The notes beneath the pieces are model-generated. The model was not told where the DNA came from. It did not search any database and worked only from the letters and a program-made list of their open reading frames with translations. 64,000 nucleotides of DNA, taken from contig NZ_CP019893.1 of the NCBI RefSeq assembly GCF_002156705.1, positions 1,240,001-1,304,000 of the forward strand, written 5' to 3'. The position numbers were made by a program, and so were the translations under genes. This document shows positions 1-64,000 of this stretch, one piece after another (the first letter of the stretch is position 1; every line of letters starts with the position of its first letter). This stretch comes from Natrarchaeobaculum aegyptiacum (GTDB lineage: Archaea > Halobacteriota > Halobacteria > Halobacteriales > Natrialbaceae).

Positions 1-18
1 CGCCGATCGGTTCGACCG

Positions 19-102
19 ATAGTAGCCACTGCACGTCAGTGCACACCTGATCGTCAGACGGATCGGCGATCAGTGTGTGAATCGTTGCAGTTGTTACTAT
101 AG
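19..102 (+). repeat. Dispersed palindromic repeat, copy 1
   Basis: This is one of four related elements in the window (others at 6485, 27626 and 47166). The ends are inverted: ATAGTAGCCACTG on the left, CAGTTGTTACTATAG on the right. The core is CTGATCGTC, a short loop (AGACGGAT), then CGGCGATCAG, so the RNA or single-stranded DNA would fold into one long imperfect hairpin. The first bases of the usual CTATAG terminus are altered here. It encodes nothing visible and lies upstream of the first gene. It could be a MITE-like non-autonomous element; no matching transposase is visible. Confidence 0.8.
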
Positions 103-182
103 CAGTTCAGGCGTGGACCGCCACTAGGCGCAACCGCGACCCGGGCCGCGGTCGCACCGGGACGTCGCGACAGGAATCCGTA

Positions 183-557
183 TCAGTCGGCTCGCTCGAG
201 CCCGCCGTCGAGTCCGAGTCGGGTTGCCAGCCACTCGAGGAGCGCCGACGCGATGGCGTCTGCGAGCCGATCGGGAGCGTCGGTGAGATCCCAGACGTAC
301 TCCCCGGACCGCGTGAGCGCCGTCCACTCGAGGTAGCCCCGTCGATCGGCCGCGAGCAGGAGCGACTCGAGGGTAGCCTCGTCGGTCGAGAGACCGACGT
401 CCTCGAGGGCGCTCGTCAGTTGGCCAGTCGTCGCGAGGACGCGACCTGCCTGCGGGCCGGAAGGTGGCGGGGACGAGGGAGTCGACGATGCAGGCGAGGT
501 CGCGTCGGGACCGATCGACGGCGTCGGCGGCGTCGGTGGTGGAGGGGGGTTCGACAT
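183..557 (-). CDS. Hypothetical protein with proline-rich N-terminus
   Basis: The product is 124 aa. Residues 1-35 are low complexity and proline/serine-rich (MSNPPPPPTPP...). Residues 40-124 look like a compact helical domain. I chose the internal methionine at 557 over the one at 596 because the extra 13 residues look like untranslated leader and the MSNPP start is typical of haloarchaeal proteins. I do not recognise a family. The gene stands alone, transcribed away from its rightward neighbour at 668. Confidence 0.5.
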   Translation of the reverse strand: MSNPPPPPTPPTPSIGPDATSPASSTPSSPPPSGPQAGRVLATTGQLTSALEDVGLSTDEATLESLLLAADRRGYLEWTALTRSGEYVWDLTDAPDRLADAIASALLEWLATRLGLDGGLERAD

Positions 558-667
558 ATTCGAGACGAGTGAACGCGAGCCCAAAAGGGCAGCCACTAGT
601 TCCGACAGGCTTGAAGCCGCCGTACGTCGGGAACATACCCAAGGGGGCAGCGCTCGAACGTCCGATT

Positions 668-1012
668 ATGGAAGAAGATACCACGGCCGACGATGCAGCT
701 TCGATCGACGATCCGACCGACTCCCTCGATCTCGAGTGCACCGAGCGAGTCGAGATCGGCGTCACGCGCGGCGAGACGGACCTCGAGATGGGGCCGCCAC
801 GCGACTATCCGGACCGGGCCGACGTGGCGGTCCGACCGGTGGCCGACGACGGCGATCGGATCGTGTTGAGCATCGACGCGATGGCGGGCGATCACGCGAC
901 CGGGCACGCCGACGTGACGCTGACGCCAGCGGAAGCGCGTACCCTCCGGGATCACCTCGAGCGGACCGTCCGCTGGATGGCTGGTTCTGATGGAGAGGGA
1001 GCCGACGAGTAG
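668..1012 (+). CDS. Small haloarchaeal hypothetical protein
   Basis: The 114 aa product is acidic (N-terminus MEEDTTADDAASIDDPTD). Its conserved-looking C-terminal part contains LTPAEARTLRDHLE, a motif common in short haloarchaeal proteins of unknown function. The start at 668 follows the reading frame and avoids the long Arg-rich upstream extension, which lies antisense to the neighbouring gene. No catalytic motif, membrane segment or cysteine pair is visible. Function unknown. Confidence 0.6.
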   Translation: MEEDTTADDAASIDDPTDSLDLECTERVEIGVTRGETDLEMGPPRDYPDRADVAVRPVADDGDRIVLSIDAMAGDHATGHADVTLTPAEARTLRDHLERTVRWMAGSDGEGADE

Positions 1013-1127
1013 CGCAACCCGTCGAAATCGACGATACCCGGCCGGCCTTCCGGTCGGGTAAACGACGGAAATCGAGTATAATATGCATATATGTTACCAC
1101 GCACGCAACAAAGGGCCTGTGAAAACC

Positions 1128-1268
1128 GTGTCAGGGTGCGATTTTAAACAAATCAACGAACAGGTGGGACCGTTTGCGGCAACCGCACTCCTGATCGGGA
1201 CGGCCGTGGGGATGAGCATCTTCTTCGTGCCGACCCAGATGGCCGCGAAAGCTGGTCCAAGCAGATGA
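1128..1268 (+). pseudogene. 5' remnant of an APC-family amino-acid permease
   Basis: From a GTG at 1128 the frame encodes about 46 residues containing FKQINEQVGPFAATALL and GTAVGMSIFFVPTQMAAKAGPS. This is how the N-terminus and first membrane helix of APC-superfamily amino-acid permeases begin, with the glycine-rich unwound helix 1 (family knowledge). The frame stops at 1268, just before the 3' end of the convergent MFS gene, so nearly all of the transporter is missing. I read it as a gene remnant left by a deletion or rearrangement. Confidence 0.6.
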
Positions 1269-1282
1269 AGAGCCGACGATGA

Positions 1283-2602
1283 TCAGTCGCCGCCGTCTGC
1301 CGGTCGCGACCCAGTTTCGCAGCCGGACGCCGATTCGGCCGCTCGAGCGTCGGTCGACGTGTCGACGGTCGGCGTGAACTGCCCGGTTTCGTGGTGGAGA
1401 CCGGCGAGCAAGACGGCACCGGCGAGGATCGGGAGGACTGCACACGCGAGGTAGACCGGCCAGAACCCCATCACCTCGATCAGCGGCAGGGAGACGATCG
1501 GGCCGAGGCCACCGCCGACGTCGCCGAGAACGTTGTTCGTCCCCACGGCCCGACCCATCCGTTCCTCGGGCGTCAGATCCGCCAGCAGGGCCATCAGCGG
1601 GCCACTCGTCCCGCCCTGTCCTGCGCCGATGAACAGACAGGCGACGGTCAGCGTCGCGATCGAGTCGGCCATCGCCAGCAGGACGAACCCGACGAACGAT
1701 ATCGAGAGGAAGGTAACCAGCGTGGGAACCCTCGAGCCGGTGCGGTCGGTGACCCAGCCGCCGAGAAACATGAAGATCCCCGCGGCGACGACGGTGACGG
1801 CCATGAAGATCCCAGAGGAGCCCTGTGCGTCGAACCCGAAGACGCCCAGCTCGTTTGCGTCCAGAAAGAGCACGAGCGTCGCGAACAGCGCGCCGATGTA
1901 GGCAAACAGGACGGCGAAGTTCACCAGGCCGACGGTGAGCGAGGGAACGCTGACGTCGATGTCCCACGCGGCGACCGATCGGTGTTCGTCGCCTTCGACG
2001 TGGGTTTCGGGAATCGTCGCGTAGGCGACGACCGTCGCGATGATCGCGAACAGGGTCGCGACGGCGAACGCCGGCACCTCGCCGGCGAGTTCGCTGATCA
2101 CGCCGCCGATCACGACGCCGCTCGGAAACCCGAAGAGGACGCCGCCGCGAATCAGCCCCATGCTGGCACCGCGGGAATCGTCGTCGCTGACGTCGGCGGC
2201 GATGGTGTAGGCCGTCGCGAACACGGCGGCGCTGCCGACCCCCCAGCCGATCCGCGAGCCGAGGAACCACGCCTCGGGAACGTCCGGCAGGAACCAGAGG
2301 TCGGGGTGGGCGGCGACCATCGCGACGACGTAGCCGAAGGTCGCGATCGCCTGGATGAGCATCCCGACGACGAACGGCGTGCGAGTTCCGATGCGATCGA
2401 CCAGTACGCCCGCAGGCGCGTTGGCGAGGAGCCGGGAGAACCGGTTCGCACTCAGGATTATTCCCACGAGCAGCGGAGAAATGCCGAGCACGGCGCCGAG
2501 GTTTGGCAGGATCGGAAAGATCACACCACCGCCAAAGCCGACGAAGAACGTACTGAGGATGACCGCACCGACGACGAGTCGCCGGCTGCTGTCGGCGCTC
2601 AC
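1283..2602 (-). CDS. MFS-family transporter (drug/metabolite exporter type)
   Basis: The 439 aa protein has about twelve hydrophobic helices. MFS motif A lies between helices 2 and 3 (GVLVDRIGTRTPF), and a second loop motif between helices 8 and 9 reads GGWVTDRTGSR. The N- and C-terminal halves have the usual 6+6 layout with a charged central loop near residues 195-210. The substrate cannot be read from sequence. The upstream DNA carries a perfect 18-bp palindrome at 2759-2776 resembling TetR-type operators, which fits an inducible efflux pump. The C-terminal 40 residues are hydrophilic and probably disordered. Confidence 0.85.
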   Translation of the reverse strand: MSADSSRRLVVGAVILSTFFVGFGGGVIFPILPNLGAVLGISPLLVGIILSANRFSRLLANAPAGVLVDRIGTRTPFVVGMLIQAIATFGYVVAMVAAHPDLWFLPDVPEAWFLGSRIGWGVGSAAVFATAYTIAADVSDDDSRGASMGLIRGGVLFGFPSGVVIGGVISELAGEVPAFAVATLFAIIATVVAYATIPETHVEGDEHRSVAAWDIDVSVPSLTVGLVNFAVLFAYIGALFATLVLFLDANELGVFGFDAQGSSGIFMAVTVVAAGIFMFLGGWVTDRTGSRVPTLVTFLSISFVGFVLLAMADSIATLTVACLFIGAGQGGTSGPLMALLADLTPEERMGRAVGTNNVLGDVGGGLGPIVSLPLIEVMGFWPVYLACAVLPILAGAVLLAGLHHETGQFTPTVDTSTDARAAESASGCETGSRPADGGD

Positions 2603-2758
2603 GACGTCGGATCACCGAGACCACGGTGGCCTCGACGTCTTCGAGTCGGCCGCTGGGTTCGGCTGGTCGACAGAGGCCGGTCGCTCACCCGACCGCCGGG
2701 GTCGGCCTCGCCACTCTCGAGTGGCAACCGCCGGCGATCGAGCCGGTTCGGACGCATT

Positions 2759-2776
2759 TGACTGACTAGTCAGTCA
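2759..2776. promoter_or_regulatory. Perfect 18-bp palindrome, TetR-type operator candidate
   Basis: TGACTGACTAGTCAGTCA is a perfect inverted repeat of TGACTGACT. It lies 157 bp upstream of the MFS gene and 49 bp beyond the 3' end of the small zinc-ribbon gene. Operators of TetR-family repressors often have this form (family knowledge). No repressor gene is adjacent; the TetR gene in this window is 17 kb away at 19241. The assignment to a regulator is inference. Confidence 0.45.
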
Positions 2777-2824
2777 GCGGCCAGCAAAAGCGTTCGGGTT
2801 GCGGTGGTCGGCTGACTCACGCGC

Positions 2825-2983
2825 TCACAGTTCGACGGGCTCGAGGCAGTCTGTCCCGCGACAGACGGGACACGACAGTTCCGAGACGTCGAAGTCCTCG
2901 GGGACGTCGTAGGTATAGTGGTTCTCGAACAGGTCGAGGAAGCAGTCGTCGTCCGTACAGACGATCTCTTCGGTCGGTGGCAT
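2825..2983 (-). CDS. Small zinc-ribbon protein (DUF7559-like)
   Basis: The 52 aa product starts MPPTEEIVCTDDDCF and ends with SCPVCRGTDCLEPVEL. Cysteines at the start and in the C-terminal CPVC pair suggest one zinc site. Homologous one-domain proteins are widespread in haloarchaea; I recall them as DUF7559, but that name is from memory. I took the methionine at 2983 rather than 3013 because MPPT is the usual family start. It follows the rhodopsin-like gene on the same strand with a 58-bp gap. Confidence 0.7.
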   Translation of the reverse strand: MPPTEEIVCTDDDCFLDLFENHYTYDVPEDFDVSELSCPVCRGTDCLEPVEL

Positions 2984-3041
2984 GGGCAGATAGACGCGTG
3001 CTCGACACATCAAGGCTATGAGTTGATTGCCGACGGGCCGA

Positions 3042-3770
3042 TCACTGGGTGGGTCGGCGGGTCACAGCCGCGTGATCGTCGCTCGAGGGTGACGACTCGG
3101 CGGTCACCGCGTCGAACGCGGTCGCGTTTCTGAGGACGAACCCGCCGAATCCGAGGAAGATAATCACGTCCGCGTACGACGCGACGAGCTGTCCGGCGAA
3201 CGTATCGAGCAGTGCGAGGTTCTGTTCGGAGGCGACGCTGAGGGTCACGAGGATGGCCCAGCCGAGCACCAGCAGGTACTTGAGCTTGCCGTAGAGGAGC
3301 GCCCGATCACCGTGACGGGCAGCGGCCGCACGCTGGATAGGACCGAAGAGGAGGTAGACGACGCCCAGCAATCCCCCGAAGATGACGGCCGTGGCGACGG
3401 TCTCGAGGATGCCCTCGAGGAGCCAGCTCGCGAGCGATACCCACAGGTTCACTGCGGTGAATCCGAACAGCAACAGGGTCCGCCGACGACCACAGCCAGA
3501 GACGACACCGATGAGGTAACAGATGCCGCCGAAGGCGACGGTGTACCCGAGGAACCGAGCGAGCGACTGGTCCCGGCCGGTCGTCTCGACGGCCAGCACG
3601 TCCCCGGCCATCGCCAGATACGCGAGCGCCATGCTCCCGGTCGCGACGACGGTCACGAGCCCATACCGGCGGTGCACGGCCGGTAACCGGGACGCCATCG
3701 CGGCGAAGGCCACGGCCGCGACACCGAGTGCGAGACTCGAGACGAAGTAGATCGTCGAGACGTCGATCAC
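3042..3770 (-). CDS. Rhodopsin-family seven-helix protein lacking the retinal lysine
   Basis: The 242 aa protein has seven hydrophobic helices and aligns by eye with sensory rhodopsin II along its length. Helix C carries ARFLGYTV where SRII has PRYIDWIL, so the counterion aspartate is Gly75. The E/F region shows YLLFGP and LLYGKLKYL. Helix G reads SYADVIIFLGFG, so the Schiff-base lysine position (K205 of Natronomonas SRII) is Phe205. Retinal should not bind covalently. No transducer gene adjoins it, unlike the paralogue at 36755. It may be a membrane receptor or scaffold derived from a rhodopsin; the function is unknown. The call to the rhodopsin fold is firm, the lost chromophore is a direct reading, and the role is open. 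Confidence 0.8.
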   Translation of the reverse strand: MIDVSTIYFVSSLALGVAAVAFAAMASRLPAVHRRYGLVTVVATGSMALAYLAMAGDVLAVETTGRDQSLARFLGYTVAFGGICYLIGVVSGCGRRRTLLLFGFTAVNLWVSLASWLLEGILETVATAVIFGGLLGVVYLLFGPIQRAAAARHGDRALLYGKLKYLLVLGWAILVTLSVASEQNLALLDTFAGQLVASYADVIIFLGFGGFVLRNATAFDAVTAESSPSSDDHAAVTRRPTQ

Positions 3771-4075
3771 TGCCGCCCACCTCCGAGCGATCGGCGGGTA
3801 CTGGTGAGTCGCCAGCAGCGTCGGTCGATCCCCCGGTTCCTCCCGTCGTCCACGGCCGTTCTGTTCTCGAGTGGTCCCATGGTCGATAATTCCACACGAA
3901 TGTAGAGTATCAATTCACATAGTGTTTGTTGTTGACGAATGTCATGCTGTCGGAGCCGTCACACCGGTACCTGCCAGCCCCCTCGAACCGCGAGTCGACG
4001 CCGGGATGGCCAGTCTGGTGGTACACTCGTCCGCGTGTAGTCACCGTTTTACCGCTCGAGGCGCTACCAGCGGGC
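3771..4075. other. Intergenic region, divergent promoter area
   Basis: This 305-bp gap separates the divergent rhodopsin-like and radical SAM genes. It holds an AT-richer stretch at about 3890-3935 that may supply promoter elements in both directions. A frame running in from 3926 joins the radical SAM gene but does not look coding. I see no RNA gene or repeat. Confidence 0.5.
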
Positions 4076-5833
4076 ATGACTGACCCCGAAACGCTGTCGG
4101 TGACGATCGTCGACGGCTACGTCGACGAACCCGCCCACTTCGGGGTGCCGCCGTACGTCTCGACGTACCCACGCTACACCGCGGGTGCACTCGTCGACGC
4201 GGGCGTCCCTCGCGAGGGAATTACGTACCACACGATCGACGGCCTCCGTGAGGAACCCGACCGCTGGCGCGACGTCGACGAGGCCGACCTGACGATCTAC
4301 CTCGGCGGGATGACCGTCCCCGGCAAGTACGTCGGCGGGACGCCCGCCGAACCCGACGAGGTCCGCAAACTGGCCTGGACGGCGAGCGGGACGAGCCTGA
4401 TGGGCGGCCCCGTGAAGTTCGGGGTCGGCGACGAGAACGCCGGTGCGACCGAAACGGAGCGCCAGGACCTGGACTTCGACTTCGTCGCCAAAGGCGACGT
4501 CGAGGCCGCCGTCTACGACCTGGTCGAGAGCGGCCTCGAGGGCTTCAACAACCGGATGCGCGACGTCGAGGAGGTCACCCGCTGGGCCCGGAACGGGGCG
4601 TTCATCGTCGAACAGCACCCGAATCACCCGGAGTACCTCATCGCCGAACTCGAGACCTCGCGAGGCTGTGCTTACCGGTGTTCGTTTTGCACCGAACCGC
4701 TGTACGGCAATCCGTCGTTCCGACCGCCAGAAACCGTCGTCGCGGAGGTCGACGCCCTCTCCGATCACGGCGTCAAACACTTCCGGATCGGCCGACAGGC
4801 CGACATCCTCGCCTACGGCGGCGATGGCGAGGCCCCGAACCCCGACGCCCTCCGGGAACTGTACGGCGGCATCCGCGAGGTCGCACCCGACCTCGAAACG
4901 CTCCACCTCGACAACATGAATCCGATCACTGTCGTCGAGTGGCCCGAGAAGTCGAGGGAGGCAATCCGGATCATCGCCGAGCACAACACGCCCGGCGATA
5001 CCGCGGCGTTCGGCCTCGAGTCGGCCGACCCCGTCGTCCAGGAGGAGAACAACCTGAACGTCAGTGCCGAGGAGTGTTTCGAAGCCGTCCGGATCGTCAA
5101 CGAGGAGGCGGGGTGGCGACCGGGCGAGCCGGGAGATCCGAGTTCTGCCGACCGCGCAGGCGACCCACCAGCGGGGACGGACGAAGACCCGCCACGACTC
5201 CCCAAGCTCCTGCCCGGCATCAACCTCTTACACGGCCTCAAGGGAGAGCGCGAGGAGACCTACGAGCGCAACCTCGAGTTCCTCCGACGGGTCTACGACG
5301 AGGGCTACATGCTCCGCCGGATCAACATCCGGCAGGTGATGGCCTTCGCCGGCACCGACATGAGCGACACGGGGGCCGAAATCGCCAACGACCACAAGAA
5401 GCTCTTCAAACGGTACAAGCGCCAGGTTCGCGAGGAAATCGACCAGCCGATGCTCGCCCGCGTTGCGCCGCCCGGAACCGTCCTGTCGGACGTCCACCTC
5501 GAGTACCATCAGGACGGGAAGACGTTCGGCCGCCAGCTTGGAACGTACCCGCTGCTGGTTGGCATTCCCGGCGAGCGCGACCTCGGACAGACGATCGACG
5601 TGGCCATCGTCGACCACGGCTACCGCTCCGTAACGGGAGTCCCCTATCCGCTCGACCTCAACGAGGCCTCGATGGACGAACTCACCACCATCCCCGGCGT
5701 CGGCGACCGGACCGCCGGCGACCTCGTCGTCAATCGCCCCTACGATAGCCTCGCAGCGGCCGACCTCGAGACCGAGACCGACGTCGACCTCTCGACGTTC
5801 GTCACGACCCGACCGTCCGGCTCCGCAGACTGA
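4076..5833 (+). CDS. Radical SAM protein with C-terminal helix-hairpin-helix
   Basis: The 585 aa protein has an N-terminal Rossmann-like region of about 190 residues, in the position of the B12- or substrate-binding domain of related enzymes. The 4Fe-4S motif CAYRCSFC follows (Cys198, Cys202, Cys205), then a radical SAM barrel. The C-terminal part contains DLNEASMDELTTIPGVG, a helix-hairpin-helix DNA/RNA-binding motif. The start at 4076 (MTDPETLSV) drops a 50-residue upstream extension with poor haloarchaeal character. The substrate is unknown. Family members are conserved single genes in haloarchaea, and the HhH hints at a nucleic-acid substrate (inference). Confidence 0.85.
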   Translation: MTDPETLSVTIVDGYVDEPAHFGVPPYVSTYPRYTAGALVDAGVPREGITYHTIDGLREEPDRWRDVDEADLTIYLGGMTVPGKYVGGTPAEPDEVRKLAWTASGTSLMGGPVKFGVGDENAGATETERQDLDFDFVAKGDVEAAVYDLVESGLEGFNNRMRDVEEVTRWARNGAFIVEQHPNHPEYLIAELETSRGCAYRCSFCTEPLYGNPSFRPPETVVAEVDALSDHGVKHFRIGRQADILAYGGDGEAPNPDALRELYGGIREVAPDLETLHLDNMNPITVVEWPEKSREAIRIIAEHNTPGDTAAFGLESADPVVQEENNLNVSAEECFEAVRIVNEEAGWRPGEPGDPSSADRAGDPPAGTDEDPPRLPKLLPGINLLHGLKGEREETYERNLEFLRRVYDEGYMLRRINIRQVMAFAGTDMSDTGAEIANDHKKLFKRYKRQVREEIDQPMLARVAPPGTVLSDVHLEYHQDGKTFGRQLGTYPLLVGIPGERDLGQTIDVAIVDHGYRSVTGVPYPLDLNEASMDELTTIPGVGDRTAGDLVVNRPYDSLAAADLETETDVDLSTFVTTRPSGSAD

Positions 5834-6023
5834 TCGGAAAGCTGATCGATCGTCGAAGTGGACAGCCCGTCGACCGGTCGTCCGCCTATCGAATCGGGAC
5901 CCAAATTTCCTGCCCAGCACACGAGAGAGCCGACCGCGAAAGCACCCGAGACCGGTCGTTCCGGCAGATTCGTCGGTAGTTCTAATACGAATGAGCGTCA
6001 GAGGTCGACGTGAGGGTCTACCT

Positions 6024-6428
6024 GTGGAGATATCTGAAAAACTCCTGTGTCTGTTCAGTACGGAGGTTTCGACCGAGGAGGATCGATACGTCATCGAAGT
6101 ACCACGGCAGGAAGTCGAGACCGGTGACGTCGAGGCCGGCGAGGTCTACCGCGTCGCACTCATCTCGCGTGCCGAGGCAGCGGAGGCGTCCGACGCGAAC
6201 GAGAACTCGAGTCAGGTTCCGTCGGAGCCACAGCCGCCGGTCGACGTCGGCGAGACGCGCTACGTCGAGATCGAAGACATCGGCAAGCAGGGCGATGGCA
6301 TCGCTCGCGTCGAACGCGGCTACGTCATCATCGTCCCGGGTGCCGACGTCGGCGAACGCGTCAAGATCGAAGTGACCGAGGTCAAGTCGAACTTCGCCGT
6401 CGGCGAGATCATCGAAGAGACGTTTTGA
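6024..6428 (+). CDS. TRAM-domain protein
   Basis: The 134 aa product begins at a GTG preceded by TGAGGG about 8 nt upstream. The N-terminal 45 residues (EISEKLLCLFSTEVS...) are typical of haloarchaeal TRAM proteins. A charged linker follows, and residues 75-134 form the TRAM beta-barrel (RYVEIEDIGKQGDGIARVERGYVIIVPGADVGERV in part). TRAM domains bind RNA, and free-standing archaeal TRAM proteins act as RNA chaperones or translation-linked factors (family knowledge). I preferred GTG 6024 to ATG 5991 because the family starts at this residue. Confidence 0.85.
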   Translation: MEISEKLLCLFSTEVSTEEDRYVIEVPRQEVETGDVEAGEVYRVALISRAEAAEASDANENSSQVPSEPQPPVDVGETRYVEIEDIGKQGDGIARVERGYVIIVPGADVGERVKIEVTEVKSNFAVGEIIEETF

Positions 6429-6484
6429 TCGCGTTCGATCCGGTCGGCGTTGCCGACCGGGCACGTGTTCACCGACCGCTACTG

Positions 6485-6570
6485 CTATAGTAGCCACTGC
6501 ACGTCAGTGTACACCTGATCGCCAGACGGACCGGCGATCAGTGTGTGAATCGTTGGAGTTGTTACTATAG
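6485..6570 (+). repeat. Dispersed palindromic repeat, copy 2
   Basis: This copy is complete: both ends are CTATAG, and the core stem CTGATCGCC/GGCGATCAG is a perfect 9-bp pairing around an AGACGGAC loop. Orientation is the same as copy 1. It lies downstream of the TRAM gene and just past the 3' end of the convergent membrane-protein gene, so it could also act as a transcription-ending hairpin. Confidence 0.85.
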
Positions 6571-6620
6571 CGACTGGCTGTCGTTCTCCCGGCTACTTCT
6601 GACGATACCGGACGGTACGA

Positions 6621-7121
6621 TCACTCGAGGGTCGGCCGTCGCAACCGGGCGGCCGGGCCGTCGGGAAACAGCCGACCGAGTGCGACCCGGAGTAACACGA
6701 GGAGAGCGAGGACGCTCCCGAACACGGCCGCGACGAGGTGACCCATGAGCACGCCACCCACCGAGGCGAAATACACGGCGTAGACGGTACCGAGAGACCA
6801 CCACAGCACGTATGCTGCGAGCGCGCCGAACGCGAGCGAGACGAGAATTCTCAGAGGCGAGACGTCCCCGGGCCGACGGAGCTGGTCGTGGCCGACGACC
6901 GGCGCGACGAGACGCACCACGTGTGCCAGTGCCCGGAGGACGACCACCGTGGCGAGGAGGACGGGGGCGACGAGACCGGCACCGAACCAGAGGGCGGCGA
7001 AGACGGACGGTGCGTCGGCGAGGAACGCGGGTTCACCGAACAGCCCGACAGCTGAGAGGGGGACGACGATGGCGAGTGCGACCTCGAGGGTGCGGAGACT
7101 CGGGAGGGCGTCGAGATCCAT
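6621..7121 (-). CDS. Four-helix membrane protein, unknown
   Basis: The 166 aa product has four strongly hydrophobic segments at about residues 12-32, 42-64, 90-110 and 118-145, with a basic C-terminus (ARLRRPTLE). No signature motif was recognised. The upstream sequence TTCTAATAGCCAATAAG near 7135 contains an A/T-rich candidate TATA. It is probably a haloarchaeal conserved membrane protein; nothing in the neighbours indicates a role. Confidence 0.65.
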   Translation of the reverse strand: MDLDALPSLRTLEVALAIVVPLSAVGLFGEPAFLADAPSVFAALWFGAGLVAPVLLATVVVLRALAHVVRLVAPVVGHDQLRRPGDVSPLRILVSLAFGALAAYVLWWSLGTVYAVYFASVGGVLMGHLVAAVFGSVLALLVLLRVALGRLFPDGPAARLRRPTLE

Positions 7122-7207
7122 ACCGTAGAAATGTTCTAATAGCCAATAAGTGTTTGTGAGAGACGTGTCGATAGCAGGTGTGGCGCGAGCGAGGGGCTCC
7201 CGCGTCC

Positions 7208-7972
7208 CTACCGGGGAATCGTCTCGCAGAAGGCGTCGGGGTCGTCGTGGAAACAGTCGCCGACGACGATCGCATCCGCCCCGGCCGCGAGGATCGCCTC
7301 GGCTTTCTCGGCGCTGTCGATGCCGCCACCGTAGAGCAAGGTCGTCTCCTCGAGATAGCGAGCGGCGGCTTCGACGTCCTCGGGCCCCCCGTAGGTGCCC
7401 GAGTATTCGACGTAGAAGATCGGGAAGCCGTAGAACGATTCCGTCGCGAGCGCAGCGCCGGCGACCTGGTCGGGCGTGAACCGTTCCTCGACGCGGGCGC
7501 GGTCGGCCGCCGCCGACTCGAGGTGCTGGACGACGTAACCCTCGCCGACCAGTTTCGAGGCGAGGTCGGTCACCAGCCCCTCGGCTCTCGACGTGACGAC
7601 GTCGCCGACGAGCGGAACGCCCGCTCCGAGCAGCGCGTCGGGTTTGCGCCCGACCTCGGTGAAGAGCTCGAGGTGCTTGCCGACGAAGTGTTCGCGATCG
7701 CCGTTGTAGACGGCCGGAACGGCGACGGCGTCCGCGCGTTCGATAGTCTCCCGGGAGACGTGTGCTGAACTGTATGGCTCTTGCAGGATGGGGACTGCCG
7801 CCTCGAGCGATCGCACCGCATCGATCGTCTCGAGGACGTTCGCCTCGGTGACGTCGTCGGAACCGCCGACGACGATCAGGTCGGTGCCCTCGAGGACGCC
7901 CAGGTCGGATGGGAGCGGCTTCGCGGGGTCGACTTTCGTCACGTGGGTGACGGCGTCCCAGTCGATGTCCAT
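7208..7972 (-). CDS. (S)-3-O-geranylgeranylglyceryl phosphate synthase family protein
   Basis: This 254 aa TIM-barrel protein starts DWDAVTHVTKVDPAKPLPSD and contains DLIVVGGSDDVTEANV, with a phosphate-binding end reading LLYGGGIDSAEKAEAILAAGADAIVVGD. These are hallmarks of GGGP synthase (EC 2.5.1.41), the enzyme that makes the first ether bond of archaeal membrane lipids from glycerol-1-phosphate and geranylgeranyl diphosphate in the cytoplasm. Length matches the family. It is a single gene, divergent from nothing obvious. It could be the more distant GGGPS-like paralogue found in some haloarchaea. Confidence 0.85.
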   Translation of the reverse strand: MDIDWDAVTHVTKVDPAKPLPSDLGVLEGTDLIVVGGSDDVTEANVLETIDAVRSLEAAVPILQEPYSSAHVSRETIERADAVAVPAVYNGDREHFVGKHLELFTEVGRKPDALLGAGVPLVGDVVTSRAEGLVTDLASKLVGEGYVVQHLESAAADRARVEERFTPDQVAGAALATESFYGFPIFYVEYSGTYGGPEDVEAAARYLEETTLLYGGGIDSAEKAEAILAAGADAIVVGDCFHDDPDAFCETIPR

Positions 7973-8107
7973 GGGATTCGTTCGACGACGGCCGTCAACT
8001 TCCTATCGATATCGGAGCTCCTGTATCGATTCGAACACGACTGGCCGATCAGTCGGTCGACTCCTCGTCGGGGACCGAGAGATCCGCCGGCGAAGTCGCG
8101 TAAACAA

Positions 8108-8129
8108 CCACGGGTCAGGTGACCCGTGG
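8108..8129. terminator. Perfect 22-nt hairpin downstream of the Lrp gene
   Basis: CCACGGGTCA and TGACCCGTGG pair perfectly around GG. On the minus strand it is followed by TTGTTTA, and it lies 133 bp past the Lrp stop codon and 135 bp before the GGGPS start, so it could end the Lrp transcript. On the plus strand it is followed by a T-rich run 20 bp on. A protein-binding operator is the alternative reading. Confidence 0.35.
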
Positions 8130-8262
8130 AACTCTCGCTGTTCCTTTTAGAAATTGCGAATTTCGCACTCGCGCCTACTGTTTATTTCGCGGTGATATTC
8201 GAGTCGATGGTGAGTTTCCGCAGTAGAGAGGGCGATACGGTCACAGAAGACAGTCCGACCGA

Positions 8263-8739
8263 TCACTCCTCGACCAGGTGCGAACCGAAGTGATTGAACG
8301 GCTGGATGCGGGCGCGCTTGACCAGGTCGACGGATCGGATCTCGAGATCCAGTTCGGTGAGCTGGGCCGTGATCCGGTCGGCCTCGTCCGAATCGGTACC
8401 GACCGCTTCGATGTGCACGTTGGCAGTTCCAGTAAGCATTTCCCGGACCCCGACGATTCCCTCGATCTCCATGACGGCGTCTGCGACCTCGGCGCGCCGA
8501 CCCACCGGTGCGTGACAGATGAGCACCATGAAGTGCTGGTAGTTGGCACGTTCGTAGTTGACCCGTGGGACGTAGCCCTCGATCACGCCAGTAGCCTCGA
8601 GTCGTTCGATCCGGTTGCGAACCGTGCTGGGTGACACGCCCACGGCGTCGGCCATCTCCGCGGCCGTCGTCTCGCGGGCGTTCCGCTGGAGCATATGCAA
8701 GATACCGCGGTCGACATCGTCCAGCTCGGCCGTGCTCAT
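8263..8739 (-). CDS. Lrp/AsnC family transcriptional regulator
   Basis: The 158 aa product has an N-terminal winged helix (DDVDRGILHMLQRNARETTAAEMADAVGVSPSTVRNRI, split here as residues 7-45) and an AsnC-type ligand-sensing RAM domain at about 65-145 (VGVREMLTGTANVHIEAVGT). I chose the methionine at 8739 (MSTAELDD); the 22-residue upstream extension is Arg-rich and unlike the family. The target and effector cannot be read. The TATA region lies in the short gap before the next gene. It is a close relative of the N-terminal half of the protein encoded at 9923. Confidence 0.88.
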   Translation of the reverse strand: MSTAELDDVDRGILHMLQRNARETTAAEMADAVGVSPSTVRNRIERLEATGVIEGYVPRVNYERANYQHFMVLICHAPVGRRAEVADAVMEIEGIVGVREMLTGTANVHIEAVGTDSDEADRITAQLTELDLEIRSVDLVKRARIQPFNHFGSHLVEE

Positions 8740-8829
8740 ACACGAGACGTCACCGAACCGACGGGTAAGGGTTCGGCCAACATGTGCCGCGGATCGTCCC
8801 CGCACGGGGTCGGCCGCCGGTGAGTCGGG

Positions 8830-9567
8830 TCACTCCTCGCCCGGTTCGTCGTCACGGGGCGTCCCGTCGATCCGTTTGGCCCCCTCGGAATCGTGGACGA
8901 CGACCTCACCGGGGCCCGGACTCGAGACCGGGGGCTCGTAGGCGTCTCGGACCGCGATCGCCTCCTCGAGTTCGCGGACGGCGCGGGTTTTCAGCGTCCG
9001 GGCGAGAGCCTCGGCGTCGGCACGGGAGATGTCACGGCCCAGCCCCTCACACTCGTGAGCACGGACGATGCCCGCCTCGTCCACTGCCTCGCCCATCGGC
9101 TGGCTCGTTCCCGCCAGCGCCACGCTAAACGGATAGGTCTGACAGATCAGCGGCCGGTCACCGTGGACGCTACACGCGCCGAGCCCGTCGTCGTCTTCCG
9201 TGTAAAAGACGCAGTCGCCACAGCCGTCGGTCTGGAGTGCCCACTCGAAGGTCTCACCCTCGAGGCCGTCGGCACCCTCGTGGAGACCGTAGGGCATCGG
9301 CCGGGCGACGTCGCGCCAGTCGCGCTCGTGGTCGCGTTCGGGAGCCTCGTCGGCGTCACTGTCGACTCGGTCACCAGCGTCAGCCGAAGCTGCCTGTAAC
9401 CGGCGGATTTCGTCGGGGAACACGGTCGCCGTGTGGGCCTCCCCGTCGTGGCTCGTACAGCAGGCCCCACACCGAGTGCACTCGAACCCGATCGATTCGA
9501 TCGCGTCCGCGAGTTTCGCGACCTCGAGTGCCCGCGCCTGCTCGAGGTCGGCCTCGAGAGAGTTCAC
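8830..9567 (-). CDS. YkgJ-type cysteine cluster protein
   Basis: The 245 aa product carries FECTRCGACCTSHDG near residue 30 and later DGCGDCVFY and GACSVHGDRPLICQTYPF. This spacing is the YkgJ/CxxCxxxCC family signature, thought to chelate zinc or iron-sulfur. The central and C-terminal regions are acidic and haloarchaea-specific. It lies between two Lrp genes on the same strand. The biochemical role of the family is not settled. Confidence 0.8.
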   Translation of the reverse strand: MNSLEADLEQARALEVAKLADAIESIGFECTRCGACCTSHDGEAHTATVFPDEIRRLQAASADAGDRVDSDADEAPERDHERDWRDVARPMPYGLHEGADGLEGETFEWALQTDGCGDCVFYTEDDDGLGACSVHGDRPLICQTYPFSVALAGTSQPMGEAVDEAGIVRAHECEGLGRDISRADAEALARTLKTRAVRELEEAIAVRDAYEPPVSSPGPGEVVVHDSEGAKRIDGTPRDDEPGEE

Positions 9568-9648
9568 GAGAGACGTGACGGGCCGAGGCGGAAAAAACCA
9601 GTCGGTGCCCGGTCACAGGTCGACAGCAGGACGAACGGTCCGAACGGA

Positions 9649-9921
9649 TCAGTGCGAGCGATCGGTGGTCGACCCGTCGCCGGCATCGGCGTCGGCGTCG
9701 ACATCAGCGGCCCCGTCGGCATCGTCGGCGTCCGGGTCACCCGACGGAAACTCGTAGGTCGCGATTTCGGCGGCGCCACAGACCGGGCACTCGGTAATCG
9801 GATCGTCGAACTTCGAGCCACAGTGGCGACACTCGTGGAGGACGGCCGTCTCCGGCCGATGGTCAGAGTCGGTGGCGGGCTCGCGGTGAAGTAGTTCAGA
9901 GAGGAGTCTCTCTACGGGCAT
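9649..9921 (-). CDS. Small zinc-ribbon protein
   Basis: The 90 aa product has one rubredoxin-like zinc ribbon, CRHCGSKFDDPITECPVCG, at about residues 31-49, followed by an Asp/Ala-rich disordered tail. The ATG lies 1 nt after the stop codon of the Lrp-TrkA_C gene, so the two are almost certainly co-transcribed and translationally coupled. Function unknown; it may partner with the regulator. Confidence 0.75.
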   Translation of the reverse strand: MPVERLLSELLHREPATDSDHRPETAVLHECRHCGSKFDDPITECPVCGAAEIATYEFPSGDPDADDADGAADVDADADAGDGSTTDRSH

Positions 9922-9922
9922 G

Positions 9923-10708
9923 TTAGCTGGAGGACGTGGCGGGCCGTGAGGACGGATCGCGGAAGGCGTTCAGTGCTGGCTCGCCAGCGCCGTCGGGCGA
10001 GAAGACGGTCACGACGTCCTGTGGCTGGACGACGGTATCACCGTGTGGGGTGAGCATCGCGTCGTCGCGCTCGATCGCGATCACGAGCGTTCCGTCGTCG
10101 AGGATTCCCGCCTCGGCGGCGTCCTCGAGGGTGGTGCCGGCGATTGGGGCCGCTTCGTGGACGGTGACTTCGACGACCTCGGCGCCGCCGGTGAGGCTGA
10201 TGTAATCGGCGAGGGGTTCGAGTCGGCGCTGGTCGGCCGGGCCGTACGGCGCGTAGGGGAAGTTGTGTTCGTTTTGCAGGAGGAACTCGTCTTCGATCTC
10301 GACCTCGAGGTTCTCGAGTTCGCGGCCGATGCGCCGGAGGTCGCTCGTGTCGGTGCCGACCGCGAGGACGTGGAGGTTCATCCGGCCGCCCATCAGTTCC
10401 CGGACGTTGATCACGCCGGGGATCGAGCCGATCCGGCGGGCAGCCCCCTCGACGTCGCCGAAGGGGGCGTGACAGAGGAACAGGTTCATCAGCGAGCCGT
10501 CTGCGTGTTCGAAGTCGACGGTCGCGTGGTAGCCCTCGATGATGCCGTGTTCCTCGAGCTGGGCAATCCGGTTGCGGATCGTCGCACCCGAGACGCTGAC
10601 GTCTTCTGCGATCGCGGGTGCGGAGGTGTTGCGGGCGTCGGCCATCAACGCGTAGACGATCCGCCGATCGATCTCGTCGAGGCGATAGCCCCCGGTCCCG
10701 TCTCCCAT
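9923..10708 (-). CDS. Lrp/AsnC regulator fused to a TrkA_C (RCK_C) domain
   Basis: The 261 aa protein has three parts: a winged helix (residues 10-55, IDRRIVYALMADARNTSAPAIA region), an AsnC-type RAM domain (about 70-150) and a TrkA_C domain (about 168-240, AEVVEVTVHEAAPIAGTTL then DGTLVIAIERDDAMLTPHGD). TrkA_C binds small ligands such as cyclic dinucleotides in ion transport proteins (family knowledge), so this regulator may answer to ionic or nucleotide signals. The architecture is common in haloarchaea. It forms an operon with the zinc-ribbon gene at 9921. A TATA-like GATAAATAAC sits at about 10730-10740, 25-30 bp before the start. Confidence 0.88.
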   Translation of the reverse strand: MGDGTGGYRLDEIDRRIVYALMADARNTSAPAIAEDVSVSGATIRNRIAQLEEHGIIEGYHATVDFEHADGSLMNLFLCHAPFGDVEGAARRIGSIPGVINVRELMGGRMNLHVLAVGTDTSDLRRIGRELENLEVEIEDEFLLQNEHNFPYAPYGPADQRRLEPLADYISLTGGAEVVEVTVHEAAPIAGTTLEDAAEAGILDDGTLVIAIERDDAMLTPHGDTVVQPQDVVTVFSPDGAGEPALNAFRDPSSRPATSSS

Positions 10709-10810
10709 ACGATCCCCTCCGAGATCGTTGGATAAATAACTATGGTAGTTTTCGTTCCGGAGCCAGAGGGCGGATTGTTTTCGATCCGAAAGAAGCGGGG
10801 GCAGGTCGTC

Positions 10811-11605
10811 TCACTCCCGTCGATCCCCCGATTCGATGCGTTCGCCGTCCCACTGGAGGTTTCCCTCGACCGCGAGTTTCTCCACGTGCGCCCGGATCGT
10901 CGCCGCCGCGAGGTCGCGGACGCCGGTCAGGTCCTTCTCGTAGGCCGCCGCGAGCACTTCGTCGATCGACCGGGCACCGTCGTCGACAGCCTCGAGGACG
11001 CGACGTTCACGACGATACCGGTGAGTCAACAGTCGCTCGAGCGTCTCGCGTGGCTCGTCGATGGTGGGGCCGTGTCCGGGGTGGAGCGCTGGCGGGTCGA
11101 TCGCGTGGAGTCGTCGGAGCGTCGAGAGGTACGCGCGCATGTCTCCCTCGGGTGCGCCGACGACGACGCTTCCGTCGGCGATCGCGCAGTCACCACAGCA
11201 GACCGGGCCGCCGCGACCGGCCTCGAAGGCGACGTGATCAGGCGCGTGGCCCGTCGCCTCGAGGACGCGTACCCGGTCGCCGCCGAGTGTGATCGTGGTA
11301 CCGGGCGTGAACGTTCGATCCGGGTCGCGACCGGTCGCCTCGCGGAAGCGGTCGGTTCGGCCGTACCGGGCCCAGACGGTCGCACCGGTTTCGGCGGCGT
11401 AAGCGTCGACGGCACCGACGTGATCGTGGTGGGTGTGGGTGACGACGACGTGGGCAACGTCGCAGTCGGCAACGGCACGGTCGAGATCCTCTGTGCGGCC
11501 GGCCGGGTCGACGAGGATCGCCGGGTCGCGACCGAGCAGGTAGGCGTTGGTGGTTCCAGTGGGCACGCGTGCCCCAGCCGGGATCGAAAAGCGCGCCAGA
11601 CGCAT
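10811..11605 (-). CDS. MBL-fold metallo-hydrolase
   Basis: The 264 aa protein carries the metal motif THTHHDHVG (His57, His59, Asp61, His62), a later GHAPDHV and an LHPGHGP histidine. It has the LACTB2/glyoxalase II-like C-terminal winged-helix extension (about residues 195-260). Related enzymes cleave thioesters or RNA; the substrate here is undetermined. The ATG at 11605 gives the usual start, MRLARFSIPAGARVPTGTTN. Confidence 0.85.
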   Translation of the reverse strand: MRLARFSIPAGARVPTGTTNAYLLGRDPAILVDPAGRTEDLDRAVADCDVAHVVVTHTHHDHVGAVDAYAAETGATVWARYGRTDRFREATGRDPDRTFTPGTTITLGGDRVRVLEATGHAPDHVAFEAGRGGPVCCGDCAIADGSVVVGAPEGDMRAYLSTLRRLHAIDPPALHPGHGPTIDEPRETLERLLTHRYRRERRVLEAVDDGARSIDEVLAAAYEKDLTGVRDLAAATIRAHVEKLAVEGNLQWDGERIESGDRRE

Positions 11606-11706
11606 ACGACGAGGTTGGAACGCGCGAAAAAATAGCTACCGGACGGTCGCAAAGGCGACGCCGGGTTCGAGACCGAAATCTGCAGGCCCCGCAGGGTCCA
11701 GCCCAG

Positions 11707-11988
11707 TCAGTGCTTGAGGAAGTAGACCTGCTTGCGCGCGTCGCGGAAACTGTAGCGCGAGCCCACGAGTTCGACTTCCTCGAGACGGTTGAGCGCGTAG
11801 CGGACGGTTCGGTCGGGCAGGAGCGATTCTTCTGCGAGCTGCCCCTGCGAGAGCGGGGAGTCCGACTCGAGCACCTTCGCGACGAGCTTGGCACTCGGCG
11901 GCAGGTCACGGAGTCGGTCGCGGTACTCCTCTTCAGAGAGGAGGTCGTCGGCGGCTGCAGCACGATCCTCAGCTGTACTCATGCTCAT
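11707..11988 (-). CDS. Winged-helix (MarR-like) DNA-binding protein
   Basis: The 93 aa product is essentially a single winged helix: DLPPSAKLVAKVLESDSPLS, then a recognition region LLPDRTVRYALNRLEEVELV and a short wing. It probably represses or activates a nearby or distant gene. Start could be 11988 or the second Met at 11982 (MSTAEDR). Upstream, 12020-12085 is AT-rich with several TATA-like strings (CATATAAG, GTATAAGG) that could serve divergent promoters. Confidence 0.8.
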   Translation of the reverse strand: MSMSTAEDRAAAADDLLSEEEYRDRLRDLPPSAKLVAKVLESDSPLSQGQLAEESLLPDRTVRYALNRLEEVELVGSRYSFRDARKQVYFLKH

Positions 11989-12211
11989 ACCTACTTGAGG
12001 ACAGACGTCGATGGTAAAGCTTCCCTATATGTGGATACGAATAATGCTGTTTGTATAAGGCATATAAGTGTAGTATAAGGGTGAAATCGACAGTTCGGTC
12101 GAGACCGCCGAAAACGGCCGAGTGTTCGATCGCCCGCGGGACCACCACCGACCGATTTGCGAGCGGACTCCAGTATCGTTTTATCCCACCGGGACAGTAG
12201 TTGCGCCCAGC

Positions 12212-12919
12212 GTGAAAGGACAGGAGTGGTACCAGGCCGACGAGGTGGCCCAGGAGTACGACGACAAGCGGTTCTCTCAGGGCGGACAGCTGATCGATCG
12301 ACGAGAGAAGGAAGCGGTCCTCGAAGCGATCATGCCGGTCGAGGATCGGTCGATCCTCGAGATCGCCTGCGGAACCGGGCGGTTCACCGTCATGCTCGCC
12401 GACCGCGGCGCCGACGTCGTCGGTCTCGACATCTCGGCGGCGATGTTACAGCAGGGTCGACGAAAGACACAGGGAGCAAACCTCGAGGGAACGCTCGAGT
12501 TCCTCCGCGGGGACGCCGGTCGGTTGCCGTTTCCGGACGATCACTTCGACACCGTCGTTGCGATGCGGTTTTTCCACCTCGCCGACGATCCGGAGGCGTT
12601 CCTCCGGGAGATGCGGCGAGTCTCTCGTGAGCAGATCGTCTTCGACACGTTCAATCGCTTCAGCGCCCGGAGCGTCTACAACTGGGCGCTGCCGATGGGG
12701 TCGCGGCTGTACTCCAAGAGCGAGGTGAGCGAACTGCTCGCGAAGACGAACCTGACGCTGGTCGACGTCGAAGACGACTTCCTCGCTCCCTACGGCCTCT
12801 ACCGGTCGATTCCCAACGGACTCGCCGAACCGATCCGAACGATCGACACGGCCCTCGGCGGCCACCCCGTCACCGACCACTTCGCGTCGGTGTCCTACTG
12901 GAACACGCGCCTGCGGTAG
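12212..12919 (+). CDS. Class I SAM-dependent methyltransferase
   Basis: The 235 aa product shows motif I ILEIACGTGRFT (about residues 48-59), motif II VVGLDISAAML, and FPDDHFDTVVAMRFFHLADD near motif IV/V. It resembles UbiE/COQ5-type small-molecule methyltransferases. GTG 12212 begins MKGQEWYQADEVAQEYDDKR, the usual start for this group; the 30-residue upstream extension is rejected. The substrate is unknown. The next gene on this strand is a glycosyltransferase 160 bp away. Confidence 0.85.
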   Translation: MKGQEWYQADEVAQEYDDKRFSQGGQLIDRREKEAVLEAIMPVEDRSILEIACGTGRFTVMLADRGADVVGLDISAAMLQQGRRKTQGANLEGTLEFLRGDAGRLPFPDDHFDTVVAMRFFHLADDPEAFLREMRRVSREQIVFDTFNRFSARSVYNWALPMGSRLYSKSEVSELLAKTNLTLVDVEDDFLAPYGLYRSIPNGLAEPIRTIDTALGGHPVTDHFASVSYWNTRLR

Positions 12920-13081
12920 TCTGCGTCACGGGGCCGTCGCTAACCACTCCTCGATTCATCTGTTCATCTGCTGCACCCTGCTCCCGACCCGACGCGTGCG
13001 TCCTCGCTGTCCGGGGCAGACGTCTCGAGATCGGTGTCGATCCCACCATTTTTGTATTATTGGGGCGTTCGGTCGGACAAT

Positions 13082-14002
13082 ATGGCGCTCTCGGTAGTGA
13101 TTTCGACCCTCAACGACCGGGAGCGACTGCTCACCTGTCTCGACGCACTCGACGAGCGGACGCCGGCCTCGACGGAGGTGATCGTCGTCAACGGCCCCTC
13201 CTCCGACGGGACGACAGGTGCCGTCAGGAACCGAGACGACGTCGACGTCCTCGTGGAGATCTCCGAGCGAAACCCGAACGTCTCGCGCAACGCCGGGCTC
13301 GAGGTGGCCACGGGCGAGGCCGTCGCCTTCCTGGGCGGCGAGTACGCGATCGACCACAGCTGGTACGACGCGGCCGAACGGACGCTCGCCGGCGACGCGG
13401 CCGTCGTTACTGGGCCGATCACCGGCGAACGCCCCGGCGGGTCGAATGGCGATCCGCGCATTCCCACGAGGATGGCCGGTCGGGACGTCACCCAGTTTCC
13501 CGGATCGAACGTCGCGTTCGACCGGACCGTCCTCGACGCCCTCGACGGCTTCGACGAGTACCTCACGACCGGTGGCGCCCGTGACTGTGCCCACCGCGTG
13601 GCCGGACTCGGCTTCGAGGTCGACTGGGACGCGGCGATGGCTGTCCGGGGACCGATCGGAACCGACGGCGGCCACGACGGTCCGGAACGGGACGACCGCC
13701 ACCGGGGGCTGGCCTATCGACTCGCGAAGAACTACGGCCTCTACCCGACCGTCGTCGGCCGAATCGTGCACACTGCCGTCCGTGACAGTGCGGCCGGAAC
13801 GCGGCGAGCTCTCGCCGGGCAGACGCCGCCGACCGAGTGGCTCACGAACGGTCTCGAGGGAGTAAGCGACGTCGCAGCAGGTTTCCGTGACGGAATGCAA
13901 GCGCGATACGCCGATCGATCCGCGCGGCGGAACCCGAACGGCATCTCGGCCAGACACGACCGGGCGGTCATGGTGTACGACCAGCGACAGGCCGATCGCT
14001 AA
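13082..14002 (+). CDS. Family 2 glycosyltransferase
   Basis: The 306 aa protein opens with the GT2/GT-A fold signature (ALSVVISTLNDRERLLTCL, then TEVIVVNGPSSDGT) and has NPNVSRNAGLEVATGEAVAFLGGE as the nucleotide-sugar region. No membrane helix is obvious, so it probably acts on a lipid carrier at the inner membrane face. A TATA-like TTTGTATTAT at 13051-13060 lies 22-31 bp before the ATG, giving a leaderless mRNA. It converges on the DUF368 gene, and the pair may serve cell-surface glycan assembly (inference). Confidence 0.8.
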   Translation: MALSVVISTLNDRERLLTCLDALDERTPASTEVIVVNGPSSDGTTGAVRNRDDVDVLVEISERNPNVSRNAGLEVATGEAVAFLGGEYAIDHSWYDAAERTLAGDAAVVTGPITGERPGGSNGDPRIPTRMAGRDVTQFPGSNVAFDRTVLDALDGFDEYLTTGGARDCAHRVAGLGFEVDWDAAMAVRGPIGTDGGHDGPERDDRHRGLAYRLAKNYGLYPTVVGRIVHTAVRDSAAGTRRALAGQTPPTEWLTNGLEGVSDVAAGFRDGMQARYADRSARRNPNGISARHDRAVMVYDQRQADR

Positions 14003-14014
14003 TTCTGTCGACCG

Positions 14015-14983
14015 CTACTCGGGATCGAAGCCACCGGCGAGGCGATCGAGTCCGAACAGCGTGACGGCACCGACGACTCCCCAGACTGCGAGCAGCCCCA
14101 GCACCTCCGTCGTCAGCGCGTGATACGCTGTGACCTCGTGCAACGGTGCGGGAACTGACCCGGCGACGAGACCGACGAGAAAGAGCAGCGTCGGCTCGCG
14201 GGCGTACTCGAGCGAGCGGCGGACGGCCCGTGCGATCGTCAGGAGGCCGACGAAGCCCCCAAAGACGAAGACGACGACGGCCGTTCCCGGGTCGGCGATG
14301 GCAGCGAACGAGCCGTTGCCGGAGGCGAGACTCCCGATCGCAGTGAGGAAGGCGGTGAGCTGGTCGGACATGTAGACGTACTGGCCGAGCAGGATCAGGA
14401 TGAGCGCCCCCGAGATGCCGGGCAGGATCATGGCGCTGATCGCGAGCGCGCCCGCGACGAAGATAACAGCAGGACCGCTGCCCGGAAGCTGGAAGACGTC
14501 GAGACTGACGAGGACGGCGAGGGTGATTCCGGTGGCGGCCGCCACGGCGTGGCGTGCCGTCGAGACGCTGAGACTCCGGAAGAGGACGACCGCGGAGGCC
14601 GCGATGAGTCCCATAAAGAAGCCGAAGATCACGATCGGGTGGGTTTCAGCGAGCGTCGAGACCGTCCCCGCGATGAGGGCGACGGCGGTGACCATCCCGA
14701 CGCCGAGTGGAAGCAGAAACTGAAGGTCCATCTCGAGGAGAGCCTCCCGTGCCCGGTCTCGTCGGCCGGCATCGTAGGCCCGGAGGACGTCGACCGCCCG
14801 GCGAGGCGTCAGGGCCGTGATCGCCGCGATCAGTCGACCGTAGAAGCCGAGCAAGAGCGCGACCGTCCCGCCGGAGACGCCGGGGAGGGCGTCTGCAGTG
14901 CCCATGCAGAGGCCGTAGGCGTAGATCCGAAAGGTTTCGCGCTGGTTCCGGACGTGACGCCAGACGGTCCGTCGCATCGTCAC
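14015..14983 (-). CDS. DUF368 membrane protein, polyprenyl-phosphate translocase candidate
   Basis: The 322 aa protein has about eight membrane helices and the two DUF368 hallmark loops: MGTADALPGVSGGTVALLLG near residue 30 and SAMILPGISGALILILLG near 185, an internal pseudo-repeat. Bacterial DUF368 proteins (PopT) have been shown to return undecaprenyl phosphate across the membrane. In an archaeon the carrier would be dolichyl phosphate (inference). It is tail-to-tail with a glycosyltransferase, 12 bp apart. Confidence 0.85.
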   Translation of the reverse strand: MTMRRTVWRHVRNQRETFRIYAYGLCMGTADALPGVSGGTVALLLGFYGRLIAAITALTPRRAVDVLRAYDAGRRDRAREALLEMDLQFLLPLGVGMVTAVALIAGTVSTLAETHPIVIFGFFMGLIAASAVVLFRSLSVSTARHAVAAATGITLAVLVSLDVFQLPGSGPAVIFVAGALAISAMILPGISGALILILLGQYVYMSDQLTAFLTAIGSLASGNGSFAAIADPGTAVVVFVFGGFVGLLTIARAVRRSLEYAREPTLLFLVGLVAGSVPAPLHEVTAYHALTTEVLGLLAVWGVVGAVTLFGLDRLAGGFDPE

Positions 14984-15162
14984 CGACCGTCACCGCCGGC
15001 CGTCCGCCCGTCGCCACAGCCACGGTTCCGCATCATAGATAGGCAGAATGCCACCACGGCCATAAAAGATTCCACCTGTTGCAGCGAGCAACGAAGCCAC
15101 TCGGCGTGGTCGGACCCCAGACACGACGGTGGGGTTAACTGACGCCGGGTCGGAGTCAGGAT

Positions 15163-16344
15163 ATGGCCGAGGACGGCCCGGGACGAGCCCGCCTCTCGGA
15201 GGACTGGCACCGGGTGTTGACGACGCGTGCGGCGGTGGTGCTCGCGCTGATGGTCGCCGTGCTCTCGGTAGCGACCGCCCTCGTCAACATCGGGGTGGAC
15301 GCCACCGGCCCGCTCGAGCCGTACGTCCCCCACGCCGTGCAGGATACGGCCAGTTTCACCGGGGCCGTAACCGGGTTCATGATGGTCGCCAGCGCATTCT
15401 CGCTGCGTCGGAGACTCCGTGCCGGCTGGTGGGCGACCGTGCTGTTGTGTCCGGCGACGGCTGTCCAGGGACTGTTACAGTCGAGCCCGTACTCGTTTCC
15501 GCTGATCGTCATCTCGTTGCTCGCGATTCCGGTGCTCCTGTTTACCCGGTCGCACTTCGACCGGGACCTCTCGCTGACGACGACCCAGATCGCTGCGGGT
15601 GCAGCCCTGATCGGCGTGCAAGCCTACGGCACCATCGGCGGCTACACCCTCCGGGACGACTTCGAGGGAATCGACACCATCCTCGACGCCTTCTACTTCA
15701 CGCTGATCACCTCGAGCACGGTCGGCTACGGCGACATCACCCCCGAGACCCACTCGACGGAGGCAATGCTGTTTACGATGTCCGTGCTCGTTCTCGGCGT
15801 GGCCAGTTTCGGTTTCGCGATCGGATCGCTGGTCGGCCCGGCGCTCCAGAGCCGCATCACCAACACACTCGGACGAATGACCGACTCAACACTCGACCTC
15901 GAGACCGAGCACGTCCTCGTGCTCGGCTACGGCAGACTGACCGAACCGATCGTCGACGAACTCGAGCGCAGCGGCCGGGAGTTCGTCGTCGTCACCGACG
16001 ACGCCGACGCAGCAGAGACACTCGACGACCGGGGAATTCTCGTCGTCACCGGCGACCCCAGCAACGAGGCCCCGCTCGAGCGCGCCCACGTCGACTCCGC
16101 AGGGGCCATCCTCGTCGCGACCGACGACGACGCGACCGACGCACTCGCGATCCTGACCGCCCACGAACTCGCCCCCGACACCCGGCTCGTTGCCGCCGCG
16201 ACAGACCGCGAGAACACGCGAAAGCTCGAACGCGCAGGCGCGGACGTGGTCATCAGTCCGGCCGTCCTCGGCGGGAGCCTGCTCGTGCGCTCGGCGCTCG
16301 GCGAGGACGACTCGGCGCTGCTCGAGGACCTGCTCAGGGACTGA
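15163..16344 (+). CDS. Potassium channel with RCK/TrkA-N domain
   Basis: The 393 aa product has three or four N-terminal helices (residues 22-130) and a two-helix pore with the selectivity filter TVGYGD at 186-191. A soluble RCK domain starts at about 235 with the nucleotide fold HVLVLGYGRLTEPIVDEL. It is a ligand-gated K+ channel of the MthK/Kch type. The extra N-terminal helices are a haloarchaeal variant. Start 15163 (MAEDGPGRARLSEDWH) suits the family. Confidence 0.9.
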   Translation: MAEDGPGRARLSEDWHRVLTTRAAVVLALMVAVLSVATALVNIGVDATGPLEPYVPHAVQDTASFTGAVTGFMMVASAFSLRRRLRAGWWATVLLCPATAVQGLLQSSPYSFPLIVISLLAIPVLLFTRSHFDRDLSLTTTQIAAGAALIGVQAYGTIGGYTLRDDFEGIDTILDAFYFTLITSSTVGYGDITPETHSTEAMLFTMSVLVLGVASFGFAIGSLVGPALQSRITNTLGRMTDSTLDLETEHVLVLGYGRLTEPIVDELERSGREFVVVTDDADAAETLDDRGILVVTGDPSNEAPLERAHVDSAGAILVATDDDATDALAILTAHELAPDTRLVAAATDRENTRKLERAGADVVISPAVLGGSLLVRSALGEDDSALLEDLLRD

Positions 16345-16401
16345 CACTGGCGAAATAGAACGCGAGACGCGATCTGTCGAGCGATGAGGTTATGTCCCGG
16401 A

Positions 16402-17877
16402 TCAGAGGACGATACTCTTCGTGCGCATCAACTCGTGGATGGCGGCGTCGATCCCCTCGCGGCCGATGCCGGAGTCGCGATTGCCGCCGAAGGGGATGTC
16501 GCCGAGCCCGTGACTCGGCGCGCCGTTGATCCGGACCGCGCCCGCGTCGACGCGGTCTGCCACCCGCATCGCGCGGTCGTAGTCGCTCGTGAACACAGCC
16601 GCGTCGAGAGCGAGGTCGGAGCCGTTGGCGATCTCGAGGGCCTCCGCCTCGTCCTCGAACGTGGTGACGGCGGCGATGGGGCCGAACTGCTCTTCGTGGA
16701 CGATCCGGGCGTCGTGGGGGACGTTCGCGAGCAGCGTCGGCTCGACAAACTGGTCGGCGAGGTCGTCTGGGACGCCCTCGGGTGCGCGACGTTCGCCACC
16801 CCGAATCAGGTCGGCCCCCTTCTCGACGGCGTCGTCGACGAGCGTCTCCACCCAGTCGGCCTGCTCGGGGCTGATCAGCGGGCCGAGTGCAGTCTCCTCC
16901 TCGAAGAGGTCGCCGACCGGCCAGGCGTCGAGTTCGGCCTCGAGTGCGTCGACGAGCTCGTCGTGGACGGACTCGTGGGCGAGCACGCGCGAGACCGCAG
17001 AGCAGCGCTGGCCCGCGTACTTGACCGCCCCCTTCGCACAGTTGCCCGCGACGTCGGCGAGGTCGGCGTCCTCGAAGACGATCGCCGGCGCGTTACCCCC
17101 GAGCTCGAGGTGGAGGGTGACGATGCCGCTCTCGCGGGCGACGTGCTTGCCCGCGCCGGAGGAACCGGTCATCGCGATGGCGTTTACCCGGTCGTCGCCG
17201 GCGAGCACGTCGCCGATTTCGCGTGCCTCGCCGGGAACGAAGTTGAACGCGCCCGCGGGGAGGGCTGCAGTCTCGTCGATCACTTCGGCGAGGATCGCAG
17301 CCGACACCGGCGTGTTGCTCGCGGGTTTGCAGACGACCGCGTTACCCGCTGCGAGTGCAGGCGCAACCTGTAACGCCGTCGTGGCCAGCGGGTAATTGTA
17401 CGGCGTGATACAGAGCACCGTCCCCACCGGCTCGTGTTTGACGATCGCCTCCCAGCCCTCGTGGCCGGGCGTCGAGCCCTCGCGATACTCGCCTTTGCTA
17501 ACGACGTTGCGGGCCTCCTCTGCGGCGCGGTCGAACCGATCTGCGGCCTGTTCGACCTCGCCACGAGCCGACGAGATGGGCTTGCCAGCCTCGCGGACGA
17601 TCACCTCCGCCAGTTCCTCCCGACGCTCGCGAATGCCGTCTGCGATCGCCTCACACCAGCGGGCGCGCTCGACGATGGTCGTCTGCCGAAGTTCGGGTTC
17701 GGTGGCGTTCGCCGCGGCGAGGGCGTCCCGCGCTGCCGCCGGGTCCGCCGCCGCCACTCGAGCGAACGAACCGCCGGCCGCGAGGTCAGCCACCTCGATC
17801 GTTCCGCCGGTCTCGGGCTCGCGCCACTCGCCGTCGACGTACAGCCCTGCTCGGCGCTGTGCGGCTCTCGTTGCCAT
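16402..17877 (-). CDS. Aldehyde dehydrogenase (lactaldehyde / GapN-like)
   Basis: The 491 aa product is a full-length NAD(P)-dependent aldehyde dehydrogenase. It shows VLCITPYNYPLATTALQVAPAL, the glutamate motif LHLELGGNAPAIVFEDADL and the catalytic cysteine in YAGQRCSAVSRV. The C-terminal INGAPSHGLGDIPFGG is typical of the lactaldehyde dehydrogenase/GapN branch. I chose ATG 17877 (MATRAAQRRAGLYVDGEW) and not the far upstream Met; an AT-rich promoter (ATATTTACTCATATAAG) lies at 17907-17925. It is divergent from dpsA. Confidence 0.9.
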   Translation of the reverse strand: MATRAAQRRAGLYVDGEWREPETGGTIEVADLAAGGSFARVAAADPAAARDALAAANATEPELRQTTIVERARWCEAIADGIRERREELAEVIVREAGKPISSARGEVEQAADRFDRAAEEARNVVSKGEYREGSTPGHEGWEAIVKHEPVGTVLCITPYNYPLATTALQVAPALAAGNAVVCKPASNTPVSAAILAEVIDETAALPAGAFNFVPGEAREIGDVLAGDDRVNAIAMTGSSGAGKHVARESGIVTLHLELGGNAPAIVFEDADLADVAGNCAKGAVKYAGQRCSAVSRVLAHESVHDELVDALEAELDAWPVGDLFEEETALGPLISPEQADWVETLVDDAVEKGADLIRGGERRAPEGVPDDLADQFVEPTLLANVPHDARIVHEEQFGPIAAVTTFEDEAEALEIANGSDLALDAAVFTSDYDRAMRVADRVDAGAVRINGAPSHGLGDIPFGGNRDSGIGREGIDAAIHELMRTKSIVL

Positions 17878-18051
17878 ACTCCCCGTAGAACGCGCAGCTT
17901 CAAAATATTTACTCATATAAGAAAAAAGAACCAGTCTCGAGAAGCGGTGGAAACGGCGAACGACTGGAGAGTGAGCTCTCGTAATACCGAAACTAATTTT
18001 TCTCGATTGGAAAATGTTGTTTCGGGTTAGAAAACGCTTATGTGGGTGGCG

Positions 18052-18072
18052 ATCGTATCGATCAGATACGAT
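18052..18072. promoter_or_regulatory. Inverted repeat over the dpsA start codon
   Basis: ATCGTATC and GATACGAT form a perfect 8-bp inverted repeat with a 5-bp spacer (GATCA), and its right arm covers the first two bases of the dpsA ATG at 18071. A TATA-like GCTTATG lies at 18036-18042, so transcription would start inside or beside this repeat. It could be a repressor site or a hairpin in the short leader. Confidence 0.4.
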
Positions 18073-18616
18073 GAGCACCCAGAAGACCGTCCGTCAGCCC
18101 GCAGACGTCGTCGAAGAGAACGCCCTTCGACTCGACCAGGAGAAGGCCGAACAGATCGTCGACGCACTGAACACCGAACTGGCGAACTCGTACGTCCTGT
18201 ACCACCAGCTCAAGAAACACCACTGGGTCGTCGAGGGTGCGGAGTTCCTGCCGCTACACGAATTCCTCGAGGAGGCCTACGAACACGTCGAGGAGGGCGC
18301 AGACGCCATCGCCGAGCGCGCCCAGGCACTCGGTGGCGTCCCCGTCTCGGGGCCGACGAACCTCGAGCGACGTGCCACCGTCGAGTTCGAAGGTGAAGAC
18401 GTCTACGACGTCCGCACCATGTTCGAAAACGACCTCGAGATGTACGGCGACATCATCGAATCGATGCGCGACAGCATCGAACTCGCCGAGAACCTCGGCG
18501 ACCACGCCACCGCCGAGATCCTCCGTGAGATCCTCGTCACGCTCGAAGAGGACGGTCACCACTTCGAACACTACCTCGAGGACGACACGCTCGTGCTCGA
18601 GGAGGCGACGAAGTAA
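18071..18616 (+). CDS. dpsA: DpsA, ferritin-like DNA-protecting iron store
   Basis: The 181 aa product matches Halobacterium DpsA in length and in blocks LANSYVLYHQLKKHHWVVEG, RAQALGGVP and NLGDHATAEILRE. The ferroxidase residues of Dps lie at the dimer interface in the KKHHW..E..F.LH region. DpsA oxidises and stores Fe(II) as a dodecamer and protects against peroxide; in halophiles expression follows iron and oxidative stress (family knowledge). The start at 18071 is fixed by the conserved MSTQK terminus, and the inverted repeat at 18052 overlaps it. Confidence 0.93.
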   Translation: MSTQKTVRQPADVVEENALRLDQEKAEQIVDALNTELANSYVLYHQLKKHHWVVEGAEFLPLHEFLEEAYEHVEEGADAIAERAQALGGVPVSGPTNLERRATVEFEGEDVYDVRTMFENDLEMYGDIIESMRDSIELAENLGDHATAEILREILVTLEEDGHHFEHYLEDDTLVLEEATK

Positions 18617-18706
18617 CGCGACGACGGCAGCGACGAGCGGACGATCCGGGTTCGGCAGGGCTCCCGTTTCGGCAATTCTTATAGCCCCGTGGGATATGAT
18701 ACCAGT

Positions 18707-19111
18707 ATGGAAGACATCTTCGTCGCACGAGTCATGTCGACGTCACTGAAGACGGTGTCGTCTGACACGCTCGTCGAGGATGCCGCAGACGTAATGCTCA
18801 CCGACGAGGTCAGTTCGGTCCTCGTCGTCGACGATCAGGGTGGACTCGAGGGGATCTTGACGTCGACTGACTTCGTCGATATCGTCGCCAAGAGCAGTCC
18901 AAAAGCGAAGACGACGGTCGAACGCTACATGTCGACCGACGTGGTGACGGCGACGGCACAGGAGTCGATCCGCGACGTCGCAGACACCATGATCGAACAC
19001 GGGATCAAACACGTCCCCGTCGTCGACGAGGACGAGGGCGTGATCGGCATCGTGACGACGACGGACCTCGCGTCGTACCTCTCGCGAGTCCAGCGGCCGA
19101 GTCCAACCTGA
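18707..19111 (+). CDS. Two-CBS-domain protein
   Basis: The 134 aa product consists of two CBS domains, residues 8-64 (VMSTSLKTVSSDTLVEDAAD..LEGILTSTDFVDIV) and 74-130 (YMSTDVVTATAQESIRDVAD..IGIVTTTDLASYL). A pair of CBS modules binds adenine nucleotides and works as an energy or redox sensor for a partner protein, which is not identifiable here. The TATA-like TTCTTATAG at 18676-18684 sits about 25 bp before the ATG at 18707. Confidence 0.88.
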   Translation: MEDIFVARVMSTSLKTVSSDTLVEDAADVMLTDEVSSVLVVDDQGGLEGILTSTDFVDIVAKSSPKAKTTVERYMSTDVVTATAQESIRDVADTMIEHGIKHVPVVDEDEGVIGIVTTTDLASYLSRVQRPSPT

Positions 19112-19240
19112 GAGGGACTGTCGAGCCCCAGTCCATCAGTCGCCAGAGATGGCGTTTTCAGCTGCAAAATGCGGAACGTCGAGGGTCCGAGTGGATTCTC
19201 CCGTACGATCCAGCAGTGAGACTCGGCGAAAACCGCGTTC

Positions 19241-19975
19241 TCAGTCGCCGTCCGTGTCGCCGGTGGCGTCCGCGCCGTCGCTAGCTGTCTCCGCACCGAC
19301 GTCGTCGTCACCGTCCGAGTCCGCGTCTTCGGAACCGTCGGCGTCACCCTGACAGAGCCACTCGCGGACGATTGCCTCGAGGCTCGCGGACGTGAGGTCG
19401 GCGACGTCGTCGCGTTGCAGGCTCACCTGGTAGATTCGCCCCCCGTTGATCGCGGTCAACAGGAGCGTCGCGACCATCTCGGGGTCGACGTCGCGGAAGT
19501 CACCACGTTCGATCCCCTCTTCGACGATGGCGACAACGGTAGCCACGACCGTCTCGTAGTTGCGGCTCAACTGGCGGCGAAACTCCTCGTTGTGGGGCGC
19601 CTCGGAACGGACCTCGAGCATCGCGGTCGTGAGTTCCCAGTGGTCGAACTCGCCGCGTTCCGGGGGGCCAAAGAGGAGGGTGTCGATCAGCGACTCGAGG
19701 CGTTCGCGAGGTGCCTCGTCCTCGTCGATGGCGATGTTTCGCTCGAAGGCGTCCAGCAGGTACTCGAGGAAGGCGACGAGCAGGTCCTCTTTGGTGTCGT
19801 AGTGGTAGTGGATGACGCCTTTCGTCTTGTCGAACTCGTCGGCGATGGCCTGCATGGTCAGGTTGGCGTAGCCGTGTCGACACAGCGCGCGGTAGGTGGC
19901 CCGCATGATCGCCTCTTGCGTGTCGACGGGACCGTCGCCGTCGTCGTCACCGCCACCGTCACCGTTTGCCCCCAT
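19241..19975 (-). CDS. TetR/AcrR family regulator
   Basis: The 244 aa protein has a TetR-type helix-turn-helix in residues 18-66 (TQEAIMRATYRALCRHGYAN, then IADEFDKTKGVIHYHYDTK), a helical ligand domain to about 200 and an Asp-rich C-terminal tail. The effector and targets are not deducible. It lies 66 bp downstream of the HAD gene on the same strand and might be co-transcribed. It is the only TetR gene in the window, so it is a formal candidate for the palindrome at 2759, but distance makes that speculative. Confidence 0.88.
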   Translation of the reverse strand: MGANGDGGGDDDGDGPVDTQEAIMRATYRALCRHGYANLTMQAIADEFDKTKGVIHYHYDTKEDLLVAFLEYLLDAFERNIAIDEDEAPRERLESLIDTLLFGPPERGEFDHWELTTAMLEVRSEAPHNEEFRRQLSRNYETVVATVVAIVEEGIERGDFRDVDPEMVATLLLTAINGGRIYQVSLQRDDVADLTSASLEAIVREWLCQGDADGSEDADSDGDDDVGAETASDGADATGDTDGD

Positions 19976-20041
19976 GTCACATTTGTCGTCGTAAAACCGA
20001 GAGAAAAGGATTTGGATATCGGAACCCCGACCCCCGCTCCG

Positions 20042-20875
20042 TCACTCGGTCGGGCGCTTCTCTTCGACGATCTCGAGGACCTCCTCCGGCGAATCGATCC
20101 GGTAGGAGACCGCGGGGCCCTCCTCGGCCCCGAAGGCGACGCCGTGCATTCCGACGTCGGCGGCTCCTTTCACGTCGTGGTCGTACCGATCGCCGATCAT
20201 GAGCGAGCGCGCGGGATCGGCGTCGGCCTTCTCGAGGGCCGTCTCGAACATCGCCGGATCGGGTTTGGTGCGACCGACCTCCTCGGAGGTAGTGATCGAG
20301 TCGAACACCTCGCGAACGCCGAAGCGCTCGAGCATCTGCTTGCCCGCAGCGTCGTCGACGTCGCTGCACACGCCGACGTGGATCGGTCGCTCCGCGAGCG
20401 TCTCGATGGTTTCGACGGCACCCGGGATCGGCTCGATGGCAGATTCGACGTGTTCGTCGAAGGTAGGTCGCCACTCCTCGGTCAACACCGAGTCGCCGAC
20501 CAGTTCCTCGACTCCGATCTGGTAGGCCTCCCGTGCGGGCCGGAACGTCGTCCCGTCGCGCTCGCGGAAGTGGTTCCCCACGGCAGTCCGCCAGACGTCG
20601 ACGGCCTCCTCGACGGAGTACTCGAGGTCGTGGTCGTCGACGAGGTCCGCGACGAACGCGGCGTGGGCCGACTGGACCGATTCGAGTTCGAGGACGACGC
20701 CGCCGATGTCCCAGAAGACGGCCTCCCAGCCGGTATCGATGCCGCCGTCGGTGATCGGGACTCGTCCACCCCGTCGGTCGACACTCGCGCTCGAGCCGTT
20801 CGTCCAGCCGATACTGCCGGTTCCTGTGGTGTCTCGAGGTAACCTCGAGTCGGTCGTATCCGGTGAGTTCGTCAT
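20042..20875 (-). CDS. HAD-family hydrolase
   Basis: The 277 aa product shows HAD motif I as AVFWDIGGVVLE (Asp nucleophile; the usual second Asp is Gly), motif II in VGVCSDVDD, motif III Lys in GRTKPDPAMFE and motif IV in MIGDRYDHDVKGA. It is likely a phosphatase of the haloacid dehalogenase-like type. The first 45 residues are low complexity and may not all be translated; a later start is possible. Confidence 0.82.
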   Translation of the reverse strand: MTNSPDTTDSRLPRDTTGTGSIGWTNGSSASVDRRGGRVPITDGGIDTGWEAVFWDIGGVVLELESVQSAHAAFVADLVDDHDLEYSVEEAVDVWRTAVGNHFRERDGTTFRPAREAYQIGVEELVGDSVLTEEWRPTFDEHVESAIEPIPGAVETIETLAERPIHVGVCSDVDDAAGKQMLERFGVREVFDSITTSEEVGRTKPDPAMFETALEKADADPARSLMIGDRYDHDVKGAADVGMHGVAFGAEEGPAVSYRIDSPEEVLEIVEEKRPTE

Positions 20876-21052
20876 TGTGTATCACGTCGTGAGTCGATCA
20901 GTTAGGTGGTCCGGCTCCGGCAGGGGCGAATCCGGATTATCGGGTGAGCCCACTCCGGATCGATTCCGAACCGTCCTGACCAGCGTCGCTGGTCACCCGT
21001 AGCCACACACATTTATTAACAGTTGCTGCTAGACATCCACTGTGAGGAAACA

Positions 21053-21103
21053 ATGGTAACGAAACGCCAGCTTCGAACACCAGTTGCAGGTGATCTCGCG
21101 TGA
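21053..21103 (+). CDS. Upstream ORF overlapping the SDR start
   Basis: ATG 21053, preceded by GAGGAAACA (a good Shine-Dalgarno), opens a 16-codon frame MVTKRQLRTPVAGDLA. Its TGA (21101-21103) overlaps the GTG start (21100-21102) of the SDR gene. A TATA-like TTTATTAAC at 21012-21020 fits transcription starting before this ORF. The arrangement suggests translational coupling or a leader peptide; it may be chance. Confidence 0.4.
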   Translation: MVTKRQLRTPVAGDLA

Positions 21104-21876
21104 GTACGGATCAGTTCAGCGTCGACGGCGACGTCGCCATCGTCACTGGCTCCTCGAGCGGGATCGGGAAAGCGATCGCCGAACAGTTCGCCGACGACGG
21201 CGTCGACGTCGTCGTCAGTTCGCGCGAACAGGAGAACGTCGACCCCGTCGCCGAGGCGATCACCGACTCCGACGCCGAGGGCGAGGCACTCGCACTCGAG
21301 TGTGACGTCACCGACCGCGAGGCCGTCGACGCGATGGTCGAGCGGACCGTCGAGGAGTTCGGGGGCATCGACGTCCTCGTGAACAACGCCGGCGCGTCGT
21401 TCATGGCCGACTTCGACGACATCTCCGAGAACGGCTGGAAGACCATCGTCGACATCAACTTGAACGGCACCTACAACTGCACCCACGCGGCCGCCGACTC
21501 CCTCAAAGACGGCGGTGGCGCAGTGATCAACTTCGCGAGCGTCGCCGGCCAGCGCGGGTCGCCGCTGATGAGCCCCTACGGTGCCTCGAAAGCCGGCGTC
21601 ATCAACTTCACGACGACGCTCTCCCACGAGTGGGCCGACGACGACGTTCGCGTCAACTGCATCGCCCCCGGCTTCGTCGCCACACCCGGCGTCGAGAGTC
21701 AGATGGGCGTCTCCGCCGACAACATCGACCGTGAGGAGGTCTCCCGACGCATCGGTACCGTCGAGGAAATCGCCGACGTGACCCAGTTCCTCGCCAGTCC
21801 AGCCTCGTCGTACGTCGTCGGCGAGACGATTACCGTCCAGGGCGTCCCGCAGATCTCCGAAGAACACGACGTGTAA
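21100..21876 (+). CDS. Short-chain dehydrogenase/reductase
   Basis: The 258 aa product has the SDR cofactor motif TGSSSGIGKA, the structural NNAG, the catalytic serine in FASVAGQRGS and YGASKAG with Tyr and Lys, and ends with the family GG-less ETITVQGVPQ. It belongs to classical FabG-like SDRs; the substrate is unknown. The start is GTG at 21100 (MSTDQFSVDG), and no ATG is available in a good position. A 16-codon upstream ORF overlaps it. Confidence 0.88.
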   Translation: MSTDQFSVDGDVAIVTGSSSGIGKAIAEQFADDGVDVVVSSREQENVDPVAEAITDSDAEGEALALECDVTDREAVDAMVERTVEEFGGIDVLVNNAGASFMADFDDISENGWKTIVDINLNGTYNCTHAAADSLKDGGGAVINFASVAGQRGSPLMSPYGASKAGVINFTTTLSHEWADDDVRVNCIAPGFVATPGVESQMGVSADNIDREEVSRRIGTVEEIADVTQFLASPASSYVVGETITVQGVPQISEEHDV

Positions 21877-22071
21877 TCAGTTCGATTACTTCGAACGACT
21901 TTCGTTCCCCAGAGATTGTCACTTTCGCCCCCATATCGCCTCTAGCGTCTGATATCGACATTTCGGCCGAGACAGGGTGGATTCGCGCTCGTCCGAAAAA
22001 CCGTATCAGGATTCCAGACCAAACTGTTTTGGAAATGTGCTTAACCCGGTAGCGCCGGTGATTCCGGGTAT

Positions 22072-22680
22072 ATGAGTTCGGACGCGCACCTCGGCGGTTC
22101 CAGCGAGCTGAGTTCACTGACCGGCGTTCCGGCAGAGCGGTACGACGTCCTTCGACATCCACACCGCATCCGACTGCTCGAGGTGCTCGAGGAAAGCGAC
22201 GGCCGACAGTCCCTCACCGAACTCACGACGGCGCTGCTCGACCGCGAAGACGACGACCCGGGAGACGGCAAGCGCCGCCACGAGATACGGATCGAACTCG
22301 TCCACAACCACCTGCCCCGACTGGCCGACGCCGACCTGATCGACTGGAACACCGAGGATGGCGCTGAACTCGTCGCGGAACCACCGGTCTGCCCGTCGGC
22401 GCTCACCGTCTTGCTCGAGAACGATCACGACGTCGAGGACCTCGTCTCACAGGTCCTCGATCCGGTTCGCCTCCGACTGCTCGAGGAACTCGAGCAGCGA
22501 ACCGGCCCGCACACGCTCGAGGAACTCGCCAAGCGGCTCGCGACCCACGAGCCGGCGGCACCGCCCGACTCCGAACGCGCGAAGATCGACCTCCATCACT
22601 CACACCTGCCCGCCCTCGCCGACGTCGACCTGCTCGAGTACGACCGCGAGGCTGGGCTGATCGAGTACGAGAGCCACTGA
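22072..22680 (+). CDS. Tandem winged-helix protein (DUF7344-type)
   Basis: The 202 aa protein contains two copies of the same module. Copy 1 (about 26-95) has RHPHRIRLLEVLEESDGRQS and IELVHNHLPRLADADLIDW; copy 2 (about 107-198) has LDPVRLRLLEELEQRTGPHT and IDLHHSHLPALADVDLLEY. This form is a common haloarchaeal DNA-binding family, often linked to bacterioruberin or light responses, but no target is evident here. The internal duplication could let one chain bind as a pseudo-dimer. Confidence 0.8.
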   Translation: MSSDAHLGGSSELSSLTGVPAERYDVLRHPHRIRLLEVLEESDGRQSLTELTTALLDREDDDPGDGKRRHEIRIELVHNHLPRLADADLIDWNTEDGAELVAEPPVCPSALTVLLENDHDVEDLVSQVLDPVRLRLLEELEQRTGPHTLEELAKRLATHEPAAPPDSERAKIDLHHSHLPALADVDLLEYDREAGLIEYESH

Positions 22681-22761
22681 ACGTCGATCGAATCCGATCG
22701 GACGGTGGACGAACATCGAAGTGAGCGTCGTCAGTCGGTGTCACGACGCTCGGCACGTGAC

Positions 22762-22863
22762 TCACACCTCGAGAGCGGCGAGTTCGTCTCGAGGCAGGGC
22801 ACACCCTGCCAGTGCAGCGACGGCGACCCCGGCTGTCGAGGTAAGAACCGAACGGCGGAGCAT
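22762..22863 (-). pseudogene. Orphan lipoprotein signal peptide (truncated gene or tiny lipoprotein)
   Basis: This 33-codon frame begins MLRRSVLTSTAGVAVAALAGC. That is a Tat-type twin-arginine signal followed by a haloarchaeal lipobox (ALAGC), but only 12 residues follow before the stop. It may be the remnant of a lipoprotein gene or a real mini-lipoprotein. No continuation was found in other frames downstream. Confidence 0.4.
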
Positions 22864-23042
22864 ACGACACCTTGCTACGCGACGGTCAACAACGGTTCGG
22901 CCGTCGTCACCCTCGAGAGGCACCGATTGCGGCCGCTCGGTTACTGGATTGGCAGTCGTCGACGGTGGCGACGGTACGATCCAGAGAGACAGACACTCCA
23001 CCGGAGGGAAACGTGTTTGTGGGGCCGCTCTGATTGCAGTGT

Positions 23043-24935
23043 ATGAGCGATCTGGGCGATTTCACCGACTTCGACGCAAACAGCGGCTCCTCGGGCGACG
23101 GGTCGGTCGATTCGGATCACGGAACCAGCGATGGGGCTACCAGTACCGATCCCACCGACGCGGCGTCGGCTGCAGACGCAGACCGGTTCGACCGTCCCGA
23201 CGTCGAACGCGCCGGCGAGGACGTCGGCATCGGCGCACTCTGTGTCTCCCGTGGCCTGCGCGTCGCCGAGGACGAAGACGACACGACCCTTCAGGCTTAC
23301 GTCACCCGCGGCAACCGGTCCTCGATCCGCATCGGGAGTTATCTGCTCGCACCCTATCCCGACGGGGCGGCTACCGCCGCCAGTCAGGAGCGTGCCGGGA
23401 GGCACGCGAACGGCGAGACGCTGTTCTGTCGCATCTCGGGACTCGAGTACGCCCAGCTCTACCACGCCGACGACGCGACCGAGATCCACGCCCGTCGGGC
23501 GATGCGCTCCGATGGCATCGAGGAAGCCGACTACCGGTTTCTCGCGACGCTCGAGCCCGTCGCGATCCTGTACGACGACGATGGCGAACTCAAACGGCGG
23601 ATGACCGACCGGGTCCCCAAACCCCAGACGGTTATTCGAACCGCCGACGACACAGAACAGATCAAGACCGGCCTCAAGATGCCCGAGGATGGCGTCTTCC
23701 TCGGTCACCTCTCGGTCGGTGGCGAGAAGGTCAGAACTGCGGCGAGCCCACCGACGATCGACTACCGACTCAAAGACGACTACGACGCGGGCGATCCCCT
23801 GGTCTTCCGGCATACGCTGGTCGCCGGCGGCACGGGTTCGGGCAAGACCCACGCCGCGAAGAACGTCCTCCGGCAGTACCTCGATTCGGACCTGACCTAC
23901 CCGATGGAAGACGGCCGGGACGTCCAGCCCGCGGTCGTCCAGTTCGACCCGCAAGACGAGTACGCCCAGATGCACGACGACAACCCCGACCTCGACGGCG
24001 ACTTCGCCCGCCGACTCGAGCGCGAGGACATCGCCTACGGCGGCGTCGAGAACACGACCGCATTTATCCCGAAAGTCGGGGACGCGACCTACGCCGCGAG
24101 CCACCACCGCGCCGAGCAAGTCGAGTTCACGATTCCGTTCGCGATGTGCCGAACCCGGCCGTGGCTCGTCTCCGGCGGCTCGCTCAACGACAATCAGTAC
24201 GGCGCACTCACCTACCTCATCGACCGCTTCTTCGAGCAGTACGGCGACGGCGGCACTTACTCGGCGTTCAAATCCTTCCTCGACGACCCGGCGCTCCGGG
24301 AGGAACTCGACGAGTCCGGGCGGGTCCACGAGGCGACCTACGACGCCGTCCGCCGGCGCGTCTTCGGCTTCGATTCCGTCTTCGATCAGGACGCCCGCCC
24401 GATCACCGACCTGATCCACCAGTTCGTCCGCCCCGGTGGGCTCTCGGTCGTCCCGACCTACCACGTCAACGATTCGCGAGCCACGGAGGCCGTCGTGCTC
24501 GCGCTCTCTTCCCTGCTGATCGACGAGAAACTCTCGAACGATCCGACCTACGACCGGATCAAGGAGACGCCCCTCATTCTGGGGATGGACGAGGCCCACA
24601 ACTTCCTCACCGACGCCGACAGCGTCCAGGCACGCAAGGTCATCACCAAGTTCACCGAGGCCGCAAAACAGGGGCGGAAAGAACGGCTGGGCCTGTTCCT
24701 TATCACCCAGGACCCACAGGACATCGACGACGCCGTCTTCAAGCAGATCAACACCACCGTCGTCCTCAACTTAGGCGACGAGGACGCCATCAAGAGCGTT
24801 AACATCCCCAGCAACCTCGAGTCCAAGGTGCCGTACATGGAGAAAGGCCAGATGGTCGTCTACTCGCCCGATAATTCGGAACCCGTGGAGTTGATCGGCC
24901 TCTCGAAATGTCTGACCCGTCACGGGCGGGAGTGA
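23043..24935 (+). CDS. HerA-like ATP-binding protein (DUF87)
   Basis: The 630 aa product has an acidic disordered N-terminus to about residue 55 and a beta-barrel region. The RecA/FtsK-like ATPase has Walker A GGTGSGKT (262-269) and Walker B ILGMDEAHNFL (near 520), followed by LGLFLITQDPQDID, a sensor region typical of HerA/VirB4 ATPases. HerA hexamers drive DNA end resection with NurA; no nurA is adjacent, so this may be one of the other haloarchaeal DUF87 proteins. The ATG at 23043 is preferred over a TTG 9 nt upstream. Confidence 0.85.
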   Translation: MSDLGDFTDFDANSGSSGDGSVDSDHGTSDGATSTDPTDAASAADADRFDRPDVERAGEDVGIGALCVSRGLRVAEDEDDTTLQAYVTRGNRSSIRIGSYLLAPYPDGAATAASQERAGRHANGETLFCRISGLEYAQLYHADDATEIHARRAMRSDGIEEADYRFLATLEPVAILYDDDGELKRRMTDRVPKPQTVIRTADDTEQIKTGLKMPEDGVFLGHLSVGGEKVRTAASPPTIDYRLKDDYDAGDPLVFRHTLVAGGTGSGKTHAAKNVLRQYLDSDLTYPMEDGRDVQPAVVQFDPQDEYAQMHDDNPDLDGDFARRLEREDIAYGGVENTTAFIPKVGDATYAASHHRAEQVEFTIPFAMCRTRPWLVSGGSLNDNQYGALTYLIDRFFEQYGDGGTYSAFKSFLDDPALREELDESGRVHEATYDAVRRRVFGFDSVFDQDARPITDLIHQFVRPGGLSVVPTYHVNDSRATEAVVLALSSLLIDEKLSNDPTYDRIKETPLILGMDEAHNFLTDADSVQARKVITKFTEAAKQGRKERLGLFLITQDPQDIDDAVFKQINTTVVLNLGDEDAIKSVNIPSNLESKVPYMEKGQMVVYSPDNSEPVELIGLSKCLTRHGRE

Positions 24936-25041
24936 TCGATTCCGGATTGCGTAGCGGTCGAACGGGTATCGTGGGTCGTCAGCGACACCAGTTCACCCGG
25001 GCGGCGGAATTCTTTTGTGACGATGCGGTATCGATTCACGT

Positions 25042-25473
25042 ATTGATACGAGCGACGAGCGTGCAACCGCGCTCGCCACGCTCGAGGATTCGCTCAGTCG
25101 TGATCCGGACGTCGAGTTTGCCGTGGCGTTCGGTTCGCAGGTCTCGGGCGATCCCACCCGATCGTCCGATTTCGACGTTGCCGTCAAATTCGCGAAGAAG
25201 TTGTCACCTCGAGAGCGATTTCGAAAGCGGTGTTTCCTCTCCGGGGACCTCCAACGCGAGGGGGAACCGTTCGTCGATACTTCAGATATCGAAGAACTTC
25301 CGCTCGAGGTCGCCGCCGACGCCGTCGATGGCTCCTTCGTTTGCGGTGACGAACAGGCGTTTCGGCAGTTCAAATCTGAGATCGAAACTGAATTTTCCGA
25401 GCGTCGATCCGACATCCGTCGACACCAGCGCGACGTTATCGATCGAATCGCGGAGCGTGGCTTGCGTGGCTGA
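25042..25473 (+). CDS. MNT-type nucleotidyltransferase (antitoxin of MNT/HepT), start unclear
   Basis: The frame has the minimal nucleotidyltransferase motif FGSQVSGDPTRSSDFDVAV (GS-x10-DxD) and the conserved tail RRHQRDVIDRIAERGLRG. MNT proteins add AMP groups to HepT toxins and so silence them. Homologous coding sequence begins near 25042 (DTSDERATALATLEDSL), but the frame from 25021 has no ATG, GTG or TTG before the GTG at 25123. Translation may therefore start late, use ATT at 25042, or be lost. The 3' end overlaps hepT by 8 bp. The partner gene is broken. Confidence 0.65.
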   Translation: MDTSDERATALATLEDSLSRDPDVEFAVAFGSQVSGDPTRSSDFDVAVKFAKKLSPRERFRKRCFLSGDLQREGEPFVDTSDIEELPLEVAADAVDGSFVCGDEQAFRQFKSEIETEFSERRSDIRRHQRDVIDRIAERGLRG

Positions 25474-25668
25474 CGAAGGAGTCGTCGCGGTGAAACTCGA
25501 GCAGATCGAACAGTACCACCGCGAACTGAAAGAAAAACAGGCGACACTCTCTTGCCAGGACCTGCGCACGAATACGACCGAACAACGCGCTGTCGAGCGA
25601 ATGTTTGAGAACGTGATCCAGGCGTGTGCCGACCTCGCCCAGCACGTCGGCACCCACGACTTCGGGTA
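25466..25668 (+). pseudogene. hepT toxin gene, 5' part (interrupted)
   Basis: GTG 25466 opens MADEGVVAVKLEQIEQYHRE, followed by TEQRAVERMFENVIQACADLAQHV, the N-terminal half of HepT (DUF86) RNases. Similarity stops at HDFGY, exactly where TACTATAG occurs (25667-25674). The frame runs on to 25834 with unrelated residues. The catalytic Rx4-6HxY motif is absent. The matching C-terminal piece lies at 27712. The toxin is inactive as it stands. Confidence 0.72.
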
Positions 25669-25972
25669 CTATAGCCACGTCAATCGGGTGGGTGAGCGAC
25701 GCTTGTTTATCGTCATCAGTTGTTTTCTCGTCGAGGAGATGCGCTGCATCGGTCGAAAATTCGAGTTCTGTCTTGAGTTCGATGTCGCTTCCATCGGCCG
25801 TGAGTACGACATCGCCGTGGACGGTAGCCAGTAGGTCTCGATCAGGAACTACCGATAAGCCGTCTCTATCGTGCGATTTTTCCCTAAATAAAGTCGACCA
25901 GCCACAACGACTTATTGAGTCAATTCCCACATCAAACATCATGGGACATAAAATCCAATAGTAATATCCAAA

Positions 25973-26005
25973 AGATATATATATACATATATATATAGAT
26001 AGATA
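25973..26005. promoter_or_regulatory. TA-repeat tract before the halocin-like gene
   Basis: A run of TA and GATA repeats ends 17 bp before the ATG at 26022. It offers several TATA boxes and probably contains the promoter. Such a tract can change length by slippage, which could alter promoter strength (inference). The composition differs sharply from the GC-rich surroundings. Confidence 0.5.
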
Positions 26006-26021
26006 GAGTTTTGAAACAATC

Positions 26022-26966
26022 ATGGATAGAAGAACTATCTTGCAATCGATTACTGCAAGCATCGCAACAGGAACGGGCATCGGCAGTGTGAGTGCTGAAT
26101 CTCCTGGAAGGAAGTCGGGAGATAAAACGTGGAGAGAATTAAGGGGAATAGAACATAAAAGGACACTCACTATCATTAAAAACGATGGTGATGTGAAAGA
26201 GCTTGTAGACAAAGTTGCTGACGACGGTTGGGAACCAATGTGGGGTGAGACTGTTGTTTACCGTACATCGCTTGAAATCGATGGCCAAGAAGGAACATCC
26301 GATTCAACCGCTGTGCCCTTCAAGCATGAAGAGGACTTAGCAGATGAAGAAATGTTTTTAGTTTGGCTCGGTAACAGTACCATTAACGTGGATGAGGGGG
26401 CTGCACTCCATCATTTGGAATATGATGCTGGGCAGCTTGAAACTTTCTCGGATGTAAAGACCAATGAAGGTCCTTCCACAAATTTTGAACGATCTACAGC
26501 ATATACCATCTCCGAAAGCGGAATCGAAGCTGAAATCACTGATCAGGATGCTGAATCCACTGATATTCCTGAATTGTCAACTGCATCAACCGGATACTGC
26601 ACGGTTAATGTATGTGAAACCACCTCAGGCGATTGGGATACCGCATGTATTGCAAGACTCGCCTTAGCAGCTACCGGTTCAACACTTGGATGCCTTGGAT
26701 CAGCAATAAAGCCATCCCTAATCGTTGCCTGTGCGATATCTGTTGGACTGACCGCTGATCAACTAGCCCAGTGTTCAGGCGTATACGACGGCTGTCAGGG
26801 GGGTGGGGTGCAAGAGATGACCATTGAACAGGAATGGCTTTGGAACTATGCAAGTTGGGCACCCGGCCAACATGCTAGCGCCAACCCATGTAACCGATAT
26901 GCTCCTGGGACCGGTGCCTATATGCCAATCCACGAAGACGACATTGATGATGCACCAACTCGATAG
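26022..26966 (+). CDS. Tat-exported halocin C8-like precursor (candidate)
   Basis: The 314 aa product is coded by AT-richer DNA than its surroundings. It starts MDRRTILQSITASIATGTGI, a Tat signal with Arg3-Arg4. Residues 30-185 are hydrophilic with a WEPMWGETVVYRT block. Residues 190-262 are a hydrophobic, Cys- and Gly-rich segment (Cys193, 198, 209, 224, 237, 251, 258), and one more Cys lies at 290. Halocin C8 precursors have this plan: a Tat signal, an N-terminal immunity part and a Cys-rich antimicrobial C-terminus released by cleavage. The extra 50 C-terminal residues are unlike C8. The call rests on architecture, not on alignment. Confidence 0.55.
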   Translation: MDRRTILQSITASIATGTGIGSVSAESPGRKSGDKTWRELRGIEHKRTLTIIKNDGDVKELVDKVADDGWEPMWGETVVYRTSLEIDGQEGTSDSTAVPFKHEEDLADEEMFLVWLGNSTINVDEGAALHHLEYDAGQLETFSDVKTNEGPSTNFERSTAYTISESGIEAEITDQDAESTDIPELSTASTGYCTVNVCETTSGDWDTACIARLALAATGSTLGCLGSAIKPSLIVACAISVGLTADQLAQCSGVYDGCQGGGVQEMTIEQEWLWNYASWAPGQHASANPCNRYAPGTGAYMPIHEDDIDDAPTR

Positions 26967-27010
26967 TATTGATATAATTGAATAAACGGCAACCTCCGTC
27001 ACATATTGTT

Positions 27011-27175
27011 ATGAACCGTTTTTATTGGAACTTGATGATCGGGTTATTTATGTTCTCATACGGCATTCTTGAATTTACGCTCTCGTGGACAGAGGGGAGA
27101 ACAATTCGGGGGATTTTAGCCGGTATACTCGCCATGTACGGATGCGTTCATATTTGGCTTACGATCAAAAGTTGA
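27011..27175 (+). CDS. Two-helix mini membrane protein, immunity candidate
   Basis: ATG 27011 opens a 54 aa protein, MNRFYWNLMIGLFMFSYGIL and onward, with two membrane helices (about 5-22 and 30-50) and a basic end. It starts 44 bp after the halocin-like gene on the same strand with the same low GC. Small membrane proteins beside bacteriocin genes often give immunity; that role is inferred from position only. Confidence 0.55.
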   Translation: MNRFYWNLMIGLFMFSYGILEFTLSWTEGRTIRGILAGILAMYGCVHIWLTIKS

Positions 27176-27178
27176 GTT

Positions 27179-27625
27179 CTATTCGGCATTGTTTAAACGC
27201 CCCACTTCATCGCCTGCTGAATCGCTGGGTTCAAATTCGACTTTGCAGACGAAGCGCAGTTCCCACTCGTCGCTGTTCCAGACGGCACAAACGTTCTGTA
27301 CTCGGGTAAATTCTGAGAGGTCAACGTCTGGACGGGTCAGATACTCACAGAGGATGAAGTCAGACCAACTCTCTGTGAGGTTTGACCCTTTAGCGTGAGA
27401 CCGTCGGTCTCACGGACCATTCGAACGGGCGCATAGCGCCCGTGAGAAGAAGCCGGGGGGTTTGCCTCTGGGTATTTCTGTCGCAGGTCGAACCACGACT
27501 GGAACGCATCAGACAGTTCTTCGATGACTTTCTGTGCTCAAAAATCTTCGATTTCTGAGGACGCCGTGAACGGTGGACTTCTCTCGCTGTTCAAAGATAG
27601 GCTACAGCGAGGTGTGCGAACTGCT
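27179..27625 (-). pseudogene. tnpB (IS200/IS605, IS1341 type) remnant
   Basis: Reading leftward, one frame carries KVIEELSDAFQSWFDLRQKYPEANPP. After a hairpin segment another frame carries ESWSDFILCEYLTRPDVDLS and VQNVCAVWNSDEWELRFVCK and stops at 27179. These are consecutive blocks of the N-terminal half of haloarchaeal IS1341-type TnpB, the RNA-guided nuclease of IS605 elements. The catalytic RuvC part is missing and frames are broken, so it is a relic. The two hairpins at 27395-27443 sit between the blocks. Confidence 0.65.
27395..27443. other. Tandem hairpin element A
   Basis: Hairpin 1 is GTGAGACC-GTC-GGTCTCAC and hairpin 2 is ACGGGCGC-ATA-GCGCCCGT, with an 11-nt linker ending TCGA. The element at 35642 has the same plan and compensatory base-pair changes in both stems, so the structure is conserved. 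It lies inside the tnpB remnant, in place of sequence that TnpB normally encodes. It may be a palindrome-associated element mobilised by an IS605 transposase, or part of a TnpB guide RNA. Confidence 0.6.
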
Positions 27626-27711
27626 CTATAGTAACAACTGAAACTGTTTGCACACCGATCGCACAGCCGTCGTGCGATCGGGTGCGCACTGACTTTCAGT
27701 GGCTACTATAG
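27626..27711 (-). repeat. Dispersed palindromic repeat, copy 4, at the hepT junction
   Basis: Both ends are CTATAG. The inner stem is CCGATCGCAC/GTGCGATCGG instead of CTGATCGCC/GGCGATCAG, with T:A replaced by C:G, a compensatory change. Orientation is opposite to copies 1 and 2. Its right end directly abuts the hepT C-terminal codons at 27712. Confidence 0.8.
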
Positions 27712-27801
27712 AACGACCTCTCGGTTTACGATGCCTACAGCCAGCAAATTGCCAAGTGGATCCAAGCCGACTACAAGCGTTCCGGATTCGAGAATTCCTA
27801 A
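27712..27801 (+). pseudogene. hepT toxin gene, 3' part (29 codons)
   Basis: The frame NDLSVYDAYSQQIAKWIQ...FENS ends in TAA at 27799-27801. It matches the C-terminal helix of haloarchaeal HepT proteins, which read like YLQxDLDVYDAYSQQIAxW (family knowledge). A TAG within the CTATAG end of repeat copy 4 immediately precedes it. Together with 25466-25668 it accounts for about 95 of roughly 140 HepT residues; the middle, with the catalytic motif, is missing. Confidence 0.65.
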
Positions 27802-27956
27802 TTATCCCTTCATCCGCTTGGCCAAAACGAGTGACTGGCCGGCCTCTCGAGGTGTCTGACCCGGTACGGTCGGGACTGAGCGGTCTCGAGCCCGCGACGA
27901 GAGAGCACTCGGTCGGTTCCCAACGTTTTTCGTAGCTGATTGATACGATACGAACG

Positions 27957-28384
27957 ATGTACGACCTGATCCACCGGTTCGCGCCCTCGAGTCCCGCCGG
28001 TCGGACGGCCGTCGCCATCGTCGCCTCTCTGGTGGGCGTTCCGGCGGCGGTGCTGGGACTCCTGATGGTGTTGGGCGGGGGCGGGCTGGCGGGGCTGGCG
28101 TTTCTCTTCGTCGGCCTCGCGACGCTGGCCGTCGCCGGAACGCTGACCCTCGGCGTCGTTCGTCAGGCCAACGCCGCCCCCGACGCGACGCCGCTCACCG
28201 CGCCGCGAACGGACAACGACGGTGGGAACCGCCCGGGGAGGCGGAGACGCCGGTCGAGACGATTCGGCGCCGCTACGCGACGGGCGACCTGAGCGACGAC
28301 GAGTTCGCCCGGCGCCTCGAGCGACTTCTCGAGACCGACGAACTGGGCGACACGACTCGCGAACCCGAACGAGAACTCCGCTGA
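27957..28384 (+). pseudogene. SHOCT-domain membrane protein, frameshifted
   Basis: The first frame starts at ATG 27957 (MYDLIHRFAPSSPAGRTAVA), has two membrane helices to about residue 65 and a short linker. From about 28238 the similarity continues in another frame, EAETPVETIRRRYATGDLSDDEFARRLERLL, ending at 28384: a SHOCT oligomerisation domain. One missing base near the G-run at 28235-28238 explains the break. This could be a real mutation or a sequencing error, and the protein would be about 142 aa if repaired. Confidence 0.7.
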
Positions 28385-28456
28385 GGTCCCGCCGGTGAGC
28401 CCCTACGAGCGATCGAAGCCGAAGCCTTTTCGCGCCGTCGAGCCACACTCGAGGTA

Positions 28457-30040
28457 ATGACCGGAGACGACCCACTCGAGGAGTCCGCGTCAGGGGAACC
28501 GCGTACCGACGGCGGGACGGAAGCAGGCGCTGATGACGTCGCGCTCGACCCCTGGGGCTCGTCGACCGTCTCCGACTACCGCAAGCTCTTCGAGGAGTTC
28601 GGCATCGAGGAGTTCGACGAGATACTCGAGGAGGTGCCGAACCCCCACTACCTGATGCGCCGCGGGGTCATCTTCGGCCACCGTGACTATCGCCCGGTCG
28701 CCGAGGCCCTCGCAAAGGGCGAACCGGCGGCCGTCCTCTCCGGGTTCATGCCAACCGGCGACCCCCACATCGGCCACAAACTGGTCTTCGACGAGATCAT
28801 CTGGCACCAGCAACAGGGTGCCGAGGCGTTCGCCCTGATCGCCGACCTCGAGGCCAACGCCGCTCGCGGAATGAGCTGGGAGGAAATCGACGAGCACGCC
28901 CGGAGTTATCTGCTCTCGCTGCTCGCACTCGGATTCGATCCCGAGAAAGGGACCCTCTACCGCCAGTCGGAAAACCGCGAACTGCAGGATCTGGCGTTCG
29001 ACCTCGGCGCGGAGGCGAACTTCTCGGAGTTCCAGGCCATCTACGGCTTCGACGGCGAGACGAGCGTCTCGCACATGCAGTCGGTCGTCACCCAGATGGC
29101 CGACATCTGCTACCCGCAACTCGAGGAACCGATCCCGACCGTGATCCCCGTCGGCCCCGACCAGGACCCCCACGTCCGGCTCGCCCGCGACCTCGCCGAA
29201 CGGATGCGCTACTTCAAGGTGAGCGAGGCCTACGCGAGCTTCGAACTCGACGCTGACGAGCGCGCCCTCGTCGCCGAGTGGTACGACCGGCTCGACCCCG
29301 CCGAGTTCGACGACGACGACCTCCGCTGTGTCCACCTCGCCGAGACGCTCGCGGAGACGCCGCTGTCCGAACTGGAGACCGACGCGGCCACGCTCGATTC
29401 CGTGCTGACGAAACTCGAGGAGGCCGGCATGGAGCCGCTTCGTCCCCGCGTTCGCTTCTTCGACCGCCGGGCCACCGACGAGGCCTTCGAGGCGCTGATC
29501 GACGCCATCGAGGGCGAAAAGCGCGTCTACGAGGGCCACGTCGACGCCTTCGACGTAGAGCGCGCCGAAGCCGAGGAGCTGGCCCTCGAGGTCGAGGTCG
29601 CAAACGGCGGCTACGGCTTCCGCCCGCCGTCGTCGATCTACCACCGGTTCATGACCGGCCTGACTGGCGGCAAGATGTCCTCGTCGATCGCCGCCAGTCA
29701 CATCTCGCTGCTCGACGACCCCGAGGAGGGCTACGAGAAGGTGAAGTCGGCGACCACGGGCGGGCGCGAGACGGCCGAGGAACAGCGCGAACTCGGCGGC
29801 AAGGCCGACGAGTGTCCGGTCTACGAACTGTACGCCTACCTGCTCGCGGGCGACGACGACGAGTTCGCAAAGCGCGTCTACGACGAGTGCGTCGGGGGTG
29901 AACGCCTCTGTGGCGGCTGCAAGGAACAGGCCGCCGAACTTATGCGCGAGTTCCTCGCCGAGCACCAGGAGAAACGCGCAGAAGTCGAAGAGCTACTCGA
30001 GGAGACGGGGATCGAACTCGAGTCCTCGCGGCGTCGGTAA
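28457..30040 (+). CDS. trpS: Tryptophan--tRNA ligase
   Basis: The 527 aa class I aminoacyl-tRNA synthetase has the HIGH motif (GDPHIGH, residues 101-107), the archaeal/eukaryal TrpRS blocks VIPVGPDQDPHVRLARDLAERM and SIYHRFMTGLTGG, and KMSSS as the KMSKS signature. The first 35 residues are an acidic extension usual in haloarchaea. It charges tRNA-Trp. It precedes pheS and pheT on the same strand, a gene order common in haloarchaea, but a promoter-bearing gap separates them. Confidence 0.95.
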   Translation: MTGDDPLEESASGEPRTDGGTEAGADDVALDPWGSSTVSDYRKLFEEFGIEEFDEILEEVPNPHYLMRRGVIFGHRDYRPVAEALAKGEPAAVLSGFMPTGDPHIGHKLVFDEIIWHQQQGAEAFALIADLEANAARGMSWEEIDEHARSYLLSLLALGFDPEKGTLYRQSENRELQDLAFDLGAEANFSEFQAIYGFDGETSVSHMQSVVTQMADICYPQLEEPIPTVIPVGPDQDPHVRLARDLAERMRYFKVSEAYASFELDADERALVAEWYDRLDPAEFDDDDLRCVHLAETLAETPLSELETDAATLDSVLTKLEEAGMEPLRPRVRFFDRRATDEAFEALIDAIEGEKRVYEGHVDAFDVERAEAEELALEVEVANGGYGFRPPSSIYHRFMTGLTGGKMSSSIAASHISLLDDPEEGYEKVKSATTGGRETAEEQRELGGKADECPVYELYAYLLAGDDDEFAKRVYDECVGGERLCGGCKEQAAELMREFLAEHQEKRAEVEELLEETGIELESSRRR

Positions 30041-30130
30041 CGGCGCTGACCGAGCGCCACTATTGCAGGCGACCGTGACCCGTGGGACCCCATCGCAATA
30101 TTTTTGGCCCGGCCCACGTACGTTCGACCG

Positions 30131-30223
30131 ATGACGACCGAATCCCACGAGAGGGAGGTAGACGGCGTCGACGTTCGAGTACGACACGTTCGCCCGGGAT
30201 TCGGTTTTGTTTTCGATCGGTAG
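30131..30223 (+). CDS. Small leaderless ORF, unknown
   Basis: ATG 30131 opens a 30-codon frame, MTTESHEREVDGVDVRVRHV and onward to FDR. A clear TATA box (CAATATTTTTGG, about 30094-30105) lies 26-30 bp upstream, the spacing expected for a leaderless haloarchaeal mRNA. A perfect 22-nt palindrome follows 14 bp after the stop. The combination suggests a real small gene between trpS and pheS; no homologue is recognised. Confidence 0.45.
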   Translation: MTTESHEREVDGVDVRVRHVRPGFGFVFDR

Positions 30224-30237
30224 CCGGATCGGTGGAC

Positions 30238-30259
30238 CCCCCTCGAGCGCTCGAGGGGG
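30238..30259. terminator. Perfect 22-nt palindrome after the small ORF
   Basis: CCCCCTCGAGC followed by its exact complement GCTCGAGGGGG gives an 11-bp stem with no loop bases. It lies after the small ORF and 114 bp before pheS. It may end the short transcript or bind a dimeric protein; no U-run follows. Confidence 0.4.
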
Positions 30260-30372
30260 TGAAACCGTCTGGATCGACAGGTCGGCTCCCGCATTCGGCC
30301 GCCCGTGGCGGTTCGAGTCGGGAGCGAGTCGGAACCGCTAACTGACAGCCCATCAGCCTTCAACACAAGCGA

Positions 30373-31899
30373 ATGCAACTACCAGAATCACAGGTCGCGG
30401 TGCTCGAGGCCGCGAGCGCCGACGAGGCGACGTCCGTCGACGCCCTCGCCGCGGCGACCGACCTCCCCCCGGAGACCGTCACCGGGGCCGCCTTCGAACT
30501 CGAGGAGGAGGGACTGCTCGCCGTTTCCGAACGCGTCGACGAAACGATCACGCTCACCGACGAAGGTGCCGGATACGCCGACACGCAATTGCCCGAGGTC
30601 CAACTGTACCAGACCGCCCTCGAGGCCGGTGCTGACGAACAAGCGGCCCAGATGGGACAGGTCATCGGCCAGTCCGGACTCGAGGGGCCACAGGTCGACA
30701 TCGCGCTGTCGAACTACGCCCGGAAGGGATACGGCGCGATCGACAGCGGTGAAATTACGGCCGACCCCGACGCCGATCCCGGCGCTGACGCCGAGGCGAA
30801 CGCACTCGAGGCCCTTCCAGCGGCGGAGGACGCGCCGATCGACAGCGTCGACGTCGGTTCGGAGACGCTCGAGCAACTCGAGCGCCGCGGCCTCGCAGAA
30901 CGCCGGGAGTCGACCGTCCGCGAGGTGACGCTGACCGAACGCGGCGTCACCGAGTTGATGGCCGGCCTCGAGACCGCCGAGACGGTCGGGCAGGTCACAC
31001 CCGAACTCATCACCAGTGGCGACTGGCAGGACGTCGAGTTCGCCGAGTACAACGTCGAGGCCGACGCCGAGCGCTTCGAGGGTGGTAACGTCCACATCCT
31101 GCGCCAGACCGCCGAGCGGGTGAAAGACGTTCTCGTCGGCATGGGCTTTCAGGAGATGGAAGGCCCGCACGTCGACGCGGACTTCTGGATCAACGACTGC
31201 CTGTTCATGCCACAGGACCACCCCGCGCGCACCCACTGGGACCGGTTCGCCCTCGAGTCGCCGACCCACATCGACGACCTGCCGGACCAGCTCGTCGAAG
31301 ACGTCGAACGCGCCCATCGCGAGGGCGTCGGCGCAGACGGCGAGGGCTATCGCTCGCCGTGGGACGAGGACTTCGCGCGGGCGCTGGCGTTGCGCGGACA
31401 CACGACGTCGCTGTCGGCACGCTACCTCGCCGGCCACGAGATCGGCGAGATCGAACCGCCAGCGCGGTATTTCAGCGTAGAAAAGGTTTACCGGAACGAC
31501 ACGCTCGATCCGACTCACCTGCTCGAGTTCTTCCAGATCGAGGGCTGGGTGATGGCTGAAGATCTCTCGGTGCGGGACCTGATGGGAACCTTCGAGGAGT
31601 TCTACGCCCAGTTCGGGATCACGGACATCGAGTTCAAGCCCCACTACAACCCCTACACCGAACCGTCGTTCGAACTGTTCGGTACCCACCCGACGACGGG
31701 AGAACTGGTCGAAATCGGCAACTCGGGCATCTTCCGCGAGGAGATGTTAGAGCCGCTGGGCGTCGAGTGTGACGTGATGGCCTGGGGACTGGCCCTCGAG
31801 CGTCTGCTGATGCTCATGTACGGCTTCGAGGATATCCGGGACATCCACGGGACGCTGTGTGACCTCGAACTGCTGCGGAATACGGAGGTGACCTACTGA
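30373..31899 (+). CDS. pheS: Phenylalanine--tRNA ligase alpha subunit
   Basis: The 508 aa protein has the archaeal-type N-terminal winged helices (residues 1-70 and about 140-200) for tRNA contact and a class II catalytic core: motif 2 FFQIEGWVMAEDLSV, the Phe pocket and motif 3 WGLALERLLMLMYG at the C-terminus. It forms an alpha2-beta2 enzyme with PheT, whose ATG overlaps the pheS stop by 1 nt (TGATG), so translation is coupled. Length suits archaeal PheS. Confidence 0.95.
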   Translation: MQLPESQVAVLEAASADEATSVDALAAATDLPPETVTGAAFELEEEGLLAVSERVDETITLTDEGAGYADTQLPEVQLYQTALEAGADEQAAQMGQVIGQSGLEGPQVDIALSNYARKGYGAIDSGEITADPDADPGADAEANALEALPAAEDAPIDSVDVGSETLEQLERRGLAERRESTVREVTLTERGVTELMAGLETAETVGQVTPELITSGDWQDVEFAEYNVEADAERFEGGNVHILRQTAERVKDVLVGMGFQEMEGPHVDADFWINDCLFMPQDHPARTHWDRFALESPTHIDDLPDQLVEDVERAHREGVGADGEGYRSPWDEDFARALALRGHTTSLSARYLAGHEIGEIEPPARYFSVEKVYRNDTLDPTHLLEFFQIEGWVMAEDLSVRDLMGTFEEFYAQFGITDIEFKPHYNPYTEPSFELFGTHPTTGELVEIGNSGIFREEMLEPLGVECDVMAWGLALERLLMLMYGFEDIRDIHGTLCDLELLRNTEVTY

Positions 31900-33611
31900 T
31901 GCCCACGGTCGACATCGACCCCGACGAACTGCGCGAACTGACCGGTGCGGAGGCGAAAGACGACGATGAACTCAAAGAGGACCTGTTCGGCCTCGGCCTC
32001 GAGTTCGAAGGCCTGACCGAAGACGGCACGTTCGAACTCGAGTTCGCGCCCGACCGGCTCGATCGGCTCTCCGTCGAGGGTGTCGCCCGCTCGCTGCGCT
32101 ACCACTACGGCGATTCTCGCGGGGTGCACGTCCCCTCGACGAACGACCCCGACTGGACGATTCGCGTCGACGACTCCGTTCCCGAGGAACGGCCCTACGT
32201 GACGGGCGCGGTGATCCGCGACGTAAATCTGGACGAAGAGAGTCTCGACTCGCTCATCCAGCTCCAGGAGAAGCTGCACGCGACGATGGGACGCAAGCGC
32301 GCGAAGGGGGCGATCGGGATTCACGATCTGGCAATGCTCAAAGGGACCGCCGCGACGGAGGGGACCCCAACGATCGAGTACGTCGGCGTCGAACCCGACG
32401 GCGAGACGTTCGTCCCGCTGGACTTCGACCGGGAGGTCACGCCGGCGGAGGTGCTCGAGGAACACCCCACCGGTCGCACGTACGCCGACCTCGTCGAGGA
32501 GTACGAGCGCTACCCGGCGATCTACGACGACCTCGGGCTGTTCTCGTTCCCGCCGGTGATCAACGGCAAGCGTACGGAAGTCACGACGGGCTCCCGGGAG
32601 CTATTCGTCGAGATGACCGGCACCGACCAGTGGACGATCGACAAGATGCTGACCATCGTCTGCTACGCGCTCGCGGCCCGGGGGGCGACGATCGAACAGG
32701 TTCGGATCGAATATTCGAACGACGAGATCGTCCGTCCTGACTTCTCGACGAAACAAAAGACGGTCGCCCACGACCGCATCGAGGCCATCCTCGGCATCGG
32801 GCTCGCACCCGACGAGGTGATCGACCTCGCCGAACGCTCGGGTCTCGAGGCCGAAAAGCGCGAAGACGAGGAGGAGAATCTCGTCTACGACGTCACGATC
32901 CCACCCTACCGCGTCGACGTCCTCCACCCGCTGGACGTCATCGACGACCTCGGGCGGGCCTACGGCTTCAACGAACTCGAGCCGAAGTACCCCGACGTCG
33001 GCACCGTCGGCGGCCGCCACGAGCGCTCCCGGCTCGAGCGGTCCGTCCGCGAGCAACTCGTGGGGCTGGGCTTCGAGGACCTGCTGAACTTCCACATGAT
33101 CAGCGAGGCGGAGAACTTCGATCGGCTCGGGATCGCGCCCGACGACGACGTCTTCGGTGCTGGCGACCCCCCGACGATCAAAGGGCCCTACAGCGAGGAC
33201 TACACCATGCTCCGGACGTGGGTGACGCCCTCCTTGCTGATGGTGCTCGAGCGCAACACCCACCGCGCATACCCGCAGGACCTCGCCGAGATCGGCTTCA
33301 CCGCCGCCCTCGACGACGCCGAGAATACGGGCGTCGGCGAACGACGTCGCGTCGGGGCCGTCCTCGCGAGCCACGACGCCGGCTACGAGGACGCCAAGGC
33401 GCGTCTGCAGGCGCTCTGTCGGCGGTTCGACGTCTCCCTCGAGACGCCGCCCACCGAGCACCCGACCTACATCCCCGGTCGGACGGCGAGCGTCGTCATC
33501 GGCGGCGAGGACGTGGGTGTCATCGGCGAAGTCCACCCGAAGGTGCTGGTGGAACACGACCTCGAGGTGCCCGTGGCGGGCTTCGAGTTCGATCTCGCGG
33601 CGCTTCGCTGA
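31899..33611 (+). CDS. pheT: Phenylalanine--tRNA ligase beta subunit
   Basis: The 570 aa protein has B1/B3-B5 domains and a degenerate class II core. The blocks YRVDVLHPLDVIDDLGRAYG and DLLNFHMISEAENFD are typical of archaeal PheT, which is shorter than bacterial PheT because the EMAP-like and FDX-type domains are absent. It forms the heterotetramer with PheS and contributes tRNA binding and editing. The start is set by coupling with pheS. Confidence 0.95.
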   Translation: MPTVDIDPDELRELTGAEAKDDDELKEDLFGLGLEFEGLTEDGTFELEFAPDRLDRLSVEGVARSLRYHYGDSRGVHVPSTNDPDWTIRVDDSVPEERPYVTGAVIRDVNLDEESLDSLIQLQEKLHATMGRKRAKGAIGIHDLAMLKGTAATEGTPTIEYVGVEPDGETFVPLDFDREVTPAEVLEEHPTGRTYADLVEEYERYPAIYDDLGLFSFPPVINGKRTEVTTGSRELFVEMTGTDQWTIDKMLTIVCYALAARGATIEQVRIEYSNDEIVRPDFSTKQKTVAHDRIEAILGIGLAPDEVIDLAERSGLEAEKREDEEENLVYDVTIPPYRVDVLHPLDVIDDLGRAYGFNELEPKYPDVGTVGGRHERSRLERSVREQLVGLGFEDLLNFHMISEAENFDRLGIAPDDDVFGAGDPPTIKGPYSEDYTMLRTWVTPSLLMVLERNTHRAYPQDLAEIGFTAALDDAENTGVGERRRVGAVLASHDAGYEDAKARLQALCRRFDVSLETPPTEHPTYIPGRTASVVIGGEDVGVIGEVHPKVLVEHDLEVPVAGFEFDLAALR

Positions 33612-33633
33612 CCCGGCTTCTGTTTTCGACCGC

Positions 33634-34440
33634 TTACACTCGCCGCGTCAGGTGGTCCCGCACGGCTCGCTGACAGTCCGCACAGGCTCGCTCGAGGCGC
33701 AGCGTGGTCGACAACACAGGATACGAGACTGGGAACTCACAGTAGAGGTAGCGAGTGACCGAGCGCTGCCGGACACCAGCGCTGGCGTGATGTGAGGCAG
33801 TCCGCTGGAGCGTCGACTGGCGCTTCTCGAGCAGTCGCCGGCAGCGCTCGCGATGCTCGGCGAGGGCCTCGTGGCGTTCCTGGAGGTCGTCGAACCCGAG
33901 GTCCAGCAGCGGCGTCTCGTCCGCACGACAGAGCCATTCCGTAATCGAGTCGACCGTGGTCGCCGCAGCCTCGAGCGACTCGGCCTCGCGAGCGACTGCT
34001 CGCTCGAGGGCCAGACACTCGTCTCGGCGGTCGGTCGCCGCGGCGAGAGTCGCCCGTTTTACCTGTGGGGTGAACGCGCTCTCGGTCTCGGCGGAGAGCG
34101 CCACGGCCACGTCGGTTCCGAGCTCCTCGGCGATGGTCTCGAGGAGCGGTTCGGGCTGGTCGATGTCGGCGACGCTGTAGGGCCGGATCGTATCGGCGAA
34201 CAGGTCACGAACCTGCTCACAGCGGTCGTCAGTCTGGTCGCCGCCCCACTGCGATCGCGCCGCGAGGACCACACCGCCATCGGCGAGCGGCGGCGTCCCC
34301 GCGGAGCCGGGTGGGCTCACCGGCGATAGCTCCCGGACACCGGCTGCGAAGCGCTCGATCGCCGCCAGATTCCCCTCGAGGTGGTCGCGCTCGTCTGCGA
34401 CGCGCTCGGTCGCCCGGTGGATCGGCGTTCGAACGGTCAC
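33634..34440 (-). CDS. Helical haloarchaeal protein (DUF7260-like)
   Basis: The 268 aa product is mostly alpha-helical with heptad-like Leu/Ala spacing over residues 125-220 and a C-terminal region with cysteines (RLERACADCQRAV). I recall such proteins as DUF7260, from memory. Its start overlaps the stop of the upstream gene at 34437 by 4 bp (ATGA), so both are one operon under the double operator at 35332-35383. Function unknown. Confidence 0.7.
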   Translation of the reverse strand: MTVRTPIHRATERVADERDHLEGNLAAIERFAAGVRELSPVSPPGSAGTPPLADGGVVLAARSQWGGDQTDDRCEQVRDLFADTIRPYSVADIDQPEPLLETIAEELGTDVAVALSAETESAFTPQVKRATLAAATDRRDECLALERAVAREAESLEAAATTVDSITEWLCRADETPLLDLGFDDLQERHEALAEHRERCRRLLEKRQSTLQRTASHHASAGVRQRSVTRYLYCEFPVSYPVLSTTLRLERACADCQRAVRDHLTRRV

Positions 34441-35333
34441 GGCTCACACCCCGGCGTCGCGCGAACGATCCCGTTCGCAGCCGACGGTGCCGTCGACGAG
34501 ACGACGAGTCGCCACGATGCAGACCGGTCGGCCACTCGTTCGACGCTCGAAATCGCGAGGCCGTCACCCGGTTGCCGTCGGAGCAACTCGAGGCCGAGCG
34601 GAAGCGTGACGAGTCGATCCGCCGAGCGACCGAAGGCGTACTGCTCGAGTGTGACGCTCCAGGAGCCACGTCTCGACCCGGTTGCTGGCGTCGGTTCCAG
34701 CGAATAACCAGTGACTGCCGCGACGGCCTGGAGTCGCGAGAGGGTGGCCTCGAGCGGCGGCCCGGTCGGCTGGGACGATGGAAGCCGTGTCGCGGCAGAC
34801 TGGAGGAGTTCGAGCTGTGCTGCGGGCTCGAGTGCCGTCTCGAGTTCCGTCGCCATGCTCTCGACGAGCGTGAGACACAGTTCGTCCGGGTGGCTCGTCG
34901 ACTCGGCGACGTCGAAGTAGGTGTCCATGATCGCCCGTTCGACGTCGGCGTGTGACGACGCCGCGACGGCCTCAAAGACCGCGCCAGCGACCGCGTGACA
35001 GAAGTCGATCGTCGACGGCTCAGTGCACGTGTCCGACTCGATCGACCGGCCCGTCTCGGGGCTGACGAACCCGTCGGCCCCGACGCCGTCGTACGGACGC
35101 TGGCAGGCGATCACGTCGTAGTACGGAAGCTGTGGATCGTACCGCCTGAGCGCCGCCCGATACTGTTCGGTCGCTCTCGCGGCCGCGCGGGCGGTCGCCC
35201 GCGTCTCGAACGTGAGTCCCGCTGCGGGAACGGGACGTTCGCCCGTTCGCCCACAGATGAGACCGTATTCGCCCGAATCGCTCGCGAGCGATTCGACGTA
35301 CCGCCGGATGTCGTCGAGTGTCGCGCCGACCAT
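34437..35333 (-). CDS. Haloarchaeal conserved protein (DUF7551-like)
   Basis: The 298 aa protein starts MVGATLDDIRRYVESLASDS and has a DUF7551-like N-terminal domain (EYGLICGRTGERPVPAAGL, then RATARAAARATEQYRAALRR) to about residue 85, followed by a helical half. The DUF name is from memory. The ATG at 35333 lies within an inverted repeat, and a TATA-like TTTAATAG (minus strand) at about 35360-35367 predicts a leaderless mRNA. With the next gene it forms a two-gene operon, probably metal-regulated if the operator reading is right. Confidence 0.7.
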   Translation of the reverse strand: MVGATLDDIRRYVESLASDSGEYGLICGRTGERPVPAAGLTFETRATARAAARATEQYRAALRRYDPQLPYYDVIACQRPYDGVGADGFVSPETGRSIESDTCTEPSTIDFCHAVAGAVFEAVAASSHADVERAIMDTYFDVAESTSHPDELCLTLVESMATELETALEPAAQLELLQSAATRLPSSQPTGPPLEATLSRLQAVAAVTGYSLEPTPATGSRRGSWSVTLEQYAFGRSADRLVTLPLGLELLRRQPGDGLAISSVERVADRSASWRLVVSSTAPSAANGIVRATPGCEP

Positions 35334-35383
35334 TTTAGGCCACCCTAAAATCCGAGAGCTATTAAATTTCTAGGTGTGCCTAA
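35332..35383 (-). promoter_or_regulatory. Promoter with two DtxR/SirR-like operators
   Basis: Site 1, ATTTTAGG-CCAC-CCTAAAAT (35332-35351), is a perfect inverted repeat over the start codon. Site 2, CTAGG-TGTG-CCTAA (35370-35383), lies just upstream of the TATA region. Both fit TTAGG-N4-CCTAA, close to the operators of DtxR-family metal repressors (SirR/Idr in haloarchaea). Site centres are 35 bp apart and flank the TATA box, well placed for repression. The regulator identity is inference. Confidence 0.55.
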
Positions 35384-35641
35384 ATAGGGGGAAGGAACGG
35401 CAGAGGGCCACCGGATCCTGGAGCGCTCGAGCAGAAGCGTGGGAGAACGACTGCGTTCACGGAGGAAGCGGCCTCGAGGTGCTGGTGCTGGCTTTGAGTT
35501 CGGCTCGAGGCGCTGCAGTAATCGGCGCCCTTCCGCATTCTCGAGACTGGGGACCGTTGTCTACCGGGGAACCAGCGTATCGTACCGCGAGCGACCGAAG
35601 TGAGCGAGCGGCTCTTTTTAGTCCAGATTTTTGCGCTCAGC
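35384..35641. other. Non-coding stretch before the hairpin element
   Basis: No frame with haloarchaeal character was found. At 35624-35636 the string TTTTTAGTCCAGA precedes the hairpin element; it looks like part of the same non-coding unit. Codon bias is absent in all frames. Confidence 0.4.
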
Positions 35642-35724
35642 GCGGGACCTCCGGTCCCGCGAGCCGTGCGAACGGGCACTCTGTGCCCGTGAGCAGAGAG
35701 TGGTTCGCTCGCGGAGAGCGAACC
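35642..35724. other. Tandem hairpin element B (three stems)
   Basis: Stem 1 is GCGGGACC-TCC-GGTCCCGC, stem 2 is ACGGGCAC-TCT-GTGCCCGT, and stem 3 is GGTTCGCTC-GCGGA-GAGCGAACC. Stems 1 and 2 match the element at 27395 with an 11-nt linker and three paired (compensatory) differences. This marks a structured RNA or palindromic mobile element. It ends 22 bp before the 3' end of the AbrB-like gene and might also end its transcript. Confidence 0.6.
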
Positions 35725-35745
35725 CGAGGCGTAAAAAGGTGGGTT

Positions 35746-35943
35746 CTAGAATTCGTGTTCTACGTCATCTTCGTCGGCTTTCTGGATGATGATCTTCCCG
35801 TCCCGGACGCGGACGAAGACCTCGTCGCCGATATCCATGCCCGCGACTGCGAGTTCGTCCTCGTGCAGGTTGAGGTGGACGTTGTGGTAGTTTCCGTCTT
35901 CGTCTTTCGCACCGCTCGGACTCAGCTTCTTTTTCCGTACCAT
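35746..35943 (-). CDS. AbrB/SpoVT-like small protein
   Basis: The 65 aa product, MVRKKKLSPSGAKDEDGNYH and onward, ends with MDIGDEVFVRVRDGKIIIQKADE, the swapped-hairpin barrel pattern of AbrB/MazE DNA-binding proteins. A TATA-like CATATACTTAAG lies at 35973-35984 (minus strand), about 30 bp before the start. It is divergent from the MC1 gene. It is probably a DNA-binding chromosomal or regulatory protein. Confidence 0.7.
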   Translation of the reverse strand: MVRKKKLSPSGAKDEDGNYHNVHLNLHEDELAVAGMDIGDEVFVRVRDGKIIIQKADEDDVEHEF

Positions 35944-36171
35944 CGCGGGATTCTACGTCGAACTTCGCCGTACCATATACTTAAGTGTTTTCTACCACAG
36001 AGCAAGCAAGCGGACGGGCCCGTTCCGGCCTCGTGCCCGGAATCGACACGCTGAGCGGATAGTGCGGACTGATTGGAGGTTCGACCTACATAAATATACC
36101 GGCGCCCTCGGTCGCTTTTCGGGGATATCTTTATGTCGGGCCGTGTGCTGAATTGACACGGAGGCGAAACC

Positions 36172-36480
36172 ATGGTACGTGAAGACGGTAAGCGAAACTT
36201 CGCACTGCGCGAGTCGAACGGGGAAGAGTCGAGCGTCTTTTCGGGGAATACACCACGCCAGGCGGCGCTGAAAGCCGCCCGGCGTCTCGAGCCGGGCTCG
36301 AGCGAGGACGACGCCGAGCGTGTCGAGCTCAGGCTCCGAGAGAAGGGCACGGACAAGGTACACATCTACGACGGCTGGGCGTGGGAGCAGACCGCGCCGG
36401 ACGACAAGCCGGACTGGATGCCCGACGAGATCACCGAGGCGAACGTCTCGAAGAAGGGGATCGAACACCTGGACGAGTGA
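36172..36480 (+). CDS. Chromosomal protein MC1
   Basis: The 102 aa protein matches archaeal MC1: KRNFALRESNGEESSVFSGN, TPRQAALKAARRLEPG, and WMPDEITEANVSKKGIEHL. MC1 is a monomeric DNA-bending architectural protein, about 93 aa in Methanosarcina, and binds four-way junctions and bent DNA. The haloarchaeal version is more acidic. The ATG at 36172 is preceded by GGAGGCGAAACC, a strong Shine-Dalgarno, unusual in a leaderless-rich genome. Confidence 0.9.
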   Translation: MVREDGKRNFALRESNGEESSVFSGNTPRQAALKAARRLEPGSSEDDAERVELRLREKGTDKVHIYDGWAWEQTAPDDKPDWMPDEITEANVSKKGIEHLDE

Positions 36481-36754
36481 CCGAGACGATTCGTTGTTCT
36501 GTAACCGGCGTGAGAGAGCCATCTCCGGTGACTGCGCCGGTCTACCGGTGATCCGATCACTGGCTGACTCGCGCGTACCGCCAGGCCGCGAGACCGTCTG
36601 CGCGGGGTTCGGACTGTTTTCTGCGATCGTCGTCGGACGGTTCGAGTATCGAGCAGGCTGCAAGGGAGGTGCCGGTCGCTTTCGAATCGAGTTGCGGCGT
36701 GAAACGGAGAGACTGAGACGAAGGCGTGATCGGGCGAGAAAAAGACGGCGTCTG

Positions 36755-37498
36755 TCAGCCTGCGGCGTCGGGTTCGGCACCGTCGACGCGCTCGAGGGAG
36801 CCGACGGTGTCGGTCGTCCAGCCGGCGTCGGCGAGGTCCTCGAGCGCGTCGGCGTTCGTCAGGGTCAACACGCCGAAGGCGGTGACGAGGAGGATCTCGA
36901 CGTAGACGACGGCGACCTGGCCGACGAAGTCGGTCGCGATGAGCCCGAGTCCGTCGGCAGCGACGAGCCCGTTGACGACGAGACCGATCCAAGCGAGGAC
37001 GACGAGGTACTTGAGCTTGTCAAACAGCAGTGCTCGTGCGTCGGTCGTTGCGGTCGCCGACTCGGTGTACGGCCCGAACAGCAGGTAGATGCCGGCGGCG
37101 AGCAGGGCGAACGGGACGAGTGTCGCGAGCAGCCCGAGGATGCCATCGAGGAACCAGGCGATCAGGGTGATCCAGACTCGGCCAAGGACGATTCCGAGGA
37201 GCGTGAGGAACAGCGTTCGGCCGACGCCGGCGACGGCGGCGAGCACGTAGACGATCGGCACCCACATCACCGTGTAGCCGATGAACCGAAGGAAGTCAGT
37301 CTCGACCCCGAACTGCGTCTCGACTGGCGTCATCAGGAGGTACGCAATCGCCATCGCACCGGGTGCGAGGACGATTGCGTAGCCGAATCGCCGGCAGCGA
37401 GCCGGAAGCGACCGCGTCCACGCGAAGAGCGCGACCGTCACGGCGACGAGAACGAGCCCAGAGAGTTCCAGCATATACGTATCCATGAACTCGATCAT
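36755..37498 (-). CDS. Sensory-rhodopsin-II homologue lacking the retinal lysine
   Basis: The 247 aa seven-helix protein aligns over its full length with sensory rhodopsin II. Helix C reads [14 protein letters not shown] against RYIDWILTTPLIVY, so the counterion Asp75 is Gly74. Helix G reads [13 protein letters not shown] against IVYLDLVTKVGFG, so Lys205 is Val205. Pocket aromatics of helix F (W171, Y174) are also lost. Thr189 and Tyr199, which bond SRII to its transducer, are present at the same numbers. The ATG overlaps the transducer stop by 4 bp. A non-photic or non-covalent sensor is the likely role. The homology is clear; the ligand is unknown. Confidence 0.85.
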
Positions 37499-39141
37499 GG
37501 CCGCTTACCTCCATCTGTGCTCACGGCGGCCTGTGGCCGCCGGGACTCGCGGTCGATCGTGAACGCGTCGATCAGCTGACGGAGGTCCTCTGCGTCGTCG
37601 CCGAGGTCGGTCGCGGTCTGGGAGACGGAGTCGACCGTCGCGCTGGTCTCCTGTGAGGCAGCAGCCACCTGCTGAGCCTTGTCGCTGGTCTCGTCTGCAA
37701 CCTGCCCCACGTCGTCGACGATGACCGACAGCTCCTGGGCGGCATCGGCCTGATCGTCGGCCGTGCGAGCGATCTGCTGGATGCTCCCGTCGACGGCGTC
37801 CATCTCGGTCGCGATCGTCTCGAGTCGAGACTCGAGGTCGTCGACGACGGTCGCCGTCTCCTTCATGCTCGAGTCGACCTCCGAGATTTCGTCGGCGGTC
37901 GTCTCCGTCCGGTCTCTGATCGACTCGAGGGTGGTCTCGATGTCGTCGACGGCGGACATGGTCTCTTCGGCGAGGGACTTGATCTCGTCGGCGACGACGG
38001 CGAAACCGCTACCGGCCTCGCCCGCCGTCGCGGCCTCGATCGAAGCGTTGAGTGCGAGCAGGTTCGTCTGGTCGGCGATATCGTCGATGAGCGCGATGAT
38101 CTCCTCGATCTGTTCGGTCTCGTCGGCGAGCGCATCCGCGGTGTCGACGACCGTCTCCGTGTTGTCGACCAGTTCGTCGATGTTCGTCGCCACCTCGGAA
38201 GCGGCCTCCTGTCCCTCGTCGGTCAGCGTCGCGACCTGTTCGGACTGGTCAGCGATCTCGCTGGTGGTCGAGGCGACCTCTTCGGTCGCGGCGGACAGTT
38301 CGCTGACCTCACCGGCAGCGTCGTCGAGGTGCTGTGACTGTTCGGCTGCACCGTCGGCGATCTCTTGCACCGAGGAGGCGACTTCCTGGCTGGCCGTGCG
38401 GATCTCCCCACTCGAGTCCTCGAGTTCGATCGAGACGGTCTCGACCGTGTCGGCGGCATCTTTCACTTCGGCGATCGTCTCGCCGATCCGATCGAGCATC
38501 TCGTTGAACGAGGTCGCGATCGCCTCCATCGCTTCGTTGTCGACCGACGGGTCGAGTCGTCGGCTCAGGTCACCCTCTGCACACGCGTCCATCACTTCGG
38601 AGAAGTGCTGGGCCTCCGCGACGAGTTCCTCGTTCTGGCGTTCGACCTCTTGACGGGTTTCCTGGAGACGCGCTCGTTCTTCCTCGAGTTCGTCCGCACG
38701 CGTTTCGGCCGCTTCCTGGGCCTGCTGGGCCCGCTGCTGTTCGGCCTCCAGGTCCTCGAGGGTCCCCTCCAGAGAATCACGCATCGTTTCGATCGAGTCG
38801 TAGAGACGGCCGATCTCGTCGACCCGGTCGCTCTCGAGGTCGACGTCGAAGTTTCCGTCGCCGATCTCTTCAGTGCGATCGCTGAGTCGGCGCAGCGCCA
38901 GCGAGACGTTGCCACCGAGGACGATGCCGAGCAGGCCGAGGTTCATGATAAACACGACGACCAGCCCCGTTATCGCGGAGATGGCTCGCGTTTCGGCTTC
39001 GTCTGCTGGTCCCGTCGTTGCGTGAGTTCCGAAGAGAACCGCGAAGGCGAGCGTAAGGACGAGAACGCCCCCCACCATCGCGGCGATCTTCGCACTGTAC
39101 CGCCTGCGTATCCGATCCGGAGTGAGTGTATCGATCACCAT
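37495..39141 (-). CDS. HtrII-like transducer (methyl-accepting protein without ectodomain)
   Basis: The 548 aa protein has two membrane helices (about 20-38 and 54-77) with only about 16 residues between, two HAMP domains (about 78-130 and 185-240), and an MCP signalling domain with hairpin tip [20 protein letters not shown]. Helix 2 reads [18 protein letters not shown] against HtrII AVSAILGLIILLGINLGL, so the rhodopsin-contact Ser62 and Asn74 are conserved as Ser55 and Asn67. It would signal to CheA/CheW and the archaellum motor. No periplasmic sensor exists, so input must come from the membrane partner encoded next. Confidence 0.9.
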
Positions 39142-39444
39142 ACGTTACCCGACCGAACGATCCCACCATCGCAGTGAGTTTCGGCTAGTTGAGACGAGTG
39201 TCTTGAATCAAGATAATAGTTATCGCCGATTAGAAGAGGACGAATCCTGTCCCCAGACGGAGTATTAGTCCATGTGAGTGGATTGGACCTCTCGTGAAAC
39301 AAAAAACCGAGTCTTGGTTTGTAAGGATTTAGACACGGAGATTTAGCGGCAGCCGACCGTTCGATTAGCACCGGGGCGAGTCGAACGACGCCGGCCAGTC
39401 GGAACCCGACGCGCTTTTGCCACTCTCGCCGTTACCACGTGTCA
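39142..39444. other. Divergent promoter region between htr-like and pheA genes
   Basis: The 303-bp gap is AT-rich at 39205-39345 (AAGATAATAGTTATCGCC, TATTAGTCCATG, AAACAAAAAACC), consistent with promoters in both directions. GATAATAGTTATC at 39210-39222 is a 6-bp-arm palindrome that could be an operator. No coding frame was found. Confidence 0.45.
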
Positions 39445-40257
39445 ATGGCTATAGTGACACTCGGTCCCGAAGGGACCTATTCCCATCGTGCAGCGCGAGC
39501 GATCGCTCACGGTGACGAGATTACCTTCCGCCAGTCCGTGACCGCGATCGTGGAAGCCGTCTCCGGTGGCGAGTGCGACCGCGGCGTCGTCCCGATCGAG
39601 AACAGTATCGAGGGATCGGTCACCGAGACGCTCGACGCCCTCGCCGACCACGACGTCGCCGTCGTCCGCGAGGTCGTCACGCCGATCAGACACGCCCTCC
39701 TCGCCCAGGGCGAGAGCTTCGACACGATCGCCAGTCACTCACAGGCGCTCGCACAGTGTCGCCCCTACCTCGAGCGGGAGTATCCCGACGCCACTCTCGA
39801 GGCCGTCGCGAGCACGGCCCAGGGCGTCGAGTTCGCCCGTGAGGACCCGCAGGTCGCGGGGATCGGACACCCGGCGAACGCCGAGAACGGACTCGAGGTG
39901 CTGGCCGAAGACATCCAGGAGCAGGATTCGAACGCGACCCGATTCTTCGCGATCGCACCGGCCGATCAGCGGTCCGACGGTGGCGGCAAGACCACTCTGG
40001 TCGTCTACCCGAACACGAACTATCCCGGGCTCTTGCTCGAGCTGCTCGAGCCGTTCGCCGACCGGGACGTCAACCTCTCTCGCGTGGAATCACGGCCCAG
40101 CGGCCGCCGCCTCGGCGATTACATGTTCCACGTCGACGTCGAGGCCGGACTCTACGAGAGCCGGACACAGGAGGCCATCGAAGAGCTCGAAGCGCTGGCC
40201 GAAGACGGGTGGGTTCGACGGCTCGGCTCCTACGACACCGAACACGTCGTCGAGTGA
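39445..40257 (+). CDS. pheA: Prephenate dehydratase
   Basis: The 270 aa protein has the periplasmic-binding-like catalytic core: VTLGPEGTYSHRAA, the ENSIEGSVTETLD block and the dehydratase Thr region SNATRFFAIA. A C-terminal ACT domain for phenylalanine feedback follows (ESRPSGRRLGDYMFHVDVE). It converts prephenate to phenylpyruvate. ATG 39445 is preferred, with GTG 39439 two codons upstream as an alternative. It is monofunctional, without a chorismate mutase domain. Confidence 0.93.
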   Translation: MAIVTLGPEGTYSHRAARAIAHGDEITFRQSVTAIVEAVSGGECDRGVVPIENSIEGSVTETLDALADHDVAVVREVVTPIRHALLAQGESFDTIASHSQALAQCRPYLEREYPDATLEAVASTAQGVEFAREDPQVAGIGHPANAENGLEVLAEDIQEQDSNATRFFAIAPADQRSDGGGKTTLVVYPNTNYPGLLLELLEPFADRDVNLSRVESRPSGRRLGDYMFHVDVEAGLYESRTQEAIEELEALAEDGWVRRLGSYDTEHVVE

Positions 40258-40468
40258 GGGGTCAGGGAGGGTAATCCGTGAGAATAGGCGTCGTGGCAGG
40301 TATCGGACCGGTGTCTGTGGCGGGTCCAGTCTCCTCTCGCCGAGTGGAGACGGTCGGGCAGGAGAGAGCCCCGACGAGATAGTTAGACCACGAGCTACGG
40401 GCTGGCCGATGGCGGGACGCGTCCACGCTGGCTACCGAGGTCGGGTCGAACCCGAAATCGGCGACCAG

Positions 40469-40744
40469 TTAGGCGTCGACGTACTGGCGCTCCCACTCCC
40501 GGCGGCGCTCGATCGCCTCGAGTCCGTCGTCGGTGATCGCGTAGTAATTCGTTCGGCGATCGAGTTGTCCCTTCTCGACGAGCTCTTTGTTGACGAGCGT
40601 GTCGAGATTCGGGTACAGGCGACCGTGATTGATCTCGGCGCTGTAGTAGGTCTCGATCTCGCTTTTGACGTCCTGGCCCGACGGTTGATCGGCCCCGGCG
40701 ATCACGTAGAGCAGGTCTCGCTGGAACCCGGTCAAATCGTCCAT
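40469..40744 (-). CDS. PadR-family transcriptional regulator
   Basis: The 91 aa product is a PadR winged helix: LTGFQRDLLYVIAGADQPSG, INHGRLYPNLDTLVNKELVE, then RRTNYYAITDDG, with a short C-terminal helix. Small haloarchaeal PadR proteins of this length regulate genes for membrane or stress functions. It stands alone, and the target is unknown. Confidence 0.88.
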   Translation of the reverse strand: MDDLTGFQRDLLYVIAGADQPSGQDVKSEIETYYSAEINHGRLYPNLDTLVNKELVEKGQLDRRTNYYAITDDGLEAIERRREWERQYVDA

Positions 40745-41155
40745 GGTTCACCCATGTGACCCGCCCAACCGTTCGGCTATTTGTTATCTACGGCGTATCG
40801 ACCCCCGAGAGAGCGTTTCAGACGGCCAATAGGCCGTTGTGGCCGTCGTTACTATCGCCAGTTCACCCGAGGGCGCGACGGTCGGGTGTCGGCTGTCGGC
40901 CGACGACTGAACCCGGTCACGATCCGGCATGCGAGCCGCTACCCGATACCCCCCTCGAGTGGAAGCTCCGTAGCTCTCGAGCCGATTTCGATCGGTTGTC
41001 GATCGGGCGTAAGTCGAGCCTTTCGTCCACCACTCGCGGCCGTTGTTCGCGCAGTAGTGGCCGCCGATTCGTCGATAATCGGCTGATACTCGACGTCAGG
41101 TCGGCGCGGACCGGTCTCGAACGGTTTACGTCAGTCCGATCGCTATGCCTGCAGT
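40745..41155. other. 411-bp stretch without a gene
   Basis: Frames here are open only because of GC bias and have no family character. No repeat, RNA gene or strong hairpin was noticed. The last 40 bases should hold the promoter of the VUT gene, but no clear TATA box is visible. Confidence 0.45.
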
Positions 41156-41881
41156 ATGACGAGCGGAACCTCTCAAGAGGGCGTCCCGACGATCGCGCAA
41201 GTTGGCCTGATCGGCCTCTTCGTGACGGCGCTGGTGACGGCCCAGCTGACGGCGTCGAAGGTGCTGGCGTTCGAACTCCCGGTCGCGTTGCCGGTGACGG
41301 GTGCGGAACTGGTCCTCCCGGGGGCTGCACTGGCGTACGCGCTGACCTTCCTCGCCAGCGACTGTTACGCGGAGCTGTACGGTCGACGAGCGGCCCAGAT
41401 CGTCGTCAACGTCGCCTTCGCGTTGAACTTCGTCGTGCTCGTCCTCGTCTGGTCGACGATCGCCGCCCCGGCAGCGCCGACCAGCGTCGACCCCGGCATG
41501 TTCGAGACCGTCCTCGGCGCGTCGACCAACATCGTGATCGGGAGCCTGCTCGCCTACCTCGTCAGCCAGAACTGGGACGTGGTCGTCTTCCACCGAATTC
41601 GTGAGTACACCGGCCGCGAGAAGCTCTGGCTTCGCAACGTCGCCTCGACGGCGAGCAGTCAGGCCATCGACACCGTCATCTTCGTCGCGATCGCCTTCTC
41701 GCTCGCGCCGATGGTCGTCGGCGTCGGTCCCGTCCTCCCGGTCGGGGAACTGCTCGCGCTCATGATCGGCCAGTACATCCTCAAGTTGCTGATCGCACTG
41801 GTCGACACACCGATCGTCTACGCCATCGTCCACCTCGTCCGGACGCGCAACGGCGAAACGACAGCAGACGTCCCGGCCTGA
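41156..41881 (+). CDS. VUT/YhhQ family transporter (7-deazapurine precursor uptake)
   Basis: The 241 aa protein has about six helices and the family blocks ASKVLAFELP, LTFLASDCYAELYGRR and the C-terminal GQYILKLLIALVDTPIVYAI. YhhQ proteins import queuosine precursors in bacteria; in archaea the likely cargo is preQ0 or a base for archaeosine in tRNA (inference). No archaeosine gene adjoins it. Confidence 0.85.
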   Translation: MTSGTSQEGVPTIAQVGLIGLFVTALVTAQLTASKVLAFELPVALPVTGAELVLPGAALAYALTFLASDCYAELYGRRAAQIVVNVAFALNFVVLVLVWSTIAAPAAPTSVDPGMFETVLGASTNIVIGSLLAYLVSQNWDVVVFHRIREYTGREKLWLRNVASTASSQAIDTVIFVAIAFSLAPMVVGVGPVLPVGELLALMIGQYILKLLIALVDTPIVYAIVHLVRTRNGETTADVPA

Positions 41882-41965
41882 TCTGGTACCGCCCCCGTTC
41901 GTCGTCGAGTCATCGTCGACGACCGGACCGCCGAACGTTTTGTCTCCCGCCCTCGAGACTCCGGC

Positions 41966-43063
41966 ATGGACGAACGCGTGAGAGAACACGCCGAGGTACT
42001 GGTCGACTGGAGCGCGCGCGTCGAACCCGGAGACGACGTCGTCCTCTCGGTGGGGCCCGACGCCCACGAACTGGCGGTCGCCGTCGCGGAGTGTCTCGGC
42101 GAGCGCGGCGCGAACCTGCTCGCGACGTACAGCTCCGGCGAGGTAACGAGAGCCTATCTCCGTGCTCACGACGGGGACTTCGCCGAACCGGATCACGAAC
42201 GCGCTCTCTACGAGGCGGCCGACGTCGTCCTCTCGCTCGGCGGCGGCCGGAACGCGAGTGCGACCGCCGACGTCCCCGGCGAGACCCGACAGGCCTACGC
42301 CACCGCTCGAGCGGACGTCCGGGAGGCCCGCTTCGACACGCGCTGGGTGTCGACGCTCCACCCGACCCGGTCGCTCGCCCAGCAGGCGAACATGGCCACC
42401 GAGGAGTACCGCGAGTTCGCCTACGACGCCATCCTGCGCGACTGGGAGTCACTGGCCGAGAAGATGGCCCGCGTGAAAGACCGACTCGACGAGGGCAACG
42501 AGGTGCGTCTCGTCTCGCCCGGGACAGACCTCACCATGTCCATCGACGGGCGGACGGCAGTCAACAGTGCCGCCTCGGTCGCTTACGACTCCCACAACCT
42601 CCCAAGCGGCGAGGTCTTCACCGCGCCGTACGCCACCGAAGGCGAGGTCACGTTCGACGTTCCGATGACCATCCGTGGCGAACCCATCCGCGACGTCCGC
42701 CTCGAGTTCGAGAGCGGCGAAGTCGTCACCATCGAGGCCGACCAGGGCGAGGGCGTCATCCGGGAAATCGTGGAGACCGACGACGGCGCGCGCCGACTGG
42801 GCGAACTCGGCATCGGGATGAACCGCGGCATCGACCGCTACACGAACACGATCCTCTTCGACGAGAAGATGGGCGACACCGTCCACCTCGCGCTCGGCCG
42901 GGCCTACGACGCCTGTCTCCCGGAGGACGAGTCGGGTAACGAATCGGCCGTCCACGTCGACCTCATCACCGACGTCAGCGAGCAGTCCCGGCTCGAGGTC
43001 GACGGCGAGGTGATCCAGCGCGACGGAACCTTCTGGTTCGAATCGGCCGAAGACGACCGGTGA
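41966..43063 (+). CDS. M29-family aminopeptidase
   Basis: The 365 aa protein shows the M29 (AmpS/AmpT) blocks EEYREFAYDAILRDWE, NLPSGEVFTAPYATEGEVTF, LGIGMNRGIDRYTNTILFDEKMG and a metal-site HLALGRAYD. It hydrolyses N-terminal residues of peptides using two metal ions. The ATG at 41966 gives MDERVREHAEVLVDWSARVE, as in relatives. Confidence 0.88.
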   Translation: MDERVREHAEVLVDWSARVEPGDDVVLSVGPDAHELAVAVAECLGERGANLLATYSSGEVTRAYLRAHDGDFAEPDHERALYEAADVVLSLGGGRNASATADVPGETRQAYATARADVREARFDTRWVSTLHPTRSLAQQANMATEEYREFAYDAILRDWESLAEKMARVKDRLDEGNEVRLVSPGTDLTMSIDGRTAVNSAASVAYDSHNLPSGEVFTAPYATEGEVTFDVPMTIRGEPIRDVRLEFESGEVVTIEADQGEGVIREIVETDDGARRLGELGIGMNRGIDRYTNTILFDEKMGDTVHLALGRAYDACLPEDESGNESAVHVDLITDVSEQSRLEVDGEVIQRDGTFWFESAEDDR

Positions 43064-43469
43064 ATCCGTTCCGTCGCTGGCACATAGCGGGCGGTAAGCG
43101 ATGCCTAGCCACACCGTAGGCAGTCCCCAACGCCGGAAGTCTGTGGATAGTAATGTGACCGGTCGACGACCACTCGAGTACCGCCCGTGACCGGTGGCGG
43201 CCAGTAACCGGTCGGGGCGTGACGCTCGCCCCTCCCCGTTCCCCGATTCCACAGTTGTCTGCCCGCCCGGCCGGAGGCGGCACGTATCCGGCATCCCCGT
43301 TTCCTCGCGGCCGTTTCTCCTCGAGCGACCGGTCTCCGGTCGACGCGATCGAATAGCCGTTCGCACCGAGCTACGAGCACTCCTGCGAAGGAGCCGACGA
43401 TCGATCGTCAAACCGCGTGACCGTCGCTCGAGACGACGGGTTTTTGCGGCGTGATTCCAGTCACGAGTC
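43064..43469. other. 406-bp stretch without a gene
   Basis: No coding frame with acidic haloarchaeal composition was found on either strand, and no repeat or RNA was recognised. The immediate upstream region of the EamA gene (43436-43469) has GTTTTTGCGGCGTG as a weak promoter candidate. Confidence 0.45.
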
Positions 43470-44336
43470 ATGGACGACGAGACGATCGGGGTCGCGCTCG
43501 TGGTGGCCTCGGCTATCGGGTTCGGAACGCTGGGGATCTTCGGGGTGCTCGCCGCCGAGGAAGGACTCTCGATCCCGACCGTGCTCGCGTTGCGGTTCGC
43601 CATCGCCGGACTCGTCGTCTGGGCCGTCCTCTGGCTCCGCGGACGGCTTCGACGGCTCCGCGGGCGGATGCTCGCGATCGCGTTCGCGCTGGGGGCGGTC
43701 GGGTACGCCACCCAGAGCGGGCTCTACTTTCTCGGCCTCGAGTTCATGACCGCCGGGATGGTCGCGATCGTCCTCTACACGTATCCGGCGTTCGTCGTCT
43801 GTCTCGTCGCGGTCGCCCATCCCGACCGCGTGACGACGACTCTCCTGATCGCCCTCGGCCTGTCGATCGGCGGGGTCGCGCTCATCACCGGTGCCGACCC
43901 GGCCGGGGCCGACCCGCGGGGCATCCTCGTCGTCCTTGGCGCGGCGCTCGCGTACTCGCTGTACATCGTCGTCAGCCAGCGCGCGCTCGAGACGGTCGAC
44001 GCCGAGACGCTGACGGCGTTCGTCCTGCCCGCTGCGGCGATGAGTTTCGTCCTCTTCGGCGCTGGGACCGACACGCTGGCGCTGCCGTCGACTGCCACCG
44101 CGTGGGGAGTGACGCTTGCGATCGCGGTCGTCGCGACAGCGATTCCCGTACTCACCTTCTTCGCCGGAATTACGAAGGTCGGAGCCAGCCGGGCGAGCAT
44201 CATCAGCACCGCCGAGCCCGGCGTCACGGTCGCACTCGGTGCGCTCGTGCTGGGAGAGCCCGTCACGGCAGTCACGATCGTCGGGGGTGCGCTGGTCGTC
44301 ACGGGCGTCGTCCTCATCCAGCGCGAGGGCGGGTGA
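43470..44336 (+). CDS. EamA/DMT-family transporter
   Basis: The 288 aa protein has ten hydrophobic helices arranged as two EamA repeats (about 1-135 and 150-285), with loops such as GIFGVLAAEEGLSIPTVLAL and ASRASIISTAEPGVTVALGALV. These transporters export or import amino acids and other metabolites; the cargo is unknown. The DUF309 gene follows 57 bp later on the same strand. Confidence 0.88.
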   Translation: MDDETIGVALVVASAIGFGTLGIFGVLAAEEGLSIPTVLALRFAIAGLVVWAVLWLRGRLRRLRGRMLAIAFALGAVGYATQSGLYFLGLEFMTAGMVAIVLYTYPAFVVCLVAVAHPDRVTTTLLIALGLSIGGVALITGADPAGADPRGILVVLGAALAYSLYIVVSQRALETVDAETLTAFVLPAAAMSFVLFGAGTDTLALPSTATAWGVTLAIAVVATAIPVLTFFAGITKVGASRASIISTAEPGVTVALGALVLGEPVTAVTIVGGALVVTGVVLIQREGG

Positions 44337-44393
44337 GCGGCGAGCGTCCGCTCGTGCCGATACGCTCTCGAGTCTCGAGCCCGAACGCCGGAT

Positions 44394-45008
44394 ATGGACG
44401 AGGTGCTCCGGGCGGGCGCCGCCATCTACAACGCCGGGTACTACCACGCGGCCCACGACGCCTGGGAAGACCACTGGCTCGAGCTCGAGGCCGGCACGGA
44501 AGACGAGCGCCTGCTCCACGGCCTGATCCAGGTCTCCGCGGCGGTCCACCACGCCCGCGAGCGCAACTGGGAAGGGACCGTGGGGCTGGCCGAGAGCGCC
44601 CACACGTATCTCGAGGGAGTCCCCGACGACTACCGGGACGTTCGCCTGCCGCCGATACGGGCGTTCCTCGAGACGCTCGCAGCTGACCCCGAGGTCATCG
44701 ACCGCCGCCAGCCCGTCGCGCTCGCGGTCGGGGGCTCGGTACCGACGCTCGCCGATCTGGGACTCGCGGGGACAGCCATCGCGGCCGTCGTGCTCGCCGA
44801 AGAACTGGGGTACGACGAAGCGCCAGTCGAGCGGGCGCGTGCGTACGCGACGGCAGACCTCGCTGCCGGTGACGACGACAGCCGGTTCATCGCGTTGCTG
44901 TTCGACTTCGTGCGCGAGTCGGCGAATCGGGGAGTCGTCTACCAGCGACTCGAGGGACACGTCGAGCGCCGGGACTCGAGAGAACGAGACGTCGAAGGGT
45001 TGTTCTGA
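44394..45008 (+). CDS. DUF309 protein
   Basis: The 204 aa product has the DUF309 core in residues 8-90: YNAGYYHAAHDAWEDHWLEL with the His/Trp-Glu signature, then GLIQVSAAVHHARERNWEG. The C-terminal half is a haloarchaeal extension. The family is uncharacterised; the His and Glu residues suggest a metal or catalytic site. Confidence 0.85.
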   Translation: MDEVLRAGAAIYNAGYYHAAHDAWEDHWLELEAGTEDERLLHGLIQVSAAVHHARERNWEGTVGLAESAHTYLEGVPDDYRDVRLPPIRAFLETLAADPEVIDRRQPVALAVGGSVPTLADLGLAGTAIAAVVLAEELGYDEAPVERARAYATADLAAGDDDSRFIALLFDFVRESANRGVVYQRLEGHVERRDSRERDVEGLF

Positions 45009-45053
45009 TACAGACCGATAGCGCATACCTCCGTCTTCAGGCGCGGGAGGAGG

Positions 45054-45800
45054 TCAATACTCGTGCTCGGCCGAGTTGTCCCGGGGCTCGTAGCCCAGCA
45101 CGTCTTTCGCGCGCTCGATCGAGTAGTACTTGCGGTCGTTGTCGGAGATTCCGTAGACGATCTCGTAGTCGTAGTCGGCGCGGATGCAGCGATCGAAGAG
45201 GTGGGCGCAGTCGCGATATGAGAGCCACATGGCCTGGCCGCGCTCGTAGTCGATCGGCGGGTGGCCCTTCGTGAGGTTGCCGATGCGGACGTTGACGACG
45301 GAGATGCCGTACTCGTCGTGGTAGTAGCGACCGAGGGCCTCGCCGGTGACCTTCGAGACGCCGTAAAGGTTCCCCGGCCGCGGGAGTTCGGTCCCGTCGA
45401 GACAGAACTCGTCGTTGGTGCGGTACATGTCAGGCGTGCGCTCGTCGGTTTCGTACCCACCGACGGCGTGGTTCGAGGAGGCGAAGGCCACCTTCTCGAC
45501 GCCAGCGTCGACGGCCGCCTCGTAGACCGTCTGGGTGCCGTCGATGTTGTTCGGCAGGACGCTCTCCCAGGCGGCGGTCTTCCGGGGGTCACCCGCGAGG
45601 TGAATCACCACGTCGATTCCCTCCATCGCTTCCCGGACGGCCTCCTCGTCGGTGATGTCTGCGACGACGAACTCCCCCGGTTGCTCCTCGGTCGGCGGGT
45701 CACGATCGAGCAAGCGCCACTCGTGGTCGTCTGCGATCCCGCCGAGGATCGCCTGCCCGACGCCGCCCATCGCCCCCGTGAGCAGGACCGACTGTGCCAT
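45054..45800 (-). CDS. azf: NAD-dependent glucose-6-phosphate dehydrogenase (Azf type)
   Basis: The 248 aa extended-SDR protein starts MAQSVLLTGAMGGVGQAILG and has VVIHLAGDPRKTAAWESVL, FASSNHAVGGYET, LYGVSKVTGEALGRYYHDEYG (with catalytic Tyr and Lys) and YGISDNDRKYYSIERAKDVLGY. This is the pattern of Haloferax Azf, the archaeal enzyme that oxidises glucose-6-phosphate for the oxidative pentose phosphate pathway. The start at 45800 is set by the Rossmann N-terminus. It is divergent from mptD. Confidence 0.88.
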   Translation of the reverse strand: MAQSVLLTGAMGGVGQAILGGIADDHEWRLLDRDPPTEEQPGEFVVADITDEEAVREAMEGIDVVIHLAGDPRKTAAWESVLPNNIDGTQTVYEAAVDAGVEKVAFASSNHAVGGYETDERTPDMYRTNDEFCLDGTELPRPGNLYGVSKVTGEALGRYYHDEYGISVVNVRIGNLTKGHPPIDYERGQAMWLSYRDCAHLFDRCIRADYDYEIVYGISDNDRKYYSIERAKDVLGYEPRDNSAEHEY

Positions 45801-45893
45801 TCTCGTGTGGAGGCAGGCACACCGACGATAAGAAGCATGCGATTCGACGAGCGATTTCGCAACTGCAATACAAATCGGGCGCGACGAGAACAC

Positions 45894-46280
45894 ATGAGCG
45901 ATCGCGACCCGACGCCCGCAGAGGCACTCTGCTTCGAGGCCGGCATCAAGTTCGGCACGCTGTACCACCAGTTCGCCGGCACCCCCGTCAGCCCCGCGAG
46001 CGCCGACAGCCTCGCTACCGCCATGGAAGACGCCATCGAGAACCAGCCCCACTGCCGATCGGTCACCGTCGACGTCCGCCACGACGAACTCGAGGCTGCC
46101 GTCGCCGACGGGGCCGCAGAGTACGTCGAACTCACCGGCCGCTTTCTCGAGGTCGAAATCGTCGTCGACGAGAACGAGGGACTCGAGGTCGTCACCCGGA
46201 TGGAGATGGACGGCGGCTATCCACTCATGACTGTCGAAACGGTCCGTGAGACGTCGGCGGGAGACGCCAGCGACCGATAG
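45894..46280 (+). CDS. mptD: Archaeal dihydroneopterin aldolase (MptD family)
   Basis: The 128 aa product shows the MptD (PF04038) pattern AEALCFEAGIKFGTLYHQFA, GTPVSPASADSLATAMEDAI, and EVVTRMEMDGGYPLMTVETV. MptD splits 7,8-dihydroneopterin to 6-hydroxymethyl-dihydropterin and glycolaldehyde on the way to folate-type or methanopterin cofactors. The ATG at 45894 was chosen from the family start. The cofactor in haloarchaea is folate. Confidence 0.85.
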   Translation: MSDRDPTPAEALCFEAGIKFGTLYHQFAGTPVSPASADSLATAMEDAIENQPHCRSVTVDVRHDELEAAVADGAAEYVELTGRFLEVEIVVDENEGLEVVTRMEMDGGYPLMTVETVRETSAGDASDR

Positions 46281-46350
46281 ACACGGGTTGAAATTATCCT
46301 GCAATCCCGAGAACAGAACTATTAAATTATCTACGTTGGAGTTCCGACGT

Positions 46351-47127
46351 ATGTTGTCGATCATTGCGAGAGGAACGTCGCTCGCGGTCGTCACCGTGCT
46401 CGTCGTAGGGCTGTTCGGTGGCACCGTCGCGACCGTTGGCGCACAGGCAGGCGGATACACCGCCGACTCCGAGATTACGATCACGGTCTCCGACGATGGT
46501 GAGGTCGAATCCGAACACGTCGTCTACGAACTGCCGGCAGAGCTCTATCAGGGAATGGAGATGGCCGCCGGGATGGACGGCCACGACAGCGTCGCCGACT
46601 ACTTCGGCTCGATGGCCGTCGAGACCAGAGCCGGCGTTGGGGACTACGAGAACGCCGGAGATTACGAGAGCGGCGACAGCTACGTCGTGGAGTTGACCCT
46701 CGTCGATATCGAGACCGACGACCTCGAGGACGTCGAGACGTCGGTCGCCGACGACGGCACCGTCTCCGTCGAGGTGATCGCCGCCGAAGACCCCGTCTAT
46801 CAATCCGACGCGATGGACGAAGAGACCATCGCGGCCACCGGCGAGTACAGCCTCGTCGTCGAGATGCCCGACGACGTCAGTGAGACGAACGCACTCGAGA
46901 CGGAGGGGCAGGTCGCAGTCTGGCACCTCCACCAGGACATGCCCGACCGCCTGACCGTCGCGTCCGGGCCGGGCGGCGGTGACGCCGGTTCCGGTGGCGA
47001 CGCGACTGACGCCGATGACGGTGCGGACGCGTCCGAGGAGGACGGACTCCCCGGCTTCGGGGTCGGTACCGCGGCTATGGCCGCCGTCCTCTGCAGTATT
47101 GCGCTGGTACTCGATCGTCGACGCTGA
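46351..47127 (+). CDS. Exported PGF-CTERM surface protein
   Basis: The 258 aa product has an N-terminal signal (MLSIIARGTSLAVVTVLVVG, cleavage near AQAG), an acidic beta-rich middle and a PGF-CTERM tail: LPGFGVGTAAMAAVL followed by ALVLDRRR. The tail is the target of archaeosortase A, which removes it and links the protein to membrane lipid. A TATA box (ATTAAATTATC, 46320-46330) lies 21-31 bp before the ATG, giving a leaderless mRNA. The central domain is unrecognised. Confidence 0.82.
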   Translation: MLSIIARGTSLAVVTVLVVGLFGGTVATVGAQAGGYTADSEITITVSDDGEVESEHVVYELPAELYQGMEMAAGMDGHDSVADYFGSMAVETRAGVGDYENAGDYESGDSYVVELTLVDIETDDLEDVETSVADDGTVSVEVIAAEDPVYQSDAMDEETIAATGEYSLVVEMPDDVSETNALETEGQVAVWHLHQDMPDRLTVASGPGGGDAGSGGDATDADDGADASEEDGLPGFGVGTAAMAAVLCSIALVLDRRR

Positions 47128-47165
47128 GCCACAGTCGCAACGTTACGACCACGTCGTCATCATCA

Positions 47166-47250
47166 CTATAGTAACAACTGCAACGATTCACACACTGATC
47201 GCCGATCCGTCTGGCGGTCAGGTGTGCACTGACGTGCAGTGGCTACTATA
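47166..47250 (-). repeat. Dispersed palindromic repeat, copy 3
   Basis: The left end is CTATAGTAACAACTG and the right end CAGTGGCTACTATA, in the orientation opposite to copies 1 and 2. The inner stem has one mismatch (C opposite A). It lies between the PGF-CTERM gene and the DUF5790 gene and may end the former transcript. Confidence 0.82.
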
Positions 47251-47370
47251 ATCCGATCGAGTACCGTTTCGAAATCGAACCGACGTTCTGCCTGCTCCGA
47301 CGCTCTCGAGCCAGTTTTCACTTTCACTTTCGGGCGACCTTTTAACCCTCGTGGCGGTGAACCGACGACT

Positions 47371-47859
47371 ATGACGCAAGCGACCCTCGGCGACGACGAA
47401 CTGTTCGGCGAAGCCGCCAGCGAGATGCGCGAGGACGTCGAATCCTCGCTCGAGGCAGGCTGGGCGGCCCTCCCCGAGGCAGACGACGTCTGGGAGACCG
47501 ACGCCGAGAACGTCCTCGGCGTGCTCAACGGCCTCAACTCGGCGCTCGACGCTGGCGACGCCGAGGACCACCTCCGCGATGCCAAGAAGTGGTTCACGAT
47601 GGGCCAGCGCGCCGACGCCTTCGACGACGCCGACGACTTAGAGGCAGAAATTCTCGACCTCGAGGAGACGATCGAGACCGTCGCCGACGCGGGCGAACAG
47701 GTGAGCGAACTGACGGCAACGATCCCCCAGCTTCGTGGAACACTCGAGGAAGCAGGTGCTGCAGACGCTGACGCCGATGCCGACGAGACAGACGCCGAGA
47801 GCGATGCAGAACCCGATCCGGACGCGGACGGAACCGCGGAAGAAGCAGACGCCGACTGA
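47371..47859 (+). CDS. DUF5790-type haloarchaeal protein
   Basis: The 162 aa product starts MTQATLGDDELFGEAASEMR, which matches my memory of DUF5790, and has helical blocks GVLNGLNSALDAGDAEDHL and AKKWFTMGQRADAF to about residue 125. A repetitive Asp/Ala/Glu tail follows. ATG 47371 is the family start. Function unknown; helical content suggests a coiled-coil or scaffold protein. Confidence 0.8.
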   Translation: MTQATLGDDELFGEAASEMREDVESSLEAGWAALPEADDVWETDAENVLGVLNGLNSALDAGDAEDHLRDAKKWFTMGQRADAFDDADDLEAEILDLEETIETVADAGEQVSELTATIPQLRGTLEEAGAADADADADETDAESDAEPDPDADGTAEEADAD

Positions 47860-47877
47860 TCCGATCGGGCCCAGTCG

Positions 47878-48645
47878 TCACAGATCGCGGTTCCGACGGG
47901 GGCCACGACCCCGGTCGAGATCGCTCTCCCACTCACGAGCCACGATCGCCTCGAGCAGCCGCTCGAGGGAGTCGACAGCCAGTTCGAGTAGCTCGTCGCC
48001 TCGCGCTGCCGACCCGTCCCGCGGGTCGCCGACCACGCCGTTTTCTGCAAACGCTGCCGAGTCGTAGGCCAGATTGACGTGGCTGACCCACTCGCCCCAG
48101 CCGTCGGCAGCGCCGGCGCTCGCCTCGTCGATCCGGCCCTCGCGAACGAGGTCGGGATCGATCGCCCGAAGGAGCGCCGTCTCGAGCGGGCCGCCGTGAC
48201 CCATGTCGCTCGAATGGTCGCCGACGGCGTCGAACCAGGTGAACGGGACGGTGTAGGCGGTGCCGTCACGGGTGAGCCGCGCGCCGACCTCCCGGAGCGC
48301 GTCGACGTTGCCCCCGTGGCCGTTGACGATCACGACGCGGTCGAAGCCGTGGTGGGCGAGACTCTCGATCGACTCGCGGACGTACCGGCGGAACGTCTCC
48401 GGGGAGACCCACATCGTTCCCGGGAAGTGGCGGTGTTCCTCGGCGATTCCGACCGGGATGGCCGGCGCGCGGACGACGTCCTGGTCGACGCGCTCGAGCG
48501 TAGCGTCGGTGATCGCCTCGGCCGTCACGACGTCGGTCCCGAGGGGGGCGTGCGGGCCGTGCTGTTCCGTGCTGCCGACCGGCAGGATCGCGAGGTCGGT
48601 CTCGCAGTCGGCGACGTCCGTCCAGGTGGCCGCCCTGAGGTCCAT
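47878..48645 (-). CDS. Creatininase-family amidohydrolase (ArfB-like)
   Basis: The 255 aa product has the creatininase metal motifs LPVGSTEQHGPHAPLGTD and VIVNGHGGNVDAL, and SSDMGHGGPLETALL. In archaea this family includes ArfB, which deformylates the FAPy nucleotide in riboflavin and F420 synthesis; that is the likely role, not creatinine breakdown. I chose the Met at 48645 (MDLRAATWTDV). It is divergent from the DUF5789 gene. Confidence 0.85.
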   Translation of the reverse strand: MDLRAATWTDVADCETDLAILPVGSTEQHGPHAPLGTDVVTAEAITDATLERVDQDVVRAPAIPVGIAEEHRHFPGTMWVSPETFRRYVRESIESLAHHGFDRVVIVNGHGGNVDALREVGARLTRDGTAYTVPFTWFDAVGDHSSDMGHGGPLETALLRAIDPDLVREGRIDEASAGAADGWGEWVSHVNLAYDSAAFAENGVVGDPRDGSAARGDELLELAVDSLERLLEAIVAREWESDLDRGRGPRRNRDL

Positions 48646-48763
48646 GTGGCTCTCGAGGAGTGGTCGGGCCTTGTAACCATCGTCCGTGAGTGCCACAGCG
48701 GTATTCCCGCGGCGCGCCACGGCAGGCCGAAGACCCTTTTGCTGGTCCCCCGACCGCCCACAC

Positions 48764-49108
48764 ATGACCGACGACTCTCGCACACTCGGCGTCGAACTCG
48801 GCGACCTCGAGGACCAACTCGAGTCGGCGGCGTACCCGCTCGAGCACGACGAGTTACTCGACGAATACGGCGACGCCGAAATCGAGATGGACGACCACGA
48901 GACGACGCTCGAGGAGCTGATCGGCCCGTTAAACGAAGACGAGTACGGCGGCTACGACGAGGTCGAACAGGCGATCATGAACATGGTCGGCGACGAGGCG
49001 ATCGGACGGAAGAACTACAGTGACCGGACGCCGCCAGCGAGCGGTGAGCAGCGTCAGGACGAGGGGGCACCGGGGCAAGACGATCAGCGAGAACAGCAGT
49101 CGTTCTAG
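48764..49108 (+). CDS. DUF5789-type haloarchaeal protein
   Basis: The 114 aa product, MTDDSRTLGVELGDLEDQLE and onward, has a conserved central YPLEHDELLDEYGDAEIEM and the block AIMNMVGDEAIGRKNYSDR. It matches what I recall of DUF5789. Its 3' half is repeated, diverged, at 49338-49527. Function unknown. Confidence 0.78.
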   Translation: MTDDSRTLGVELGDLEDQLESAAYPLEHDELLDEYGDAEIEMDDHETTLEELIGPLNEDEYGGYDEVEQAIMNMVGDEAIGRKNYSDRTPPASGEQRQDEGAPGQDDQREQQSF

Positions 49109-49134
49109 CGGTTAGAGCCGACCGTTCGACTCAC

Positions 49135-49340
49135 TCAGTCGTCGTCCCCGGCGTCCGCGTCCACCTCGACTTCCGTCCGCGCCTGTCTGCGCTGGGCACG
49201 CTCGATGAACTCCTGTGGGAGGTCGTCGATCTCGCCGGCCTGTACCCCCCAGAGATGGGCGTAGAGGCCGTCTTCCTCGAGCAGTTTCGCGTGGGTGCCG
49301 CGTTCGACGATCCGTCCGCCCTCGAGCACGAGGATCTGAT
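49135..49340 (-). pseudogene. Duplicate 3' end of the ABC exporter gene
   Basis: This segment is nearly identical to the end of the ABC gene at 52195-52370, including ILVLEGGRIVERGTHAKLLE and WGVQAGEIDDLPQEFIERAQ. It ends in EVEVDADAGDDD, where the intact gene ends in EAKQYD. The upstream side switches without warning to DUF5789 sequence near 49335. It probably marks the original end of the exporter, separated from it by the island. Confidence 0.8.
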
Positions 49341-49527
49341 CGGCCCGTTGAAGGAGGACAAATACAGCGGCTACGACGAGAGCAAAACCACGATCATGAA
49401 CATGGTCGGCGACGAGGTGATAGGTCAGAAGAACTACAGCGACCGGACGCCGGCCGCGTCCGGTGAGGAGCGACAAGATGAGGGGACGCCGGATGACGAA
49501 GGACACAGAGTCCTGAAATTATTTTAG
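49338..49527 (+). pseudogene. Duplicate 3' half of the DUF5789 gene
   Basis: The frame reads LIGPLKEDKYSGYDESKTTI, MNMVGDEVIGQKNYSDRTPA and ends HRVLKLF. It is a diverged copy of residues 51-112 of the gene at 48764. It is joined head-on to the ABC fragment. An open frame from 49255 could make a chimera, but the first 27 residues are antisense ABC sequence. Confidence 0.75.
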
Positions 49528-49646
49528 CAATCAAATTCGGCATTAATGGAAGAAATTGTGTATAAGACACTGATAGGCCGAGACCACCGACTATAATAGA
49601 TAAATCCATTCAGCTCTGGTTAGGATGCCAGATTACGTCAGTTCAA

Positions 49647-50400
49647 TTATTGGCTTTCAACATCCGAAACCCTACCGGTCAGTATACCAATAGCATCTTC
49701 TACAATTTGTGGGTTTTCACTGAAGCCTAAACACACTTCACCGGGAACAACTGGTATGTCAGTGCAATTACGGGCCCACCTGAATGTAAACTGGACACCT
49801 AGCTCACGGTCCCCGGTATCACCCTTCTCGTGATCAAGTCGGCTCACAGAGATTCCGTCTTGGAAGGCGAGCACTGCCAATGCCGCGGCGACTATGTACC
49901 CTTTTGGACCAAATTTTGTTGCGATAGTTGCGGCACCACTTTCGAGACCAATACGCCCTAACATTACCTCTTGAGCTAACTGGGTATTATCATAATCCAA
50001 TTTGATCAGGTGGGTTTGCCAAGGAGTTCCAGATGTACTCCTATCATCTGAAATGTAATTTTCGTTTCCACTACTGTGTGGTGTTAAACCTTGGTATTGT
50101 TTCTCTTCTAACCCCTGTTCAGTGGGAACTAAGATTACCCCGTTATCCTTTTCTTCAACATCAATGAGACCATTTTCTTTTTGTTTGTTTACTTGCTGTT
50201 CAATTCCCTCCAAGTTGTTTTCACTCTCTTCTTTGATTGATTGCTTAAATACAAGCTTGCTATCTTCCATTTTGAAAGCTGGTTCCTCATCTTCTCCAGA
50301 AAGATGTTCCTTTTTTTGGTTCGGTCGACGCGGCCACTGACGGGATTCCAATTAGCGTAACTGATCCTGCCGCTACAGACAAAATTCGTCTTCGATTCAT
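49647..50400 (-). pseudogene. Tat-exported protein with a frameshift in an A7 run
   Basis: ATG 50400 opens MNRRRILSVAAGSVTLIGIP, a Tat signal, followed by SVAASTEPKK. That frame then stops. The rest, EHLSGEDEEPAFKMEDSKLV to the stop at 49647, is in the next frame, and deleting one A from the run of seven (T7 at 50311-50317 on the plus strand) joins them into a 250 aa protein. The C-terminal half has a hydrophobic segment (YIVAAALAVLAF) and two cysteines. The low GC contrasts with the chromosome. It may be a toxin or surface protein of the island. Confidence 0.6.
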
Positions 50401-50519
50401 CTTTGTTTTGTGGGACCTCTTTTTTCTAACCATCCATACCAATATCCTATGGTTATAATTATAATAGTTTCTATTAACTATTTAGGTGTATAGAATATAA
50501 TATTTGAATTATGGTCCCC

Positions 50520-50819
50520 CATAGTGCATTGTTGATTTCGATTGTAGCTCAAATAGCGTGTTTGAGCGGGGCTCGCTCGGGTTTTGGGCATAACTACCGC
50601 CGTAGTTGAAACGCTCTGAAATACGGTGTCAGTTTGTTCTTGGAGATTCCTCGATCTAGCGAGAGCCGCCGTCGCGTCAGCGACGCGTGGCCCTCACAAG
50701 TGTTGACGTGTGTTTCATCGTCGGTGTATTCGCCATCACCGTGGACGACGTATTCACGGTTGGATGCGTCGTCCTCTTCGAGCGGTTCGTACGCTCGAAA
50801 GCCGTTAGTATAAACGGTG
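50520..50819 (-). pseudogene. IS1595-type transposase, C-terminal fragment
   Basis: Reading leftward, the frame gives TVYTNGFRAYEPLEEDD, REYVVHGDGEYTDDETHVNT, CEGHASLTRRRLSLDRGISK, NKLTPYFRAFQLRR then a stop. This is the last part of the DDE domain of haloarchaeal IS1595-family transposases (HVNTCEGHAS and RGVSKDKLTPYLRAFQLRR in relatives, from memory). No N-terminal portion is present. Confidence 0.65.
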
Positions 50820-51122
50820 AGCGACTCCTGCTGAGTATTGGCCAGCAGGAGTCAGATCGTCGATTCGTCGGCAGCTTTTGCTGGGATTACGTACCGTTGG
50901 TCTGTTCCGCGACCAGCGAGAATGAACGGCGACGACCTCTCGAACCGATAATCCAATCGAATGCAATCGCACCCCGACACCTGTTAGGGTGGTCGGGGTG
51001 CGCTCGTCTCCCAAACCTCACTACAATTCACGTCCAAGGTTTTTCTGAGCTGATCGGCGAGTTGCGTGAGCACTTCTCGCCACTACCTGCTCGTCCCTCA
51101 AACTCTCATCTAGACAGTGCCG
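50820..51122 (-). pseudogene. IS6-type transposase, 5' fragment (left copy)
   Basis: The frame includes REVLTQLADQLRKTLDVNCS, then after a one-base loss ERTPTTLTGVGVRLHSIGLS and VREVVAV, the start of haloarchaeal IS6-family transposases. The outer end GACAGTGCC at 51114-51122 is the terminal repeat. A matching copy lies at 51703 in the opposite direction. The fragment is cut where the IS1595 fragment begins. Confidence 0.65.
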
Positions 51123-51256
51123 TTGCGCCATACTACTAGTTTGACAGCGATAGAGTCTCCAAAGAACAATATAGCAATTGACACCCGATTTCTAATAAAC
51201 CAGCGGAAGAATAACACAACTATTTCATTCGTTAGATCTGTCATTCAGTAATTTAC

Positions 51257-51619
51257 TCAATATAATCTATTCGCAATATATGATGCAGAGGGAGAAAGTG
51301 AGTAAATGAAAATGAGCGTCACGACAAAGGTTGAAAATGCATATCCCAAACTACCGGTTATTATATATCCATAACCTAAGATAATTAAAGACCCAGTGGA
51401 ATAGACTAACAGATATACATCCCCCAAAATACCAAGCCACTTGATCAATATTATAGTAAATGTATAGGACAGAAATATATTCATTATTAATAATTCAATA
51501 TTGTTTTGATCGTATGACCGATACCCAAGACCAATAGTCAGTATTAGAAGTGAGAGCATAAGTAAAATCCCAGCATATTCAACGACCGATTTATAACTTA
51601 CCTTATTGTTAACCACCAT
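51257..51619 (-). CDS. Four-helix membrane protein of the AT-rich island
   Basis: The 120 aa product, counted from ATG 51619 (MVVNNKVSYKSVVEYAGILL), has about four membrane helices and a basic start. The GC content is far below that of the chromosome. It lies between two inverted IS6 fragments, so its origin is foreign. It may be an immunity or toxin-related membrane protein for the exported protein at 49647, by analogy with the pair at 26022/27011; this is speculative. An upstream start at 51706 is less likely. Confidence 0.5.
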   Translation of the reverse strand: MVVNNKVSYKSVVEYAGILLMLSLLILTIGLGYRSYDQNNIELLIMNIFLSYTFTIILIKWLGILGDVYLLVYSTGSLIILGYGYIITGSLGYAFSTFVVTLIFIYSLSPSASYIANRLY

Positions 51620-51702
51620 TGTAATTACCCTCAACGTATTACACACCCTTGTATCAATTAAATTTTTGTGTCCCCTCTGAGTTTGCTTTCGAGGAGCGTT
51701 TT

Positions 51703-52073
51703 GCACTGTTTAGATGAGAGTTTGAGGGACGAGCAGGTAGTGGCGAGAAGTACTCACGCAACTCGCCGACCTGGTCAGAGAAACCTTGGACGTGAATTGT
51801 AGTGAAGTTTGGGAGAACGAGCGCACCCCGACCACCCTAACAGGTGTCGGGGTGCGACTGCATTCGATGGAATTGGCGGTCCGAGAGGTCGTCGCAGTGC
51901 TCAACTTACTCGGTATTGACCGTTCTCACGGCGCAATCTGGAATTGGACGCACAGATTCTCGGAGCACAGAGCGACTCTCCGACGGCATAGCCGTCGCGC
52001 ATCGCGGTCAAAGAAAAACAGATTGTGGTAGACGGCAAGAGAAAATGGCTGCATGCTGCGCTATCCGCCATGA
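51703..52073 (+). pseudogene. IS6-type transposase, 5' fragment (right copy)
   Basis: From the end GCACTGTT at 51703 the frame gives REVLTQLADLVRETLDVNCS, ERTPTTLTGVGVRLHSMELA and DRSHGAIWNWTHRFSEHRAT. A frameshift follows, and RIAVKEKQIVVDGKRKWLHA continues to a stop at about 52073. It lacks the catalytic C-terminus. It mirrors the fragment ending at 51122. Confidence 0.68.
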
Positions 52074-52180
52074 TTTGAATTGCTTTTTCCAAAAGAACCG
52101 ATGGTTAGATGGGGTTTTAAATCGAAATCACACGGCCAGAAATAGAGGTTTGGGGATTTGAACCAGAGCGTTCAATTAGT

Positions 52181-54118
52181 TTAGTCGTACTGTTTCGCTT
52201 CCGTCCGCGCCTGCCGCCGCTGGGCACGCTCGATGAACTCCTGTGGGAGGTCGTCGATCTCGCCGGCCTGTACCCCCCAGAGATGGGCGTAGAGGCCGTC
52301 TTCCTCGAGCAGTTTCGCGTGGGTGCCGCGTTCGACGATCTGCCCGCCCTCTAAGACGAGGATCTGGTCTGCGTCCTTGATCGTCGAGAGGCGGTGGGCG
52401 ATGGCGAACGTGGTTCGGTCTTCGGTGAGGTCGTCGATCGAGCGCTGAATGAGCATCTCGGTCTCGGTGTCGACGTCGCTGGTTGCCTCGTCGAGGACGA
52501 GGATGTCGGGGTCCTCGAGCACCGCGCGGGCGATGGCGATCCGCTGGCGCTGGCCACCCGAGAGTTTGACGCCGCGTTCGCCGACCATGGTGTCGTATCC
52601 ATCGGGGAGGTTCTGGACGAAGTCGTGGGCCTCCGCCGCTCTGGCGGCAGCCTCGATCTCCTCGCGGGAGGCGTCGAACGAGCCGTAGGCGATGTTCTCC
52701 TCGACGGTCCCGTAGAAGAGAAACGACTCCTGACCCACGTAGCCCATCGACCGACGGAGACTCGAGAGCGAGACGTCCCGGACGTCCTGCCCGTCGATGC
52801 GGATGGTCCCCTCGTCAACGTCGTACAGCCGCAAGAGGAGTTTCAGGACCGTGGACTTCCCGGCGCCCGTCGGCCCGACGAGCGCGACCGTCTCGCCACC
52901 GTCGACCTCGAAGGAGACGTCCTCGAGGACGGGTTCGCCGTCGTCGTAGGCGAAGCCGACCCGCTCGTAGGCGACGCGGCCCTCGTAGACCTCGAGTTCG
53001 TCGGCGTTGGCGTCGCGCTCGATCCGCCCCTGTTCGTCCATCAACCCGAAGATGCGCTCGCTCGAGGCCTCGGCACGCTGGTACATGTTGATGACTTGCC
53101 CGAACTGGGCCATGGGCCAGACGAGTTGCTGGGTGTACATGATGAAAACGACGAACGTCCCGACGGCGAGTTCGCCCGTGATGGGACCGGGGCCGGTCCC
53201 GGTGAAAACCCAGTAGCCACCGACGAGGAAGGTGAGGACGAACCCGATCCCCGAGATCAACTGCAGCCCGGGAAAGAACTTGATTCGCAGCCAGATAGCT
53301 CCCCAGTTGGTGTCGTAGTACTTCCGGGAGACGTCCTCGACGCGACCGGACTCGAAAGACTCGGTGTTCGAAGATTTGATGACGTTGATCCCGCCGAGGT
53401 TGTTCTCGAGTCTGGAGTTTACCTTCCCGACCGACGAGCGGACGGCGGCGTACTTCGGCTGGATCTTCTTGACGAAGAGGTAGGTGAACATCGCGATCAG
53501 CGGGACCGGGGCGAGCGAGACGAGTGCGAGCTGGGGCTCGAGCCAGAACAGCAGGACGGTGATGCCGACGACCATCACGATCAGCCGCGTCGCGGAGTTC
53601 ATCCCCTCGTTCAGGAAGCGCTCGAGCTGGTTGACGTCGTTGCTGAGCACCGACATCATCTCGCCGGTCTGCTTGTTCGCGAAGAACTCCATGTCGAGAC
53701 GCTGCATCTTGTCGTAGGTGGCCGTCCGGACGTCGTGTTGAACGCTCTGGGAGAAGGCGTTGAACCCCCAGTTGCGTAGCCAGTGGAATATCGCCCCGAA
53801 CGCGAACGAGCCGGCGATAACGACGACTACGAACGTGAACTGTCCCATCTCGGTCGTCGGCAGCCACGCTTCCGGCAGCGCCGACAGCGGCACCTGTTCG
53901 GCGAACGCGGCGTCGGAGAAGACCGCGTCGATCGCTACCGCAAGCATCAACGCGGGGAGCAAATCGAGCGCCCGCGCGAGCACGCTCGCGATCAGTCCGA
54001 TCGACACCGAGAACCAGTAGGGACGACCGTACTCGACGAGGAGTCGGCGCATGGGACTCTCGACGCTGTCCCGTTGCTCCTCGAACGGATCGTCTTCGTC
54101 CCAGTCGACGCCATCCAT
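52181..54118 (-). CDS. ABC-type exporter, fused membrane and ATPase domains
   Basis: The 645 aa protein has six helices (about 35-330) and an ATPase with Walker A VGPTGAGKSTVLKLLL, Q-loop YVGQESFLFYGTVEEN, signature LSGGQRQRIAIARAV, Walker B ILVLDEATSDVD and H-loop IAHRLSTI. It is a half-transporter of the MsbA/lipid A or multidrug type that dimerises. Start 54118 (MDGVDWDEDD) was chosen over 54145. The C-terminus EAKQYD is unusual because the original end lies in the duplicate at 49135. Confidence 0.92.
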   Translation of the reverse strand: MDGVDWDEDDPFEEQRDSVESPMRRLLVEYGRPYWFSVSIGLIASVLARALDLLPALMLAVAIDAVFSDAAFAEQVPLSALPEAWLPTTEMGQFTFVVVVIAGSFAFGAIFHWLRNWGFNAFSQSVQHDVRTATYDKMQRLDMEFFANKQTGEMMSVLSNDVNQLERFLNEGMNSATRLIVMVVGITVLLFWLEPQLALVSLAPVPLIAMFTYLFVKKIQPKYAAVRSSVGKVNSRLENNLGGINVIKSSNTESFESGRVEDVSRKYYDTNWGAIWLRIKFFPGLQLISGIGFVLTFLVGGYWVFTGTGPGPITGELAVGTFVVFIMYTQQLVWPMAQFGQVINMYQRAEASSERIFGLMDEQGRIERDANADELEVYEGRVAYERVGFAYDDGEPVLEDVSFEVDGGETVALVGPTGAGKSTVLKLLLRLYDVDEGTIRIDGQDVRDVSLSSLRRSMGYVGQESFLFYGTVEENIAYGSFDASREEIEAAARAAEAHDFVQNLPDGYDTMVGERGVKLSGGQRQRIAIARAVLEDPDILVLDEATSDVDTETEMLIQRSIDDLTEDRTTFAIAHRLSTIKDADQILVLEGGQIVERGTHAKLLEEDGLYAHLWGVQAGEIDDLPQEFIERAQRRQARTEAKQYD

Positions 54119-54291
54119 TGTGGCTCGCTCCGGGAGCGCCACCAATAAGGGTTTTCGAGGGGGAAGATTCCGTTCTCAGACCGGGGCGCGACCGATCGAC
54201 TCGAGACGGGCCGAGAGCAATCACTCGAGTGGGGCCGGTTCCGACGGTCCTCCTCGAGAGACGAGCGATACAGAGCTGGCTCACCAGCTCG

Positions 54292-54786
54292 TTACTCCTC
54301 GTAATCGATTTCGAGCGTATCGCCGACGGCCATCTCGGTCTCGTTCGCGTAGCCCCGTGGCACCTCGAGCACGTACTGGGCATCGCCAGTGTACCGGAGG
54401 TTCTCGCCGTCCTCGCCGGGTTCGGGTGCGCGAGCGTGCTGGATCGACGTGATCTCGCGATCGGCGTCGACGAAGACGATGTCGATGTCGAAGTCCATCT
54501 CGCGCATCACGTACGTCCGCTCGTCTTCGTCGTCGTGGACGAAGAGCATCCCGTCACCGGGCTCGAGCGACTCGTGGTCGCTCAGCCCCGTGTACCGTTC
54601 TTGCTGGGTGTCTGCGACCTCGACGTCGACTTCGGCTTTGAGGTCGCCGTCGTCACCGAGGACGCGGACGTCGGCTGCGTCGTCACTCCACGGGGCCGAA
54701 ACAATTCCAAGCTGGAAGACGGCCGCCACGAGGATCGCAACTGCGACCACGAGGAGGAGCCCCTTCCAGACGCGCTCGAGGACCAT
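54292..54786 (-). CDS. DUF192 membrane-anchored protein
   Basis: The 164 aa product has one N-terminal helix (about 8-30, LLLVVAVAILVAAVFQLG) and an extracellular DUF192 domain with QERYTGLSDHESLEPGDGML, YVMREMDFDIDIVFVDAD and EVPRGYANETEMAVGD. Family members bind or process small molecules; the function is not established. The upstream tRNA gene is divergent. Confidence 0.85.
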   Translation of the reverse strand: MVLERVWKGLLLVVAVAILVAAVFQLGIVSAPWSDDAADVRVLGDDGDLKAEVDVEVADTQQERYTGLSDHESLEPGDGMLFVHDDEDERTYVMREMDFDIDIVFVDADREITSIQHARAPEPGEDGENLRYTGDAQYVLEVPRGYANETEMAVGDTLEIDYEE

Positions 54787-54847
54787 GCACCCCGGTGCAA
54801 CGCGAGAAAGTAAAGGTTATTCGCACGGGGAGACTTGGTCCGGGTAC

Positions 54848-54921
54848 GGGCTCGTGGTCTAGCTGGTCATGACGCGGCCTTTACAAGGCCGAGGTCGGTG
54901 GTTCGAACCCGCCCGAGCCCA
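54848..54921 (+). tRNA. tRNA-Val (UAC)
   Basis: The acceptor GGGCTCG (54848-54854) pairs with CGAGCCC (54914-54920). The anticodon loop TTTACAA gives anticodon TAC (Val) with stem CGGCC/GGCCG, and the T arm is GGTGG-TTCGAAC-CCGCC. CCA is not encoded. A copy of its 3' end occurs at 55003-55027, 105 bp downstream. Confidence 0.95.
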
Positions 54922-55002
54922 TATTTCTGCCGCGAACAACTCGTGAGCGGCAGAAATTTGTTGCGAGTGGTGGTTCGAATCAGGGAGGAGCTTTCTCCGA
55001 CC

Positions 55003-55027
55003 GTGGTTCGAACCCGCCCGAGCCCAT
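55003..55027 (+). repeat. Duplicate of the tRNA-Val 3' end
   Basis: These 25 bases repeat tRNA-Val positions 54898-54922 exactly (GTGGTTCGAACCCG and on to CGAGCCCAT). Duplicated tRNA 3' ends are the usual left and right attachment sites of tyrosine-recombinase integrative elements. Here only about 80 bp separate them, so the element has gone or was never complete. Confidence 0.7.
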
Positions 55028-55119
55028 TTCCGGAACGAACGAACGTGAGTTACAGGTTCGAACGAGGATCGATCGTTCGATTCAGTTTCAGCGTCCTAGT
55101 GGCCAGAAACCGACGCTAA

Positions 55120-55566
55120 TCAGTGCTTGAGTCGGGCCACGTTCTCCTTGAGCTGACTGATGAAGCCGTCGCTCGAGTCGTCTTCGAGAGCGGCGTGTAA
55201 CGTCGAGTTTTCTGGCTCGTCCTGGACGACAACTCGCAGGTACGGCTCGAGTTGATCGAAGTTATCGCCCAGGACGACGGTGTGGTTGTCCTCGTCGTGG
55301 TCGACGACGCCGGCGTCCGCCAGCTTTGGCACGTGACACTGGACGGAAGAGACGTAGACGCTCTTGTACTCGTTTTTTGCCACCTCGTCTGGTGGCACGT
55401 CGTGTTCCCAGCCTGCGATCTGCTCGGCCAGCGTCGACAGCTCGATCGGGTCCTCTCGTCCGCGGAGGGCGTACAGCAGGTACCGACGGCGCCGGTTGGC
55501 CAGCAGCTCGAGGATGGTGTCGGCCGAGAGTTGCCGACCGCCACTTCTCGAGGCTAGTGACTCCAT
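55120..55566 (-). CDS. Winged-helix regulator (DUF7344 type)
   Basis: The 148 aa product has a DUF7344-like winged helix: LSADTILELLANRRRRYLLY, ELSTLAEQIAGWEHDVP, then QCHVPKLADAGVVDHDEDNH. A 40-residue C-terminal region follows. I chose ATG 55566 over 55614 because a TATA-like GGATATTCAAG (minus strand) lies about 35 bp upstream. It is a single DNA-binding module; the target is unknown. Confidence 0.8.
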   Translation of the reverse strand: MESLASRSGGRQLSADTILELLANRRRRYLLYALRGREDPIELSTLAEQIAGWEHDVPPDEVAKNEYKSVYVSSVQCHVPKLADAGVVDHDEDNHTVVLGDNFDQLEPYLRVVVQDEPENSTLHAALEDDSSDGFISQLKENVARLKH

Positions 55567-55850
55567 AACAGGGAGTAACTTCCCGACGCGCAAAAGGGTG
55601 TCTTGAATATCCACAAATCCAACAGTCGGCGGGACGGCGTGGAATCGCGCGGCTGTATCCTCGGGTTACCACGCAGGTGCAGGCACGGCGGGATCCACCC
55701 GGGCGACGAGTACTCCCGACCGATTTCGATGCGACGACGAAACCGCCATCTCGAGGCGACACAGTGGGATGCTGTCGTCCGATCGTATCGGAAACTCGAG
55801 TCGTCTCGATTCGAAATCCTTTTTTATACCATGCACGGAGTGTTAGATGC

Positions 55851-55924
55851 GCCGCCTTAGCTCAGACTGGGAGAGCACTCGACTGAAGATCGAGCTGTCC
55901 CCGGTTCAAATCCGGGAGGCGGCA
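55851..55924 (+). tRNA. tRNA-Phe (GAA)
   Basis: Acceptor GCCGCCT (55851-55857) pairs with AGGCGGC (55917-55923). The anticodon loop CTGAAGA gives GAA (Phe), flanked by the stem CTCGA/TCGAG. The T arm is CCCGG-TTCAAAT-CCGGG. TTTTTTATACC at 55820-55830 is a clear TATA box 21-30 bp upstream. Confidence 0.95.
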
Positions 55925-56028
55925 TGTTTCAAACCCGTGAGCGTAGCGAACGGGTGTAGGGACTGACGTCGAACGGATTTGAACTAGAGACGTCGCAGCG
56001 CGAGCGAAGCGAGCGACCGTCTTCGCGT

Positions 56029-56050
56029 GGTTCAAATCCGGGAGGCGCAT
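56029..56050 (+). repeat. Near-duplicate of the tRNA-Phe 3' end
   Basis: GGTTCAAATCCGGGAGGC at 56029-56046 repeats tRNA-Phe bases 55903-55920, then GCAT replaces GGCAT (one base lost). Between the copies lies GC-rich DNA with GCGAGCGAAGCGAGCG. This resembles an old integration footprint, as at tRNA-Val. Confidence 0.55.
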
Positions 56051-56218
56051 TTTCTCGCGAACCAGGCGCGAGCGGTATATTGTACGATTCGTCCGGATTC
56101 GAACCGAGTAGCGCACAACGACGTGAACACGTCTCGACGTGGTGCGAATACACGGTGGAGATCGTCATCGTGTAGCAAGCAGTGCTGTTTTGTCCGCCGA
56201 ACGCAGGAGTGCGGCCGT

Positions 56219-56623
56219 ATGACTCGCGCTGACGATATCGATCTGACGGAAGAAGAACGGCAGGCACTTCACGAGCTACAACTCGGTGTCGAGCACCTCT
56301 ATCGGGGATACGGAAGCCTCCTCGACTTCCATCATGCTATCGGCCGTGGAATGGATCATCTGTACGACGCAGAGGAAATACTCAGGAAAGCCGGACACGA
56401 GGAGCGAGCGGACCTGCTGCGCGACGAAGCGCTACCGACCGGTATCCTCGAGAATATGTGGACCTACGAAATCGTCGAGTCGTTCAAGCGCGATTTTTTG
56501 ACCGAGGTAAGCGGATTTGAGCGGGACGTCCGAGAAGACCTCGCAGACGGGAAAGAGCACATCACAGAACGCAGACAACAGGCGAGCTGGCGTGACCGGG
56601 CCGAAAATCGATACGAGGAGTGA
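56219..56623 (+). CDS. Haloarchaeal helical protein, unknown
   Basis: The 134 aa product starts at ATG 56219 (MTRADDIDLTEEERQALHEL) and is almost entirely alpha-helical with GVEHLYRGYGSLLDFHHAIG, DHLYDAEEILRKAGHEERAD and NMWTYEIVESFKRDFLTEV. His and Glu residues recur, but no known metal motif was recognised. GCAGGAGTG about 14 nt upstream may be a ribosome site. Function unknown. Confidence 0.75.
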   Translation: MTRADDIDLTEEERQALHELQLGVEHLYRGYGSLLDFHHAIGRGMDHLYDAEEILRKAGHEERADLLRDEALPTGILENMWTYEIVESFKRDFLTEVSGFERDVREDLADGKEHITERRQQASWRDRAENRYEE

Positions 56624-57034
56624 CCGTAACAGTGAACCGTACTGCCGTCCGAAATGTCGAGAGACGTCCTTTATCCCGGCAGGTGAGGTGGATTCGAGAG
56701 TCCCGTTCGACATTCGTTTCACCGAAGTGCCCATGTGAAGGCGCGAGAGTCGCCCCTGGTCCCGCGAGCGTTGCTCGCCAGGTTTGAATCGGGGGAGACG
56801 CTTGCTCGGACCGTGGCTCACATCTGGGAGGAACTGTTATCCACCTCGAGAGCCGGCGGCCTGTTTCCGGAAGCGACTCGAGCGGGAGGTCACCACAGGT
56901 CCCGCGTTGGGCGGTCAGAAGCCGCCTCGAGAGATCAGTCACGACCTGACGACAGTCAGTGGTCTCGAACTGTCCGGCGTGGATAGATAGCAACTGGGAG
57001 TGGGTCCCACGAGGGGCTGAAACGTGTGGGCACA
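56624..57034. other. 411-bp stretch without a gene
   Basis: No frame has protein-family character. The region includes short direct echoes of haloarchaeal IS-like filler (CGAGCGTTGCTCGCC at 56767) and may hold the promoter of the glycosidase-like gene. No RNA gene or repeat copy was recognised. Confidence 0.45.
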
Positions 57035-58191
57035 ATGCTCGAGCGCTCAATGCCGCCCACAGCGGAACGTCCCCCGCTCTCGTACTATCCGACCGTCGCG
57101 TATCGGCGGCTCAGCCACTACGCCGAGAAACGGCTCCGGGGATATACGGATCGAGGACCTCTCGAGTGCGCCGCCGAGGAAATACTGCGTGATGGTGCCA
57201 GACGAGGGTTCAGCGCCGGGAGTCACTTTCCGGGCGTCTGGCCACGAGACCTCTGTTTCGCGGCCGAAGGAGTCACAGCAGCGGGATTCGAGGAATCGCT
57301 CCGGTCGGTTACCGAGCGGATGCTCGACGCGATCGATACCACCTTCTATACCGACTTTCACGCGGGCGGGAACGTCGCCACGCCCGCCGAGGGTGTCGAT
57401 ACGTTTCCGGCGCTCGTGATTCTCCTCGAGGTGGTGGGCAGACTCGAAGCCCGTGCTGCCGACGTCCGGTCGATGGCCGCCCTCCATAGAGCGCGATTCT
57501 TCGACGAGCACACGCCATCGTGTCGGGAGCAGGGAGTTCCTGGTTCGATTCGGCGTCGGGGCCGCGGGAAGCCTACAACACCGCGATGCTGCTGGCTGCC
57601 GTCGAGCGACTGGAGCGACGCGGGATCGAGACGACCTACACCGGCCACTCGGACGCGATTCGCGGTGGACTCGTCTCACAGCTCTGGACCGGCGATTACT
57701 TCGCCGAGCGGCGGGGATCGCCGGTACTGGCCTGTGATGCCAACGTCGTCCCGCTGTACTTCGGACTCGTCGACCAAGAACGGGCCGACCGAATCGCAGA
57801 CTCGATACAGGTGCTCGAGACCGAGTGTGGGACGCGACTGCGCGCGAAGCCGTTCGCTCCGACGGCGGTGCGCCCAGTCTTTCTCGCCCACCGCGATTAT
57901 CACGCGTGCATCTGGCCGTGGAACAGCTTTGCGTACGCGATTGGGCTCGCCCAGTACGGGTACCACGACCGCGCCTGGCGGGAAGTGAACCGAATCGAAC
58001 GCCAGCTCGAGCGCTACGGCACCTTCCTCGAAGTGCTCACACTCGAGGGGGAGCCGTACCTAAAACGGGGCTACGCGAGCGCCGAGGAGTTCACGGCCGC
58101 GGCTGCGCTGTGGATGGAATTTCACCGGCGATCTGGCACGCTCACGCCCACGTCGTCGAGGGAGAGCCAGCGTTCCGGTCGGCGGTGCTAA
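57035..58191 (+). pseudogene. Six-hairpin glycosidase-like protein, frameshifted
   Basis: Frame 1 from ATG 57035 gives SYYPTVAYRRLSHYAEKRLR, GSHFPGVWPRDLCFAAEGVT, DAIDTTFYTDFHAGGNVATP, then loses similarity near 57535. A second frame from about 57520 continues SSWFDSASGPREAYNTAMLL, VVPLYFGLVDQERADRIADS and HRDYHACIWPWNSFAYAIGL to 58191. Together they look like an (alpha/alpha)6 glycosidase-type domain of about 380 aa. A one-base indel at 57515-57545 explains the break: mutation or sequencing error. The sugar substrate is unknown. Confidence 0.65.
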
Positions 58192-58270
58192 CGGACTGCT
58201 ATCGACGCGAAAAAAGCGGTGTGAAACCGGGTGGTCCGGTGGTCAGTGATCGATTCGCGAAGACGGTTCC

Positions 58271-61264
58271 TTACTGACGGCGGAGTGCCAGCATCGCGGC
58301 GGCAAGCAGTGCGACGACAGCGACGGCGAGGCCGAAGCCTGGGACGCCGTCCTCGTCGTCGTCAGTCGGCTCGTCGACGCCGTCGTCAGCCGGCTCGTCG
58401 ACGCCGTCGTCAGCAGGTGCGTCGTCATCGGTACCGTCGTCGTCAGCAGTGTCGTCGGCACCGTCATCAGCAGGCGCGTCGTCGCCATCGTCGACCAGTT
58501 CTTCGACGAAGATCCCGTCGGCGTCGTCGACGGAGCTACCGTAGACACGGAAGTCGAGTTCTGCTTCGTCGTCTTCGTCGCGCTCGCTGAAGTCGACTTC
58601 TTCGCTCTCGAAGTCGCCGTCGGAGTTGATCTCGGCGTCGACCGTGTGCAGGAAGCTGTCCGTGTCACCGGCGTTGGTGATGCGGATGTCGGCTTCCGAG
58701 CCGGGTGCGACGTTGGTCTCACCCGTCACGACGGCCGAGTCGCTGGTCTCGAGCTGGACGTTGTCGTCCTCGTCTAAGTTGTCGAACCAGACGTCTCGGT
58801 CGACCATCTCGAACTCGGTGCTCACGGATTCGGTTGAGTCTGCGGCGAAGTACGGGAACGCCGCTTCGTCGGTGTCACCGTCGCCGGCGCTGTCACCAGC
58901 ACCGCCGGTCCAGCCGTCGCCGGCGAAGTAGAACCGGTCGTCCTCGTCGGTCTCGTACTCGATCACGGCTTCGAAGGCGTCACCGTCTTCGTAGCTGCGA
59001 TCGAACGCGTTCGAGGAACTCGTGTCGACGACGATGTAGAGTTCGCCTTCCTCGTTGTTGGCGAAGACGATCACGTCGTCATCGTCAGCGTTCTCGAAGT
59101 CGACGTAGTTCGGGTCCTGGTTGCCGACGCGGTCGTCGCCTTCGATTTCGATGGTGACGCCCTCACCGTCGAGCTGGTTCAGCTCGTGGACCGTCTGCGG
59201 TTCGAAGCCGTCCTCGAGTGGGTCGTACTCGTCTTCTTCGAGTGCGATCATTGCACCGAAGATCCCGGAGGCTTCTGCGCGGACGATGAGACGGTCGTCC
59301 TCGGCGATGTCGGTGCGCTCGGTCATCGTGGCTTCTTCGTCGTCGTCGCCGAGCAGTTCCGCGAGGTCGTGCTCGTCGGCGCTGTCTTCGGGTGCGACGA
59401 GGGTCGAAATTTCTTCGACGCTCGGGGTCGTCAGGTCGACGGTCGCGGCGTCGAGTTCGTTGTCGACGTCGGCCTCGCCGTCGTCGGCGACGAAGTGGCC
59501 GTCTGCGCTGCGAAGCGGGTAGTCGGTCGCCTGCAGCGGGCGGACGAGCTGGTCGAACGCCGCGCCTTCCTCGTCGTCGGCGAGGTCGAGTTCGTCGAGG
59601 TACTCGTTGAAGCTGATCGTCTCGTCGTCGTCGACCTCGTCCTCGTAGAGGACCAGTCCGGAGAACGCGCCGCCGACGTTGGCGGAGTCGGTGTCGCGGG
59701 CGTCCTCGTCGGCATGGTCGACGAGACTGACGACGTCGTCGTCGTCGGAGAAGACGGCGTGGTCGTGGCCAGTCCCCATCAGTCGGGTGTTGAGCGTCAG
59801 ATCGACTTCGCCGTTGTCCGAGTCGTCTTCGATGTAGATGAAGTCGACGTAGCCGCTGTCTTCGTCACCGAACTGCAGGTAGGCGTCGTCGGTGTCTTCG
59901 AGGTCCACGTTGACGTGGATGATGTCACCAGCGGTCTGGCTGTAGACGCTCTGGTCGAAGTCGGCCGTCGCGTCGGATTCGGTGACTTCGACGTCGACGG
60001 AGTCCGAAGCTTCGGTGTCAGTGACGTTGAAGTCGAACGTGTACTCGTCCTCGTCGATGCCGTCGAAGGTGACGTCACCCTCGACGTCGCCGCCGATGAG
60101 GAGTGCGACCTTCTCGTCGCCGTCGAGGTCGTCACCGTCGGCGTCCTCGTGGTAGAGTGCGACGTCGAAGTCACCGTAGGTGTACCCGTCGTAGTCGTCT
60201 GGGTCTTCGTCGACGCCGATGTAGTAGCCCTCGTTGTAGACGGCTGCGGCGAAGTCCTGTCGGTCACCGATATCGTCGTCATCGTCGATGGCGTCGCCGA
60301 TCGTGTCGTAGTCGTCGAAGCCGGATGCGTCTGCCTCGTCAGTCGTGAAGATTGCAAACAGCTCCTCGGCGTCGAGGTCGCCGTCGGCGCTTGCGTTCAC
60401 GTGGTAGCTTCCGCGACGGGAGTCGAACTCGACTTCGGTGTCAGCGTCGGGCCCCGAGTCGGTGACCGTGGTGTCGTCGAAGTCGACGTCGAGGTCCTGA
60501 ACGCTCACTTCGAAGGCGTCGCTGCTCGAGAAGTCGTTTCCGAGCCCCATCGCGCTGCTGTCGACGAAGTAGTACTCGTCCTCGAGGTCGTCGGTGTCGA
60601 TCGGAACGACGACTTCGTCGGAGCTGATGTCATCGTGGCTGTCAGCACCGACGTCCTCAGCGAGTGCCGTGGACAGTTCCTCGTGGAAGGTACTGTCGTC
60701 GTCACCAAAGCTGTCGACCTCGCGGAGTTCGACGTCGTCGCCGACGTCGTGGTTGTCGTCGATCAGTTCGCCGTACGCGACGACGTCCTGTCCCTGCCAG
60801 ACGACGCTGCCGACGTGGTCGTAGTTGATTCCGTCAGCGACCTCGGCCGGGGGTTCCTCGACGGAGACCGTCTCGGTGTCGGTCTCACCGAGGAACGAGG
60901 CCTCGATTTCGAGGTCCTCACCGGCGTCGTCGTCGGAGACGTCGTAGGTTTCCTCGATGTCGCCGGCGAAGTCCTCGCCGAACGTTCGGTCCTCGTCGAG
61001 GAAGATGGTCTCGTCGTCGACGATGATCTCGACGTCACCGGTTACGTTGTCGTCTTCGTTGTTTTCGAAGGCGACGGTGACATCGAGTTCGTCACCGGCG
61101 CTCGGTTCTGCTGGGTCGACGTCGATGATTTCGACGTCGACGTCTACGTCCTCCTGGGCTGCCGTCGCGCCCGCGAACGCTGCGGACATCGCGACGACAG
61201 AGAGGACCATCATCGCGGCCAGGAACACGGCACGTCCCTGTTCGCGATATGACGTTTCGCTCAT
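58271..61264 (-). CDS. Large acidic surface glycoprotein, S-layer candidate
   Basis: The 997 aa product starts MSETSYREQGRAVFLAAMMV, a haloarchaeal surface-glycoprotein signal ending at GATAAQ, followed by very acidic beta-rich repeats with sequons such as NVT, NAS and NVT. A Asp/Ala/Pro/Thr stalk follows (APADDGVDEPADDG) and then a PGF-CTERM tail (VPGFGLAVAVVALL, ALRRQ). It fits the S-layer or a major surface protein. The start was set by the signal. Upstream 61265-61450 is AT-rich, suggesting a strong promoter and a leader of about 150 nt. Confidence 0.82.
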   Translation of the reverse strand: MSETSYREQGRAVFLAAMMVLSVVAMSAAFAGATAAQEDVDVDVEIIDVDPAEPSAGDELDVTVAFENNEDDNVTGDVEIIVDDETIFLDEDRTFGEDFAGDIEETYDVSDDDAGEDLEIEASFLGETDTETVSVEEPPAEVADGINYDHVGSVVWQGQDVVAYGELIDDNHDVGDDVELREVDSFGDDDSTFHEELSTALAEDVGADSHDDISSDEVVVPIDTDDLEDEYYFVDSSAMGLGNDFSSSDAFEVSVQDLDVDFDDTTVTDSGPDADTEVEFDSRRGSYHVNASADGDLDAEELFAIFTTDEADASGFDDYDTIGDAIDDDDDIGDRQDFAAAVYNEGYYIGVDEDPDDYDGYTYGDFDVALYHEDADGDDLDGDEKVALLIGGDVEGDVTFDGIDEDEYTFDFNVTDTEASDSVDVEVTESDATADFDQSVYSQTAGDIIHVNVDLEDTDDAYLQFGDEDSGYVDFIYIEDDSDNGEVDLTLNTRLMGTGHDHAVFSDDDDVVSLVDHADEDARDTDSANVGGAFSGLVLYEDEVDDDETISFNEYLDELDLADDEEGAAFDQLVRPLQATDYPLRSADGHFVADDGEADVDNELDAATVDLTTPSVEEISTLVAPEDSADEHDLAELLGDDDEEATMTERTDIAEDDRLIVRAEASGIFGAMIALEEDEYDPLEDGFEPQTVHELNQLDGEGVTIEIEGDDRVGNQDPNYVDFENADDDDVIVFANNEEGELYIVVDTSSSNAFDRSYEDGDAFEAVIEYETDEDDRFYFAGDGWTGGAGDSAGDGDTDEAAFPYFAADSTESVSTEFEMVDRDVWFDNLDEDDNVQLETSDSAVVTGETNVAPGSEADIRITNAGDTDSFLHTVDAEINSDGDFESEEVDFSERDEDDEAELDFRVYGSSVDDADGIFVEELVDDGDDAPADDGADDTADDDGTDDDAPADDGVDEPADDGVDEPTDDDEDGVPGFGLAVAVVALLAAAMLALRRQ

Positions 61265-61742
61265 GTTGTCGTTGAATTTGGGGTTGGGGTTGGTGATTAG
61301 CGGGCGATCCATCTGTGGAGGCGGTCGTCGGCACTCGTCCAACGGCACGTCACGCGCCGACAGGGCCACCCGGGAAGGGGTACTCGAGTGGTCTTTCACC
61401 GCCCGCAATAAGTCTTCTGTTATTACATATTTACTATAAAATCTATGTTCTGTTCGGAGAATGTATTTAAGGGCGAGATTGGAAGGCGAGTCGAAATGAG
61501 AAAACGGCGTCCACGGGCAGTGTAGAGACTCGCCTCGGAGAAGAGACGGTAGACACCACAAGACTAATTTGAATTGCATATCCAGGTGCGAGCGTGGGTG
61601 CACGTGGTGTACCCACTCGCTCAGCAAAACGGGGTTGGGCGACCATCACGCCGTCACGGCAGGGCCTCCGGGAAGAGTTCGTTCCTCCTGTGACGGCGTT
61701 TCTGGACGAAATCGGCGTCTCCAGTGCCGACAGTGGAGGCAG
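61265..61742. other. Promoter region of the surface-glycoprotein gene
   Basis: The 478-bp stretch is AT-rich at 61395-61465 (TTATTACATATTTACTATAAAATC, in part), the likely minus-strand promoter with TTTATAGTAAATA as the TATA box. The leader would be 120-150 nt. No coding frame was found. The last 150 bp, near 61640, contain CGTCACGGCAGG with no clear gene. Confidence 0.55.
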
Positions 61743-62384
61743 CTACGGTCGGTCGGTGGCGGTTTTTCGAACGGCGAACTCACCGTCGACCTCGAGAGGG
61801 GCACAGTCGAAGACGCCGGCTTCGCAGAAGTAGCCGAGGGCGTACTGGACGGCACCGTCGACGGCGTCGTGGTCCCGGAGGTCGGATTCACAGATCGGGT
61901 CATCGAGGTGGGCGTAGAGGTCGTCGAGCGCGACGCCGGGGTCGATCCGGACGGACCGGCCGTTGCTGGTGGTGTATCGGCGACGTGGGCGGTCCTCGAA
62001 CTGGAATCGGTCGACGACCCACTCGGTGCCGCCGGGACGGCGCTCGTAGACGACCGACTGGTACTTTCGCAGACGGCGTTCGCCCAGAAAGTGGAGGATC
62101 CAGTCGTACACCTCGCGCGGAACCGACGACTGGACCACGTCGGGGTTCGAGACGTCGATTGCCTCGAGTTGCTCGCGGTTCTCGGCGACGAACCGGCGTG
62201 CAGCGGCGCGTTCGTCACCTGCGAGGTAGTAGATGGAGGTGAACTGGCCGCGGTACTCGGGCGGGACGTCGCTCGAGCGGTTCACGCGCAGGACGCGGAG
62301 GGCGGCGCGTTCGTCGGGGGACAGCTGTGCGCGATCGATGTCGGTCCGGGGGCGATCACACAGCCGCTCGTATGGGGCGGTCAT
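61743..62384 (-). CDS. Haloarchaeal hypothetical protein
   Basis: The 213 aa product, from ATG 62384 (MTAPYERLCDRPRTDIDRAQ), has blocks SPDERAALRVLRVNRSSDVP, STSVPREVYDWILHFLGERR-like sequence and RYTTSNGRSVRIDPGVALDD. The mixed charge and wing-like strands may make it a DNA-binding domain. No family is recognised. A start upstream at 62465 is less likely because the extra 27 residues are AT-coded and Ser/Cys-rich. Confidence 0.6.
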   Translation of the reverse strand: MTAPYERLCDRPRTDIDRAQLSPDERAALRVLRVNRSSDVPPEYRGQFTSIYYLAGDERAAARRFVAENREQLEAIDVSNPDVVQSSVPREVYDWILHFLGERRLRKYQSVVYERRPGGTEWVVDRFQFEDRPRRRYTTSNGRSVRIDPGVALDDLYAHLDDPICESDLRDHDAVDGAVQYALGYFCEAGVFDCAPLEVDGEFAVRKTATDRP

Positions 62385-62586
62385 CGGCACTGGTTGTAAC
62401 CTCGATTGGTAGTAACTATAACACTTCGACTTAACGCATTCTGTACTCGAAATTATATTATGCATTTCCCAGTGGTTTTATCCATAGGCTCGATGGTGGC
62501 GAACGAAGCGTGAGGGGCGAGAATCGTAAAAGAGAGCCGATAACGAGTGAAACGGAAGACCGAACGGGAGAAATGACGGGACGACG

Positions 62587-64000
62587 CTACCTGACTTTCT
62601 CGCCGACGTCGGCGTCACCGTGGGTCGTCAGCAGGTCGGCCTCCTCGCCTGCAGCCAGAATCATGCCGTTGGACTCGACGCCGAACAGTTCGGCGGGTTC
62701 CATGTTCGCGAGCAGGACGCACTTTTCGCCCGGCAGTTCGCCGAGGTCGTGCAGTTGCTTGATTCCGGCGACGACCTGGCGGGTCTCGAAGCCGATGTCG
62801 ACCTCGAGGCGAGCGAGGTCGTCTGCGCCGTCGATGCCCTCTGCGGTCTCGATTCGACCGACCCGGATGTCCAGGTCCTGAAAGTCCTCGAAGCTGATAC
62901 GGTCCTCTGCGAGCGGCTCGAGGTCGGCTGCGTCTGTCATGTCGTCGGCTTCGTCCGCGGCGGTGTCGTCGCTTTCGGTTTCATCGTCGTCACCGTCCGC
63001 AGCCGCGGCGACGCGCTCTTGGAGTTTCGCGTTGAGTTCGTCGACACGGTCGTCTTCGATCTTCTCGAAGAGTTCACCGGGTTCGTCGAAGTTCCGTGGT
63101 GGCGCCTCGAGAGCGTCCTCGAGGTAGGCGTCGGCGATCTGGTCGTCCTCGCCGAGCTGTTCCCACAGGTTCTGGGCCTTGTCGGGCGTGATCGGCTCGA
63201 GGAGGACGGCGACGGCCTTGGCGATCTGGACGCAGTCGCGGATGACCTGCGCGGCGCGTTCGGGCTCGTCGTCGGTGAGCTTCCAGGGTTCGTTGCGCTG
63301 GATGTACTCGTTGCCAAACTGTGCGAGCTGGGTCGCCGCCTGACCGATCCCGCGGAGGTCGTAGTCGTTGACGGCCTCGCGAACCTCTTCGATCGCGCCG
63401 TTGATCCGGCTCTCGACTTCCGCGGAGACGGCTGCGTCGGGCGTTCCCTCGTAGTTCCGGTAGGCGAAGAGCAGCGAGCGGTACCAGAAGTTGCCGACGG
63501 TGCCGACGAGTTCGCCGTTGACCTTCTCCTGGAAGGCGTCCCAGGAGAAGTCCACGTCCTGCTGGAGACCGCCCGTGGTGGTCAGATAGTACCGCAGCAG
63601 GTCGGGATGGAAGCCCTCCTCGAGGTACTCTCTGGCCCAGATCGCCCGGTTTCGGCTGGTCGAGAGCCCCTTGCCATTGATCGTGATGAAGCCCGTCGCG
63701 GCGACGGCGCGCGGCGCGTTGTAGTCGGCGGCCTCGAGCATCGCGGGCCAGAAGATAGTGTGGTGCTGGATGATGTCGCGGCCGATGACGTGGACGATGT
63801 CGCCGTCCTCGCGCCAGACTCCCTGCCAGTCGTACTCCTCGATGCCGACGCGTTCGCTGTACTGCTTCGTCGAGGAGATGTACTCGATGGGTGCGTCGAC
63901 CCAGACGTAGAGCACGAGATCCTCCCCCACTCCGGCGGTTTCACCGCCTTCGTCTCGTTGCTCCTCCGGAGCAACGCTCTCCCCGGGATAATCGATCCCC
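62587..64000 (-). CDS. metG: Methionine--tRNA ligase, C-terminal part (runs off the window)
   Basis: The partial 471-codon frame holds LYVWVDAPIEYISSTKQY, VHVIGRDIIQHHTIFWPAML, INGKGLSTSRNRAIW (the KMSKS-like region), the anticodon-binding helices DFSWDAFQEKVNGELVGTVG and a C-terminal OB-fold tRNA-binding domain (DIRVGRIETAEGIDG, to VGEKVR). It charges Met-tRNA. Just before LYVWVDAP an extra in-frame peptide of about 20 residues (SVAPEEQRDEGGETAGVGED) interrupts the usual sequence; the DNA there folds as two hairpins. The 5' end is outside the window. Confidence 0.92.
   Translation of the reverse strand, partial: GIDYPGESVAPEEQRDEGGETAGVGEDLVLYVWVDAPIEYISSTKQYSERVGIEEYDWQGVWREDGDIVHVIGRDIIQHHTIFWPAMLEAADYNAPRAVAATGFITINGKGLSTSRNRAIWAREYLEEGFHPDLLRYYLTTTGGLQQDVDFSWDAFQEKVNGELVGTVGNFWYRSLLFAYRNYEGTPDAAVSAEVESRINGAIEEVREAVNDYDLRGIGQAATQLAQFGNEYIQRNEPWKLTDDEPERAAQVIRDCVQIAKAVAVLLEPITPDKAQNLWEQLGEDDQIADAYLEDALEAPPRNFDEPGELFEKIEDDRVDELNAKLQERVAAAADGDDDETESDDTAADEADDMTDAADLEPLAEDRISFEDFQDLDIRVGRIETAEGIDGADDLARLEVDIGFETRQVVAGIKQLHDLGELPGEKCVLLANMEPAELFGVESNGMILAAGEEADLLTTHGDADVGEKVR
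63934..63975. other. Two-hairpin insert inside metG
   Basis: GGCGGT-TTC-ACCGCC and GTTGCTCC-TCC-GGAGCAAC are perfect stems with 3-nt loops separated by 8 bp. They encode in frame part of the extra MetRS peptide. The plan recalls the tandem hairpins at 27395 and 35642 (8-bp stems, 3-nt loops). It was probably inserted as a mobile palindromic unit. Confidence 0.6.

Follow-up and report, generated by a model that had tools for sequence, protein, structure and literature searches.

Few antimicrobial peptides are known from archaea. The halocin C8 family was reportedly expanded by computational means by Makarova et al. in 2019, and that set may already include some of the proteins or membrane partners described here. 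The halocin C8 precursor is processed into a peptide and the immunity protein HalI, the N-terminal part of the precursor, and a single gene yields both product and immunity (PMC8628083; PMC11509114). Work cited within PMC11509114 reported that HalI needs its N-terminal helix-loop-helix for immunity. HalH4 and HmHapP (HFX_0892) of Haloferax mediterranei are exported precursors that reportedly depend on an extracellular serine protease to free the active fragment, which in HmHapP is the N-terminal part (PMC12893001). HmHapP is likened here to the precursor described below by its protease activation, not by its sequence. Its membership of the same family was considered and dropped, as the short sequence given by its primers lent no support.

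A window of 64,000 bp was analysed from Natrarchaeobaculum aegyptiacum (NZ_CP019893.1, positions 1,240,001 to 1,304,000). The features of interest are listed in Table 1. The 314 aa precursor ORF begins with MDRRTILQ, a twin-arginine signal. The arginine pair at residues 3-4 was invariant in an alignment of 10 relatives. The protein is acidic, with 52 D+E compared to 20 K+R. It contains eight cysteines (193, 198, 209, 224, 237, 251, 258, and 290), none earlier than residue 193 and all within the last 122 residues. A preliminary description of this DNA had proposed a 314 aa ORF with a Tat signal, a Cys-rich hydrophobic segment at residues 190-262, and eight cysteines with an additional 50-residue C-terminus. 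The ORF was borne out at 26022-26966, with the RR motif read from the sequence, and the cysteine positions confirmed the remainder, with seven cysteines in the segment and the eighth in the tail. Direct searches of the precursor against NCBIfam, Pfam, and PDB gave chance-level matches only. The AlphaFold model, made from a four-sequence input, was unusable (mean pLDDT 43) and a helical hairpin is therefore a weak prediction.

Table 1. Features of the cassette and its surroundings (window positions).
Feature	Position	Strand	Remarks
HerA-like ATPase gene	23034..24935	+	left neighbor of the island
MNT-type nucleotidyltransferase antitoxin	25042..25473	+	intact; Pfam Polbeta 5.5e-10
HepT remnant	25505..25690	+	first half only; match to positions 1-63 of 120
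Remnant similar to ComEC/Rec2-type genes	25665..25842	not assigned	
Precursor gene	26022..26966	+	314 aa; putative halocin-C8-type N-domain and differing Cys-rich C-domain
Predicted twin-arginine signal sequence, residues 1-26	26022..26099	+	MDRRTILQSITASIATGTGIGSVSAE; read from sequence
Putative N-terminal pro-domain, residues ~29-90	26106..26291	+	family-level homology with the HalI part of halocin C8 precursors
Cys-rich hydrophobic segment, residues 190-262	26589..26807	+	candidate mature peptide; 7 cysteines
C-terminal tail of precursor, residues 263-314	26808..26963	+	contains C290
54 aa protein, candidate immunity protein	27011..27175	+	two hydrophobic segments; start 44 bp past precursor stop
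Remnant similar to TnpB-family genes	27202..27534	not assigned	
MITE-like repeat, ~85 bp	27626..27711		>30 genome copies
Degenerate second herA 3' end, 43 bp	27840..27882	+	84% identical to 24896-24938; possible right island edge

Precursors carrying the halocin C8 domain model TIGR04449 were gathered from 391 genomes. One of these, L010, is genuine halocin C8 and contains the known 76-residue peptide. As a positive control this peptide scored 61.5 bits with the model, which has a curated cut-off of 24 bits. The window precursor missed this cut-off and gave no match up to E = 10, and no match was found in a TIGR04449 profile search of genome G000. A likeness of residues 190-262 to halocin C8 had been suggested in the preliminary description, but no similarity was found directly, by profile-profile comparison or by family-profile ranking. 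The hhalign probability of the Cys-rich part against the halocin C8 domain was 0.6-1.1%, close to that of shuffles. Ranking of a pool of 4,309 sequences with the Cys-rich family profile placed zero halocins among the top 50 (p = 0.55).

The N-terminal domain gave a different result. Without the Tat signal, the alignment of the window family with the halocin C8 family begins where the mature protein does, and a conserved stretch of the window family (HKRTLTIIKNDGDVKELVDKVADDGW) aligns with the HalC8 stretch EKRTLARELAKTPAFRELAQRARADG. The hhalign probability was 75% with 10 strict members and 94% with 17 members, compared to ≤0.1% for the matching column shuffles. Two column shuffles with false high hhalign scores, one of 129.2 and the other of 128.7 over six columns, were treated as artefacts. 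The N-domain profile, with the signal removed, was run on 4,309 sequences, of which 29 were TIGR04449 precursors and 4,280 were ORFs from the host genome. TIGR04449 precursors took all of the first eight places, the fourth going to genuine HalC8 (Mann-Whitney p = 2e-19). Searched by itself, the window protein reached only E = 38 with the TIGR04449 N-domain profile, a chance-level value, so the claim for the N-domain rests on the family profiles. Because the N-domain profile ranks eight TIGR04449 precursors first, the window protein is classed at the family level as a halocin-C8-type precursor by its putative pro/immunity domain, with other cargo. As the N-domain matches and the Cys-rich profile does not, the two precursor families appear to have the pro-domain in common while their peptide domains are unrelated or too diverged to recognize.

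In the halocin C8 precursor (ProC8/HalC8, 283 aa; TIGR04449, halocin_C8_dom) as in the window precursor, a Tat signal is followed by a homologous N-domain and, toward the C terminus, by a hydrophobic part rich in cysteines, whose number is even. They differ in the cysteines, eight in the window precursor with other spacing compared to 10 in halocin C8, and in the C-domain, which in the window protein is not recognizably related and continues for 50 residues past the hydrophobic core. A separate small membrane gene follows in the window, while the HalC8 clade is without one. Of the halocin C8 precursor plan put forward in the preliminary description, the relationship of the Cys-rich segment did not hold; the homology, at the family level, lies in the 60-70 residues after the Tat signal. 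To call the protein an undescribed class was too strong, as the precursor is a divergent offshoot within the superfamily of halocin C8 precursors.

The window precursor shows a trait of this superfamily, an exported, disulfide-capable Cys-rich domain at the C terminus with an even cysteine number. Cysteines were counted over the last 130 residues, to which they are almost wholly confined. Counts ranged from 6 to 14. The number was even in 18 of 18 members of the window family (p = 8e-6) and in 40 of 41 TIGR04449 precursors, compared to 20 of 31 background ORFs with at least six cysteines. The p-values for parity are optimistic as the sequences are kin; the counts nevertheless vary widely between members. 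C209, C224, C237, and C251 are invariant across the core family. Since the number is even in all 18 relatives, as would be expected for an exported domain with disulfide bonds, the tail is probably disulfide-bonded. Covariation of the tail cysteines was abandoned, as one relative contradicts it.

By genome searches, relatives of the precursor were located in roughly a dozen genomes of haloarchaea, most of which belong to the same family. The arginine pair, W115, four central cysteines, and a GW motif close to residue 70 are common to ten full-length members. Uncharacterized relatives include those of Natrialba hulunbeirensis (L114), Natrialba sp. SSL1 (L115), Natrarchaeobius chitinivorans (L116, the same locus as L046), and a plasmid of Haloarcula sp. 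CBA1115 (L112, WP_154020837.1). These four resemble the window precursor in whole-length architecture, central cysteines, and an adjacent small membrane gene. They are 20-26% identical to it and differ in that their tails end in a cysteine. Their partners are mostly larger (89-133 aa, three TM) with the exception of the 49 aa Haloarcula partner. The tail of the window precursor is ~9 residues shorter than in its closest relatives and lacks their last cysteine, which is present in nine of 10 aligned members; for this reason the window copy might be degraded. Three relatives (L044, L048, and L059) were broken by stops or split frames, suggesting that decay is frequent. Two copies were plasmid-borne. 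The patchy distribution, plasmid copies, and broken copies fit a conflict gene. When genome contigs were scanned, the window protein as query returned nothing and a subfamily alignment returned three named relatives. No relative was found in viral contigs and phage records.

The 54 aa two-helix protein lies 44 bp downstream as previously described, although only one of its two segments passes the strict hydropathy threshold. It gave chance-level matches only against Pfam and NCBIfam, and no recognizable homologue of its own was found. Partners were defined as ORFs that start no more than 150 bp downstream, encode 40-160 aa, and have one or more TM segments predicted by hydropathy. Such an ORF followed 31 of 61 precursors compared to 14 of 222 ordinary host genes (p = 3e-14). 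For the window family alone the figure was 10 of 18 (p = 4e-7 against the same 14 of 222) and for halocin-C8-type precursors 21 of 43. No small membrane gene was found downstream in the true HalC8 clade (L010, L011, and L020), which agrees with the published finding that a single gene provides its immunity. At L046 the partner is inverted yet still adjacent, and it shares homology with the L047 partner. Partners were recognizably homologous where the precursors were at least ~38% identical (L040/L043/L037 and L046/L047) and otherwise were not, a pattern like that of cognate pairs. Adjacency and a partner relatedness that tracks precursor identity are marks of toxin-immunity pairs, and an immunity role for the partner is inferred from these sequence comparisons. 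The pairing is more than chance, as relatives occur in about a dozen genomes and most have an adjoining small membrane gene.

The cassette DNA has a GC content of 47% in a chromosome of 65%. Its foreign appearance, remarked on previously, was borne out by a GC content of 46.7% at 26001-27000 compared to 62-69% across most of the window. The island is ~2.9 kb and follows the HerA-like ATPase gene. Besides the cassette it contains the MNT antitoxin, the broken HepT, the ComEC-like and TnpB-like remnants, and the MITE-like repeat. The flanking ATPase and TrpRS genes are not neighbors in related genomes. The cassette was said in the preliminary description to disrupt a toxin-antitoxin locus. The MNT-HepT pair is real and HepT is broken, but the cassette may have arrived after the HepT break, because the ComEC/Rec2-like remnant separates the break from the cassette. 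In G004, which belongs to another genus, a stretch (L131) that reads by eye as MNT-HepT-like is likewise bounded by herA on one side and by a repeat of the herA tail on the other. The duplicated herA tail at the far end of islands with MNT-HepT-like genes in two genera suggests that these islands may be inserted at the 3' end of herA, a protein-coding gene that may serve repeatedly as an integration site.

Further copies of the ~85 bp MITE-like repeat are located in the window at 19-108, 6485-6570, and 47166-47250. A second AT-rich island is present at 49345-52197 (GC content 43-55%). It is flanked by 175 bp ABC transporter gene 3' ends which are 94% identical (49170-49344 and 52198-52372). 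It encodes a 234 aa protein with a hydrophobic center and a 149 aa multi-TM protein, neither of which had a Pfam or NCBIfam match over the cut-off. These two may represent a further conflict pair carried by a 3'-end island.

The two genes are considered, with some confidence, to encode a Tat-exported, protease-activated, disulfide-rich candidate of halocin type together with a dedicated membrane immunity protein. The earlier antimicrobial-precursor reading is supported by the N-domain homology and the membrane partner association, not by segment 190-262. The precursor would be exported via the Tat pathway and cut extracellularly, probably by a subtilisin-like protease. Three subtilisin-family proteases are encoded in the host genome, and protease activation of halocin precursors has been published for Haloferax mediterranei (PMC12893001). 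The cut would free a C-terminal hydrophobic disulfide-bonded peptide, kept inactive or soluble until release by the N-domain. The freed peptide may attack the membranes of related haloarchaea, with the 54 aa protein shielding the producer.

The same toxin could instead be neutralized by the N-domain of its own precursor in the manner of HalI, with the 54 aa protein as an accessory such as an anchor or a processing or export helper. The single gene of HalC8, the alignment of HKRTLTIIKNDGDVKELVDKVADDGW with EKRTLARELAKTPAFRELAQRARADG and the helix-loop-helix reported in the work cited within PMC11509114 favor this arrangement. It is considered unlikely, as L010, L011, and L020 are without a downstream membrane gene while many other precursors have one, which points to immunity having passed to the additional gene. 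A pair with no antimicrobial role, in which a secreted Cys-rich surface or signaling protein acts with a membrane partner, would agree with a Cys-rich domain that has no toxin match. However, the N-domain profile places halocin C8 precursors first, and a housekeeping surface protein would not be expected to show such scattered occurrence, carriage on plasmids, and rapid divergence of partners, making this rather improbable. Least expected is that the cassette once encoded a halocin-like peptide and is now inactive. The HepT, ComEC-like, and TnpB-like remnants around it, the early end of its tail, and the clearly broken copies in the family are what decay would leave, but both frames are intact, every invariant cysteine is present and the cysteine number is even, and a dead cassette is thus very unlikely.

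Returning to the favored reading of a toxin candidate with a dedicated immunity protein, a wider system is tentatively proposed for haloarchaea. It is possible that one halocin-C8-type pro-domain is combined in a modular way with several unrelated disulfide-rich peptides, many of them accompanied by a fast-evolving immunity protein of two to four helices, with the built-in immunity of HalC8 as the exception. The rule drawn from halocin C8 is a single gene for peptide and immunity. About half of the halocin C8 relatives seem instead to carry a separate small membrane gene. The comparison also suggests that a retained pro-domain can be joined to a wholly different peptide part. The pro-domain profile is a route to precursors overlooked by halocin-domain searches.

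Follow-up and report, generated by a model that had tools for sequence, protein, structure and literature searches.

A probable pair of DtxR-family operators at the promoter of a DUF7551/DUF7260 operon in Natrarchaeobaculum aegyptiacum

DtxR-family regulators of haloarchaea include Idr1 and Idr2 of Halobacterium and Idr, SirR and TroR of Haloferax (PMC11349517). The window analysed here, a 64,000-nt stretch of the genome of Natrarchaeobaculum aegyptiacum (G000, 3.93 Mb; window at G000:C1:1240001-1304000), holds two palindromes of the TTAGG-N4-CCTAA type at the promoter of a two-gene operon whose products belong to DUF7551, DUF7552 and DUF7260; no paper was found under these family names in the literature collection that we searched. 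The iron box of bacterial DtxR and IdeR is a 19-bp element. Judging from the sequence, there is a high likelihood that the operon is controlled by a DtxR-family operator pair, and we consider it quite probable that the palindromes are operators of an iron-type Idr repressor, that the operon is iron-repressed and induced in iron starvation, and that its products assist iron import; of this reading, the regulatory part is well supported, and the biochemical role of the proteins is putative.

Promoter and products of the operon

The operon lies on the minus strand. Its first gene (34437..35333, ATG at 35333-35331) encodes a 298-aa protein composed of DUF7552 (residues 5-79) and DUF7551 (residues 109-292), and the second (33634..34440, GTG start) encodes a 268-aa DUF7260 protein that is predicted to be helical. 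The genes share 4 bases, the start of the DUF7260 gene lying over the stop of the upstream gene. These domain matches bear out the two-gene operon of DUF7551/DUF7260-like proteins named in the original prediction.

In minus-strand order, the promoter comprises a distal palindrome, a TATA-like box, a proximal palindrome and then AATG. The proximal operator (35335..35348, minus strand; 35348-35335 in gene-strand order) is TTAGGGTGGCCTAA, an exact TTAGG-CCAC-CCTAA. The distal operator (35370..35383, minus strand) reads TTAGGCACACCTAG on the gene strand, that is, CTAGG-TGTG-CCTAA with one mismatch. Both are located over core promoter elements, at -50 to -37 (distal) and -15 to -2 (proximal) from the ATG, around the TATA-like box TTTAATA (35360..35366, minus strand; -33 to -27 from the A of the ATG). 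A presumed BRE, a purine-rich stretch just upstream of this box (about 35367-35372, read from the sequence), is overlapped by the distal operator. The TATA-to-ATG distance suggests a leaderless transcript.

It had been claimed that TTAGG-N4-CCTAA occurs twice, 35 bp apart, flanking the TATA box and covering the start codon. The two palindromes do start 35 bp apart around TTTAATA, but only the proximal one is exact. Its exact core ends at -2 and abuts the ATG, whereas the extended palindrome (35333-35350, TTTTAGG-CCAC-CCTAAAA) takes in the A of the ATG.

Alignments included 41 of 61 DUF7551 proteins and 32 of 68 DUF7260 proteins; H113, E121, Y139, E144, C153 and Y232 are invariant in the 41 aligned DUF7551 proteins. 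The model of the DUF7260 protein is helical (pLDDT 88.3), with 0 PDB matches at E<=0.001. The best structural alignments of the DUF7551 model, which is confident (pLDDT 88.5), are with H-NOX domains: residues 109-281 match that of guanylate cyclase (Z 7.5, rmsd 4.2, 151 aligned). The MopR/PoxR sensors and Bet3 are listed as well. We take H-NOX, V4R and Bet3, which are ligand-binding domains with roles in NO signalling and Golgi transport, to share one fold. Z is below 8, the Foldseek E value is 0.08 (with no match at E<=0.001), the DUF7551 sequence has no match among PDB sequences at E<=10, and no H-NOX/V4R/Bet3-type family appears among the Pfam matches of the 41 members. Membership of DUF7551 in the fold is therefore only a lead from the model, within the families that the VIA list covers. 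A more far-reaching reading, which we consider unlikely, makes DUF7551 a new archaeal ligand-binding family of this fold. Together with DUF7552 and the helical DUF7260, it would constitute a cytosolic module, induced when iron is scarce, that captures an iron carrier on its entry (a ferri-siderophore or a tetrapyrrole) and hands over or signals the iron, next to a FAD reductase dedicated to this task.

At two loci (L144:5204-6423 and L151:5419-6662), sites 20 bp apart precede a pair made up of DUF7260 and a DUF7552-type protein that lacks DUF7551; given this arrangement, DUF7552 and DUF7260 may form the core pair.

Conservation of the operators

Within the window, the exact site occurs once, compared with 0 occurrences in 100 dinucleotide shuffles, and 1 of 100 shuffles attained two sites at <=1 mismatch. 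With <=2 mismatches allowed, the 2 matches of the window fall below the shuffle mean of 5.19. The complete genome has 7 exact places versus 2 for a reversed control, while the 16-mer at two mismatches gives 19 matches versus 60 for the reversed control and is hence not enriched. Since the count at two mismatches falls below expectation in the window and below the control in the genome, only near-exact matches are informative. The low count at this tolerance is what speaks for regarding the palindromes as chance AT-rich matches near a promoter, a reading whose probability we consider negligible in view of the lack of exact matches in the shuffles and of the conservation described below.

DUF7551 was found in 62 of 149 relatives. 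We examined 61 DUF7551 loci from these relatives (432,532 bp; G065, with a partial DUF7551, was omitted), using as controls 29 other palindromes whose half-site was permuted, and a second set, overlapping in part with the first, of 80 named loci with DUF7551 taken from other haloarchaea (840,716 bp). The 61 loci contain 104 exact sites, and none of the 29 permuted palindromes exceeds 2; in the second set, there are 141 exact sites compared with at most 4 for another palindrome. The original prediction had named conservation of the sites before orthologous operons as a check, and an exact site is indeed present somewhere in the fetched stretch at 58 of 61 loci and in 79 of 80 loci of the second set. 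A site lies within -200 to +5 of the chosen start at 38 of 61 loci and within 210 bp of the start at 46 of 80. Close pairs are spaced 34-36 bp apart in 34 of 34 cases (61-locus set) and in 34 of 35 (80-locus set). The 4-bp spacer, unconstrained in the search, favours Y..R (a fraction of 0.93 for either end, from 66 sites). Retention of the sites with a free spacer and a fixed distance within the pair is difficult to attribute to chance, and this cross-species conservation is strong evidence for operators.

The order site-TATA-site-ATG recurs in many genera, with sites at -50 and -15 around a TATA box directly before the ATG. The -15 position of the proximal operator is repeated in many orthologues, TTATATA/TATTTAT-like boxes occupy the equivalent place, and two genomes of the same genus (G002 and G003) have a similar one-mismatch distal site at equal distance. 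A site abutting the start is not a feature of every clade, and in some clades the pair is about 100-180 bp upstream. Annotated records show small hypothetical ORFs in this gap, and inspection of the sequences for a conserved small upstream ORF gave no consistent start codon. Where a DUF7551 gene has no site of its own, sites are usually found further upstream, before siderophore-SBP genes. In a few relatives, exact counts do not exceed those of the control (site/control, for example: G017 4/4, G042 4/11, G063 4/5, G145 4/9).

Iron-import neighbourhood, operator dialects and candidate regulator

A DUF7260 gene is adjacent at no fewer than 29 of the 61 DUF7551 loci (at least 29 in a hand list from coordinates), and loose clustering places iron-ABC-type neighbours at 25 other loci of the 61. 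Loose clustering and a reading of the sequences supplied the labels of these neighbours (SBP, FAD enzyme), and only one member of each was checked against Pfam; these representatives match PF01497 (SBP) and PF07992 (FAD/NAD oxidoreductase). Deposited annotation was examined for five of the eight plasmid records that we found. In Halobacterium hubeiense and Halobellus limi, the DUF pair is adjoined by SBPs, an ATPase, an 'iron ABC transporter permease' and an NAD(P)/FAD oxidoreductase, and in Halosolutus by SBPs and an NAD(P)/FAD oxidoreductase. In Haladaptatus halobius, a 'metal-dependent transcriptional regulator' and an iron ABC transporter/permease are annotated nearby, and in Halorientalis litorea there is no iron gene in the annotation within 6 kb of the locus.

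DUF7260 also occurs without DUF7551. We hand-picked forty such regions from a longer list and added L018; L142, which has no match, lies outside the 40. Solo copies close to the protein of the window have the exact site in 11 of 12 sampled loci, and distant copies in 0 of 28. At L117:6336-6794 and L134:5141-5617, a short, divergent regulator resembling DtxR comes after DUF7260; its identity to the 142-aa regulator described below is 37% and 32%, respectively, and PF02742 was not detected in these two.

Elsewhere in the N. aegyptiacum genome, exact TTAGG-N4-CCTAA sites front a gene for an Fe-type SBP and one for an ABC ATPase (the specific NCBIfam names are weak), so that this motif is associated with ABC importers of the Fe(3+) type as well as with the DUF operon. 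A second palindrome, TTAGA-N4-TCTAA (4 exact occurrences versus 0 for the control), is found at a DtxR gene of the FeoA type, at a gene for a ZIP transporter and at troA (L021:4128-4141, L021:4927-4940 and L018:4570-4583). In relatives, its enrichment is modest: it has a match in 27 of 31 genomes, several of them no better than the control. Two further groups of sites were observed, one a pair 35 bp apart before an Obg/Era-like GTPase gene divergent from the Fe-type SBP gene (L019:7087-7137), the other consisting of two sites, one of them weak, 26 bp apart before a macro-domain-like ORF (L017:4380-4421) for which we saw no metal link.

These two dialects bear on the question of whether the sites belong instead to a Mn(II)-responsive DtxR protein of the SirR/MntR/TroR type, which would place the operon in manganese (or zinc) homeostasis. 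Similar palindromes are read by DtxR paralogues, and in G000 a DUF7260 paralogue is flanked by a sirR-troABC cluster on one side and by a P-type ATPase on the other. However, troA, the ZIP gene and the L021 FeoA-type DtxR gene carry TTAGA-N4-TCTAA rather than TTAGG, and the DUF7551 orthologues adjoin siderophore/iron ABC genes. We consider manganese control unlikely and set the SirR assignment aside; because those three genes use the other dialect, we favour an operator of the iron type (Idr).

Three DtxR-family proteins of G000 exceed the cut-off: two have a FeoA domain (one at the ZIP gene, one at troABC), and the third, of 142 aa, carries PF01325 and PF02742. This short Idr-type regulator has an orthologue in 143 of 149 genomes; the 127 good genomes all have one. 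By elimination and from this near-universality, we assign the reading of TTAGG to it as the likely candidate. Four genomes in all have no exact TTAGG site (G091, G107, G120 and G129), and these also have no good Idr orthologue; they are small genomes of one family, and the co-occurrence is hence weak. In L022:3132-4149, the 142-aa Idr-type gene stands directly behind a gene for a 164-aa protein that has no Pfam match and reads as helical.

Proposed mechanism and comparison with known systems

In the presence of iron, metal-loaded Idr dimers would occupy both sites of the operon, one dimer covering the BRE next to the TATA box and the other the start of transcription and translation, and would thereby keep TBP/TFB and polymerase off. 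Once iron runs short, the repressor would dissociate and the DUF7552-DUF7551/DUF7260 pair would be produced; this pair is presumably cytosolic and may aid iron (ferri-siderophore) import or intracellular iron handling. The sites and their conservation, the geometry of the promoter, the operon structure and the iron-import neighbourhood are observed; we infer from them which regulator binds, iron as its co-repressor, repression as the sign of control and the biochemical role of the proteins.

The sign of control could also be the opposite, with DtxR dimers recruiting the transcription machinery under some metal condition. A site position upstream of the TATA box is typical of activation, and such an arrangement is seen at L018:8431-8467 (G000:C1:386430-386466), where a heavy-metal P-type ATPase gene next to a DUF7260 paralogue has two TTAGG-type sites, one with two mismatches, 21 bp apart and upstream of its TATA-like box. 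This placement suggests activation rather than repression of the ATPase gene, and a site pair before such a gene fits poorly with a regulator that simply represses uptake. The sites of the DUF operon, however, overlap the BRE and the start, where they would be expected to block initiation, and this geometry recurs in orthologues. Activation of the operon is thus very unlikely in our judgement, and we retain iron-dependent repression by Idr as the most probable reading.

Of the DtxR/SirR-like control envisaged in the original prediction, the DtxR-family repressor is upheld by conservation of the sites and by the iron-import neighbours, but the TTAGG dialect fits an Idr-type regulator better than SirR. 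The accompanying suggestion, that the sites offer a clue to the function of the DUF proteins, is strongly supported by the same two lines of evidence. For the uncharacterised families DUF7551, DUF7552 and DUF7260, this gives a specific candidate role, open to testing, in the acquisition of iron by haloarchaea, and the two dialects within one genome provide a route to separating iron from manganese regulons by sequence.

The operon resembles the haloarchaeal Idr regulons in that palindromic operators stand before iron ABC importers and a short DtxR-family regulator is near-universal in the relatives, but it encodes DUF proteins rather than transporters. With the operators of bacterial DtxR and IdeR, it shares a TTAGG...CCTAA-type palindrome; in contrast to these, the sites described here have a core of 14-16 bp with a free 4-bp spacer and are arranged in pairs, at a spacing of 34-36 bp, around an archaeal BRE/TATA element and the start codon.
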